Positions 1-46,735 of a stretch of DNA of 46,735 nt are shown here, one piece after another; within the stretch, counting starts at the first letter, position 1; every line of letters begins with the position of its first letter. The notes beneath the pieces are model-generated. The model did not search any database. It saw only the letters and a program-made list of their open reading frames with translations, and was not told where the DNA came from. The DNA lies in the NCBI GenBank assembly GCA_025056305.1, contig JANWWJ010000006.1, positions 1 to 46,735 of the forward strand, written 5' to 3'. Both the position numbers and the translations under genes were made by a program. The stretch comes from Chitinophagales bacterium (GTDB lineage: Bacteria; Bacteroidota; Bacteroidia; Chitinophagales; UBA10324).

Positions 1-147
1 CTCTTCTGCCGTGATCACAGGCAGCTCGGGATGGTCAAAGCCCCGCACATGGTAGTACTGCGGCAGGGGGCGGTCGGGCAGGCCGGCGCCGTAGCGCTGC
101 ACCAGCTTTTCGTTATGGCGGCTCAGGTAGGCCACATCGTAGCACAT
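1..147 (-). CDS. SRAP (YedK/HMCES-like) abasic-site protein, N-terminal 49 residues
   Basis: Only the first 49 codons lie in the window; the gene runs off the left edge. The start reads Met-Cys-Tyr-Asp-Val, and residues 30-46 read QYYHVRGFDHPELPVIT, typical of the SRAP family. In that family the initiator Met is removed and Cys2 becomes the N-terminal nucleophile, which forms a covalent link with abasic sites in single-stranded DNA and shields them. Cys2 is present here. The ATG lies 28 bp after the dinB stop on the same strand, so the two are probably co-transcribed. The leader is very A/T-rich with no Shine-Dalgarno sequence. Family assignment is firm despite the truncation. The catalytic Glu and His further along cannot be checked. 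Confidence 0.88.
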   Translation of the reverse strand, partial: MCYDVAYLSRHNEKLVQRYGAGLPDRPLPQYYHVRGFDHPELPVITAEE

Positions 148-175
148 GAGTGTGTTTTTTTATTAAGAAAATTTT

Positions 176-1345
176 TTATGAATCTGCAGGTGCTGTGGTA
201 AAGCCGGCGGCACGGCCGATGCTGCGGGATCCGAAGCGATGACGCAGGCGGTCCAGGGCTTCGTACAGTCGCTGCGTGCGGAGGCCCTCGGCAAACAGAC
301 TCAGTTGCTGGTTGGCAGCGGTGAGCTGGCTGAACCGCACCCCCACCAGCCGCACGCGCAGCCGCCTTTGGTAGAGCCGGTCAAACAATGCCCTGACCAC
401 CGGCAGCACCTCATGATCGCTGCAGGTGCAGGGCAAGCGGCGCTGCATGGTGTGGGTGTCGAAATTGCTGTAGCGAATCTTGACCGTCACGCAACCGGTA
501 CAGTACCCTTCACGACGCAGCTCATAGAGCAACCCCTCGGTCAGAGCCAGCAGCCGGCTCCACAGTAGGTCGGTATCTATGGTGTCCGCATCCAGCGTTT
601 CTTCAGCCGACAGACTGCGCTGTGCCGCTGCAGGTCTTACCGGCGTGTCATCCTGCCCTTGGGCTTTCTGCCACAACAGCCGGCCATGGCGGCCCAACAG
701 CTTTTCCAATAGTTCCACGGGCATGAGCTGCAGCGTGCCGATGCGCTCCACGCCCATGCGCCGCAGCAGCTGATAAGTCTTTTCGCCCACCATGGGGAGC
801 TGGCGGATACTGAGCGGTGCAAGAAAGGTGCGTTCCGTGCCGCGCTCCACTTCCAGGTGATTGTCGGGCTTAGCTACCCCCGTAGCCACCTTGGCTACCG
901 TCTTGTTTATCGACAAGCCGAACGAACAAGGCAGGCCGGTTTCTTTCTTTACCCTCTGCCATAGTTCCAGGGCCCAACGCCGACAGCCCCAAAATCGATC
1001 CATGCCGGTCAGATCCAGGTAAAACTCATCAATAGAGGCCTGTTCATACACCGGCGCATGCATGCGAATGATTTGAGCTACCTCATCCGACTTACGGACA
1101 TAGAGCTCGTAGTCACCTTGAACTATATAAGCATCGGGGCAAAGGCGGCGGGCCAGCCTCAGCGACATGCCCGAATAAATCCCATAGTGCCTGGCCTCAT
1201 AACTGCAGGCAGCCACTACGGCCCGTTCGCCTGTACCCCCTACCAACACCGGTCGTTGCCGCAACTTCGGGTTCATCTGCCGGGCTACGGCTACGAAAAA
1301 GCTGTCTAAGTCCAGATGCACAATGGTGCGCTCTGAGGAATTCAT
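176..1345 (-). CDS. dinB: DNA polymerase IV (Y-family translesion polymerase)
   Basis: 389 residues, a normal length for the family. The N-terminus carries the HLDLDSFFVAV motif with metal ligand Asp12 and the expected steric-gate aromatic Phe17. The second catalytic motif SIDEF supplies Asp106 and Glu107. A helix-hairpin-helix-like thumb region follows and then the little-finger domain. A canonical sliding-clamp motif QLSLF sits at 347-351, about 38 residues before the C-terminus. The role is error-prone bypass of DNA lesions in the cytoplasm. I chose the ATG at 1345. An in-frame TTG at 1366 would extend the protein by 7 residues, but that stretch is occupied by a 17-bp palindrome. The SRAP gene follows 28 bp downstream, which suggests a damage-response operon. 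Confidence 0.95.
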   Translation of the reverse strand: MNSSERTIVHLDLDSFFVAVARQMNPKLRQRPVLVGGTGERAVVAACSYEARHYGIYSGMSLRLARRLCPDAYIVQGDYELYVRKSDEVAQIIRMHAPVYEQASIDEFYLDLTGMDRFWGCRRWALELWQRVKKETGLPCSFGLSINKTVAKVATGVAKPDNHLEVERGTERTFLAPLSIRQLPMVGEKTYQLLRRMGVERIGTLQLMPVELLEKLLGRHGRLLWQKAQGQDDTPVRPAAAQRSLSAEETLDADTIDTDLLWSRLLALTEGLLYELRREGYCTGCVTVKIRYSNFDTHTMQRRLPCTCSDHEVLPVVRALFDRLYQRRLRVRLVGVRFSQLTAANQQLSLFAEGLRTQRLYEALDRLRHRFGSRSIGRAAGFTTAPADS

Positions 1346-1348
1346 GGC

Positions 1349-1389
1349 TGATTGTATTACAATCAACTGGCGTGATTGTAATTACGTCA
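1349..1389 (-). promoter_or_regulatory. Twin palindromic operator candidate in front of dinB
   Basis: Positions 1349-1365 read TGATTGTATTACAATCA, a perfect 8-1-8 inverted repeat ending 3 bp before the dinB start codon. A second site at 1373-1389 begins with the same half-site TGATTGTA exactly 24 bp further on, but its other half is degenerate. Three copies of the half-site therefore lie in 41 bp, the layout expected for a dimeric repressor bound at tandem operators. No TAnnTTTG element is visible between these sites and the ATG. The regulator is unknown; a LexA-like or other damage-responsive repressor is an inference from the genes it precedes. Confidence 0.5.
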
Positions 1390-1434
1390 TTTTCGACGAC
1401 ACAAAAAAATTTTTGTTGCCGGAAAGGGGCCGTC

Positions 1435-3255
1435 CTATTGCAGCACGATGCGCCGCACCTGCAAGTGATCTCCGCAGCAAAAGCGTGCCACATACACGCC
1501 GGCCGGCAGCCGTCCCTGTTCCTGCAGCACATTGGAAACGGTGGCTGCCGCCACCCAGCCTCGATAAACGGGCTGCCCGCCCAGCGTGAATACGACTACT
1601 TCACAGTCGGCCCTAGCCTCTATCGAACCCAAACCTACATTCAAGCTGGTATCCACATCCGCAGGAATGTAGATGCATGGACCGATGGGCCCCGGATCGG
1701 TAGAAGCCCCTACGTGCGAATAGTCCACATTCTTGAGCTTGCAGTTGAGAATGGTATCAACGTAAAAATCGCCATAGACCTGACGGATGCTGTCCAACAG
1801 GCAACGGTAATAGTCGGCTACTTTTTGATAGTAGGGATCGTTGATGAGGTTGACGTTTTCTTTTGGGTCGTTGATTAAATCAAAGAGCTGTTCGGTTGTC
1901 GAATTACAAAAACTTTTAATGTATTTGAAGTAAGGGGTACGCACGGCACGGATGGCCGGCGTTTCATTGGCCAGCCATGGATGAATGGGATCTTTTTCGA
2001 TTTCGCTCCACACTTCGTACAGGAAGGCATTGCGCTTGACTTCGCCCTGATAGAGGGCGCGCAGCGAATGGCCTTGCATGCCATAGGTGTTGGGAATGCC
2101 AGCCGCATCCAGAATGGTGGGGGCCCAATCGACGTTAATGCCCATCACATCATACACCTCTACGGGCTCGGGGAACCATTTAGGGTATCGAATAAACATG
2201 GGCAGGCGAATCGACTCTTCCAACGGCAACTGCTTGCCCTGCAGCTTGTGTTCTGATTTTAGATTGCCGTTGTCGCTGGTGTACATGATCAGGCATTGAT
2301 CCAAAATGCCTGCGGTATCTTCCAGAAACTTCAAGAAGGCACCCGTTACCGCTTCCACGCCCGCCAACAGTTCAAAGTAGCCGCGATAAGTGGAATCCTG
2401 CACGATAGAGTCGCCTGCTTCATTGTCCGGATAGTAATACGAAGGAAAGTTTTTGGTGTATTTATTGGCATTTTCCGGATAGGGCATAGGAATGGTATCA
2501 AAGATGTCTTTCTCCTGCGGACGCGGGATGTAGGGCACATGAGGCGCCCGGTGTGCCATGAACAGGAAAAACGGTTGGCCCGGCGGACGGCTGATGATGC
2601 GGCCGACCGCATAGTTCTTGATGATATCGGTGGTGTGTCCGCCGATGACTACTTTGATGACGCTGTTGCCGGTGCTGATAAGGTATTTGGCGGGGCTGTA
2701 GCTTTCGGTGATCGCCACCAGATAATCGTCGAAGCCACGTAGGCTGTCCAGGTCAAAGCCCAGCTTGCCACTTAGTACCGTGTAGTATCCATTGGCCTGA
2801 AGGATTTCAGAAATCCACGGGAAACAACAGTCAATTTCTTCTGGATTCGTTGTAGCCCCATGGCGGTGGGGATACATGCCGGTAAAGAAGGTGCCGCGCG
2901 AGGGAGTGCATAGGGGAAGTACGGCAAAGAAGTTTTTGAAGTTAGCTCCCTCCAAGGCCAGCCGGTCTATGGCAGGTGTTTTGAACCAACTGGGCCCACC
3001 ATTGACGCCGTAAGAATCCCACCGCGAGTCATCAACCATTATGAAAATAATGTTGGGACGATCATCGCGTGTGGCCGAGGCCGACGCCGTCGGAGGCCGC
3101 GGTGCAAATATGCCGTATCGTTCGTGTGCCTCTTGCAGCGTTAAAGTATCGGCTACTTCTATAATTTTTGCAGGCAAGCGACTTTGGGCCAATCCTGCCG
3201 TGAATGTGCTACACATCCATAACGCAAGGGCACACACCCACAGCCTTTCGCACAT
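1435..3255 (-). CDS. Secreted sulfatase with T9SS C-terminal sorting domain
   Basis: 606 residues. An N-terminal signal peptide (about 1-24) precedes an arylsulfatase-type alkaline-phosphatase fold. The metal-binding pair Asp75-Asp76 lies in IIFIMVDD. The sulfatase signature CTPSRG puts the formylglycine precursor at Cys116, so the enzyme needs a formylglycine-generating enzyme or anSME maturase, and none is in the window. TSDNG further on contributes another metal ligand. The last ~70 residues resemble a type A T9SS sorting domain, ending in PAGVYVARF...RRIVLQ, so export to the cell surface or medium is expected. The substrate cannot be told from sequence. Its ATG lies 2 bp after the rnhB stop, so it is translated from the same mRNA as rnhB. 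Confidence 0.88.
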   Translation of the reverse strand: MCERLWVCALALWMCSTFTAGLAQSRLPAKIIEVADTLTLQEAHERYGIFAPRPPTASASATRDDRPNIIFIMVDDSRWDSYGVNGGPSWFKTPAIDRLALEGANFKNFFAVLPLCTPSRGTFFTGMYPHRHGATTNPEEIDCCFPWISEILQANGYYTVLSGKLGFDLDSLRGFDDYLVAITESYSPAKYLISTGNSVIKVVIGGHTTDIIKNYAVGRIISRPPGQPFFLFMAHRAPHVPYIPRPQEKDIFDTIPMPYPENANKYTKNFPSYYYPDNEAGDSIVQDSTYRGYFELLAGVEAVTGAFLKFLEDTAGILDQCLIMYTSDNGNLKSEHKLQGKQLPLEESIRLPMFIRYPKWFPEPVEVYDVMGINVDWAPTILDAAGIPNTYGMQGHSLRALYQGEVKRNAFLYEVWSEIEKDPIHPWLANETPAIRAVRTPYFKYIKSFCNSTTEQLFDLINDPKENVNLINDPYYQKVADYYRCLLDSIRQVYGDFYVDTILNCKLKNVDYSHVGASTDPGPIGPCIYIPADVDTSLNVGLGSIEARADCEVVVFTLGGQPVYRGWVAAATVSNVLQEQGRLPAGVYVARFCCGDHLQVRRIVLQ

Positions 3256-3257
3256 GA

Positions 3258-3932
3258 TTACCCACCCTCCTTCTGACTTCCAAAAATAGTCCTTTGTCGC
3301 TGTTCTTCAAGCTTTAAGGGAACCTCGATGTTCCTGTGTGCCCATCCGGCCGTTTTGCTAAAGCGCTTGAGAAACTGGATGCGGTGCTGAGGACAAGGCC
3401 CATGGGTAATAAGCGCCTGGCAGTGTTCCCTCGTCCCGTAACCTTTGTTGGACTGCCAGTTGTAGCATGGGTATTGCTGATGCAATTGCTCCATGAGCTG
3501 ATCGCGATGCGTCTTTGCCAAAATGCTCGCAGCCGCGATTGAGATATAAGTGCCGTCGCCGTGAATGATGCAGCGATGAGGAATTTTCTTATATGAAAAA
3601 AACCTATTGCCATCAACCAGGATCAGCGAAATGTTATGGTGAAGGGCATCCAGGGCCCGGTGCATGGCCAACAGGGTTGCCCTCAGAATGTTAAGGCGGT
3701 TGATTTCTGCTACATCGGCAACGCCTATAGCCCAGGCCAGAGCTGCCTGTTCGATCAGCGGGCGCAACTGTTGGCGCTGGCGCGGCGAAAGCTTTTTGGA
3801 ATCGTTGCACAAGGGATGATGGTAACCGGGCGGCAGCACCACGGCTGCTGCCACTACCGGCCCGGCCAGAGCACCGCGCCCTGCTTCGTCGCAGCCGGCT
3901 TCCCCCTGCGACGCAACCAACGCTGGCGACAT
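3258..3932 (-). CDS. rnhB: Ribonuclease HII
   Basis: 224 residues, typical for the family. It removes ribonucleotides from DNA and cleaves RNA in RNA-DNA hybrids. The catalytic carboxylates are visible: Asp15 and Glu16 in GCDEAGRG, Asp107 in LILVDGN and Asp144 in THRDQL. The GRG motif that recognises the RNA-DNA junction is intact at 18-20. The ATG at 3932 is preceded by a one-mismatch TAnnTTTG element (TAACTTAG, 3942-3949) nine bases upstream, so the gene may have its own promoter despite lying 57 bp behind the transglycosylase gene. The sulfatase gene follows after only 2 bp. Confidence 0.95.
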   Translation of the reverse strand: MSPALVASQGEAGCDEAGRGALAGPVVAAAVVLPPGYHHPLCNDSKKLSPRQRQQLRPLIEQAALAWAIGVADVAEINRLNILRATLLAMHRALDALHHNISLILVDGNRFFSYKKIPHRCIIHGDGTYISIAAASILAKTHRDQLMEQLHQQYPCYNWQSNKGYGTREHCQALITHGPCPQHRIQFLKRFSKTAGWAHRNIEVPLKLEEQRQRTIFGSQKEGG

Positions 3933-3989
3933 GGCTGCCGCCTAAGTTATTGGCCCAGCATGTTCTACACAACCAGGCCGAATGCCGCT

Positions 3990-4937
3990 TTAAGCCGGTA
4001 GTTTGATCTGGTAGGGACGCCGTTCTTTATTGGTCAACGAATAACTGATGAGCCACGGATTGAGAAGGCGCAACGTTTTGTAGCTGGTTCCATGCTGTCG
4101 AGCAAAATCGGGTAAAGACGAAATCGTAGTGTCGACCGTCACAACGCGGTAGGGCTGCGCCGGATATTCGTCTTCTGCAGTTAAGAAGAACCCGTATTGC
4201 TGCGGATTCTGCAGAATAATTTTCAGAGCCAGAATGCGATACACATACCGGGCGGTTTCGGGATTCAGGTATAGCTCGTAGTAGTTATTGGTTTTTTGAT
4301 TACGCACGGCTGCTTCCAATCCCTCCATACCGCGGTTGAAGGCTGCGGCGGCCATGGTCCAGCTTCCAAACCGTTCCTTGGCATCTTTCAGGTAGCGGAT
4401 AGCTGCCTCCGTGGCCTTTTCCGGATGCAACCGCTCGTCAATTTCCGCATTGATGGTAAGTCCGTACTTCTGCGCTGTAGGTTTCATCAACTGCCACAAG
4501 CCCAAGGCCCCCTGCGGCGACTGAGCGGTATGCTGGAGGTTACTTTCGGCAATGCACAGATAGATGAAATCTTTATGCATGCCGTGACGCTCCAAAATGG
4601 GCTCAATCAGGGGTACCACTTGCCGGTATTCTTTAAGCAGAAACAAGGTTTGCGAATGCCAGTAGGAATTAATGAGCAGCTCACGGTCCAGTCGCTTGCG
4701 CACATCAGGATCGTGCAACGGCACAGGCTCTCCGGCAAAATCCAGACGCGCAGGAATTTTTACCGAATACCAACGGTTTTCAGTCGGCGAGTAGATGGTA
4801 CTGGTCAGATAGCTCGCTGCCCCGCTTTGCCGATCGATCCGGATGGCTTGTACCGACACAAACATCAACATCAGTACAGCCAGCAACACCGAGCTGCGCA
4901 ACAGCAGAGGTCTGGAAATGCGAAAGCCCTTAACCAT
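3990..4937 (-). CDS. Lytic murein transglycosylase (SLT family, MltD-like)
   Basis: 315 residues. An N-terminal hydrophobic segment (about 10-31) serves as signal peptide or anchor. The SLT domain has the catalytic Glu131 in the ES motif and the ALGLWQLM segment at 144-151, both hallmarks of goose-type lysozyme-fold transglycosylases. It should cleave the MurNAc-GlcNAc bond of peptidoglycan in the periplasm to give 1,6-anhydro ends. The C-terminal ~50 residues look like one degenerate LysM-like repeat (TISSLPDFARQHGTSYKTLR), which would help bind glycan. The gene overlaps the stop of the upstream DUF2480 gene by 8 bp, so translation is probably coupled. Confidence 0.9.
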   Translation of the reverse strand: MVKGFRISRPLLLRSSVLLAVLMLMFVSVQAIRIDRQSGAASYLTSTIYSPTENRWYSVKIPARLDFAGEPVPLHDPDVRKRLDRELLINSYWHSQTLFLLKEYRQVVPLIEPILERHGMHKDFIYLCIAESNLQHTAQSPQGALGLWQLMKPTAQKYGLTINAEIDERLHPEKATEAAIRYLKDAKERFGSWTMAAAAFNRGMEGLEAAVRNQKTNNYYELYLNPETARYVYRILALKIILQNPQQYGFFLTAEDEYPAQPYRVVTVDTTISSLPDFARQHGTSYKTLRLLNPWLISYSLTNKERRPYQIKLPA

Positions 4938-5457
4938 GGTCTGTGGTTTTGGCTTTGAATATGGGAACGTTAGAACATGCTTCTCCGTACATCAGGCTTT
5001 TGACTACAGGGCGCAGGCGTTCCGTGAGCTGCACATAAGCAGCCACCGGCACAGGCTTATTGCTGCACCCTTTTATGATGACGCGTTGCGCGTGGTACGG
5101 ACTGACATCCAACGTGGCGATTACACGACAGTAATGAGCTTCATCCAGCTGATCGGGACGGCAGAAGTGAACGGCGGCTGCTACCGGTTTTACATGCGCA
5201 GCGGCCAGCATGTAGGCCCAAACCGGCACGATGGCGTCGGCACTGCAATAAATGGCTACCCGCTTATGCCGGTAGGCTTCTAAATCGATATTTTTCAGTG
5301 CCTGGCGAAATTCCTTTTCGCGCAACACCAACCCCATGTACAGGTAGTCTTTCAGGTCGAACGAAGCAGGCTCTTCCGTAGGGTACCATGCTTCGAGGTC
5401 AATTGTGATTAAGCCACTTTCGGCCACACGGTTTACTATGAGCTGATCGTTAGCCAT
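4930..5457 (-). CDS. DUF2480 family protein
   Basis: 175 residues, soluble, no signal peptide. It matches my memory of the Bacteroidota-specific DUF2480 family: an N-terminal INRVxxSGLITIDLE-like start, FDLKDYLYMGLVLREKEFR, the central CSADAIVPVWAYML segment and a C-terminal VVKSLMYGEACSNVPIFK. The family has no established function. Conserved cysteines at the C-terminal end (KGCSNKPVP and GEACSNVP) suggest metal or thiol chemistry, but that is a guess. It is upstream of and overlaps the lytic transglycosylase gene by 8 bp, which hints at a shared mRNA only, not a shared pathway. Confidence 0.82.
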   Translation of the reverse strand: MANDQLIVNRVAESGLITIDLEAWYPTEEPASFDLKDYLYMGLVLREKEFRQALKNIDLEAYRHKRVAIYCSADAIVPVWAYMLAAAHVKPVAAAVHFCRPDQLDEAHYCRVIATLDVSPYHAQRVIIKGCSNKPVPVAAYVQLTERLRPVVKSLMYGEACSNVPIFKAKTTDHG

Positions 5458-5489
5458 CAGTTACGGTTTTGCAGTTCTGGAGTGGGGTA

Positions 5490-5506
5490 CGGCACTTTGG
5501 GTGCCG
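5490..5506 (-). terminator. Weak hairpin behind the ppiD-like gene
   Basis: A 6-bp G/C-rich stem CGGCAC/GTGCCG with a 5-nt loop lies in the 66-bp gap between the isomerase stop and the DUF2480 start. It has no T-tract after it on the minus strand, so it may be an attenuator or nothing at all. Confidence 0.25.
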
Positions 5507-5523
5507 CAGAAAAGAAAATTACG

Positions 5524-7647
5524 TCAGAAAAAGCGCACCCTGTTGTCTTCGATCTGAGCCATTTTTTTCAAAGCCTCGGTAACCTGGTATTGCATGCGTG
5601 GCTGCAATGACGACTGAATTTGTTGTTTAAACTGGCTATAGTCAGCAATAGCAGGGGGTTCGGTTATCGAATCAACCTGAACGACAAACACCCCTTGTTC
5701 TCCCAGGATGGGTTGCGATATTTTCTCCGGGTTCAAGGCAAATACAGCACCGATCACCCGCGGTTCGTAACCTAAGTTTTCAGCATAGGCATTTGAAAAA
5801 ACAACATGATCAGCTTTTTTAACCGGCTGACCGACCTTAGCAGCCACACCTTCCAGGGTGGCGTTTAATGCCAAGGCTTCCTGAAGCCGAGCTGCCAACA
5901 AGGCCCCTTTCTTCTCTTTACGCACCGCCATTTCTACCTGCGGCCGCACGTCGGCCAGGGCAGGCGTACCTTTCTGCTTTGCGCCGCGCAGCAAGGCTAC
6001 TACGTAGTGGTTTTCAATTGCAAAAGGCGCTGAAACCTCCCCTACCTCAGCCGCAAAGGCCCACTGTACCAGCTGCCGCCCCTGAGGCAAGCCAGGCAGG
6101 CTGTAGGTGTTTTTCATGACAACAGGAGCCGTGAGTTTTTGCAGCCGTTTTTCGGTTACGGCACGGTCAAACAGCTCTGCGGTAGCGTTTTCAGCGGCAA
6201 AACGTTGTGCCTGATCATATATACGTTTGTCGGTTTCACTGCTGGGCTCTACTGCCCGACTTATGAGGGCCACCTGAACCTTCGGTCTCGAATTAATGAT
6301 TTCATCAATACGTATCAGGTGGTAGCCGAATTCGGTACGTACGATACGAAGCTCGCCTACCTTACCTTCAAAAAACAAATAATGATTAAAGTTTTTTACC
6401 GTCTTACCCTGTGCAATGCTTCCGAGGTTACCCCCATTATTTCGTGTGCCTTCATCCTCAGAAAATTTTTTGGCAAGACTGTCAAAAGGTTCCCCATTGT
6501 TGGCTAATCGAGCTATGCTGTCAATCTTCTTCCACGCAGCCGAAGTATCGGCACCAGGTTCCACCCGCACCAAAATATGACGTGCTTTAACTGAATCAGG
6601 TACGGATCTACGATCCAGCAATACAGCAAGCTTATAAGCACCCTCTTCAAAATAAGGACCGATCAGAGTACCGAGCTTGACCTTAAACAACGTATCGCTG
6701 ACGGTCTCCGACTCAATTTCGTCCTGTGAATAATAATAAGGATCCAACCCTTTATCGGCGTATAACTTGATCAAATCGGTGTCAACAGGATTTGGCAAAA
6801 GCTTCTGATAGACTTCTTCGATGTAGCGTCGAGCTACGGCAGTGTCCTCAGGCGAGGGATTAACAGTAAAGAGCACGTATTCCAGATGTCTGCTTTCTTC
6901 CTGCTGAAATCGGGCTTTATTGGCATTCAGGTAGGCCAACAATTCCCCATCGGTAACGTTTACTTCCGTATCGGGGATCAGGTGGTAAGGCAGCATGACG
7001 AAGCGGATCTGCGCGCGGCGGTTCTTGTCTTTGTAATCTTCTTCAGCCAGCCATTTAGGAACGTAGATAGCCCCCTTGATTAAGGCTGAGTATTTACTGC
7101 TCAGCCGTTGCTCTTTTTGAGCCTTTTCGAAATTGACCCAACGCTGGCGCCGCTCGCCCGGCCGCTCGTTCGGACCCGTTTGGTCTAAATTTTCATAGTA
7201 ATTCCGCACCACCACAGGGTCAAATACCCCGGTCTGAGGGTTGGTAAAAGCCTGTTTGATTTCCGGTACAGGGTCATTACTGAAAAACATTTGTTTGAGC
7301 TCTTCTACCGGCACGCTCAGCCCCAACTTCCGATATTCTTCATGATTGATCCGTTCGTTAATCAGCTGATTCCACGTTTGTTCGCGCAGGGAGTTCAGCG
7401 TGTTTTCGTCAATGTTGCTTTGATTGGTCTGCAGTTTATAGTTGCTGATGTTTTCTTCTATGCGGTTAGCAAGTTCTGCGTAACGGATTTTTTCTCCGTC
7501 TATGATGCCGACAACGTCGGTGGAGCCCCGCAACAGTGCTGTTTCTGATTGCAAAGCCGTTTCTAGCACAAACACAGCCAGCGAAACCCCTATGAGAATC
7601 ACTACAATAGGACCGAACTTGTTGCGGATGGTTTGAATGAGCGCCAT
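5524..7647 (-). CDS. SurA/PpiD-like periplasmic peptidyl-prolyl isomerase
   Basis: 707 residues. One N-terminal membrane anchor (about 12-30, GPIVVILIGVSLAVFVLETAL) is followed by a long SurA_N/PpiD-type chaperone region. A parvulin rotamase domain sits in the middle, recognisable from KARHILVRVEP through GGNLGSIAQGKT to EFGYHLIRID. A second, degenerate parvulin-like module follows. The family folds outer-membrane and periplasmic proteins and is anchored in the inner membrane facing the periplasm. I chose the ATG at 7647, because the 11-residue TTG extension to 7680 would run across the -7 promoter element. It ends the coaX-OMP-lptC-ppiD cluster, which fits an envelope-assembly job. Confidence 0.9.
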   Translation of the reverse strand: MALIQTIRNKFGPIVVILIGVSLAVFVLETALQSETALLRGSTDVVGIIDGEKIRYAELANRIEENISNYKLQTNQSNIDENTLNSLREQTWNQLINERINHEEYRKLGLSVPVEELKQMFFSNDPVPEIKQAFTNPQTGVFDPVVVRNYYENLDQTGPNERPGERRQRWVNFEKAQKEQRLSSKYSALIKGAIYVPKWLAEEDYKDKNRRAQIRFVMLPYHLIPDTEVNVTDGELLAYLNANKARFQQEESRHLEYVLFTVNPSPEDTAVARRYIEEVYQKLLPNPVDTDLIKLYADKGLDPYYYSQDEIESETVSDTLFKVKLGTLIGPYFEEGAYKLAVLLDRRSVPDSVKARHILVRVEPGADTSAAWKKIDSIARLANNGEPFDSLAKKFSEDEGTRNNGGNLGSIAQGKTVKNFNHYLFFEGKVGELRIVRTEFGYHLIRIDEIINSRPKVQVALISRAVEPSSETDKRIYDQAQRFAAENATAELFDRAVTEKRLQKLTAPVVMKNTYSLPGLPQGRQLVQWAFAAEVGEVSAPFAIENHYVVALLRGAKQKGTPALADVRPQVEMAVRKEKKGALLAARLQEALALNATLEGVAAKVGQPVKKADHVVFSNAYAENLGYEPRVIGAVFALNPEKISQPILGEQGVFVVQVDSITEPPAIADYSQFKQQIQSSLQPRMQYQVTEALKKMAQIEDNRVRFF

Positions 7648-7677
7648 GCTGCCCGGATGAGCGTTTAAAAGGAGGTG

Positions 7678-7708
7678 CAAAATAACAGGAGGTGAGGGGA
7701 ATAAACAA
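7678..7708 (-). promoter_or_regulatory. Candidate promoter of the ppiD-like gene
   Basis: On the minus strand, TTG (7706-7708) is followed after 20 bp by TTATTTTG (7678-7685), a one-mismatch version of the Bacteroidota -7 element TAnnTTTG. The spacing fits the known -33/-7 layout. It lies in the 70-bp gap after lptC and would give a leader of about 25 nt. Confidence 0.45.
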
Positions 7709-7717
7709 GCCGACCAT

Positions 7718-8272
7718 TTAAGGCATGGCCGACCCCTCTAAACGGACCGTACCCCTGATTTTTCGGATTTTGTAGTTGGTCAGGTCTTCATTTGATTCAA
7801 AACCATCACCAAACATCATTTCATCACCCGTAGTAATGCGCACAAACTTATCGCTGTAAATGCGACGTGTCTTTTGATTCCAAATGAGCTCTTCAGTCTC
7901 CAATTTATCGCCGTTGATATTGGTAGCAACTACACGATTGCGGGCAATCATTTCATCGGCATGTTCATAGACCACCCCATAATCAGCCGTCAGGCGGCTC
8001 TGCTCTTGAAGTTTTTCATCAAAAAACCTCAAAAGCAATCCTTCGGGAAGTTCAGTCGTGATCTTCTCACCTTCCACAGTGCGCACCATGAGCGGGGCCT
8101 CCAATTCAGCCTTGATTTGTCCGGATTGACTATAAACCAATCTTACTTGATGAGCATGCTCTTTGTTGGGATCTTCCCCGGCGGTGATGCGTTTGATGGT
8201 GTCGGGGTCGCTGACACAGCTACCCATTACCCACAACAGAAAGAGCAACGAAATGCACTGCGTGCTGCTCAT
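7718..8272 (-). CDS. lptC: LptC-like LPS export lipoprotein
   Basis: 184 residues. A short signal peptide ends in VMGSC, giving a lipidated Cys19. The rest is the all-beta LptC/OstA-like fold, with strands such as GQIKAELEAPLMVRT, LTADYGVVYEHADEMIARNRV and KLETEELIWNQKTRRIYSDKFVRI. LptC passes lipopolysaccharide from the LptBFG transporter to the periplasmic LptA bridge. Bacteroidota versions are often lipoproteins, unlike the membrane-anchored E. coli protein. The ATG overlaps the stop of the upstream barrel gene by 4 bp (ATGA), so translation is coupled. Family assignment is good; the gene symbol is by homology only. Confidence 0.82.
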   Translation of the reverse strand: MSSTQCISLLFLLWVMGSCVSDPDTIKRITAGEDPNKEHAHQVRLVYSQSGQIKAELEAPLMVRTVEGEKITTELPEGLLLRFFDEKLQEQSRLTADYGVVYEHADEMIARNRVVATNINGDKLETEELIWNQKTRRIYSDKFVRITTGDEMMFGDGFESNEDLTNYKIRKIRGTVRLEGSAMP

Positions 8273-9543
8273 TCCATCAGACGTTTCAAAAACCAGCGGT
8301 CGCTCAGCAAAAATCCTATGGTGATGCGGTATTGACGAATCGCTAACGGATTTGTAGCTAATGAGCCCAGCCGGTGATATTCAAGGGAAACGGCAGCTTC
8401 AGATAACAGCTTGCGCACCGGAAAACCCACACCTATGCTGAAAATTTGTTCGTAAAGCTGTCTGCCGTTGAGATGCCAATAGCTGCTTCCTACGGAAAAT
8501 CCCGCTCTATAGGCAACTTGACTCCAAAAGCTCTGGAAATTTTCTACGTCAGGAATAAACTGCACCCCTAAGGCCAGCTTCCAGTTATTTCGAGTTGAAT
8601 CCAAAGCCCCGAAAGCTCGATAATCGGACCATCGCCCTGTCTGATAGGTTGCCGCTGCCATGAGCTTACCTGTTATGGAATAGATGGCCGAACCTTGTAC
8701 CATGGCGGGAAACCTGAGGCTGCCTTCCTCACCGATCCAGTTTTGGATGGTGTCTTCTACCAGTTGAATGCCGCCGAAGCCATAGGTAAACCGCGAATAA
8801 AGCAGGTTGCGACGCGCCCTCAAATCGGTGCCCACATTCCCGCTGATGCCCAACAAAAGCCGATGACGGTCGTTTTGGTCAAGACTAAAGCGTTGTTGCA
8901 ATCCTCCCTGAAACAACAGATCACCCACAACCACTTCTTCGGTACGCTGTGTATTAAAAGCATTCAGCGTATCGTCAAAAACCAACAAGCTGACATATTC
9001 TAGTTTTCCAAATACATAGGCTGCATTGATGCCTATACTAAAGTTGCCAATACGGCCTCCACTTCCTAAATAAAAAAGATTCGTACCCCCGCTTCCTTGA
9101 AATTGGTTATGGGACAAGCCAATTCCAGCTACAGAGTCGTTGCGTTGCAGCAGATTGTAGCCTACGCGCGAAAAAGGCATAAGGCCTAAACTGAAGCCCC
9201 ACCGGCTGCGAATCAAAGGAAAACTAAAAGATAAAGAGGCCAGACCGCCATCGAGGAAGGTGGAGCTGCTGTCGGCCGATGTGCTTACAGCCAAGGCCTT
9301 TTGATACAGATTTGCTTCCAGCGTGGTTACCTGAAGGTGGGCATAGGAAGCCGGATTTAAAAACGTGCTGCTGTAGGCATTCTGAAAAGCTGCCGCCGGC
9401 GATGCCCAGGCCCGTAAGTGAGCTCCTGAAGGATCTTGAATCGCTCCAATGCCATAGCGGGAATAGGGAATGTTGGTTTGTCCCCATAGGCATGGCGCTG
9501 CCAGCCAAACAACTATACCATTAAGTAGAAAAAGCCGACCCAT
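8269..9543 (-). CDS. Outer-membrane beta-barrel protein (FadL/OmpP1-like)
   Basis: 424 residues with a signal peptide (about 1-21, ending CLWGQ). The mature part starts with NIPYSRYGIGAIQDPSG, a phrase common to Bacteroidota barrel proteins encoded next to coaX. It continues with alternating aromatic/small-residue strands consistent with a FadL-type barrel. The cargo, if any, is unknown. Its start overlaps the end of coaX by 23 bp and its stop overlaps lptC by 4 bp, so the three are one transcript. The conserved neighbourhood with LptC and a periplasmic isomerase suggests a link to outer-membrane biogenesis, but transport of hydrophobic substrates is equally possible. Confidence 0.72.
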   Translation of the reverse strand: MGRLFLLNGIVVWLAAPCLWGQTNIPYSRYGIGAIQDPSGAHLRAWASPAAAFQNAYSSTFLNPASYAHLQVTTLEANLYQKALAVSTSADSSSTFLDGGLASLSFSFPLIRSRWGFSLGLMPFSRVGYNLLQRNDSVAGIGLSHNQFQGSGGTNLFYLGSGGRIGNFSIGINAAYVFGKLEYVSLLVFDDTLNAFNTQRTEEVVVGDLLFQGGLQQRFSLDQNDRHRLLLGISGNVGTDLRARRNLLYSRFTYGFGGIQLVEDTIQNWIGEEGSLRFPAMVQGSAIYSITGKLMAAATYQTGRWSDYRAFGALDSTRNNWKLALGVQFIPDVENFQSFWSQVAYRAGFSVGSSYWHLNGRQLYEQIFSIGVGFPVRKLLSEAAVSLEYHRLGSLATNPLAIRQYRITIGFLLSDRWFLKRLME

Positions 9544-10267
9544 TCAACCGCGCTATTTCGTTGAGGCCCAGCAGGCTTAAATGACGCCGCACAAAGATGC
9601 GGCAACCCCTCCACTTAGATTTTGTGCCCTTGAGTTCAGCAGCGTCGCCTCCTGTCAACACTACCGTAAGCTGATTATGCCTGTGGCGAAGTGCTTCAAT
9701 ATAGCCTTGAAGTTCAAAGCGTGCTCCATTGTATGCTCCGGTAAGCAGTGCCCTGCGCGTATCCTTACCCAGGAGGGCTTTTGTAGGCCTGGCCATGACC
9801 AGGGGTAGTTTATCGGTAAATTCATACTCTGCCCTTAGTCGCATTTGTATGCCTGGGGTAATGCTGCCACCGTAGAAAATTCCATCGGCCTGTAACACAT
9901 CGTACGTGATGCAGGAACCAGCCGAAACTACAAGGAGCGTTTGATCGGGAAACAGCAGGCGCGCACCGGCAAGATTAGCCATGCGGTCGGCACCTAAGGT
10001 GTGCGGCGTGCTGTATCGGTTTTCAAAGTTGAGTCGAAGTCTGTGGTTTACTTGAAGCCATCGAACGGATGCCGGCAGCAGCTGCCGAAGCCATGAGCAC
10101 TCCTGCTGAACCGTCGCACAAATCAGATGCGTTACAGGATATGAGCGCACAAGCCTACCCAATGCCTTTAACTCTTTAAGAGATCCAACCCATGTCGCCA
10201 ACAGGCGTCGCCCTTTGAATACACCGGCTTTGATTCGCGTGTTTCCGATGTCAACACATAAAAGCAT
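9521..10267 (-). CDS. coaX: Type III pantothenate kinase
   Basis: 248 residues, typical for CoaX. It phosphorylates pantothenate, the first step of coenzyme A synthesis. The N-terminal ATP-binding motif CVDIGNTRIKAG contains Asp6, and LGADR contains Asp94, the expected general base. The third motif reads VVSAGSCITYD, so the position usually written as Asp in DxGTxxT is Ser115. GGSITPG follows at 133-139. I chose the ATG at 10267, because the longer reading frame to 10354 runs through a strong transcription terminator. A one-mismatch -7 element (CACCTTTG, 10273-10280) lies 5 bp before the ATG. It heads the coaX-OMP-lptC-ppiD operon. Confidence 0.9.
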   Translation of the reverse strand: MLLCVDIGNTRIKAGVFKGRRLLATWVGSLKELKALGRLVRSYPVTHLICATVQQECSWLRQLLPASVRWLQVNHRLRLNFENRYSTPHTLGADRMANLAGARLLFPDQTLLVVSAGSCITYDVLQADGIFYGGSITPGIQMRLRAEYEFTDKLPLVMARPTKALLGKDTRRALLTGAYNGARFELQGYIEALRHRHNQLTVVLTGGDAAELKGTKSKWRGCRIFVRRHLSLLGLNEIARLNGSAFST

Positions 10268-10287
10268 GACGGCAAAGGTGTAAAAAC

Positions 10288-10315
10288 AAAAGAACCTGCC
10301 CTCGGGCAGGTTCTT
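10288..10315 (-). terminator. Rho-independent terminator of the susCD operon
   Basis: A near-perfect hairpin with arms AAGAACCTGCC/GGCAGGTTCTT and a 4-nt loop is followed on the minus strand by TTTTGTTTTTA. It lies 24 bp after the susD stop and just upstream of coaX, so it ends the susCD message. Confidence 0.88.
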
Positions 10316-10338
10316 AATTGTTCCGCACCTAATTTGAA

Positions 10339-11700
10339 CTATGGCAACCACCACAACTTAGGGCTAAACAAATCAGAATTATCGTTTATGCCGGGCTGTG
10401 GATTGTAAAGTCGTTCATTGGTGGGATAGATAAAGCGCGTAGGAATGGCTGCCGCACCGCTATTGGGCGTAAGTTGGGGATAGCCCGTGCGCCTCATGTC
10501 TGTCCATGATTCCATGCTGAGGTAATTGGCAATCCACTTTTCGGTCATGATGGTGTTCAAATCACTATTCCAATCACCGGTAAGCTGGCAATGCGTTGCC
10601 ACATAAGCAGTAGCTTCCGCCGAGGAGGGATCAATGCCATAGAAGCTAAAGCTGGCATTAACAGCATTGACTAAAGAACTTTGAACCTCGGCTGTGGGAT
10701 GACCGAGACGTAACTTGGCCTCTGCCTCGATGAATAATCGCTCGAATTCCGTCATCAACCAGATAAAGGAAGCTTCGGCCGAAAAGAATGGGCCTAGGTA
10801 GCCCACGCCCCATAATTGCCCAGTTACGTCAATATATACAGGATAGCGAGGATCATTGCGGCTCTGCATTAAAGACAGGCAGGAGCCTGTATAAGCTATG
10901 TCGTCGCGTTGTTCAATATACTGATACCACGGCCCCGGAGCCGCCGAACTAAAGCGATAGCCAGCGTCGGCTATGGGGCCTCCGGCCTCCGACGCTGCCA
11001 GCGCATCTGCTGCTGCATTTGCGTCGCGGTTTACCAAATGGATACTTGCTCTTGCTTTCAAGGCATAGGCCAAGCTGGTCCATTTGGATAAATCACCCTC
11101 ATAGATAAAGTCATCGCCAGAGGGTACGGAGGCATCGTCGCCTGTTTCAGTCGTAAAGTGCTGAATGGCCTCGTCCAACAGTTCATGGATGTGGTGGTAA
11201 ATATGCTCCTGCGTGTCATACTTCGGCGTCAGGTTTGAGGCCCCCTGAAATGCTTCTTCAAAAGGAATGTCTCCAAACAGATCAGTAGTGGCCATTAGCG
11301 CATAGGCCATTAGTACCTTGGCAACACCACTATAGGCCGAATAACTGCCCCCGCTGGCAGCATCGATTTTAATGATTTCATGGAGATTGACCATTACGCC
11401 GGCATACAGGCTATTCCAGAGATTATTAAAATCTTCTTCGCTGAAGATGTAACGTTGGTACCCATCGAACTGGCGCGACACCCCCGTAAAGTACTGCGTC
11501 ATGATGCCTGAATAACGCTGAATATCACCGCCCACCGTATAAGCTAAGGTGCCTTGCGCACCAGCCAACAGAACATCTGGTCTTACACTGGTGGGATTGT
11601 TGGGATTGTCGTTGATTCCTTCCAGGTATTTCTGACATGACGTAAGGCCAACGATGCCGATCATTACAACCAGCACGCCCCCAAAATTTCTGCTAATCAT
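10339..11700 (-). CDS. SusD/RagB-family surface lipoprotein
   Basis: 453 residues. The signal peptide ends in a lipobox, GIVGLTSC, giving lipidated Cys22, followed by QKYLEGINDNPNNPT, a typical SusD N-terminus. The remaining sequence matches the alpha-helical TPR-like SusD fold (SusD_2/SusD-like type), with late segments EFERLFIEAEAKLRLG and YLSMESWTDMRRTGYPQL. SusD proteins cap the SusC transporter as a lid and bind the ligand on the cell surface. It lies 30 bp downstream of susC and is followed by a strong terminator. No glycoside hydrolase or peptidase is in this operon, so the cargo (glycan, peptide or other) cannot be deduced. Confidence 0.93.
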   Translation of the reverse strand: MISRNFGGVLVVMIGIVGLTSCQKYLEGINDNPNNPTSVRPDVLLAGAQGTLAYTVGGDIQRYSGIMTQYFTGVSRQFDGYQRYIFSEEDFNNLWNSLYAGVMVNLHEIIKIDAASGGSYSAYSGVAKVLMAYALMATTDLFGDIPFEEAFQGASNLTPKYDTQEHIYHHIHELLDEAIQHFTTETGDDASVPSGDDFIYEGDLSKWTSLAYALKARASIHLVNRDANAAADALAASEAGGPIADAGYRFSSAAPGPWYQYIEQRDDIAYTGSCLSLMQSRNDPRYPVYIDVTGQLWGVGYLGPFFSAEASFIWLMTEFERLFIEAEAKLRLGHPTAEVQSSLVNAVNASFSFYGIDPSSAEATAYVATHCQLTGDWNSDLNTIMTEKWIANYLSMESWTDMRRTGYPQLTPNSGAAAIPTRFIYPTNERLYNPQPGINDNSDLFSPKLWWLP

Positions 11701-11730
11701 GTTATGAATGTTTTTTAATGTTTAACCATT

Positions 11731-14700
11731 TTATAACGTAAGGCGAAGACTGATGCCGAAACTGCGTGTGCCTGGCATGTTGAAGTAATCCATTCCTTGG
11801 GAGTTATTAGCTCCTGTCAGACTGGTTTCCGGATCCACACCTCGATATTTCGTGCTCAGCCACAAATTGCGGCCTATGAACGACACGTCCATTGAGGCTA
11901 AGGGTGTCTTTTCCAACCATTCCGGCTTCAGGGTAACGGTAAAGGCCACTTCACGGAGTTTCACATAAGAGCCATCTTCCACAAATTGTTCGATAGGACC
12001 GATGAATCCACTACCGTTTCCAAAACGATACCAGCTTTCATCGGTCAGCACTTCTTGGTTGTTTGGACCTTCGATAACCAGGTTTCCGTTCTCATCAACG
12101 TGACCACGCAGCCCTTCGAAAACAACAGTGTCTTCCCGCTTTTCTCCCGTTTCGAACGTGCAACCGAAATTGTTGAGTGCGCCATAAGTGCCATTCCATA
12201 TATCACCTCCCTCACGAATGTCCAACAGGGCATACAGGCTGAAATTCTTATACCGAATGTTGGTGCTGATGCCGGCAATCCAGTCAGGGTTGATGTCACC
12301 GACCACCCCTACCTGAGCATCCATGACCGGGTAACCTTCTTGCCCTAAGGTGCCATCGTCAATGATGATTTGCCCGCTTGCCGGATCACGCAGCCAGCGT
12401 GTGCCATAGATACTGCCATATTGTTCTCCGACCACAGCAAAAATAGCTGCCCCTTCAAAGCCACCTAAATACAATACGTCTACGCCATTTGCTAAGGCTA
12501 TGACTTCCGACTTATTGTGCGACCAGTTCAAGCCTACATCCCAATCCCAATCACGTGTTTTAACAGGCGTGAGATTTAGAGCAAGCTCAACCCCTCTGTT
12601 TTCCATTTTGCCGCTGTTTAAAAAGGTTTGAGTATAACCGGTTGATCCGGCTATGGGTGCCGGTATAATTTGGTCTTGAGACAAGCTCCGATAGTAAGTC
12701 AGGTCTAAGCCAATTCGATTGTTTATGAAACGCAGGTCGGCCCCTATTTCCCACGCGCTCACGCGCTCAGGCTTCAGATTGGTGTTGCCCAAGGTCGAAG
12801 AATGCCCATAGCCACTGGTTAATACCCCCTTGGGGTTTGGAATAGGAAATGCAAAACCGCTGGTCCATCCGTCGGCAACTACTGCTGAGGAATATACCTG
12901 ACTCAATACATAGGGAGGAGCATCTTTACCTACTTGCGCGTAAGAGGCACGTAACTTACCGTAGGAGAACGATTGATTTTGACTTAGCCCTAGGGCCTCC
13001 GTGAACACCCACGATGCCGAAATCGAAGGATAGAAAAATGAATTATTTCCAACGGGTAGCGTAGAGGAGGTTTCGTGCCGACCGGTAGCGTTGACATAGA
13101 GTTGATCGGCAATGGCTACGTCAAGCACACCATAAAAGGCATAGGTGCGATAACGTTCTATCAAATTTCGGCTTAGCACGTTGGTAGCATTAGAGATGTG
13201 ATAAAAATCAGGTAAGATGAGGTTATCGCCTTGGACGTAGACTTGCTCTTGATATTGGCTGTAGATGTTGTTTCCTAAGGTAAGGCTCACCGAAACCTTA
13301 TCATTGATCTCACGTGTGGCCGTAGCCAGCAGGTCGTTGTTGACGTGGCGATAGAAATAATCCTGAGTGAACACCTGCCCATCGGGGTAAGAGCGAGAAT
13401 TTATCGCAAACTGCTGCCGCCGACGATCCGAGTAAAAATCATTACCCAGCCGCTCCGTAAGGCGCAACCAAGACCATGGGGTAAAGGAGATTTCAGCAAA
13501 TCCATACATGCGGTTTACATCGTCGGTAAATGGGTTCATGTTGATGGTCCAATATGGATTGTCATAACCCACACCTCCTCGGTAGTTGCGCTGCTGGCCA
13601 TTGGGAAGCATGTATGCTGAAGGATCCGTAGGGTCGTCACTTCCGTTGCTGTTATCAAATGAGGGCGGCGTTCGCAGCAAATCCAACATCAAACCCGACA
13701 GGTTTGACCCCTGCTGCACACGCTTTCCCCCTGATTTCACATATGTGACCGACCCTGCAATAGACCACTGAGGCGAAATACGCATTTCACCGGCTAACCG
13801 AGCGTTATAGCGTCTGAAGTCTGAGAGGGGTACCACACCCTCTTGAGTCAAGCTTCCCAAGGCCAATCGAAAGCCCCCTAAAGCACCACCACCTGATAGC
13901 GACAAGTTATTTTCGAAACTGTTGCCTGTTTGAAAAAACTTTCCAACATTATCATAAGGCTTAAAAGGAATGGGATCTAACGTATTGGGATCTCCATCAT
14001 TAAGTATCTGAAGCGCCTTTGTTTGACCTATGAGTTGCCCGTATTGATTGAAAGGTGTAGGTTGATTGGGGTCCCAATACAAAGTATCGCCTTTAGCACC
14101 CCAGGATCCTGCCTGGGGACTTTCATAACTAGATGCTATACCTCCGGTGCCTTTAACATACTTATTCTGAAGTTTGGGTAGCTTGTTAACCTCTTCCCAC
14201 GTTAATGCAGAGGTAAACGTAGCCCGCAAGCCTTTACCCGTAACTGCAGTTCCTTTTTTAGTAGTGATTATGATGGCACCGTTTGCAGCCCTTATGCCAT
14301 ACAGAGCGGTAGCTGCTGGGCCTTTCAGCACCGTGATCGATGCAATTTCTTCTGGATTCAAATCAATAGCTCTGTTGGAGTTGTTGACGCTTTCCAGTAA
14401 GTTATTGTTAATCAATACGCCTACGTTATCAGGGGAGCCAGAGTAGTTATAAGAATTGTCGAGCGGTACGCCGTCAACAACGAATAACGGCTGGTTGTTA
14501 CCCGTGATTGAAGAGGCTCCACGGAGTTCGAGATAAACCGAACTTCCAGGTGACCCAGAAGAGCTGATCACCTGAAGACCGGCCACTTTTCCAGACAATG
14601 CCGTCAATGTGTTCGGGTTGTTAGCAGCAGTAAGCTGCTCAGAGCTTACGTCTTGAACGGAATATGCCAGCTTTTTCTTTTCTACTGGTATTCCGATGGC

Positions 14701-15030
14701 CGTGACCACGATTTCGTCCAACCCTAATACATCACTTTCAAGTATGATGTCAATCTGCCCGGAAGCCGTAAGCGGTACTTCTCGGGTTCTGAAACCCAGA
14801 TAACGGACCACTAAAGCCGTGGTGTTTGCGGGCACGCTGATGGTAAAAGCACCATTCTCGTCGGTGTAGGTACCTGCCGTAGAACCTTTTGCGACCACTG
14901 ATGCCCCTACCAGAGGCTCTCCTTGGGAATCTTTAACAGTTCCTGTAATAGTCCGGTTTTGGGCTTCAACGTTTCCAGCCCAACTGATTAGGATAGAGAA
15001 AAGGATTAAAATCGCTCTGATTCGCTTCAT
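11731..15030 (-). CDS. SusC/RagA-family TonB-linked outer-membrane transporter
   Basis: 1099 residues. After the signal peptide (about 1-24) comes a carboxypeptidase-regulatory-like domain (RTITGTVKDSQGEPLVGASVV). The TonB plug follows, including the family motif around LNPEEIASITVLKGPAATALYG. A long 22-strand barrel ends in PGTRSFGISLRLTL with a terminal aromatic/Leu pattern. It imports oligomers across the outer membrane using TonB-ExbBD energy, together with the adjacent SusD lid. I chose the ATG at 15030, where MKRIRAILILFSILISWAG is a proper signal sequence; an upstream in-frame start at 15114 adds a non-hydrophobic stretch and is unlikely. Confidence 0.95.
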   Translation of the reverse strand: MKRIRAILILFSILISWAGNVEAQNRTITGTVKDSQGEPLVGASVVAKGSTAGTYTDENGAFTISVPANTTALVVRYLGFRTREVPLTASGQIDIILESDVLGLDEIVVTAIGIPVEKKKLAYSVQDVSSEQLTAANNPNTLTALSGKVAGLQVISSSGSPGSSVYLELRGASSITGNNQPLFVVDGVPLDNSYNYSGSPDNVGVLINNNLLESVNNSNRAIDLNPEEIASITVLKGPAATALYGIRAANGAIIITTKKGTAVTGKGLRATFTSALTWEEVNKLPKLQNKYVKGTGGIASSYESPQAGSWGAKGDTLYWDPNQPTPFNQYGQLIGQTKALQILNDGDPNTLDPIPFKPYDNVGKFFQTGNSFENNLSLSGGGALGGFRLALGSLTQEGVVPLSDFRRYNARLAGEMRISPQWSIAGSVTYVKSGGKRVQQGSNLSGLMLDLLRTPPSFDNSNGSDDPTDPSAYMLPNGQQRNYRGGVGYDNPYWTINMNPFTDDVNRMYGFAEISFTPWSWLRLTERLGNDFYSDRRRQQFAINSRSYPDGQVFTQDYFYRHVNNDLLATATREINDKVSVSLTLGNNIYSQYQEQVYVQGDNLILPDFYHISNATNVLSRNLIERYRTYAFYGVLDVAIADQLYVNATGRHETSSTLPVGNNSFFYPSISASWVFTEALGLSQNQSFSYGKLRASYAQVGKDAPPYVLSQVYSSAVVADGWTSGFAFPIPNPKGVLTSGYGHSSTLGNTNLKPERVSAWEIGADLRFINNRIGLDLTYYRSLSQDQIIPAPIAGSTGYTQTFLNSGKMENRGVELALNLTPVKTRDWDWDVGLNWSHNKSEVIALANGVDVLYLGGFEGAAIFAVVGEQYGSIYGTRWLRDPASGQIIIDDGTLGQEGYPVMDAQVGVVGDINPDWIAGISTNIRYKNFSLYALLDIREGGDIWNGTYGALNNFGCTFETGEKREDTVVFEGLRGHVDENGNLVIEGPNNQEVLTDESWYRFGNGSGFIGPIEQFVEDGSYVKLREVAFTVTLKPEWLEKTPLASMDVSFIGRNLWLSTKYRGVDPETSLTGANNSQGMDYFNMPGTRSFGISLRLTL

Positions 15031-15068
15031 AATCACGTTTTTTAGATTACTGACAAAAAGTTTTCCCT

Positions 15069-15076
15069 TAAAGATA
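15069..15076 (-). promoter_or_regulatory. Possible -7 element of susCD
   Basis: TATCTTTA, a one-mismatch TAnnTTTG, lies 38 bp upstream of the susC ATG. No well-placed TTG is seen 16-21 bp further upstream, so this is tentative. The 80-bp gap holds nothing else I recognise. Confidence 0.3.
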
Positions 15077-15110
15077 GACGGCCGATTTTTTAAAATGGTT
15101 GCATAAGAAC

Positions 15111-17150
15111 TCAAAAAGATTTTGCCGCTGTGCGCTGCAGGGCAGCTTCAAAAGCGGCTCTTCCGCTATCTAAAAATCGCACGTATGCTGCCACATCGGG
15201 TGTATAGCCTACCGGATCGACCAGCAGGTTTTCATTGCCATCCAAAATCACATAAAAAGGCTGGGCACCTACTTTAAAGCGGCTGTATTGAATGTCGAAA
15301 TTCTTATCACCAAGAGTTAACACCTTTTTCTTGAGAGCCGTTGAATAATACTGTTCTTCAGCGGGCAACGGCGTCCGATCATCCACATACAGTGATACGG
15401 TGATGAAGTTGTTCGCCAGCCTGGTTAGTACTTGCGGGTCAGCCCAAACGGTTTTTTCCATCTTCCGGCAATTTACGCATCCCCATCCGGTGAAATCAAC
15501 GAATAGGGGTTTGCCTTCTTTGCGAGCTGCCTGCAGGGCTTCGTGATAGTCGAAGTACATATTCAGTCCATGGGGTGCTTCAAACAAGTCGGCGTATTTA
15601 CGGCCTTGAGGTTTTGTGGCCTGAACGATGGCAGTTTCGTGCGGCTTGAATTCTGAATAGTTGGGTAAAAAGGCACTCAGGGGTTTGAGTGGAGCTCCCC
15701 ACAAGCCTGGTATCATATACAAGGCAAAAGACAGGAAAAACATGGCGATGAGCAGCCGGCCTACGGAAATCGCACCAACATCATCTTCGGCACTGAGCCG
15801 AATTTTGCCCAGTAAATACAAACCCAGCACACCGAAAAGGATGATCCAGATAGCCAGAAATACATCGCGCGAAAGGAAATTCCAATGGTAAGCCATATCT
15901 ACTTTGCTGAGGTATATGAAGCTCAAGGCAATTTCAATGAATCCGAAACTTACCTTCAGAGTATGCATCCAGTTGCCCGACTTAGGTAGCTTATGCAGTA
16001 CGGTCGGAAACCAAGCCAACAGGCCGAAAGGCAAACCCAACGCTAAGCCAAAAGCTGTAAACCCGATCAGCGGACGTGCAAATTCTCCATCAATCGTCAC
16101 CAGGGAGATCAGATTAGCCACAAAAGGCAGCGTGCATGAGAACGAGACCAGCACCAGGGTGAAAGCCATGAAAAAGATGCCGATGAGCCCCCCGTGCTCC
16201 GAAAGCTTTTCGCTGCGGTTGATCCAGGCCGATGGAAGCGTTATTTCAAAAACACCGAGGAAAGAAAGACCAAACAGGAAGAACAATACAAAAAACAACA
16301 TATTGAAAAACCAACCGGTGGAAAGCTCATTTAACTTTTGACTGTTAGTAACCAGCGAGATAAAAACACCCAGCACTACAAAAATGACTGTGATAGAGAG
16401 GGCATATAAGACGGCATGCCAGCGCCCGCGGCTTGGCTGGCTTTTGTTCTGCTTAAGAAAATAGCTTACGGTGAGCGGAATTACAGGCCACACACAGGGA
16501 AACAACAGGGCAATCAGCCCGGTGACGAAGCCGGCTACAAAGGTGCCCCAATAGCTCTTGTGGCGAACGTCATCGCTCAGCACGGTAGCTTGATTCATCG
16601 GCGCAACAACGGCTTTGGCCGTATCCTGCGTTGGTGGTTCCAGTATGACGGCAGGAACACGCGCCGTATCGACTGGCCCACTGACGACGGGCTCTCCGAT
16701 AAGCTTAAAAGAGAAAGGCTGATCAGAAGGCGGATCGCATTGCTTGTCGTCGCAGGTCATAAAGGTGATGTAGCCTGAAACGGTGGCCTCCGGCTCCGTC
16801 AATTGTACGCGTTGTCGGAAGGTAACCTCCTGTTCAAACCAGATCAAAGTCATGTTGTCAAAAACAGGCTCCTGCGCTTCTTTCCGGTTCCCTTCTTCCT
16901 TCACCTTACCCACCAGCCGATACCCTTTCGAAGGCTCGAATGAAAAGGACGTGGGGATAGGACCGCCTTCCTCGATGTACTGGCTGTAGAGATGAAAGCC
17001 CGGCGCTATGGTAGCCTTAAAGAGCAAATCGTATTGGTCAGGCCCTTTCTTTTCCGCGCTGAAATGCCAGCTTACATGGGGGTTCACATACTGAGCCCAA
17101 ACCGGCGCAATGCAGGCAACGCTCAGAAAATAAAAAAGCAGCTTCTTCAT
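15111..17150 (-). CDS. DsbD-like thiol:disulfide interchange protein
   Basis: 679 residues with three modules. A signal peptide (1-19) leads a DsbD-N-like periplasmic domain with the Cys pair in MTCDDKQCDPP. A polytopic DsbD/CcdA membrane domain of about eight helices has a Cys in LLFPCVWPVIPLTV and another in VSFSCTLPFVANL. A C-terminal thioredoxin-like domain carries CVNC in the WGCVNCRKME context. The protein carries electrons from cytoplasmic thioredoxin across the inner membrane to periplasmic thiols. I chose the ATG at 17150 because it begins a clean signal peptide. A perfect TAACTTTG promoter element lies 9 bp before it, so the gene can be transcribed apart from purQ 50 bp upstream. 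Confidence 0.93.
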   Translation of the reverse strand: MKKLLFYFLSVACIAPVWAQYVNPHVSWHFSAEKKGPDQYDLLFKATIAPGFHLYSQYIEEGGPIPTSFSFEPSKGYRLVGKVKEEGNRKEAQEPVFDNMTLIWFEQEVTFRQRVQLTEPEATVSGYITFMTCDDKQCDPPSDQPFSFKLIGEPVVSGPVDTARVPAVILEPPTQDTAKAVVAPMNQATVLSDDVRHKSYWGTFVAGFVTGLIALLFPCVWPVIPLTVSYFLKQNKSQPSRGRWHAVLYALSITVIFVVLGVFISLVTNSQKLNELSTGWFFNMLFFVLFFLFGLSFLGVFEITLPSAWINRSEKLSEHGGLIGIFFMAFTLVLVSFSCTLPFVANLISLVTIDGEFARPLIGFTAFGLALGLPFGLLAWFPTVLHKLPKSGNWMHTLKVSFGFIEIALSFIYLSKVDMAYHWNFLSRDVFLAIWIILFGVLGLYLLGKIRLSAEDDVGAISVGRLLIAMFFLSFALYMIPGLWGAPLKPLSAFLPNYSEFKPHETAIVQATKPQGRKYADLFEAPHGLNMYFDYHEALQAARKEGKPLFVDFTGWGCVNCRKMEKTVWADPQVLTRLANNFITVSLYVDDRTPLPAEEQYYSTALKKKVLTLGDKNFDIQYSRFKVGAQPFYVILDGNENLLVDPVGYTPDVAAYVRFLDSGRAAFEAALQRTAAKSF

Positions 17151-17159
17151 GACCACCTG

Positions 17160-17167
17160 CAAAGTTA
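17160..17167 (-). promoter_or_regulatory. -7 promoter element of the dsbD-like gene
   Basis: TAACTTTG, a perfect TAnnTTTG, lies with its last base 9 bp from the ATG at 17150. Start-site spacing known for this element class would make the leader only a few nucleotides long. No TTG at the usual -33 distance. Confidence 0.45.
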
Positions 17168-17200
17168 GTTGTCGCGCAAAGCACGCCCGAACAGGCAAAG

Positions 17201-17935
17201 TCAGCGCAGTAAATCGTCCATGACATCCACGCCGGCGGTACGCACTGTTTCGATAAACGATTGAAACAGCAGCCTACCATCAGTACTGCCTAAAATTTCT
17301 TCGGCAGCCCGTTCCGGGTGCGGCATCATCCCCAACACGTTACCGGCCTGATTGGTTATGCCGGCGATGTTTTCTAATGATCCATTGGGATTAGCTTCCG
17401 GGCATACCTGACCTTCGGGCGAACAATAGCGAAAAATGATTTGCCGGTTGCGCTGCATTTCCTCAAGCGTATGCGGATCGGCATAGTACCTCCCATCGGC
17501 ATGCGCAATGGGAATCTGTAATACCTGGCTGACATCCAGCTTGTGGGTGAATACCGACTCGTCGTGCTCCAGGCGCAGATAAACGGTTCGGCACACAAAG
17601 CGTTGGTGCACGTTACGTAACAACACTCCGGGCAGCAGGCCGGCTTCGCACAAAATCTGAAAACCGTTACAGATACCCCAAACGTAACCGCCGCTCTGTG
17701 CAAATTCAACAACGGCAGGCATGATGGGGGAAAACCGCGCAATGGCTCCAGGGCGCAAGTAGTCACCATAACTAAAGCCTCCCGGCAACATGATGCAATC
17801 CGTCAAATCAAACTCTTTCAGCTCACGTTGCTTATGCCAGAGGACTACCACTTCCTGCTGCAAAACATCTTCCAATACGTGAATCAAATCCCGGTCACAA
17901 TTAGATCCGGGAAATACCACTACGCCAAATTTCAT
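17201..17935 (-). CDS. purQ: Phosphoribosylformylglycinamidine synthase, glutaminase subunit
   Basis: 244 residues, a stand-alone PurQ. It hydrolyses glutamine and passes ammonia to PurL in the fourth step of de novo purine synthesis, with PurS as the third subunit. The class I glutamine amidotransferase triad is complete: Cys89 in GICNGFQIL, then His206 and Glu208 in MMPHPERA. The N-terminus [14 protein letters not shown] and the [13 protein letters not shown] loop are diagnostic. Neither purL nor purS is in the window. The gene has its own upstream region of 174 bp with a good -7 element, so its expression is probably independent of the DUF6427 gene before it. Confidence 0.96.
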
Positions 17936-17993
17936 AACCTCATTTTGCTGAAGCCATCCACATGATCGAACAAAAAAACCTTGGGGACTGGCA

Positions 17994-18020
17994 CAAACTT
18001 AAACATTATCTAACTACCAA
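17994..18020 (-). promoter_or_regulatory. Candidate purQ promoter
   Basis: Within the 174-bp A/T-rich gap upstream of purQ, a perfect TAAGTTTG (17994-18001) is preceded by TTG (18018-18020) at 16 bp. That is a little shorter than the usual -33/-7 spacing. The predicted leader is about 55 nt. No purine riboswitch fold was recognised in it. Confidence 0.45.
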
Positions 18021-18109
18021 GAGCACCAACTTTTTTTACATAATTATTTTTTGTATTATTTATACCTTCTGAAAACAGCGCACGGCTACAGCTTTTACCG
18101 TTGCTTGAT

Positions 18110-19105
18110 TTATTGCAAGTATGGAGCACCCAAAGCCCACAAAAACAAAAACAGCAGGTAGGCCTCAGCCAGCCACCGCCAGCGAAACTCTGCCACAAAT
18201 AAGGTTAGGGCTACAGCAGCCGGCAACACCGACCAGGTTAACCCCTGCGGCATGATTTGCGGATGCACCATTACCAACAACACCCCACACAGCAAAAACA
18301 CCAGGACGGTCAACAGAAATAAACGCATTTGTACCACCATGCGAAACAGGTTTTCTTGCAGGTAAACAAAACTCCACAGGACAACAGCACTGACGGTAGC
18401 AGCAGGCACCCACAGGCCCCACAGCTGCTGCGACCAAGCCTGGCTTACCGGTGGCAAAGCAGCTCGGCCCAGCAACGACCATAGCTCAGCCAGCTTTCCT
18501 TGCCAGAAGTAATATGCTCCCAACAGGTAGTAGGGCAATGCTGCCCCCACAATGACCATCAAATAGGCTCGCGTGTGAAACGGTATCCAGAAGGCAAGGG
18601 CAAAAATCAGAAACACTACAAAGTACAGATAGGGAGGGTACCACAGGGAAGCCAGACCTACGAGCAAAGCGGCATCCAATACTACACTAGCCGCCTGCTG
18701 CTCCTGGCGATACAAGGAAACCACCTTGCCAAACGACCAAAACAGAAAGATGTTGGCCATCAAAGCAGCCGTTAGGCTGCAGAAAGACGAGCCAATAAAT
18801 GACAACAGCAACGTGAGTGCAGCCGACAAATAACTGGGATGGCGCAGTAAGCGATACCTGTTGAAGAGATTATTCAGATAAAAGGCCTGACCTATGACTA
18901 ATGCTGTGCCCAGCACTGCCGACCAAAGCTCAAAGCCACCGGGCAGCAATTTCAAACCTGCAAAGACCAGTTGGGCCAACGGTCCATCGTGCGTTGCCAA
19001 CCCTTCGGGATTGGCGGCAAGCGAATAGCTGACGCGTAAACCCACAGCCAGCAACACCAACACAACGGCAATGCTGGGATGATATGTCTGAAAAAAGCGT
19101 ACCAA
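18110..19105 (-). CDS. DUF6427-type integral membrane protein
   Basis: About 331 residues, almost entirely hydrophobic, with roughly nine to ten predicted transmembrane helices. The N-terminus VRFFQTYHPSIAVVLVLLAVGL and the SSFCSLTAALMANIFLFWSFGKV region resemble the Bacteroidota DUF6427 family, which has no known function. No ATG is available near the start. I propose TTG at 19105, 11 bp after the upstream stop; the ATG-less extension to 19216 would overlap the preceding gene by 100 bp and lacks hydrophobic character. It follows the unrecognised secreted protein in what looks like one operon. Weak acyltransferase- or polymerase-like topology could be argued but I see no motif. Confidence 0.7.
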   Translation of the reverse strand: MVRFFQTYHPSIAVVLVLLAVGLRVSYSLAANPEGLATHDGPLAQLVFAGLKLLPGGFELWSAVLGTALVIGQAFYLNNLFNRYRLLRHPSYLSAALTLLLSFIGSSFCSLTAALMANIFLFWSFGKVVSLYRQEQQAASVVLDAALLVGLASLWYPPYLYFVVFLIFALAFWIPFHTRAYLMVIVGAALPYYLLGAYYFWQGKLAELWSLLGRAALPPVSQAWSQQLWGLWVPAATVSAVVLWSFVYLQENLFRMVVQMRLFLLTVLVFLLCGVLLVMVHPQIMPQGLTWSVLPAAVALTLFVAEFRWRWLAEAYLLFLFLWALGAPYLQ

Positions 19106-19116
19106 CGACGGCGAAC

Positions 19117-20574
19117 TTAAAACCGCACACGCACAAATTGCAGGTAATTCTTGCGTATGCTGGGAATGATTATTTCGGTATTCGACACCTGCCGGCTTTG
19201 CCGCAACACCGGCCATAAACCCATGCGCTCGGCATGGAAGAGCTGATTCCGTTCCACGCTTCCGTTGGCATCCAAAGAGTAAAAAGACGTTACCGTTGTT
19301 CCGGTGGTGAAATCATTAAACAAAAAATACAAGCGTTCGGGTGCTATATGCAGCGCAATAGAGGAATAGTAGCCTCCGTCTCCTTCTGTGTTTTGTCGTT
19401 TGCGCAATACCTTACGCCATTCCGGCTGGCCGTCGGGCCGAAAAGAGACCACGGCAATGTCGTCGAAATGGAAATAACTGACAGCAAATCCAGTAGTCAT
19501 GCCAAAAGTTCCAAATGCCGGGTTGGGATAATATTCCGTGCTTATATCCTGAGCCTCTGCAACCAACATGGCACCCCCCGCGCGGGTGACGACCAGATCT
19601 ACAGGGCGATAGGAACGCAAGGGTGCTGTGCGGCCTGATGCACCTTTGCCTGACTCATCAGAAGCCTCGGGGCTCAATCCGGCAAACGAACGCACCACCA
19701 GGCTGTCATGGTTGGTATCGTAAATCATGAAATAAAATCCTCCGGACTCACGGCTACCGGCCTGCAGGTAAATGCCTGACAGCACTACACGGTCGCCACT
19801 GAACGTTCGACGCAGCAGACACTCCGACAACAACACATGTTCGGCTTCCACGGGGACCTTGTGCCGAACGCCGCTTGCCTGCAGGTGCAGCAACATTAGC
19901 TTACGGTAGGGAAACGTCTGCGGCGTAGTGCGGTTTCGGCGATCCCCCATGGCCAGCAACAGATTCCCAACAGTGTCCGCAATGCCGTCAATAAGTTCCG
20001 GATCACTCAAATCCTGTAATACCACCGCATGTTTCCATTTTCGCTGCAGGCGTATATCATAACAGCATACATAAAATTTTTTATTCATAGCAAAGCCCAC
20101 ATCCTCGTACCAGATCAGCAGTTGCTTTTGATCATGTGATTGCCGCACCTTCAATTGAGGCATTGTTGCCAGGACATTGGCCGTTAGCGTATCCAACAAT
20201 ACCGTGCGGGAAGGTTGTTCCAACTTTAGGCCATAACGTAAAGCGTAAAGCAACACCTGACCACGCGCTGAAATCGTGTACAAAACGGTGAGCGAATCGG
20301 TCATCAACAGCACCTGTTGAATCTCAGCCTGTCGCTCCCTGAGGCTCAAAGTTTTTTTCCATCGCAGCTGCATGTTGGGATAATAGGCATATAAGATATG
20401 TTGGTCGCGAAGTTGGTAGTGGATCAAAATTCCCTCTGGCGTGTTGCCGAGAATATTGAACTGAGCAGCTCCTGAAGCTACCTTCTGTGGCGGGGAAACA
20501 GCGATATCCTGGCCTAGGAGCACTTGCAGGCCAAAAAGCAAAAGCCCAAGACCGCTGCCTGCCGCACGATACAT
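19117..20574 (-). CDS. Unrecognised secreted protein
   Basis: 485 residues that I do not recognise. The ATG at 20574 starts a signal peptide (MYRAAGSGLGLLLFGLQVLLGQ). The rest alternates short beta-prone segments with repeated turns such as SARGQVLLYALRYG, LIDGIADTVGNLLLAMGDRR and GGFYFMIYDTNHDSLVVRS. The pattern is compatible with a beta-propeller that records or binds something, but no named repeat can be assigned. No lipobox or T9SS domain is seen, so it is probably periplasmic. A good TTG-N21-TATCTTTG promoter lies 7 bp upstream, and the gene is divergent from the PagL-like gene. The DUF6427 gene follows 11 bp downstream. An earlier in-frame start at 20613 would run across the promoter. 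Confidence 0.75.
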   Translation of the reverse strand: MYRAAGSGLGLLLFGLQVLLGQDIAVSPPQKVASGAAQFNILGNTPEGILIHYQLRDQHILYAYYPNMQLRWKKTLSLRERQAEIQQVLLMTDSLTVLYTISARGQVLLYALRYGLKLEQPSRTVLLDTLTANVLATMPQLKVRQSHDQKQLLIWYEDVGFAMNKKFYVCCYDIRLQRKWKHAVVLQDLSDPELIDGIADTVGNLLLAMGDRRNRTTPQTFPYRKLMLLHLQASGVRHKVPVEAEHVLLSECLLRRTFSGDRVVLSGIYLQAGSRESGGFYFMIYDTNHDSLVVRSFAGLSPEASDESGKGASGRTAPLRSYRPVDLVVTRAGGAMLVAEAQDISTEYYPNPAFGTFGMTTGFAVSYFHFDDIAVVSFRPDGQPEWRKVLRKRQNTEGDGGYYSSIALHIAPERLYFLFNDFTTGTTVTSFYSLDANGSVERNQLFHAERMGLWPVLRQSRQVSNTEIIIPSIRKNYLQFVRVRF

Positions 20575-20581
20575 GACTTCC

Positions 20582-20613
20582 CAAAGATACAGGGCAGTAC
20601 TACCGGCCTTCAA
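20582..20613 (-). promoter_or_regulatory. Promoter of the secreted-protein/DUF6427 operon
   Basis: TTG at 20611-20613 is followed after 21 bp by a perfect TATCTTTG (20582-20589), the best full -33/-7 match in the window. Only 7 bp separate it from the ATG at 20574, so the mRNA should be leaderless or nearly so. Confidence 0.6.
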
Positions 20614-20625
20614 CGGAAAGGCCGG
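20603..20625. repeat. Inverted repeat between two divergent promoters
   Basis: CCGGCCTT and AAGGCCGG form a perfect 8-bp inverted repeat with a 7-bp centre. It ends 1 bp before the TAAATTTG of the plus-strand gene, and its centre contains the TTG of the minus-strand promoter. It could be an operator for both genes or an mRNA hairpin. The regulator is unknown. Confidence 0.5.
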
Positions 20626-20626
20626 C

Positions 20627-20634
20627 TAAATTTG
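20627..20634 (+). promoter_or_regulatory. -7 promoter element of the PagL-like gene
   Basis: TAAATTTG is a perfect TAnnTTTG, 6 bp before the ATG at 20641. A start codon this close implies a leaderless or nearly leaderless transcript. TTC rather than TTG is found near the -33 position. Confidence 0.5.
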
Positions 20635-20640
20635 AAGCCT

Positions 20641-21777
20641 ATGCTCATCTTGCTTTTTTCGATAGCGTGCTTGAATACAAATACCTCAGATACGACCCTT
20701 CCGACGCGGCTGCATGGCTGGTCGTTCCATGCGACCATTGGCTTAGGCAGGATTGTGCCCCACACCTGGCGGTTCAAACCTCAAGTTGAAGGCACCTACC
20801 AGTCAGCCGAATTCAGCGTTGCTTATCAAACTCGTGGGGTCAGACCATGGCAGTGGGATTACCGATATCCAAAAGTGGGCTTAGCCATGCTAGTCAGTAA
20901 GTTGGGCAATGATGCTGTGCTCGGTAATGGCGCGGCAGTATTTCCGTTTGTTGAGCTGCCGTTGGCCGGCTGGAAGCACCAGTCCACCCAAGAACGAGGA
21001 TGGGCCCTCACTTTTCGTTTTGGCTCTGGCTTTGCCTGGCTCAGCCGATGGTACAACCCTGAGACCAATCCCCAGAACAACGTTATTGCTGCACCGATTA
21101 ATAACATCACGCAATTCCAGTTTTCGGCGCGTTATCGCCTGACACCTCGATGGGAAATGGCGTTAAACACCACACTCACCCATTATTCTTCAGGTGCGGT
21201 GCGCCTGCCTAATCTGGGCATTAATGTTCCGGAAGTGCGCCTGTCTGCTGCGTGGCAACCTCGACCGTGGTTGACACACCACTTTCACCAACCCCAACCA
21301 TTGAAGCCCCCTGAAGGGTTTACCGGCCAGCTGCAGTTCGTCTTGGGCTTTCAAGAGATCGATCCGCCCAACGGCCCGATCTATCATCTATATGGCGCTG
21401 AGTTCACCGCCGGTCGATGGCTTGGCCGAAAACAAATTCTGAGTATCGGTGCCGTGGGTCATTTCAAAGAAAGTTCATGGACGATCGTACGCCAAAATGG
21501 GTTGTATCAAGACAAATTTTTTTTGCGCTCGGTGGCCTTTGCCCCTTTAGTGCGAGATGATATTGTCATCGGTAATGTAGGAGTAGCTTTGATCATGGGC
21601 TACTACGTTTATACACCAAGCCCGGAGCAGATTAAATTTTTCCAGCGGATCGGATGGTACTATTCCATTCCATTAAGAAAAAATGAATATGTAAAACGAT
21701 TATCTTTTGGCGTGTACCTGACGGCCGGCAGCTTCAGCGCTGATTATGTCTCGACCGAGTTGGGATGGCGTTTCTAA
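20641..21777 (+). CDS. PagL-like lipid A deacylase / acyloxyacyl hydrolase, outer membrane
   Basis: 378 residues with an N-terminal hydrophobic signal (1-10 or slightly longer). It shows the Bacteroidota acyloxyacyl hydrolase pattern: ELPLAGWK, FRFGSGFAWLSRWYNPETNPQN and THYSSGAVRLPNLGINVPE. His181 and Ser183 form the HxS pair that matches the catalytic His/Ser of PagL; Glu198 may complete the triad. PagL removes the 3-O acyl chain of lipid A in the outer membrane, which lowers its inflammatory potential. The protein is about twice the length of proteobacterial PagL, with an extra C-terminal barrel half, so its substrate may differ. It ends 5 bp from the convergent GT39 gene. Confidence 0.78.
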   Translation: MLILLFSIACLNTNTSDTTLPTRLHGWSFHATIGLGRIVPHTWRFKPQVEGTYQSAEFSVAYQTRGVRPWQWDYRYPKVGLAMLVSKLGNDAVLGNGAAVFPFVELPLAGWKHQSTQERGWALTFRFGSGFAWLSRWYNPETNPQNNVIAAPINNITQFQFSARYRLTPRWEMALNTTLTHYSSGAVRLPNLGINVPEVRLSAAWQPRPWLTHHFHQPQPLKPPEGFTGQLQFVLGFQEIDPPNGPIYHLYGAEFTAGRWLGRKQILSIGAVGHFKESSWTIVRQNGLYQDKFFLRSVAFAPLVRDDIVIGNVGVALIMGYYVYTPSPEQIKFFQRIGWYYSIPLRKNEYVKRLSFGVYLTAGSFSADYVSTELGWRF

Positions 21778-21782
21778 TGGCA

Positions 21783-23432
21783 TCAGTACCGGATGAGATA
21801 AACCCGTTCGACCGCCTGATGCCGCGTTTGGGGATGCAAAAACTTCGGCGTAAGCCGCGTTATGCCGAAGTTGGGAATGGTATCTACGGAAATGGGTTGC
21901 TTTTCACTGCGCTCTATCCACGCAGCAGCCGCTTCGCGACCGATGACGAGGAAAGAAGCATTATGCGCCAGCAGGCTGTCTAATTGCCGCTGATCGTACC
22001 ACGGCAAATTCCGGCCCAAATAAAATTCAAGAGCCATATCGTAGTAATCCAGATAGCCTAAAGGCATTGCGTTCCACTGACGTTGCTTCAGCAAAGCCGC
22101 AAGAGTGGTTCCTGCCTGATAATCGATCAGGCGATGATATACATGAACATTCATCAGCAGGTTTATGGCAACGGCAACCAATGCCGCCCCACTAATCAAA
22201 CGCTGTGGGGTACGTGTTCCTCGAAGCAACCAAATCATTGCGCCCAAAACCAGAAGGCCAAAAAGCAGCCAGAGTTCCCAGCGGACAAGCGGAAACAACC
22301 AGACGTTCACAGCAACCGCAGCTCCTGTTAATACGACCAGCACCACCAGTTGCAATGATGCCATAATGTTCCACAACCGCCGCTGAAGAAACCATTGCTG
22401 CACTGCTGCTGCCGTGAAAATGGCAGCCATCGGAAATACTACAAATATGTAATGCGATAATTTAAATTTAGAAAACGATAATGCGATAAATGGCAACAGG
22501 AAACCAAACCAACTTAAATATTCTGGCGGATGTGGATGAGGGGACCTGAAAAATAGGTGCCGAAACTGCCAAAACAAGGCACCAAGCACCCACAACGACC
22601 ATGGCAGGTATGCCCACAACAGTTCTTTCCAGAAGTAAAAAAATCCGGCCTCGTTGCGCCATGGGTTTTCTCCTGTGATCCGCCCGAAGCTTTGGGTCCA
22701 GAAATAGAATTTTATACCATACCATCCATGCTGTCGGTACAAACCGACAAGCATGGGTGCCAGCAACGCCGCCACGATACACATCGCCAGCAACCACTGG
22801 GGCCGCCACAGCATCGACCATTGGCGGCGAAAAAGCCAATGCGGAACCAAGGCTGCAGCCGGTACTACCAGCCCCAGAGGCCCTTTAGCCAGCATCGCTA
22901 AACCCACCGCTATACTACCGCCGATCAGATAAGCAATCTTTTTTTGTTCCCCATATTCATAAAGCTGCCAAATAGCCAAAGCAACCATACCGGTGAGTAA
23001 GGCATCGGTGCGCACATCGTTGGAAAACACGAAAAAGGCCTGACATGTGGCCAGCATCAACGCAGCCATTTGGGCCGTGTTTCGGTCGTATAATCGCTGC
23101 GTCAGGCGCCATACGGCATAGATGCCCAGCCATACTACCAGCACTGAAAAGATCTTGTAGCTCACCGTTCCGATGCCAAACAAATGAAAGGATAGGGCGC
23201 TGAGCCAGAATAACAACGGTGGCTTGTCCAGATAATCATTCCCACTGAATTTAACCTCCAGATATTGACCGGTTCGATACATCTCTGCCGAGATCAAGGC
23301 ATACTGCGCTGCATCGACATTCATGACCGGAACAAAGAGGCCGGCAACATAAACGGCCCCAATGGAAGCCCACAGAAAAAGCAACAGAGGTTGCTGGCTG
23401 ACTTTGCGCTCAAACCCGCTGCTGAACATCAT
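21783..23432 (-). CDS. GT39-family (ArnT/PMT-like) membrane glycosyltransferase
   Basis: 549 residues with about 11-12 transmembrane helices. The first extracytoplasmic loop has the family hallmarks: MNVDAAQYALISAEMYRTGQYL, where the acidic residue after the first helix is the presumed catalytic Asp, and then YLDKPPLLFWLSAL. GT39 enzymes take a sugar from a polyprenyl-phosphate carrier on the periplasmic side and attach it to lipid A, protein or another acceptor. The acceptor cannot be read from sequence. I chose the first of two Met codons at 23432, 20 bp after the GT2 stop; the longer frame to 23510 overlaps GT2. The GT2 upstream is the natural supplier of its donor. Confidence 0.88.
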   Translation of the reverse strand: MMFSSGFERKVSQQPLLLFLWASIGAVYVAGLFVPVMNVDAAQYALISAEMYRTGQYLEVKFSGNDYLDKPPLLFWLSALSFHLFGIGTVSYKIFSVLVVWLGIYAVWRLTQRLYDRNTAQMAALMLATCQAFFVFSNDVRTDALLTGMVALAIWQLYEYGEQKKIAYLIGGSIAVGLAMLAKGPLGLVVPAAALVPHWLFRRQWSMLWRPQWLLAMCIVAALLAPMLVGLYRQHGWYGIKFYFWTQSFGRITGENPWRNEAGFFYFWKELLWAYLPWSLWVLGALFWQFRHLFFRSPHPHPPEYLSWFGFLLPFIALSFSKFKLSHYIFVVFPMAAIFTAAAVQQWFLQRRLWNIMASLQLVVLVVLTGAAVAVNVWLFPLVRWELWLLFGLLVLGAMIWLLRGTRTPQRLISGAALVAVAINLLMNVHVYHRLIDYQAGTTLAALLKQRQWNAMPLGYLDYYDMALEFYLGRNLPWYDQRQLDSLLAHNASFLVIGREAAAAWIERSEKQPISVDTIPNFGITRLTPKFLHPQTRHQAVERVYLIRY

Positions 23433-23452
23433 GAGGCCGCACACGAATACTC

Positions 23453-24169
23453 TTAACCGAATATGCCATACCGAAGGATGCAATAGATGGCGTGAAAGCC
23501 ATCGCGCCATCCAATTTTTTTGCCTTCCCGATAAGTGCGTCCATAATAGGAAATGCCCACTTCATAAACGCGAATGCCCGGAATGCGCGCCATCTTGATC
23601 GTCACTTCTGGCTCGAAGCCAAACCTTTGCTCCCGTAAACGCAGCGACTTCAACACATCACTTTTAAACATTTTGTAACACGTTTCCATGTCGGTCATGT
23701 TTAAGTTGGTGAACATGTTGCACAACAGCGTGAGCAACTTGTTCCCCACATAATGCCAAAACAACAACAAGCGATGCGGATCGCTTCCCATGAATCGAGA
23801 GCCATATACGACATCCGCAAGTCCATCCAGTATTGGACGTAACAATTTGCTGTATTCCGACGGGTCATATTCCAAATCGGCATCCTGGATGACAATGAAA
23901 TCGCCCGTGGCATGTCGGATGCCGGTATGCAAGGCAGCACCCTTGCCCTTGTTGACTTCATGGCGTAATACCAACATGTCCTCTCGCCCTTCGGCATACT
24001 GCTTAGCCAGAAAATAGGTCTTATCGCTGCTGCAATCGTCAATGACGATAATCTGCTTTTCTATGCCATCGGGTAATTCACTTTGCCCCACCCGACGTAA
24101 TACTTCGGTAATGGTCGCTTCTTCATTAAAGACGGGGATGAGTATGCTGAGAACCCGTTTTTTATCCAT
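23453..24169 (-). CDS. GT2-family polyprenyl-phosphate sugar transferase (DPM1-like)
   Basis: 238 residues, soluble, lacking the two C-terminal membrane helices of GtrB/ArnC-type relatives. N-terminal [14 protein letters not shown] is the GT2 start, [11 protein letters not shown] the first acidic motif and [13 protein letters not shown] the nucleotide-sugar/metal DxD region. VYGSRFMG and [15 protein letters not shown] match the dolichyl-phosphate mannosyltransferase subgroup. The enzyme should transfer a hexose from a nucleotide sugar to undecaprenyl phosphate on the cytoplasmic face. The GT39 gene follows at 20 bp, so the two probably make and use the same lipid-linked sugar. Which sugar is unknown; mannose is the default guess. 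Confidence 0.9.
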
Positions 24170-24264
24170 GCGCGCTAAAAATACTTTTCGCTTTTCATTA
24201 ATTGTGAGAGCGATGCAAAACCACGGTTTTGACCCAATAGAGACAGCCGTAAAGCAGCCATCTG

Positions 24265-24272
24265 TAGTTTTG
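24265..24272 (+). promoter_or_regulatory. -7 promoter element of the Asp-box propeller gene
   Basis: TAGTTTTG, a perfect TAnnTTTG, sits 5 bp before the ATG at 24278. The initiation point would fall on or at the start codon. No TTG at a normal -33 distance; the rest of the 108-bp divergent gap shows nothing else clear. Confidence 0.45.
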
Positions 24273-24277
24273 TATAC

Positions 24278-26773
24278 ATGCGGAAGGCGAGGGTCTTATT
24301 TTACGGGGTGTTGTTATTTGCCGTTGGGTGGGGGACTTCGTCCAGCCCACAGCCACCTCCTTTAAAGCCGGGGTGGGAAACCTATTGGCATACCAAGCCT
24401 AAGAAAAGTGTGCAGCATCCGGGCTGGTTTGCTCAATGGAAAGAAATGAAACAAGATGCCGAGGGGAAGCTTCATCCCCTGCCGTTGCAGGCCATAAGAG
24501 CGCATGAGCAATTGTCGGCTCCGCGCAACGACCTTTTGTTTCATCTGAAAGAAATCGGACCTTACAACATTGGTGGCCGCACTCGTGCTTTATTGCTGGA
24601 TTTAGACAACAGCAACCACCTCTTTGCCGGTTCTGTTACGGGTGGGTTGTGGAAATCGTACGACAAAGGCAAGACCTGGACGGTTGTCAACGACTATTTG
24701 GAAAACATCAACATCAGCAGTTTGGCGCAGGATTATTTCAACCGCGATGTGCTTTATGCGGGAACTAGTGAGCCGCATGTGGGCTTTATTGGTAACGGTG
24801 TGTACATCAGCTATGACCGTGGATTGACCTTCACTCAGCTCCCAAGCACCGACCATCCCGATTTTCACTACATATATCGAGTAAAAACTTCACCGGTAGA
24901 TTCCGGCCGCGTCTATATCGCTACTGCCTCGGCAGGCCTTTGGCGCTCAGACGACTTCGGACAAACGCTTTACAAAATTTTTAATACAAATCTTCCGGTA
25001 CATGACATTGAGATTACGCCCAGTGGCGGCGTATGGATCGGTGTGCACCACACCGGCATTTTCTATTCCGCCAGCGGCGACAGCGGCACTTTTGAACCCC
25101 GAAACAATGGCCTTCCTGCCGTTTCCGAATTTCGCAGAGTAGAACTGGCCCTGGCTCCCAGCGATACTGCTATCCTCTACGCAGCCCTGGAAAACCAGAG
25201 CTACAACGGCATCCGCGGCATCTTTCGCACTGACAATGCAGGGCTCTTTTGGTACGAAGTAGGAAATCCCGACGTAGATTTTGGTTACTACATGACGTTT
25301 TCTTGGTTTTCTATCGCTATAGCCGTTAAACCCGACAACCCTGATTTCGTGATCTTCGGCGTGGGCGACTTGTGTTTCAGTACCGATGGCGGCCAAACCT
25401 GGAAAGTTTGTTTTAACATTCATGTAGACCACCACGAAATTGTTTTCAATCCAGACAATCCGGATGAGTTTTTCCTAGGGGAAGACGGGGGGATCTATCG
25501 ATTTCTCACCCCGCAGATGCATTACACTAATTACCCCCTTAACGATGGCTACCGTTCCATCCAATACTACACCGGCTGCTTCTTTCCGACCGGCCTTTCT
25601 GCCTACGGCGGCACCCAGGACAACGGAACTCATGCCACCTATAACGGCAACAACGATTTTTTCATCATTTTCGGCGGCGATGGTGCTCACTGTGCCATAA
25701 ATCAACAATTCCCTAATGTTTCTTATGTATCTTATCAAAACGGCATGATACACCGCACCGACTACGCCGACCAAAATGTGCCTTCTTTTTACAGCATCCT
25801 TAACGAACTGGACGCCAATAAAGATTATGTGATTGACGAAGGCGCTTGGTTCATTAATCCCTACGAGATCAATCTGGCCAATTCCGACTATTTGGCTTTT
25901 GTCACACATCAGCGGCTGTGGCATACTCTCGACGGCGGCTTTCAATGGCTGCCGGCCATGAACAAAGCCCAAGGAGGAACCCCCTACGCCATCGGCATGG
26001 AAATGACGTTTAGCCCCACCGTTTATGTCGGCGGCAGCTCAGGCCTACTCTACCGCATCGACGATGCTTACAACGCAATGCCGGGTCAGGAAGTCAACTT
26101 GTCTGGAAAAGTGCCGCAATCCATCACCAACGATTTCATTCGCTGTATCGCCGTTCACCCTGCCAACAACGGTACCATCTATCTGGCATTAAGCAATTAT
26201 TCCCTCGAGCCCCGCGTGTGGAAAGTAACGCAGGCCAAAACCACAAACCCCCAGTTTACCGCTATCAGTGGTAATCTGCCAGCAGGATTAGGAGTTAACT
26301 ACATCAGCGTTGACCCTTTACGTCCCGATTCATTTTTCATCATTGCCACTGATTATGGCATTTATGTTTCGGACAACGGAGGCGCTAACTGGTATAAGAT
26401 CAGTTCTTTTCCCAATGTAATCACCTATGAATGCCGCATCCGCCCGTGGGATCGGAGCGTATTCATCTTTACCCATGGCCGCGGAATGTGGACTGCTACG
26501 TTGTCGGAATTTGACATTGGCTTATCGGATACCCCACAGCAACCCTATGCTACTTTATGGCCCAATCCGGCCAGCAACCAGGTATTTCTAAAGGGTAATC
26601 AATCAATTAAAAATATAGAAATTATTGATATGACTGGTCGCCGGGTGTTAAGCCGCCAAACCTGGCAGCCCAATGAAGCCTTAGACCTTTCGCTGTTGGC
26701 TGCCGGTTCCTATCTGGTGCGCTGGGACACCCCAAACCACCAGCAAAACGTTCTCCTGATCAAACACCCCTAG
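24278..26773 (+). CDS. T9SS-exported Asp-box (BNR/sortilin-like) beta-propeller protein
   Basis: 831 residues. A signal peptide (about 1-23) is followed by many Asp-box turns: [36 protein letters not shown] and DNGGANW. This is the architecture of 10-bladed VPS10/sortilin-like or xyloglucanase-like propellers. A terminal ~75-residue T9SS type A sorting domain starts at [14 protein letters not shown] and contains [10 protein letters not shown] and [11 protein letters not shown], so the protein should be exported and surface-attached or released. No catalytic pair of a sialidase or GH74 enzyme could be assigned, so it may be an adhesin or carbohydrate-binding scaffold. It ends 5 bp from the convergent ATP-grasp gene. 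Confidence 0.88.
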
Positions 26774-26778
26774 AGTAT

Positions 26779-27804
26779 TTACCAAGGATTGGGATTTTTT
26801 CGCTTGCTCCGTAAATGTTGGAGAATTTGTTGAAGTGTCTGCCCCGCAGGAGCAGGTTTATATCCCCGTTGGCGATTTACCCGTGCCAACCGATAAATAT
26901 GATTCCAGTGGGTAAACAAATCGCGGTAGGCCCGCCATAAACTCATGGAAGGATCATAGATATGGGCCGGCTCCGAGTTCACACCGTTTACTTCCACAAC
27001 GTGAAAACGCCCCTGCTCCAAAGCTTCAAAAGAAGTTGCACGTACGTCAAAGCGTCCGAAATACCATTCCTTCAAATGGCAACTCAGCCGATCAAAAACA
27101 GCTGTAAGCTGTGGACTGACCCGATGCGTGATGTCCAGAAATGTTGTACCTCGATTGTGATTGCCGATTTCTTCGAGGATAATTTGTTGTCCTGACGGAA
27201 GAACGGTATTTAACAGATCGGCATACCGACGCCGTAAGCGCTTTAGATAGAAGCGGCAGCGTGGATGCTGCAACAGCAGTTGGTCAAAAGTAGATGTGCC
27301 ATCGCCTGTAAGGGTGAGAAACTGACGCTGCATCAAGCTGGTAATGCGTCCTTGTGCTGAATCTGGATAACGCACATACATCACCCCATATTCCTCAGGT
27401 CCTGCTACATATTGCTGCACCAGCAATGGCCAAGGCGCATGACTTAAGTATTGACCAAGTTGTTTTTCATCCGAAATCTTTTCCACCTGCCAACCGCGCT
27501 CACCTCGGTCAGGTTTCAGCACAACAGGAAAATGCAGCCCCTTTTGCCGCATAAGCTGGATGATGCTTTCAGCAGTTGTGGGATGTTCCAGGTATAGCGT
27601 TGTAGGAACCTGCTCAGAAGGTAACTGGCGCAACAAGCCGTATTTGGAATAGCGAACAAAACCGCCGAATTCCGTTCCCGGATTTGCCAGGGTAAAATAT
27701 GACAATGAACGCAGCCGCAAAACATGCCACAGATACAGCCCGTAAACCGGTGCATAAAAAACCGGATAGGGCCAGAATTCATAACGCAGCCAGCTACGAT
27801 ACAT
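26779..27804 (-). CDS. ATP-grasp fold protein, substrate unknown
   Basis: 341 residues with a hydrophobic N-terminal stretch (about 10-32, FWPYPVFYAPVYGLYLWHVL) that is not obviously a signal peptide. The centre has ATP-grasp features: VVLKPDRGERGWQVEKI (nucleotide-binding Lys), LVQQYVAGPEEYGVMYVRYP, NHNRGTTF and, at the Mg2+ site, GRFDVRA followed by VVEVNGVNSEP. The overall order resembles D-alanine-D-alanine ligase and related carboxylate-amine ligases, but I cannot name a substrate. It is the last gene of a four-gene minus-strand cluster with the GH3 fusion, DinB-fold and NRDE genes. A ligase role in cell-wall or small-molecule modification is a guess from context only. Confidence 0.78.
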   Translation of the reverse strand: MYRSWLRYEFWPYPVFYAPVYGLYLWHVLRLRSLSYFTLANPGTEFGGFVRYSKYGLLRQLPSEQVPTTLYLEHPTTAESIIQLMRQKGLHFPVVLKPDRGERGWQVEKISDEKQLGQYLSHAPWPLLVQQYVAGPEEYGVMYVRYPDSAQGRITSLMQRQFLTLTGDGTSTFDQLLLQHPRCRFYLKRLRRRYADLLNTVLPSGQQIILEEIGNHNRGTTFLDITHRVSPQLTAVFDRLSCHLKEWYFGRFDVRATSFEALEQGRFHVVEVNGVNSEPAHIYDPSMSLWRAYRDLFTHWNHIYRLARVNRQRGYKPAPAGQTLQQILQHLRSKRKNPNPW

Positions 27805-27836
27805 GACCTACAACTTAAGCCAACAGCAGGATTTCT

Positions 27837-28574
27837 TTATGCCGACTGCGAAGCAACAGAATCAAGCAAGGGGATGACAAAGTGACGCTTGAAATCGGGC
27901 CGGATCCAACAATTGCTGTAATACCACTCCACCTGCTGACCCTGAAGCTGAACCACCGAAATGCTGAGGGTGTGCACCTCAGGTACACGCTGCTCCTTTT
28001 CTACCCAACGCTCATACAAAAAATGCTTATGGAGCTCAGCTAATTCGAATACAGAAAGCTGGCGGTCGTTGGGCAAATGGTTCAACAGCCACTGCTTTTT
28101 CCGTTCTGCCGTATCGGCATCGTATAAAGTAACCGAAGACCATTGCTGTACTTGATTGGCGTTTACTTCGTGCAAAAACTTTTGAGTGCCTGTCCACCGC
28201 AGCTCCCACAGACGACGCTGAAGGTCGATCAGTATCAGGGTAAATGGTTCTATACCGGTAAAGTCATATTCATCGTGAAAAGTTTGAGCCGACGGAAATC
28301 CAAACCAGTCCAGCAAAACCAGCCCCCGGCTGCGCCGGTAAGGCGGCATGCTTTTGTGTTTCTGAAAAGCACCGTTCAAAAGACATGCAACTCGCCCCCT
28401 TAGACTAAACGCCAGCCATGTGCCCCCGGCTTGTCGATCCATGGCAAATAAAGCCACATCTCCACTGTAGCCTAGTGAACGTGGAATATAGGCAATGCCC
28501 CGGCTGGCCCGCTCGTCACGGTTGGAAACGAGCTGAAAGCCGCCCGTCAAGGGAAGATAACTTACCGTACACAC
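27837..28574 (-). CDS. NRDE/TANGO2-family protein
   Basis: 245 residues. It begins MCTVSYLPLTGGFQLVSNRDE; the NRDE motif gives the family its name, and Cys2 is conserved and resembles the N-terminal nucleophile of Ntn-hydrolases. GGTWLAFSLRGRVACLLNG is also typical. The human homologue TANGO2 has been linked to lipid and haem handling; bacterial members have no agreed function. The start codon is GTG at 28574, chosen because it yields the conserved MCT N-terminus. It lies 30 bp after the DinB-fold gene and 32 bp before the ATP-grasp gene on the same strand, so it is probably part of one transcript. Confidence 0.88.
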   Translation of the reverse strand: MCTVSYLPLTGGFQLVSNRDERASRGIAYIPRSLGYSGDVALFAMDRQAGGTWLAFSLRGRVACLLNGAFQKHKSMPPYRRSRGLVLLDWFGFPSAQTFHDEYDFTGIEPFTLILIDLQRRLWELRWTGTQKFLHEVNANQVQQWSSVTLYDADTAERKKQWLLNHLPNDRQLSVFELAELHKHFLYERWVEKEQRVPEVHTLSISVVQLQGQQVEWYYSNCWIRPDFKRHFVIPLLDSVASQSA

Positions 28575-28604
28575 GCGATTGCTGATTAGTGCATGCCCCT
28601 TACG

Positions 28605-29132
28605 CTACTGAGCCTGAAGCTGCTGTTCATGGCGTAACGTAGAAGGAGCGATACCGAAGTCATCCGGTACACGCACCTCGGGGAATGCCGCTTGCAAACC
28701 GATTTTGATGATGGCCATGTGATGTATGGCATGTTCAACGGCATAATAAAACTCGCGCAGCAACGATGACTGCATATGCCACTCATCGCCATTTTCAACG
28801 GGATTAAGGCTGCCCCGCAACGTCACAGGCCGATCATTTAAGGACATAAAAACCTCTTTGAGTTGCACCAAAGCATGATGGGCCTCCAACCGTTCCGTTT
28901 CCAATATCTGATCCCGCGATCGGTCATCGTAGCTGATGCTGTCTGCCGATTCGGCCTGCCGGACACAATTGAAAAATTCAATTATATGGCGTACGTGCTT
29001 TCCTACCGAAGCACCTGAGAACAACGGCAACGGTGCACGGTACTGCAGGTCGTCGAGTTCGCGCAATAAATCTGTTAGTTGATTAAAAATAAAGGCTGCT
29101 TTCCCCGTGTTTACACACATCAGCGAATTCAT
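28605..29132 (-). CDS. DinB/YfiT-fold putative metalloprotein
   Basis: 175 residues of predicted four-helix bundle. GKHVRHIIEF near the N-terminus supplies His49 (or His46), and YYAVEHAIHHMAII supplies His134 and His138, so a three-His metal site of the DinB/YfiT type is plausible. The family includes thiol-dependent transferases and stress proteins, and is unrelated to DNA polymerase IV despite the shared name. Substrate unknown. A perfect TACTTTTG element lies 17 bp before the ATG, so it may have its own promoter within the 53-bp gap after the GH3 fusion gene. NRDE and ATP-grasp genes follow. Confidence 0.75.
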   Translation of the reverse strand: MNSLMCVNTGKAAFIFNQLTDLLRELDDLQYRAPLPLFSGASVGKHVRHIIEFFNCVRQAESADSISYDDRSRDQILETERLEAHHALVQLKEVFMSLNDRPVTLRGSLNPVENGDEWHMQSSLLREFYYAVEHAIHHMAIIKIGLQAAFPEVRVPDDFGIAPSTLRHEQQLQAQ

Positions 29133-29149
29133 TTTGCTTCAATGAGCGG

Positions 29150-29157
29150 CAAAAGTA
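29150..29157 (-). promoter_or_regulatory. -7 element upstream of the DinB-fold gene
   Basis: TACTTTTG, a perfect TAnnTTTG, 17 bp before the ATG at 29132 and inside the gap after the GH3 fusion gene. No TTG at the normal distance. Confidence 0.4.
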
Positions 29158-29185
29158 CGAATTAGGATTCTGGTCTTGCTGTTTT

Positions 29186-32110
29186 TCACTTGGACTCGGC
29201 GGCATCCAAAGCCTCATAGATCAACTCTTGAAGGCGCACCCGCACATTGAGCGTGTTGATCCGCTTGTTCTGATCGTCTGGAAAGGTACGATTACTCAGA
29301 AAAACATAGACGATTTGGTACTTGGGATCGGCCCAGGCGCACGTGCCCGTGAAGCCGGTATGCCCAAAAGTCAATGATGAAGCCTGCCGAGCGGTAGGTG
29401 AGGGGCGATCGGCTTGCAATTCGGGTTTATCAAAGCCCAAGCCCCGGCGCGATCGCTCACTGTACTGCTGCGTAAAACGGAGTACCGTGATCGAATCCAA
29501 GTAACGCCTGCCACCATAACTTCCTTTGTTGAGCAACATGCTCATCAAAATCCCTACATCGTTGGCGTTGGCAAACAGGCCGGCATGCCCTGCCACACCG
29601 CCCAACAGTGCCGCACCGGGATCGTGCACGCTGCCCTGCAACACTTGTTTACGAAACCGAGCATCAAAGCTGGAAGGTGCTATGCGATCCACACCAAAAA
29701 AGCGCAGGGGCACAAAGCTCATGGTCTGCAATCCTAACGGACGGTAAAATTGTTGGTACACGTATTGATCCAGCGATTGACCGCTGAGGCATTCCACAAT
29801 CCTCTGCAAGAAGTAAAAGCCCAGATCGCTATACACGTATCGGCCCTGACCACTCAATGGGGATTTTTCGATGCGCTTCCAGATGCTGTCGATATAAGCT
29901 GTGTTCATATACATGCCCGGCATTACGGTAACCGTAAACGGATCGTGAGGTGTACGCGAAAAAATCTTAGGGTCCCATTGATCCGATTTCAGCCATGCCT
30001 CATGGAAAGCTATGAAGGGTTGCAGGCCGCTTTCGTGTGCCAGCAGTTCCGCAATGCGTATGCGCCCTTTGTTGCTATTTCGGAATTCAGGCAGATACTC
30101 CGCGACTTTTGCGTTTAAATCAAGGGAGCCCTCCTCCGAAAGTTTCATAACAGCTAACGTTGTCGCTGCAATCTTGGTTAGGCTGGCCAGATCATACAGC
30201 GTTTTCTGTGTAACCGGAACATATGCATCGTACACATACGATCCATAGGCCTTGTGCCAAATGACCTCACCGTCTTTGGCTATCCACAATTGTGCGCCGG
30301 GAAATGCCTTTTGGAGGATTGCAGAACGGATTACGCTGTCCATGCGCTCAAAGTAGGAAGACGACAGCCCCACGGCTTCAGGCCGACTATACCTAAGCCG
30401 GATGGCAGCAGTGCTGTGGCCTGTCCCGAAAGGATAGCGGGCAGAAATGCTTACGGGCAAGCGACCCGAAATAGGCGTGCCTCCAAACCAGGCTTGAGCT
30501 GCCAGCCGTTGCCAGGAAGCGTGCTTTTCCATGGCCAACATCACATAAGGAAAATCTTCAATATCTGAGGCAGCAAATACGTTACCAAAAGCGGTGACCA
30601 GCAACGTGCATCGGCGCCGCAGGGAATCCAACAGCCGGCGGCTGTGTGCGTTCAAGCCATACGTAACATTTCCCATGCGCCCCGTGGTAAACAACGCTAC
30701 CAACACCACGTTATAGGGTTGAAGCTCAAGCTCGAGGCGGGCTAAGGCACGCGGTGAAGCATTGGGTCGAAGAAAAAAATGGTGTACCGGCGCATAGAGG
30801 TCTAATGCCTGCTGAAAAGCCGTAAGCCCCGTATCGCTGAAAGCCAGCGTGGCTATACGCATGGTGTCCAGCCGCTTTAACGGCACCATTCCCCCCGCAT
30901 CGGCAACTAAAATCAAGCCGCGTTGAACCACCTGGTGCTGCAACAACCACGCATCGGCATGGTTTAGTTGTTCCATCAGCCCATCAAGGCTCAGTTGCGA
31001 TTTCCGATGGGCACCACACCACGATTTAGCTTGGAGAATGCGTCGCACCTTAGTGTTGAGCTCCGCCTCAGCCCATATTCCTGTTTCGATGGCCTGCCGG
31101 ATGCGCGCCACTGCTGCTTCCACTTCTTCAGAAAACAACAAAATGTCATTGCCGGCTAACAAGGCAAGGAGTTCCACCTCACCCGGTGCTCCGTCCATCC
31201 GTACCCCTTTCATGTTCAGGGCATCAGTAATCACAAGGCCGCGGAACTCCATCTGTTGGCGCAGCAGTCCGGAGACGATAGGCCGCGACAGTGATGCCGG
31301 CATCTGGCTGGTACTATCCAAGGCCGGTACTGAAATATGCGCCGTCATGACTGCAGATACCCCCCGGCCAATGAGCTCTTTGAAGGGGGGCAAGTCGTGT
31401 TGATGCAGTTGCTGTATTGACTGCTGAACAACAGGTAATGTCAGATGCGAATCCTCGTCGGTGTTTCCGTGTCCCGGAAAATGCTTGGCACAGGCCAGAA
31501 TACCTTCATCCTGCAGCCCACGCATATAGGCTGCCCCCAGCAGCGCTACCAAATCAGCATGCTCTCCGAAGGAACGGTCGCCAATAACCGGATTGCGTGG
31601 ATTGCTGTTGACATCAACGACAGGCGCAAAATTCAGATGCACCCCCAGTCTTTTCAGTTGGCGACCAATCATTTGTCCGTAACGGTAGGCCAACAGAGTA
31701 TCGGCTGCAGCACCCAGGGCCAAGGGTCGGGGAAAAGCAATAATGCTGTCTAAACGCATAGCAGGCCCCCACTCGGCATCCATGCCGATGAGCAGCGGCA
31801 CTGAACTGATTTGTTGGAAATAATTGGTAAGGATGAGCTGGCGGGCCGGTCCTCCTTTCATGAAGATGATGCCACCGATGTGATACCTGCTGATCAATGA
31901 GCCCACCCGTTCTTGTTCGGCTGCCACATTCTCGGAAGCACAGGCGATGATGAACAGCTGGCCGATCTTTTGCTCAAGAGTGAGGGTAGAAAGCACAGAA
32001 TCAGCCCATCGGCTGTCGGCCTGCAAAAAAGGGGGGAGCGTGCCTGCAGCCCGACCTGCCAGAGTCAAGAACACTCCAGCAGCGAATACGACCAAACCCC
32101 AACGACGCAT
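29186..32110 (-). CDS. GH3 beta-N-acetylglucosaminidase fused to a serine hydrolase (beta-lactamase fold)
   Basis: 974 residues in three parts. A signal peptide (about 1-23) leads a GH3 domain with KHFPGHGNTDEDSH at 209-222, the NagZ-type signature that includes the His/Asp acid-base dyad, and ITDALNM with the likely nucleophile Asp296. A linker/C-terminal GH3 segment runs about 370-570. A beta-lactamase/class C-like domain follows from about 580, with the SLTK motif (Ser643, Lys646), YSD at 760-762 in the YxN position and GHTGFTGT in the KTG position. It likely trims peptidoglycan in the periplasm: the GH3 part cleaves GlcNAc, and the hydrolase part may be a D-aminopeptidase or muropeptide esterase. 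The fusion recurs in Bacteroidota. Divergent from queA. Confidence 0.9.
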   Translation of the reverse strand: MRRWGLVVFAAGVFLTLAGRAAGTLPPFLQADSRWADSVLSTLTLEQKIGQLFIIACASENVAAEQERVGSLISRYHIGGIIFMKGGPARQLILTNYFQQISSVPLLIGMDAEWGPAMRLDSIIAFPRPLALGAAADTLLAYRYGQMIGRQLKRLGVHLNFAPVVDVNSNPRNPVIGDRSFGEHADLVALLGAAYMRGLQDEGILACAKHFPGHGNTDEDSHLTLPVVQQSIQQLHQHDLPPFKELIGRGVSAVMTAHISVPALDSTSQMPASLSRPIVSGLLRQQMEFRGLVITDALNMKGVRMDGAPGEVELLALLAGNDILLFSEEVEAAVARIRQAIETGIWAEAELNTKVRRILQAKSWCGAHRKSQLSLDGLMEQLNHADAWLLQHQVVQRGLILVADAGGMVPLKRLDTMRIATLAFSDTGLTAFQQALDLYAPVHHFFLRPNASPRALARLELELQPYNVVLVALFTTGRMGNVTYGLNAHSRRLLDSLRRRCTLLVTAFGNVFAASDIEDFPYVMLAMEKHASWQRLAAQAWFGGTPISGRLPVSISARYPFGTGHSTAAIRLRYSRPEAVGLSSSYFERMDSVIRSAILQKAFPGAQLWIAKDGEVIWHKAYGSYVYDAYVPVTQKTLYDLASLTKIAATTLAVMKLSEEGSLDLNAKVAEYLPEFRNSNKGRIRIAELLAHESGLQPFIAFHEAWLKSDQWDPKIFSRTPHDPFTVTVMPGMYMNTAYIDSIWKRIEKSPLSGQGRYVYSDLGFYFLQRIVECLSGQSLDQYVYQQFYRPLGLQTMSFVPLRFFGVDRIAPSSFDARFRKQVLQGSVHDPGAALLGGVAGHAGLFANANDVGILMSMLLNKGSYGGRRYLDSITVLRFTQQYSERSRRGLGFDKPELQADRPSPTARQASSLTFGHTGFTGTCAWADPKYQIVYVFLSNRTFPDDQNKRINTLNVRVRLQELIYEALDAAESK

Positions 32111-32217
32111 GGGAGGCCAAGGTAGTGCGCGCCCGTCATTCAGGTGTCATGCCTTCCCCTGCCTAAACGTCTGTCTCCTTCGATTCTGATGTCCCAACGG
32201 GCTGGAAGCTCCGTCGC

Positions 32218-32225
32218 TAAATTTG
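32218..32225 (+). promoter_or_regulatory. -7 promoter element of queA
   Basis: TAAATTTG, a perfect TAnnTTTG, lies 9 bp before the queA ATG at 32235. An alternative in-frame TTG start at 32223 falls inside this element and is therefore rejected. The 124-bp divergent gap also holds a one-mismatch TACCTTGG six bases before the GH3 start. Confidence 0.5.
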
Positions 32226-32234
32226 CAAACAACA

Positions 32235-33479
32235 ATGAAGGTGCGAGACTTAAATATTAAAGATTACACTTATGTTTTGCCGCCTGAGCGAATTGCTCAG
32301 CAACCGCTGGCCGAGCGCGATGCCTCACTTCTCTTGATCTATCGCGACGGACAATTGAGCCATAACGTCTTCCGTAATTTACCGGACGTTTTGCCCGCCG
32401 GCAGCCTCCTGGTTTTCAATGATACCAAGGTCATCCATGCCCGTCTGCTGGGGCGCACCCCTACAGGTGCACAAATAGAAATCTTTTTATTGCAACCGGT
32501 AGCCCCGTACACCGACCTGCAGTTGGCCATGTTTCAGCACGGCAGTGCGCTGTGGCGTTGCATGGTGGGTAATGCCCGGCGTTGGCGTACCGGCACCCTA
32601 CAGATAAGCTTTCAAAACAACAAAACTTCCGGTGTGCTGCACCTAAGCAGAAAAGGGCGTTTGAACGGTGACTACCTCGTTGAATTGCAGTGGACACCTG
32701 CCGACCTTTCCCTAAGCAGCGTTTTGGAAGCGGTGGGTCATGTGCCCTTACCCCCCTACATCAAGCGAAGCGATCAACCCGTAGATCGTGAACGCTACCA
32801 AAGCATTTTTGGACATCGTGACGGCAGTGTGGCCAGCCCTACCGCCAGCCTTCATTTCACCGAAAGAGTCATGGAACAGCTCAAAAAAAATCAAATACGC
32901 AGCTTGTTCCTCACCTTACACATCAGCGCCGGCACGTTTTTACCGGTAAAATCCGAACGCTTGGGCGACCACCGCATGCACCAGGAACAGGTATGTGTGC
33001 ATCGCTATTTTATTGAACACATGCTTCAATGGCTACAGGGCACCTCAAACCCACGGCCTCCGTTGATCAGTGTCGGCACCACATCCATGCGCTCATTGGA
33101 AAGTTTGTACTGGTTGGGATGTCGCCTGTTGCGTGGACTACCTCAAGAAGTAGCGCAGTGGGATCCGTACGACCTGGACGATAGTCCCACCGTACACGAA
33201 GCCCTCTGGGCCCTGCTGCGCCACATGCAACAAGAAGAAAAAAATCAATTGGTCTTCTCTACTGCATTACTCATCGCGCCAGGATACCGATTCAAACTGG
33301 TAGACGCGCTGATCACCAATTTCCATTTGCCGCAAAGCACGCTGTTGCTGTTGGTAGCCGCCTTTGTAGGCGACGACTGGAAGCGCATCTATGAATACGC
33401 ACTAGCCCACGATTTTCGTTTTCTCAGTTACGGCGACACCAGCCTGTTGTTTGCCCCTCGCACGTCAAAATCTGACTGA
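32235..33479 (+). CDS. queA: S-adenosylmethionine:tRNA ribosyltransferase-isomerase
   Basis: 414 residues. QueA transfers the ribosyl part of S-adenosylmethionine to preQ1 in tRNA to make epoxyqueuosine at wobble position 34. Family landmarks are visible: YVLPPERIAQQPLAERDASLLL near the start, GSLLVFNDTKVIHARLLG, GHVPLPPYIKR, LHISAGTFLPVKSE, SVGTTSMRSLESL and the end motif FKLVDALITNFHLPQSTLLLLVAAF. It is about 60-70 residues longer than E. coli QueA, mostly from an insertion between the SVGTTSMRSLESL and LITNFHLP motifs. I chose the ATG at 32235. mutL follows 62 bp downstream. Confidence 0.96.
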   Translation: MKVRDLNIKDYTYVLPPERIAQQPLAERDASLLLIYRDGQLSHNVFRNLPDVLPAGSLLVFNDTKVIHARLLGRTPTGAQIEIFLLQPVAPYTDLQLAMFQHGSALWRCMVGNARRWRTGTLQISFQNNKTSGVLHLSRKGRLNGDYLVELQWTPADLSLSSVLEAVGHVPLPPYIKRSDQPVDRERYQSIFGHRDGSVASPTASLHFTERVMEQLKKNQIRSLFLTLHISAGTFLPVKSERLGDHRMHQEQVCVHRYFIEHMLQWLQGTSNPRPPLISVGTTSMRSLESLYWLGCRLLRGLPQEVAQWDPYDLDDSPTVHEALWALLRHMQQEEKNQLVFSTALLIAPGYRFKLVDALITNFHLPQSTLLLLVAAFVGDDWKRIYEYALAHDFRFLSYGDTSLLFAPRTSKSD

Positions 33480-33501
33480 CATACCCTCGTTCGCCTGCCA
33501 T

Positions 33502-33515
33502 CCACCTTTCGGTGG
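33502..33515 (+). terminator. Short hairpin between queA and mutL
   Basis: CCACC-tttc-GGTGG is a perfect 5-bp stem 22 bp after the queA stop. No T-tract follows, and a one-mismatch -7 element (TAACTTCG, 33526-33533) for mutL begins 10 bp later. A weak terminator or attenuator, or chance. Confidence 0.3.
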
Positions 33516-33541
33516 CACCGCATCGTAACTTCGCCTGCAAC

Positions 33542-35362
33542 ATGGATGTGATCCGACAGCTGCCCGACCATGTTGCCAATCAGATTGCGGCAGGCGAAGT
33601 CATCTTGCGCCCGGCATCGGCAGTCAAGGAACTCATGGAAAATGCATTGGATGCCGGTGCCGATCGCATCACCGTAGTGGTGCGCGAAGCTGGCAAGCAA
33701 CTCATTGAAGTGAGCGATAACGGTTGCGGAATGAGCGAGACCGATGCGCGCATGTGCTTTGAGCGACACGCCACGTCCAAAATCGCCACCATTGAAGACC
33801 TGCACCGCATTACCAGCATGGGTTTCCGAGGAGAAGCCCTGGCTGCTATTGCAGCAGTAGCGCAGGTAGAATTGCGCACCCGACGTGCCGCGGATGAATT
33901 GGGCACGTTTGTCCAGCTCGAAGGCGGTCATGTGGTACGTCAGGAGCCCGTTGTGCTGCCTGCCGGCACCACCCTGACGGTGAAGAATTTGTTTTACAAC
34001 GTGCCGGCCCGCCGCGCCTTCATGAAAAGCCATCAGAGTGAACTCCGCCAAGTGGTCGACGTGTTCGCTCGCATTGCCTTGGCCCGACCCGACGTGCAAA
34101 TGGAACTGCTCCAGCACGACGTAACGTTGCTGAGCTTACCCAAAGCCCCCCTACGCCAGCGCATCCTGCATGTGCTGGGCCACGATTACAACGAAAAGAT
34201 TCTGCCCGTTCAGGAGCAAACCCCAGTGGTCAACATTTTTGGATTTATCAGCAAACCTGAAGCCGCCCGCCGCACGCGAGGCAATCAGTATTTTTTTGTC
34301 AATCGTCGCTTCATTCGCAGCAGCACCCTGCACCGCGCTGTTTTGACGGCCTATGAACAACTGTTGCGACCCGATACCCATCCTGCCTATGTCCTTTTTC
34401 TGGAAGTAGATCCCGCTCGGGTAGATGTAAACGTGCATCCTACGAAAGAAGAGGTGCGGTTTGAAGATGAAAAAATTATTTATGCTTTCGTGCATGCCGC
34501 TGTCCGCCATGCCTTAGCCCGTTTTACGTTGATGCCCACGTTGGATTTTTCTCAGGAAGCCTGCCTAAACCAGTTGTTGGGCTCTATGCCGCCACCCCCT
34601 GCTCGCGAGTCTGCTGCTGTGGGCACGGCCCCTTCTTCGCCCCAGGTGGTCGTTCGACGCCCCAAAGGGCGCCCGTGGGAAAAACTCATGGAACTGGCTC
34701 GTCCTGATGCGCCTGTAACATTGGTGCTTCCCAGTGAGGCCAACGCCACTGATGCGCAACCGGCACCGCTGGAAGATTTCTCTGCGGTTCAGGTAACGCC
34801 ATATCAGCTGCACAACCGCTATGTGTTGTCGCCGGTCAAATCAGGATTTGTGCTTATTGACCAGCAGGCTGCACACGAACGTATTGTGTATGAGCGCCTG
34901 TTGCGCTGCAGCAACGCTCGTCAACAGCCCAGCCAGCACCAACTTTTTCCGGAAACCCTGCATCTGTCTGCAGCACAAGCCACTGTGCTGGAGGGTTTGC
35001 TCCCTGAATTGAAAGAGTTGGGTTTTGAGTTAGAGCCTTTCGGTCAACAAAGTTTTGTGATCCAAAGCAGCCCAGCAGAAACCGACAGTGCCTCTGCTCG
35101 CGAGCTTCTGGAACAGCTCATTCAGGATTTCATGGAAACAGAACAAAAACCACGCATGCGGGTTCGGGAGCAGTTGGCTGCAACGTTGGCCCGTCGGATG
35201 GCTGTTAAAGCCGGACAGCCGCTCTCCGCCAAAGAGATGCAAGAACTCATCGACCAGCTCTTCGCATGCGAAATGCCGTATTGGTCGCCCCACGGCCAGC
35301 GTACCTTTATTTTATTTGATGAACAGCACATCGAACAGTTGTTTCGCAAACAATCTACATAA
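33542..35362 (+). CDS. mutL: DNA mismatch repair protein MutL
   Basis: 606 residues. The GHKL ATPase domain is complete: IAAGEV at 15-20, ENALDAG at 33-39 with the catalytic Glu/Asn environment, DNGCGM at 59-64 and TSMGFRGEAL at 91-100. The ribosomal-S5-like middle domain ends near residue 330, followed by a Pro/Ala-rich linker and the C-terminal dimerisation domain. There the usual endonuclease motif DQHAxxE reads DQQAAHE (440-446), so the His is replaced by Gln; the C-terminal box reads SPHGQ rather than CPHGRP. It links MutS recognition to strand removal. I chose the ATG at 33542, with TAACTTCG 8 bp upstream. Confidence 0.95.
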   Translation: MDVIRQLPDHVANQIAAGEVILRPASAVKELMENALDAGADRITVVVREAGKQLIEVSDNGCGMSETDARMCFERHATSKIATIEDLHRITSMGFRGEALAAIAAVAQVELRTRRAADELGTFVQLEGGHVVRQEPVVLPAGTTLTVKNLFYNVPARRAFMKSHQSELRQVVDVFARIALARPDVQMELLQHDVTLLSLPKAPLRQRILHVLGHDYNEKILPVQEQTPVVNIFGFISKPEAARRTRGNQYFFVNRRFIRSSTLHRAVLTAYEQLLRPDTHPAYVLFLEVDPARVDVNVHPTKEEVRFEDEKIIYAFVHAAVRHALARFTLMPTLDFSQEACLNQLLGSMPPPPARESAAVGTAPSSPQVVVRRPKGRPWEKLMELARPDAPVTLVLPSEANATDAQPAPLEDFSAVQVTPYQLHNRYVLSPVKSGFVLIDQQAAHERIVYERLLRCSNARQQPSQHQLFPETLHLSAAQATVLEGLLPELKELGFELEPFGQQSFVIQSSPAETDSASARELLEQLIQDFMETEQKPRMRVREQLAATLARRMAVKAGQPLSAKEMQELIDQLFACEMPYWSPHGQRTFILFDEQHIEQLFRKQST

Positions 35363-35407
35363 CAGCTCCGGCGTTCCCGCTGCTTCACGCCACGTATCTT
35401 CGCCCCA

Positions 35408-36235
35408 ATGAGTCACTACTCACCCGGCGGATTTAATATCCTACCTCCAGCCGTAAAAAATCTGCTCATCCTGAACGGTCTGGCCTACTTGGCCACCATG
35501 GTGTTCTACAATACGTTTCATATCGATTTGGTGCACCCCCTTGGGTTGTATTTTGTTGCTTCGCCAAATTTTCACCTCTATCAATTCATCACACACATGT
35601 TTATGCATGGAAATTTTATGCATATATTTTCAAATATGTTCGCCTTGTGGATGTTTGGCAGTGTTTTGGAAAACACCTGGGGTTCCCTCCGTTTTTTAAT
35701 CTTTTACTTTACGTGTGGGTTGGGTGGGGCCCTGGCTCATCAGGGCGTGACGGCCTATGAATACACGCGCATGATTCAGGCCGTCAATGCATTTCAGCAA
35801 CAGGCTTCACTCGAGACTTTTGCCACCCTTATGGCTCGATATCAGGACCGCATCAACTATACGGCCGTACTTTCTTTCATCGAGCAATGGAAATTAGCTC
35901 CTGACTCGCCGGCTTTTTTAGCGCAATCGCGGGAGTTGGCCATGCAATTGCCGGCAACCTTAAACCGCATTCCGGTTGTCGGAGCCTCAGGGGCCGTATT
36001 TGGCGTGCTGGCTGCCTTTGCTATGCTCTACCCTAACGTCTATCTTTATTTTTATTTTCTCGTACCCATCAAAGCAAAATATTTTGTTTTATTTTATACG
36101 TTGTTTGAACTGTATGCAGGCTTCAGCGGCTCACAAACCGGCGTGGCTCATTTTGCTCATTTAGGTGGAGCGGTTGTGGGCTACTTGCTCACCCGCTGGT
36201 GGAAAAATTGGGATAGCCGCTACCCCTTTCCCTGA
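35408..36235 (+). CDS. Rhomboid-family intramembrane serine protease (first of two)
   Basis: 275 residues with about six transmembrane helices. The catalytic Ser195 lies in GASGAVFG and the catalytic His251 in HFAHLGGA; HMFMHGNFMHIFSNMFALWMFG carries the conserved loop-1 and His/Asn oxyanion region. Rhomboids cut transmembrane proteins within the lipid bilayer. An insertion of ~75 mostly helical residues (about 113-187) sits before the Ser helix, longer than in GlpG. The ATG is 45 bp after mutL and is preceded at 5 bp by TATCTTCG, a one-mismatch -7 element. A second rhomboid gene follows. Confidence 0.9.
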   Translation: MSHYSPGGFNILPPAVKNLLILNGLAYLATMVFYNTFHIDLVHPLGLYFVASPNFHLYQFITHMFMHGNFMHIFSNMFALWMFGSVLENTWGSLRFLIFYFTCGLGGALAHQGVTAYEYTRMIQAVNAFQQQASLETFATLMARYQDRINYTAVLSFIEQWKLAPDSPAFLAQSRELAMQLPATLNRIPVVGASGAVFGVLAAFAMLYPNVYLYFYFLVPIKAKYFVLFYTLFELYAGFSGSQTGVAHFAHLGGAVVGYLLTRWWKNWDSRYPFP

Positions 36236-36509
36236 TCCCGAATTCCCGTTGCAGCGTTTACGGTCCGCTCCGAAATCCCTGGTTGCATGCTGCTGCCCCT
36301 CAGGGTTAGGCAGGGCCAGTCTTCCCGCTCCGCCGTTGCGATCAACAATTGCAGGGCTAAAATGGTTTGCCGGTAAACGGCCAAACGCTTAGAGCGCCGG
36401 TCAACAAACTTGCGCCCCCGATGTCGCCGGTGGTGCAAAAGCCATAACAAATTTTCCTTGAGAATTTGACACCATACGGGTTGCTGTATGTGCGACAAAA
36501 TTCCGAATT
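36220..36509 (-). CDS. Doubtful small reading frame between the rhomboid genes
   Basis: The 252-bp space between the two rhomboid genes has a minus-strand frame that can start at a TTG (36509) and code for about 95 residues, with segments such as LKENLLWLLHHRRHRGRKFVDRR and LAVYRQTILALQLLIATAERED in approximate form. It is Arg/Leu-rich and looks more like a protein than the alternative frames. It would converge on and overlap the first rhomboid gene by 16 bp. No homologue is recognised. A one-mismatch -7 element is poorly placed. It may be a chance frame. Confidence 0.22.
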
Positions 36510-36526
36510 TGGGAAGGCAGAAGAGC

Positions 36527-37432
36527 ATGAGCAACGTATTGTGGCGCGACATTCGCAGCACACTGCGCCGGAATGACGGGGTCGTGTATCGGCTGCTGCT
36601 GGCATTCATCGTTGTATTTGTGCTGCTGCATCTGGCTCGGTTACCTGCTTTTTTTCTGAACCACGCTTTGGATCTGCATGCCTTGATTCGCCCCGTAGCC
36701 TTGCCCGCAGCCCTTCCGGAACTGATCCAGCGCCCCTGGACCATCCTCAGCTATGCCTTTGTTCATATCAATCTTTTTCATCTTTTATTCAATGCACTTA
36801 CCTTGTTTTGGTTTGGTAAGATTTTCTGTGAGTTCATGCAGCCGCGCATGTTGTTTCCCTTATTTCTGACGGGAGCGCTACTGGGCGGGTTCATTTATCT
36901 TGCTGCATACAATTTATTGCCTGCCTTATGGCCAGCCCGGCCCCAAACCCAGCTGATCGGTGCCAGCGCCGGCGTCATGGCCATAATGGTAGCCACAGCA
37001 ACGTTGGTGCCTGAGTACACCATGTTTTTGCTCTTGTTAGGTGCAGTCCGGATCAAATGGATTGCGCTCACATTGCTTGTTTTGAGCATTCTTGCATTAC
37101 CGGGACCAAACAGCGGGGGGCAATTTGCTCATTTGGGTGGTGCCGTCATGGGTTTTGTGTACATCCGTCTGTTGCAGCGAGGTTATGATCTGTTTGGATG
37201 GTTGGAAAAGCTGAGCCAGGGCCAACGGCGCCGACCAATGCGTAAAACCTCGGAACGGCGCTTCGGGGCGTGGAGTACTTCCTTTTTCCCCTCTGCCCCA
37301 CGTCAGGCACCCCTGTCCAAAGAAGAACGACTGAATGCCATTCTGGATAAAATTTCTGCCTCAGGATATGACCATCTCACCCAGGAAGAAAAAGAGTTCC
37401 TGCGGCGTTATGGTGAGGAAAACGAGTCGTAA
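36527..37432 (+). CDS. Rhomboid-family intramembrane serine protease (second of two)
   Basis: 301 residues from the ATG at 36527; an alternative ATG at 36488 adds 13. About six to seven transmembrane helices. The catalytic Ser148 is in GASAGVMA and His202 in QFAHLGGA, so it should be active. HINLFHLLFNALTLFWFG is the conserved loop-1 helix. Unlike the first copy it lacks the 75-residue insertion but has a soluble C-terminal tail of ~85 residues ending in LDKISASGYDHLTQEEKEFLRRY, a DUF6576-like helix seen in Bacteroidota rhomboids. The pair plus the EEP gene next to mutL is an arrangement I recall from other Bacteroidota. Confidence 0.88.
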   Translation: MSNVLWRDIRSTLRRNDGVVYRLLLAFIVVFVLLHLARLPAFFLNHALDLHALIRPVALPAALPELIQRPWTILSYAFVHINLFHLLFNALTLFWFGKIFCEFMQPRMLFPLFLTGALLGGFIYLAAYNLLPALWPARPQTQLIGASAGVMAIMVATATLVPEYTMFLLLLGAVRIKWIALTLLVLSILALPGPNSGGQFAHLGGAVMGFVYIRLLQRGYDLFGWLEKLSQGQRRRPMRKTSERRFGAWSTSFFPSAPRQAPLSKEERLNAILDKISASGYDHLTQEEKEFLRRYGEENES

Positions 37433-37460
37433 GCAGCGAGCCCAAGTACTTTAGTCACGC

Positions 37461-38549
37461 ATGAACATGGTGCGGCAGCTGCTGGCTATAGCCACCATCG
37501 GCCTAAGTGTGCTGCTGGTGGCTTCTGCCTACATCGGCTTGCTAAATCCTGCCCACTGGTGGTTGTTGCCTGCGCTTGGGTTTGCCTATACTTGGCTCAT
37601 GTTGCTTACCGCCGTGTGGGCGACCTGCCTGTTGCTGCTGCGGCCAAAGCTGGCGCTGGTGCCAGCCCTGGCTATGATATGCACAATACCCAGCTTATTG
37701 TTGCATCTGCGATTGCCCGGATCAAGAGATCAGAGCTCTTCAGCGCCGCTTAAACTCATCAGCTACAACGTAAGAAACTTTGATTTATACAATTGGAGTC
37801 AGGAAGGTGTATTATTAGAAAAAATTATAAAACAAATTTCTGATCAACGGCCAGATGTTGCCTGCTTTCAGGAATTCTTCCATGCCGACTCGGGCGTATT
37901 CCGTACCATTGATCGCCTGCAACGAGATTGTGGATTGCCGTACTATGCTGTAGATAAAACGGTGGAGCGCGAAAACTATGGCTTTTGGGGCCTGGCCGTT
38001 TTCAGCCGTCATCCCATCGTCTATCAGCGTGCCCTGCGGTTTGGCAATAAAACCTTCAATTCCGCCTTATTGTGTGGTCTTTCCGTAGCCGGCGACACGT
38101 TGTGGGTGCTCAACGTGCATCTTCAATCCATAGCGTTGGAGGATCCCGACTATAGCTACCTGCAGCAAGTCGGTAGTGAACTGGACTTTGATGTAGGTTC
38201 CCTGCGTTCCATTGCCCGCAAGCTGCTGCATGGATTTCGCACCCGACCGCACCAAGCCGAGCGAGTGCACGCCCTGTTAGACTCCTTGTCGGGTCCTGTG
38301 GTGCTTTGTGGTGATTTCAACGATACTCCCGGCTCTTATGTGTACCGACTGCTTACACGAAAACTCAAGGACGCTTTCCTTCAGGCAGGTTCTTCAGGAC
38401 TGGGCAAGACCTACGCCGGCGTCATTCCTATGCTTCGTATTGATTATATTTTGGTTAATGAACAGATCGAGGTAAACCATTTTGAAGTAAGCCGTCAAAA
38501 GCTCAGTGACCATTATTTGATTTGCTGTCGGTTGTCCGTGAAGCCATGA
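37461..38549 (+). CDS. Membrane-anchored endonuclease/exonuclease/phosphatase (EEP) family protein
   Basis: 362 residues. Two to three N-terminal transmembrane helices (about 5-80) are followed by an EEP domain: LISYNVRNFDLYNW, ACFQEFFH (metal-binding Glu), GLAVFSRHPIV, LWVLNVHLQS, VVLCGDFNDTPGS (catalytic Asp/Asn), RIDYILV and a closing SDHYLI (catalytic Asp-His). All key residues are present. The domain is probably outside the cytoplasmic membrane. Substrates in the superfamily range from DNA to phospholipids and inositol phosphates, so none is assigned. A one-mismatch -7 element TACTTTAG lies 6 bp before the ATG. It is 28 bp after the second rhomboid gene. Confidence 0.85.
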   Translation: MNMVRQLLAIATIGLSVLLVASAYIGLLNPAHWWLLPALGFAYTWLMLLTAVWATCLLLLRPKLALVPALAMICTIPSLLLHLRLPGSRDQSSSAPLKLISYNVRNFDLYNWSQEGVLLEKIIKQISDQRPDVACFQEFFHADSGVFRTIDRLQRDCGLPYYAVDKTVERENYGFWGLAVFSRHPIVYQRALRFGNKTFNSALLCGLSVAGDTLWVLNVHLQSIALEDPDYSYLQQVGSELDFDVGSLRSIARKLLHGFRTRPHQAERVHALLDSLSGPVVLCGDFNDTPGSYVYRLLTRKLKDAFLQAGSSGLGKTYAGVIPMLRIDYILVNEQIEVNHFEVSRQKLSDHYLICCRLSVKP

Positions 38550-38573
38550 TCGGCAATCCCTTCCTTTTGTTCG

Positions 38574-38581
38574 TACCTTTG
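38574..38581 (+). promoter_or_regulatory. -7 promoter element of the sugar nucleotidyltransferase gene
   Basis: TACCTTTG, a perfect TAnnTTTG, lies 22 bp before the ATG at 38604. No TTG at a normal distance. Predicted leader about 15-18 nt. Confidence 0.4.
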
Positions 38582-38603
38582 GCCGCCGACCTTCGCCTAC
38601 GGC

Positions 38604-39602
38604 ATGAAAGCAATCATACCGGTGGCCGGCGCCGGAGCCCGCTTACGGCCACACACCTATACGCAGCCTAAAGCCCTCATTCCTGTCGGAGGTAAACCCA
38701 TCTTGGCTTACATTCTGGATGAGCTTCAAGAAGCCGGCATTCAGGAATACATTTTTGTGATCGGTCACTTAGGTGAAAAAATCCGTGAGTACGTACAGGA
38801 AAAATACCCTAACCTACATGCTCACTACGTGGAGCAGGTGGTTCGTCAGGGTATTGGTCATGCCATTTGGCTGGCCCGACCTTATGTGCAAAAAGGTGAA
38901 CCGGTATTTATTGCGCTGGGTGATAGTGTCTTTGACCTGAGCATGAAAGAGCTGGTGCTGGCACCCACCTCTTTGCTTTGCGTGCGAAAGGTGGACGATC
39001 CCCGCTCCTTTGGCGTGGTGGAAATGGAAGAAAAGAACGGCATGATCCGCCAGTTGGTCGAAAAACCTCAGTTCCCTAAATCCAATCTCGCCTTGGTAGG
39101 CTTGTACAAGATCCTGGAATCCGACCTGCTGTTTGAGGCATTAAATTATTTGATCGAAAATCACATTACCACGCAAGGCGAAATACAGCTCACCGATGCG
39201 TTGATGCGTATGATTGAACAGGGCGTTCCGTTCAAGGGATACAAGGTCAATAACTGGTTTGACTGCGGCAAGAAAGAACAACTGCTGGAAACCAATGCCA
39301 TCTTGTTACGCAAACACGGCGCGCCCAAGCATGCTTCTGCAAAGCTAGAAAACACCGTTTTGATCGAACCGGTAAGTTTGGGGCAGCACGTGGTGCTCAG
39401 TCGCTGTATTGTAGGCCCCAATGTCAGTATTGGCGAACACACACGCATCGACGGCTCCATCATTTCTAACTCCATCATCGGTAGCCACACCGACATTGAG
39501 CGCGTTATGTTGGAAAACAGTCTGGTAGGAAGCGACTGCACCTTGCATGGCGTCTTCCAGCACCTTAATCTGGGCGACGATACCGAAATTGACCTGCGTT
39601 GA
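38604..39602 (+). CDS. Sugar-1-phosphate nucleotidyltransferase (RmlA/GlmU-like, with beta-helix)
   Basis: 332 residues. The N-terminal Rossmann-like nucleotidyltransferase domain has the GAGARLRPHTYTQPKALIPVGGKP signature in segments (GxGxRxxP...PKxxxPV), ALGDSVFD with the metal-binding Asp, and NWFDCGKKEQL. From about residue 245 a left-handed beta-helix of hexapeptide repeats follows (KLENTVLIEPVSLGQHVVLSRCIVGPNVSIGEHTRI), as in dTDP-glucose pyrophosphorylases of the long RfbA type. It would activate a hexose phosphate for envelope polysaccharide synthesis. The exact sugar and nucleotide are not decidable. Confidence 0.88.
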   Translation: MKAIIPVAGAGARLRPHTYTQPKALIPVGGKPILAYILDELQEAGIQEYIFVIGHLGEKIREYVQEKYPNLHAHYVEQVVRQGIGHAIWLARPYVQKGEPVFIALGDSVFDLSMKELVLAPTSLLCVRKVDDPRSFGVVEMEEKNGMIRQLVEKPQFPKSNLALVGLYKILESDLLFEALNYLIENHITTQGEIQLTDALMRMIEQGVPFKGYKVNNWFDCGKKEQLLETNAILLRKHGAPKHASAKLENTVLIEPVSLGQHVVLSRCIVGPNVSIGEHTRIDGSIISNSIIGSHTDIERVMLENSLVGSDCTLHGVFQHLNLGDDTEIDLR

Positions 39603-39642
39603 TGTCCGCAGCAGCTCTTAGATTAATTAAAAAAAGTTTGAT

Positions 39643-40620
39643 GTGACTAACCGCATTTGTGAGTTGTTCGGCATACGTTATCCCCTGGTTCAGGCCGGCA
39701 TGGTCTGGTGTAGTGGATGGCGGTTGGCGGCAGCCGTGAGTCAAGCCGGAGGTTTGGGGCTGATTGGTTCCGGCTCCATGTATCCGGATGTCTTACGCGA
39801 GCATATCCGAAAGTGTAAGGCTGCCACCACCAAGCCGTTTGGGGTAAATGTGCCTTTGCTTTATCCCGACATTGACCAGCACATGAATATCATCGCACAA
39901 GAGGGGGTGCGTATTGTTTTCACTTCGGCAGGTAATCCCGCTACATGGACCGGCTGGCTCAAGCAGCGGGGCATAACGGTAGTACATGTGGTTTCCAGCA
40001 GCCGGTTTGCACGAAAAGCCCAGGAGGCCGGCTGCGATGCGGTGGTAGCAGAAGGTTTTGAAGCCGGCGGTCACAATGGCCGTGAAGAAACCACCACCAT
40101 GGTGCTGGTGCCCTTGGTGGTACAGGCAGTGTCCATTCCAGTCATTGCAGCAGGCGGCATTGCCACCGGCCGGGCTATGGCAGCAGCTATGGCGCTGGGC
40201 GCAGAAGGGGTTCAGATCGGCACCCGCTTTGTCGCCAGCGAAGAATCGTCGGCCCATCCGGCTTTTAAGCAAAAAGTGGTGGCCAGTGGTGAAGGCGATA
40301 CGTTGCTGATGATGAAAAAAGTGGTACCGGTACGTCTGCTGCGCAACCGTTTTTTCGAACAAGTGTACGAAGCAGAACAACGAGGGGCTACGGCCGAAGA
40401 GCTCAAAGCTCTTTTGGGTAGGGCACGTGCCAAACGCGGCATGTTCGAAGGAGACCTCGAAGAGGGAGAACTCGAGATCGGTGAAGTGTGTGCCCAAGTG
40501 AAAGACATCAAACCTGCCGCCCGCATTGTGCAAGACATCATGGAAGAGTATTACCAGGTGTTGCAACACCTGTGTGCCCAGCGGCCACGGGCACACCCCT
40601 CAGCAGACCATACGACTTAA
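39643..40620 (+). CDS. Nitronate monooxygenase (2-nitropropane dioxygenase family)
   Basis: 325 residues of TIM-barrel, FMN-dependent type. ICELFGIRYPLVQAGM and AVSQAGGLGLIGSGSMYP are the conserved N-terminal strands. VVAEGFEAGGHNGREE supplies the catalytic-His region, and AAGGIATGRAMAAAMALGAEGVQIGTRF the phosphate-binding end of FMN. It oxidises nitronates such as propionate-3-nitronate; some relatives are FabK enoyl reductases, which cannot be fully excluded. The start codon is GTG at 39643: an ATG two bases earlier is followed directly by a stop. Its last 21 bp overlap the 3' end of convergent gpsA. Confidence 0.88.
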   Translation: MTNRICELFGIRYPLVQAGMVWCSGWRLAAAVSQAGGLGLIGSGSMYPDVLREHIRKCKAATTKPFGVNVPLLYPDIDQHMNIIAQEGVRIVFTSAGNPATWTGWLKQRGITVVHVVSSSRFARKAQEAGCDAVVAEGFEAGGHNGREETTTMVLVPLVVQAVSIPVIAAGGIATGRAMAAAMALGAEGVQIGTRFVASEESSAHPAFKQKVVASGEGDTLLMMKKVVPVRLLRNRFFEQVYEAEQRGATAEELKALLGRARAKRGMFEGDLEEGELEIGEVCAQVKDIKPAARIVQDIMEEYYQVLQHLCAQRPRAHPSADHTT

Positions 40621-41604
40621 TTGACCAAAAACCCGGTGTACATCTTCGTTTTCATACAACACCTTGTAAGTAGCTTCAGCAATAGGTATAGACACTTGAT
40701 AGCGCTGATTGATTTGGTGAATACACGCTGCGGCATAATAGCCTTCGGCCACCATCCGCATTTGTAACAAGGAAGTGTGTACCGAATAACCACGCCCCAG
40801 CATGGTGCCCAACGTGCGGTTGCGGCTGAAAGGCGAGTAAGCTGTTACCAACAAATCGCCCAGGTAAGCTGAATCTTTAATGTCGCGCGTGAGGGGTTGC
40901 ACCACACGAAGAAACCGCTCCATCTCTTCAATGCAGTTGGAAAGGAAAACGGCGATGAAGTTGTCACCGTAATCCAAGCCGATGTAAATGCCCGCAGCTA
41001 TGGCGTAAATGTTTTTTAGCACTGCACTGTATTCGGTACCATATAGATCGTCGGATAAGGAACATTGCACATAAGCGCAACGCAGCAATGGGGCCACTTG
41101 TGCGGCAGTGGTTTCGCTGCGGGCAGCCAGCGTGAGGCAGGTAAGTTTTTCTAAAGCCACTTCTTCGGCATGTGATGGCCCGCTGATGTTAACGATTTGG
41201 CTTTCCGGCACTCTACAGCTGCGCTGCAAAAAGTCAGCAATCAGTTCGTTTTTTTCCGGAATCATGCCCTTGATGGCCGACACCACTATTTTGTCGCTCA
41301 AAAAGATCGGATCAACCTGCTGCAAAACCTGGCGCACAAAAGCAGATGGTATAGCCAAGAACACTATGGGTGCTGCCCGCACCACCGTTAGCAAATCGGT
41401 TGAAGGTTCAATGAGGGCAGGATTAAATTCAACGGCACTCAGGTAGCGTGGATTATGTCTGTGGGTACGCAAGGCATGCGCTATGGCGGGATCCCGCATC
41501 CACCAATGCACGCGCACATTGTTGGTGTTTAGCACCTTAACCAATGCCGTCGCCCAACTGCCGCCCCCCAGCATAGCTGCAGTGGCCGACACGTTTGATT
41601 GCAT
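40600..41604 (-). CDS. gpsA: Glycerol-3-phosphate dehydrogenase [NAD(P)+]
   Basis: 334 residues. It reduces dihydroxyacetone phosphate to sn-glycerol-3-phosphate for phospholipid synthesis. AAMLGGGSWATALVKVL is the N-terminal dinucleotide-binding loop, PAIVFLAIPS-like region binds the cofactor, VVSAIKGMIPE and NISGPSHAEEVAL contain the substrate loop, and the central Lys of TEYSAVLKNIYAIAAG is the catalytic residue; RNRTLG lies in the helical domain. It follows the adaptor gene by 24 bp on the same strand and may be read through from it. The 3' ends of gpsA and the convergent nitronate monooxygenase overlap by 21 bp. Confidence 0.95.
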   Translation of the reverse strand: MQSNVSATAAMLGGGSWATALVKVLNTNNVRVHWWMRDPAIAHALRTHRHNPRYLSAVEFNPALIEPSTDLLTVVRAAPIVFLAIPSAFVRQVLQQVDPIFLSDKIVVSAIKGMIPEKNELIADFLQRSCRVPESQIVNISGPSHAEEVALEKLTCLTLAARSETTAAQVAPLLRCAYVQCSLSDDLYGTEYSAVLKNIYAIAAGIYIGLDYGDNFIAVFLSNCIEEMERFLRVVQPLTRDIKDSAYLGDLLVTAYSPFSRNRTLGTMLGRGYSVHTSLLQMRMVAEGYYAAACIHQINQRYQVSIPIAEATYKVLYENEDVHRVFGQLSRMVC

Positions 41605-41628
41605 CTTTTCAGTTCTAAAAAATGCAAG

Positions 41629-42963
41629 TTAGCGGGTCACCGTTTTTTCTGATGCAGGCACCAACTTTTCTTTAGACACCACTTTGACGGGATCTCCATC
41701 GCTCAGCAGCCGGCTGACGGCTGCATAGGGGCCACTGATCACCTGCTCTGTGCCATCAAGGCCAGAAATGATTTGAATGTATTGGTCGTCTTGGATGCCG
41801 GTTACCACCTGTCGTTCGCGGGCCTTGCCTGCTTCTAAAACGAAAACAACTTCTCGCAAGTTCCGCATGTTCCGTTCGTTATTGTTTCCCGCTTGCCTGG
41901 CAGTGTCAGCCCTGGTAGTGACGGCCTGAATGGGTACGGCAAGCACATGCTCTGCACGACGGGTTAGAATGGTTGCTGCAGCCGTCATACCCGGCAGAAA
42001 CGGAAAACGCAAGCGCAGCGAATCCATGATGCGCCGGTTGACATCGTTGAGCAAAAGAATTTTTACCTGAAAGTTGGTGACCTGTTCGGTCTGACCCAAC
42101 GCAGCTTCTGTGGCTGACATGCCAATGCTTTTGACGACGCCACGGAACACTTCGCCTGGATAGGCATCAACTTCCACTTCGGCTGAGTCACCCACACTAA
42201 CACGCAACACATCGTTTTCACTGATTTCCACCCATGCTTCCATCGTACGCAGATCGCTGATGTGCATGATGGTGGTGCCTTCCATCTGAGCGGTACCCAG
42301 TACGCGTTCACCTTTTTCTACATTCAGCTTGGTGACGATGCCGCTCATGGGGGCGAAAATCATTGTCTTTCGCAGGTCTTCATGGGCTTCTTTCACACCA
42401 GCCTCGGCACTGCGTACGTTGTATTGAGCTGCTTCCACATTCATGCGGGCACCTTCAGCATTGGCCCCTGCTGATTTATAGGCAGAGACGATGCTTTCCC
42501 ATTCAGCTTCAGAAATGACCCCTTGCTCCAAGAGCCGCTTGTTTCGCTCATAATTTTTTTGTTGTCGCTCCAGCTCGGCAGCGGCTTGCGTATAGGCAGC
42601 TTGCGCTTGCAATAAGTTGGCCTTCGCGGTGTTTAGAGAAGCCACAGCCCGGTCATAAATAGCCTGATAGATGTCGGGTTTAATGCGCACCAGCAACTGA
42701 CCTTCGCGCACACTATCTCCTTCGGCGACAAACAGCTCAACAATTTCACCGGAAACGTCAGGACTGATTTTGACATCGGTCTGGGCGTAGATTTTACCAT
42801 TGGCCGAAACCCGTTCCACAATGGTACGCCGCACCACAGAGTCAACCGTAACTTCTGTGGCCCGCCCAGCACCAAACCAGCCGCGTTGGCGGCCCATGAC
42901 GGTCAAAACGACCAATCCAAGGGCCACCGCCGTCAGCACATACAACCATCGCTTAAAGGTCAT
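41629..42963 (-). CDS. HlyD/RND-type periplasmic adaptor subunit
   Basis: 444 residues. One N-terminal membrane helix (about 6-24) leads a barrel-sandwich/lipoyl half (VVRRTIVERVSANGKIYAQTDVKISPDVSGEIVELFVAEGDSVREGQLL). A coiled-coil hairpin (about 95-205, with repeated Ala/Glu/Arg heptads) follows, then the second lipoyl half (KTMIFAPMSGIVTKLNVEKGERV) and beta-barrel and membrane-proximal domains. It joins an inner-membrane transporter to TolC, in the style of MacA. The TolC-type gene is directly upstream, 9 bp away, but no ABC or RND permease is in the window on either side; gpsA follows instead. Confidence 0.92.
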   Translation of the reverse strand: MTFKRWLYVLTAVALGLVVLTVMGRQRGWFGAGRATEVTVDSVVRRTIVERVSANGKIYAQTDVKISPDVSGEIVELFVAEGDSVREGQLLVRIKPDIYQAIYDRAVASLNTAKANLLQAQAAYTQAAAELERQQKNYERNKRLLEQGVISEAEWESIVSAYKSAGANAEGARMNVEAAQYNVRSAEAGVKEAHEDLRKTMIFAPMSGIVTKLNVEKGERVLGTAQMEGTTIMHISDLRTMEAWVEISENDVLRVSVGDSAEVEVDAYPGEVFRGVVKSIGMSATEAALGQTEQVTNFQVKILLLNDVNRRIMDSLRLRFPFLPGMTAAATILTRRAEHVLAVPIQAVTTRADTARQAGNNNERNMRNLREVVFVLEAGKARERQVVTGIQDDQYIQIISGLDGTEQVISGPYAAVSRLLSDGDPVKVVSKEKLVPASEKTVTR

Positions 42964-42972
42964 AGACAGTGG

Positions 42973-44394
42973 CTAAAAGGTGAACGGTTTTCCCTGATAG
43001 AAATCCAGAACCTTCAGATTAAAAATATATTGATATTTTCTTTGAAGCACCTCTGACTGGGCCTGCTGGAAACTGGAAAACAGCTGAAAGAAGTCGTAGC
43101 TGGTAATGGCGCCGGCTTCCAGCCGCCGCTGGGCATCTTCAAAGCTTTTTTGCACCGCCGCTAAGGTTTCAAGACTGGCTTCATACTGATTTTTCGCAGC
43201 CACCGCATTGTGCCATGCATTTTGCACCTCAACCCGCAACTGTTGTCGCGCCTGTTCCAGTTGGATTTGGGCGTCAAGAACCTGCAATTTGCTGCGGCTG
43301 ACTTGGTGACGGCTTTGCCAATTGTTGAACAAGGGCACATCCAGGCTGATGCCCACGGCCTGACCGAAGTTGTCGGCATACTGGTCGAACAAGCCCACCT
43401 CGCGCGAGCTGTACGAAGGAAAAAAATTGATGACCGGCGTAAAATCCGTAGCGAGGAAACCGATGGTTTGGGTGTTCAATGAAGATGAGTCAATGAAAAA
43501 GCGCCTGTAGAGGTTTGAAGAGTTGGTAGAAATGTTAGCGAACAGCGATATGGAAGGCCACAGGCGGCCGCGTGCCACTTGCAGGCCTGCCTCAGCACTG
43601 CGCAGTTGCCACATGGCTGCTTGCACCGCCGGATGACGCTGCAGGGCTATTTCATAAATATCGGTCCACGTCTGATTGATGGCATCAAAGGCGGGCGGTA
43701 CCGTCAGGTCAGGCATTTGCACTTCGGGTAATTCTGTTAGGTCGAGCAGATGTGCCAGGTTCAGCCGTGCTGCTTGCAACTCATTATTGCGCTGCACCCA
43801 CAACAATTCTTGTCGGGCCCGCTGTGCCTGGGCATCGTAGCGAGCAGCAACGGTGAGGCTACCGGCATCAACCAGTCGCTCTACCCGTTCCAGTTGCTTT
43901 TGCGCTAAATCAAGTTGCTGTTGCGCTAACGATTGATTTTCCTTAGCTAAAATCACCTGCAGGAAAGCAGAAAGAACCAAAAAAGTTTGGTCTTGTAACT
44001 TTTGTTCGGCCGTAGCTGCAACAGCCTTGGCATCGAAATCGCTTTGTCGAACCGTATTGAGCTTCTGCAAGCCGCCGATGAGCGTCAATCCACTGCTTAA
44101 AGACAGGGAACTAGTGCGGATGTTTTGCTGCACGAATTGATTGGTGGTCGGGTCAATGGTTTTTCCGAAATTGAAGAAGTAACCCAAACTGCCGTTTAAC
44201 GATGGCAACAGATTGAGCCTTGATTGAACAGCGAATTCCTCGGCCATTTGCGCCGACAGCCGGGCCCGTTGCACCTGAAGATTCCTCTCGCTTGCCCGCT
44301 GAATGCATTCTTGCAAAGTCCAAACTTTTTGTGCCGAGACCCCAGTGGCCAGCCAAAAGATCAGTGCCGGCAAAAGAAAGGTACGCTGAATCAA
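42973..44394 (-). CDS. TolC-family outer-membrane efflux channel
   Basis: 473 residues. The signal peptide (about 1-21, ending GVSAQ) precedes two repeated OEP domains of long Ala/Gln-rich helices with short beta strands: WTLQECIQRASERNLQVQRARL starts the first, and LQVARGRLWPSISLFANIST and GISLDVPLFNNWQSRHQVSRSK mark the later ones. Trimers form an outer-membrane channel with a periplasmic tunnel. The start is TTG at 44394, because no nearby ATG gives the signal sequence. It heads the TolC-adaptor-gpsA run and is divergent from tadA, with a TTAATTTG -7-like element about 20 bp upstream. Confidence 0.9.
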   Translation of the reverse strand: MIQRTFLLPALIFWLATGVSAQKVWTLQECIQRASERNLQVQRARLSAQMAEEFAVQSRLNLLPSLNGSLGYFFNFGKTIDPTTNQFVQQNIRTSSLSLSSGLTLIGGLQKLNTVRQSDFDAKAVAATAEQKLQDQTFLVLSAFLQVILAKENQSLAQQQLDLAQKQLERVERLVDAGSLTVAARYDAQAQRARQELLWVQRNNELQAARLNLAHLLDLTELPEVQMPDLTVPPAFDAINQTWTDIYEIALQRHPAVQAAMWQLRSAEAGLQVARGRLWPSISLFANISTNSSNLYRRFFIDSSSLNTQTIGFLATDFTPVINFFPSYSSREVGLFDQYADNFGQAVGISLDVPLFNNWQSRHQVSRSKLQVLDAQIQLEQARQQLRVEVQNAWHNAVAAKNQYEASLETLAAVQKSFEDAQRRLEAGAITSYDFFQLFSSFQQAQSEVLQRKYQYIFNLKVLDFYQGKPFTF

Positions 44395-44511
44395 AGTGGC
44401 CTGAATTTGTTCGGCAAATTAACTCAAATCACCGGATGCCTTGGGGGCAAGCAACAAAGCATTTTGTTTAAATTATTTTTTAATCATCTGTTGCTGACTA
44501 TACTTGCCGCC

Positions 44512-44952
44512 ATGACTTTGTTCTCTCATGAGCACTTTATGCGGGAAGCATTACGGCTGGCTTCCCAAGCTGCGCAGGAAGAGGAGGTGCCTATAGGAGC
44601 GGTGGTGGTTGCCGGCGATCGGATCGTGGGGAAAGGCTACAACCAGACCGAACGACTTCATGATGTTACAGCTCATGCAGAAATGATCGCCCTCACAGCG
44701 GCTAGCAACTTTTTCGCCAGCAAATACCTGACCGACTGCACCCTGTACTGTACAATAGAGCCCTGCCCAATGTGTGCGGCGGCCATTGCCTGGGCCCAAA
44801 TTTCACGCGTAGTGTATGGGGCAGCGGATCCCAAAAAGGGATATACCTTGTTCAAACCCTCGTTGTTGCCGCGACGCGTAGAGGTGGTACGTGGTATTCT
44901 GGAGGCCGAATGTGCTGCCTTAATGCAGCAGTTTTTCCGTCAACGACGTTGA
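44512..44952 (+). CDS. tadA: tRNA-specific adenosine deaminase
   Basis: 146 residues. It deaminates A34 of tRNA-Arg(ACG) to inosine. The zinc/deaminase motifs are HAE (His55, Glu57 as proton shuttle) and PCPMC (Cys85, Cys88). VPIGAVVVAGDRIVGKGYN and the late SRVVYGAADPKKG agree with TadA rather than cytidine deaminases. The ATG at 44512 is chosen because it matches the usual length and is preceded at 5 bp by TATACTTG, a one-mismatch -7 element; the longer frame from 44224 overlaps the TolC gene on the opposite strand and has no family similarity. sodA follows. Confidence 0.94.
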   Translation: MTLFSHEHFMREALRLASQAAQEEEVPIGAVVVAGDRIVGKGYNQTERLHDVTAHAEMIALTAASNFFASKYLTDCTLYCTIEPCPMCAAAIAWAQISRVVYGAADPKKGYTLFKPSLLPRRVEVVRGILEAECAALMQQFFRQRR

Positions 44953-44975
44953 CAGCGTCCCCTGGATTATTTTTG
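44949..44975 (+). promoter_or_regulatory. Candidate sodA promoter
   Basis: TTG (44949-44951, overlapping the tadA stop) is followed after 16 bp by a perfect TATTTTTG (44968-44975). The ATG at 45001 is 25 bp further on, so this gene would have a short normal leader, unlike its neighbours. It could allow independent oxidative-stress control. Confidence 0.45.
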
Positions 44976-45000
44976 CACCATCCGTTAAAAACCTCAGCTT

Positions 45001-45609
45001 ATGCCTTTCCAGCTTCCACCTCTTCCCTATCCGTACCATGCCCTTGAGCCGCATATTGACGCAATGACCATGGAAATCCACCATGGAAAACACCACGGCA
45101 CCTATGTAGCCAACCTTAACAAGGCCTTGGAAGGACACGAAGCCGCCGAATGGCCAATCGAAAAAATTATGGAACAGGTGTCGCGTTTTCCGGTGGCCGT
45201 GCGCAACAATGGGGGTGGACATTACAACCACTCGCTGTTTTGGACTTTACTTAAACCCGGAGGCAGTGCACCGACGGGCGCAGTGCTCGAAGCCATTCAA
45301 CGAGAATTCGGCAGCTTTGACGCATTTCGCGATGCCTTCACACAAGCGGGCCTCAATCGGTTCGGCAGCGGCTGGGCCTGGCTCATTGTCAATGCCGAGA
45401 AAAAACTTCAGATTACCTCTACACCCAATCAAGATAATCCGCTGATGGATGTAGCAGAAGTGCGCGGCATCCCCGTTCTGGGCATGGACGTGTGGGAACA
45501 TGCCTATTACCTCAAATACCAGAACCGCCGTGCTGATTACATTAATGCTTTCTATAATGTAATCAATTGGGACGAGGTAAGCCGGCTGTATCAACAAGCC
45601 GTGAAATAA
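45001..45609 (+). CDS. sodA: Superoxide dismutase, probably Mn type
   Basis: 202 residues, standard. It converts superoxide to hydrogen peroxide and oxygen in the cytoplasm. Metal ligands are all present: His27 in EIHHGKHH, His77 in HYNHSLFW, Asp163 and His167 in MDVWEHAYY. The outer-sphere glutamine is Gln144 in PNQDNPLM, the Mn-enzyme position, whereas the Fe-type Gln near residue 70 is absent, which favours Mn or a cambialistic enzyme. It lies 48 bp after tadA and has its own promoter candidate. Confidence 0.96.
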
Positions 45610-45625
45610 GCGTGTACGTCTGTAG

Positions 45626-45650
45626 GCGGCAGGCTTTCAGAGCCAGCCGC
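45626..45650. terminator. Hairpin between sodA and corA
   Basis: GCGGCaGGCT and AGCCaGCCGC form a 9-bp stem with one A-A mismatch and a 5-nt loop. It spans the end of the convergent CorA gene, whose stop codon lies in the loop. No T-tract follows on either strand, so it is at best a factor-dependent or bidirectional terminator. Confidence 0.38.
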
Positions 45651-46587
45651 GCCGCTTGAAAAACCACAACGAAGCCACAATCGACAAGACCATCAGCACC
45701 AGCGAAAAAACATAGCCGTAGCGCCACGACAGCTCCGGCATATATTCAAAGTTCATCCCGTAAATACTGGCCACTAACGTGGGCGGAAGAAACACCACCG
45801 CAGCTACCGAAAACATCTTAATAATCTTATTCTGTTCCAGATTGATCAGACCTAAAAAAGTATCTTGCAAATATTCCAGACGATCAAAGCTGAACGAGGT
45901 GTGGTCCATGAGGGAATTGACATCTTTGACCATGATGCGCAGGCGATCGTAACAATCTTTAGGGAAATGTTCGCTTCGCAGCATGGCGGCCACCATGCGT
46001 TGCTTCTCGAGTAAATTCTGGCGCAACATCATGGTCAGTTCCTGGTAGCGTGTAATGCGGATGAGCACTTCCCCCTTAGCTTGACCCGAGCTGCCCAATT
46101 CACGGCCAATGCGGGATATCTCCCGTGCAATCATTTCCAGAATGTCAGCATCCAGATCGATGCGGTGTTCGAAAATAGAAATGAGAACATGATAGCCCGT
46201 GGGAAAGGCTTTGGGCTGGATCATCACCTTGCGCGACACTTCGATAAACGAGCGGAACTCATTGGTGCGGTGCGTGATCAGATAGTTATTCTTAAGAATA
46301 AACGTTGCCGGATCGTTCTGATAATTTTCTCCAGACTGAATGAGAAAATTGCTGTTGGCCACGATCATTTTATTGGTTTCCTGATAGCGGCTACTGCTTT
46401 CGATTTCTTCCTGCTGCTGTTTTTCGTATAGGTTAATTCCGAACTTGTTGGTGATGTAGCGTTTTTCCACATCGTTGAGTTGGTTTAAGTCAACCCAAAC
46501 GACAGACAGGGGATCGATCTGCGGCAAGTTGCGCAGGTCGGTTTCCCTGATGATGCGTTCACCGGAGCGGTAATAGATAGCGATCAC
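45637..46587 (-). CDS. corA: CorA-family magnesium/cobalt transporter
   Basis: 316 residues from a GTG at 46587; a TTG at 46620 would add 11 but begins at the edge of corrupted sequence. The large cytoplasmic domain includes VVWVDLNQLNDVEKRYI, and helix 7 runs up to the membrane. The signature YGMNFEYMPE (GMN pore motif) lies between the two C-terminal transmembrane helices, and FFKRRGWL ends the protein. Pentameric CorA channels let Mg2+ into the cytoplasm. The two-helix architecture supports CorA rather than MgtE. It converges on sodA. The promoter region is unreadable because of the homopolymer end. Confidence 0.9.
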   Translation of the reverse strand: MIAIYYRSGERIIRETDLRNLPQIDPLSVVWVDLNQLNDVEKRYITNKFGINLYEKQQQEEIESSSRYQETNKMIVANSNFLIQSGENYQNDPATFILKNNYLITHRTNEFRSFIEVSRKVMIQPKAFPTGYHVLISIFEHRIDLDADILEMIAREISRIGRELGSSGQAKGEVLIRITRYQELTMMLRQNLLEKQRMVAAMLRSEHFPKDCYDRLRIMVKDVNSLMDHTSFSFDRLEYLQDTFLGLINLEQNKIIKMFSVAAVVFLPPTLVASIYGMNFEYMPELSWRYGYVFSLVLMVLSIVASLWFFKRRGWL

Positions 46588-46626
46588 TGCTGAGCAAAAT
46601 CGGCCGCAAGTTACGGTCAAAATACG

Positions 46627-46735
46627 GCGGGGGGGGGGGGGGGGGGGGGCCCGCCGGGCGCGCGAGGGGGGTTGGGCAGCCCCCCCCCAAAAAAAAAAAA
46701 AAAAAAAAAAAAAACAAAAAAAAAAGAAAAAAAAA
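46627..46735. other. Low-complexity contig end, probably artefact
   Basis: A run of 21 G (46629-46649), a G/C-only patch, nine C (46680-46688), then an almost pure A tract (46689-46735) broken by single C and G. Nothing else in the window resembles this. Such tails are typical of sequencing or assembly error at a contig end, so the sequence here should not be interpreted. Confidence 0.85.

Follow-up and report, generated by a model that had tools for sequence, protein, structure and literature searches.

The gene dinB of this Chitinophagales bacterium is preceded by two palindromic sites, the nearer of which almost touches its start codon, and this raises the question which type of regulator these sites serve. 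The window, i.e. the whole stretch of DNA analysed here (46,735 nucleotides, G000:C6:1-46735), belongs to a genome bin of the Bacteroidota (G000) that comprises 2.41 Mb in 44 contigs with a completeness of 99.5%; the only congener compared is a second bin (G001). We consider it very probable that both 17-bp sites represent the double SOS box of the non-canonical LexA (CI-like XRE-S24) system of Bacteroidetes described by Sanchez-Osuna et al. in 2021 (PMC8565304), in a clade-specific variant with the dyad ATTG-N5-CAAT.

The features of the locus are collected in Table 1. The assignment of dinB was confirmed by Pfam (IMS 2e-45), with the ATG at 1345-1343 of the minus strand. That an SRAP gene follows dinB is borne out by tblastn similarity to the SRAP starts of relatives (e.g. 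L238, E 6e-5) for an N-terminal fragment of 49 codons, which gave no Pfam hit on its own. The perfect 17-bp inverted repeat that the original prediction had placed 3 bp before the dinB ATG was found at 1349-1365, and its half-site TGATTGTA is repeated from 1373, exactly 24 bp from the first site as had been claimed, where it forms part of a complete but imperfect 17-mer (TGATTGTAATTACGTCA, 1373-1389). In dinB direction the order reads TGACGTAATTACAATCA-CGCCAGT-TGATTGTAATACAATCA-GCC-ATG. The dyad is ATTG-TAATA-CAAT, i.e. a palindromic 4-N5-4 frame that is shared by the relatives.

Table 1. Features around the dinB promoter (positions refer to the window)
Feature	Position	Strand	Description
SRAP (YedK/HMCES-like) gene, first 49 codons	1..147	-	truncated by contig end; follows dinB
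dinB, Y-family DNA polymerase IV, 389 aa	176..1345	-	Pfam IMS, IMS_HHH_1, IMS_C
dinB intergenic region/promoter	1346..1434	-	89 bp, from upstream sulfatase stop to dinB ATG
operator B, dinB-proximal	1349..1365	-	perfect 17-bp palindrome TGATTGTAATACAATCA (dinB direction), forward-strand letters TGATTGTATTACAATCA; 3 bp before ATG
spacer between operators	1366..1372	.	7 bp, giving a 24-bp period
operator A, distal	1373..1389	-	TGACGTAATTACAATCA (dinB direction), imperfect

A palindrome of this kind alone is not rare (three arm-8 palindromes with a gap of 0-1 bp occur in the window versus 1.75 expected), but the pair is. With a matrix derived from relatives, these two sites included, they obtain the two best scores of the window and constitute its only pair above 3 bits at any spacing of 17-59 bp; the same matrix found no pair in 1 Mb of simulated sequence. 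Weak single matches of about 12 bits are located at 45549-45565 and 8127-8143; chance predicts about 0.5 such matches for the window. The matrix scan covered the window and the own genome was scanned for the box by pattern searches with mismatches. In its 2.41 Mb the operator B palindrome is unique at up to two mismatches, and three further matches at three mismatches are weak, none of them upstream of a recognisable repair gene. A recognisable Bacteroidota promoter element was not demonstrated at dinB, which counts against the operator reading.

For the analysis of conservation the dinB upstream regions of 114 loci were compared. Alignment of this region, as the original prediction had proposed, reveals the same two sites before dinB in the congener, in most genomes of the family and in further uncultured Bacteroidetes, and the double site is kept in relatives with protein identities of 54-86%. 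Of 32 promoters, a set that was partly picked by eye, 27 had two sites according to a leave-one-out matrix, with a spacing of either 24 bp (19) or 23 bp (8) and no other, and shuffled promoters contained two sites in 5/1080 cases, none at spacing 24. In view of this partial choice a second test of the fixed spacing relied on an order-wide pattern free of selection: the 24-bp double site is present in 7/16 genomes of the family versus 8/380 others of the order (reversed control 1/396), and we take these few matches outside the family as mostly due to chance. Between the own genome and the congener operator A is identical in 17/17 and operator B in 15/17 positions, whereas the spacer retains 1/7 and the upstream flank 12/20, which argues for selection on the sites and not on the region as a whole.

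The cognate repressor is found in the relatives. A gene with XRE-HTH and Peptidase_S24 domains divergently adjoins dinB in seven genomes of the family (G004, G005, G010, G012-G015), G003 possesses a dinB-dnaE2-repressor cluster, G007 a dnaE2-repressor operon and G008 a solitary repressor gene, each preceded by a double box of its own. Pfam assigns HTH_3 (7e-11 to 2e-12) and, over the cut-off, Peptidase_S24 to these proteins, and the S24 cleavage residues A115-G116, S153 and K192 (L174 numbering) are invariant. The structural model (mean pLDDT 62, around 90 over the first 40 residues) comprises a five-helix HTH N-terminus, a beta domain of S24 type and, at the C-terminus, a long helix; among solved structures it comes closest to a lambda-186 hybrid repressor, C-terminal domains of LexA, P22 c2 and SinR. 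These repressors are members of the non-canonical LexA family of Bacteroidetes (PMC8565304), so that the suggestion of an undescribed damage-responsive repressor has to be given up in favour of a family published in 2021.

In the relatives the double box precedes dinB, the dnaE2-repressor operon (G007) and the repressor gene itself, as well as umuDC (G006), an SRAP gene (G013; Pfam SRAP 2e-17) and an SplB-like radical-SAM gene of the PA0069 family (G007, G009, G011), where it overlaps the predicted frame start, so that translation may in truth begin further inside the frame. A strong single site is located upstream of recA in G004. The expectation that the motif recurs near other repair and repressor genes thus held for the relatives, with autoregulation and several SOS targets, but not for the own genome, in which the double box occurs at dinB only and both recA and the SplB-like gene are devoid of it. 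The targets given for the known motifs of the system are dinB, dnaE2, recA, umuDC, SplB and SRAP (PMC8565304). This match in targets argues that the ATTG-N5-CAAT double box is the SOS box of the clade, and the SOS-like operator of the original prediction, conserved before dinB and recurring at SOS genes and the repressor promoter of relatives, is retained at this level of sequence comparison. In G003 and G008 strong double boxes are immediately followed by small open reading frames that lack a Pfam match (L176:2603-2995 and L259:2283-2612; 130 and 109 aa in open frame); both are candidates for unknown SOS proteins.

How does this box relate to the operators already known? The motifs in the main text of PMC8565304 are CTAA-N5-TTAG, GGA-N5-TCC and TTAC-N5-GTAA. 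Repressors with the recognition helix RSTLNSYENG have a box of ATTG-N5-CAAT type in 13/18 cases, and at least two of the five exceptions (G003, G007) are internal operon genes with the box further upstream; exact CTAA-N5-TTAG was found in none of these 18 promoters, five showing it with one mismatch. Repressors of KRxxxGAYEE type are accompanied by CTAA-N5-TTAG within one mismatch in 28/31 (exactly in 23/31) and by the ATTG-N5-CAAT box in 0/31 cases, and those with SRAKLNSYENG by GATAC-N5-GTATC in 3/3. Judged from these counts, which include no correction for common descent, the operator class appears to track the class of the recognition helix. The window sites contain neither half of GGA-N5-TCC. 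As the diverged motif TTAC-N5-GTAA was accepted within the system by PMC8565304 itself, an operator other than CTAA-N5-TTAG indicates a variant and is compatible with membership. The variant ATTG-N5-CAAT is undescribed in the main text of that study, whose supplementary tables may list the motif.

With the published family the relatives' repressors share the combination of HTH_3 and S24, the Ala-Gly/Ser/Lys residues and the additional C-terminal helix, the divergent or operonic link to dinB/dnaE2, the 4-N5-4 dyad and the targets dinB, recA, umuDC, SRAP and SplB. They differ from the systems behind the motifs in the main text of PMC8565304 in the dyad itself and in the helix RSTLNSYENG; the constant tandem arrangement at 23-24 bp, too, is not discussed in this main text, in which the string "cooperativ" does not occur. 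Canonical LexA has an S24 domain and damage-gene targets in common with them, but it carries a winged HTH (PF01726) instead of the XRE/CI-type HTH, and none of the LexA boxes quoted in the introduction of PMC8565304 resembles the operator.

In contrast with the relatives, neither bin of the genus contains an S24 protein, a homologue of the repressor, dnaE2 or the remainder of the SRAP gene. Canonical LexA was rejected as regulator, because PF00717 (S24) has no match in G000 or G001 and a canonical LexA with S24 is thus also absent there. The own genome has a single clear XRE-type HTH gene (G000:C14:3372-3527, L233), which was likewise dismissed as repressor as it shows no S24 match; it follows a gene resembling a restriction-modification methyltransferase and has no link to the dinB operator. 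The contigs of both bins end at the same base just past dinB, their terminal 141 bases being identical and the first mismatch falling on base 142. An identical run of exactly 141 bases is what an assembler with k=141 leaves at a graph branch, and hence the shared sequence beyond the contig ends probably went into a contig of its own that was placed in neither bin. The missing downstream piece was searched for in plasmids and viral contigs and nothing was found. Positions 1-440, covering the 3' part of dinB and the SRAP start, are 98.6% identical to G001:C92:1-440 (L187; 6 mismatches), while 441-700 show about 75% identity (66 mismatches); this high identity together with the shared end reflects either recent exchange or an effect of the assembly graph. 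The assembled sequence is thus free of a repressor gene, but with both bins gapped past dinB the organism may still have one: the unbinned gap could hold it, and a true loss is possible.

Such a loss would turn the sites into a relic: the XRE-S24 repressor would have disappeared from the genus together with dnaE2 and the other regulon members, and the dinB box would be decaying or bound by another protein. The lack of repressor, S24 protein and dnaE2 in either bin fits this scenario, as do the restriction of the box to dinB in the own genome and the small regulons that PMC8565304 reports for clades near regulator loss. We nevertheless rate it as unlikely, since the nearly unchanged sites next to a strongly diverged spacer and flank in the congener are not expected for a relic, and since exactly the neighbourhood that often houses the repressor gene is cut off in both bins. 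Much less probable is translational control through a hairpin in the leader RNA of dinB in place of a protein-DNA operator. The proximal palindrome can indeed form a stem beside the start codon and site B even overlaps the ATG in several relatives, but across promoters the proximal site lies between -1 and 95 bp from the ATG, with the period between the sites fixed at 23-24 bp, divergent genes are served from the same boxes in either orientation and Rfam gave no match. A chance palindrome plus a chance repeat can practically be dismissed. Although about 1.75 arm-8 palindromes are expected per window of such size, coincidence is refuted by the conservation across genera, the fixed spacing and the family-specific excess over the control.

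The preferred reading thus remains the double SOS box of the non-canonical LexA system. As far as comparison of sequences can tell, relatives have the double sites at 23-24 bp, a cognate XRE-S24 repressor and a common SOS box, and the double box of the window is a real operator that looks functional, being a variant of the system described in 2021. Two repressor dimers would bind side by side on it and keep dinB-SRAP from being transcribed, acting at the start codon or immediately upstream of it. The operators OR1 and OR2 of phage lambda are also 17 bp long and arranged in tandem with a 24-bp period. This equal period suggests that the dimers probably bind cooperatively as lambda CI does at OR1-OR2, where adjacent CI dimers interact pairwise (PMC5880393). 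The likeness to lambda CI concerns the geometry of the operators, the CI-type HTH and the S24-type C-terminal domain, whereas the genes controlled here are chromosomal repair genes and neither a third operator nor looping was seen. Upon DNA damage the RecA filament would trigger self-cleavage of the repressor at Ala115-Gly116 by Ser153/Lys192 (L174 numbering) and dinB would be released; RecA-stimulated self-cleavage is established for S24 regulators (PMC8565304). For the own organism this scheme presumes a repressor gene outside the binned contigs.

It is conceivable, though we put this forward tentatively, that the chromosomal SOS repressor of the family binds its double operator with the fixed 24-bp period in cooperative pairs as in lambda, with a sharp, switch-like induction of the error-prone polymerase, and that the operator sequence has changed in concert with the recognition helix, leaving a readable helix-to-operator code across the SOS repressors of Bacteroidota. 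Because of the fixed pairing at 23-24 bp, a cooperative SOS switch of lambda type can be tested directly, and the operator classes that track the helix offer a natural series for how SOS repressors change their DNA target. In addition, a further SOS box is provided for a phylum whose SOS system was recognised only in 2021, the SOS regulons of uncultured Chitinophagales become predictable and the two small box-controlled proteins of unknown function represent candidate new damage-response genes.

Further operator variants were met among the compared loci. GATAC-N5-GTATC sites stand in tandem at 23 bp before dinB in L017, L019 and L025, the SRAKLNSYENG repressors being encoded in L019, L025 and L202, and this is another variant of the same tandem design. 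Flavobacteriales-type MAGs (L056, L057, L061, L065, L074, L075, L078, L092) have the palindrome AATGCCAA(C/T)TAAATTGGCATT before dinB, several of them with a KRTALGAYEEG repressor nearby, and L026 shows TTGACAA...TTGTCAA with IARTTLSSYEIG. In two genera the dnaE2-like polymerase adjoining the repressor has a 2'-5' RNA ligase (2H phosphoesterase) domain at its C-terminus (L177:1947-5591, L175:2217-6008).
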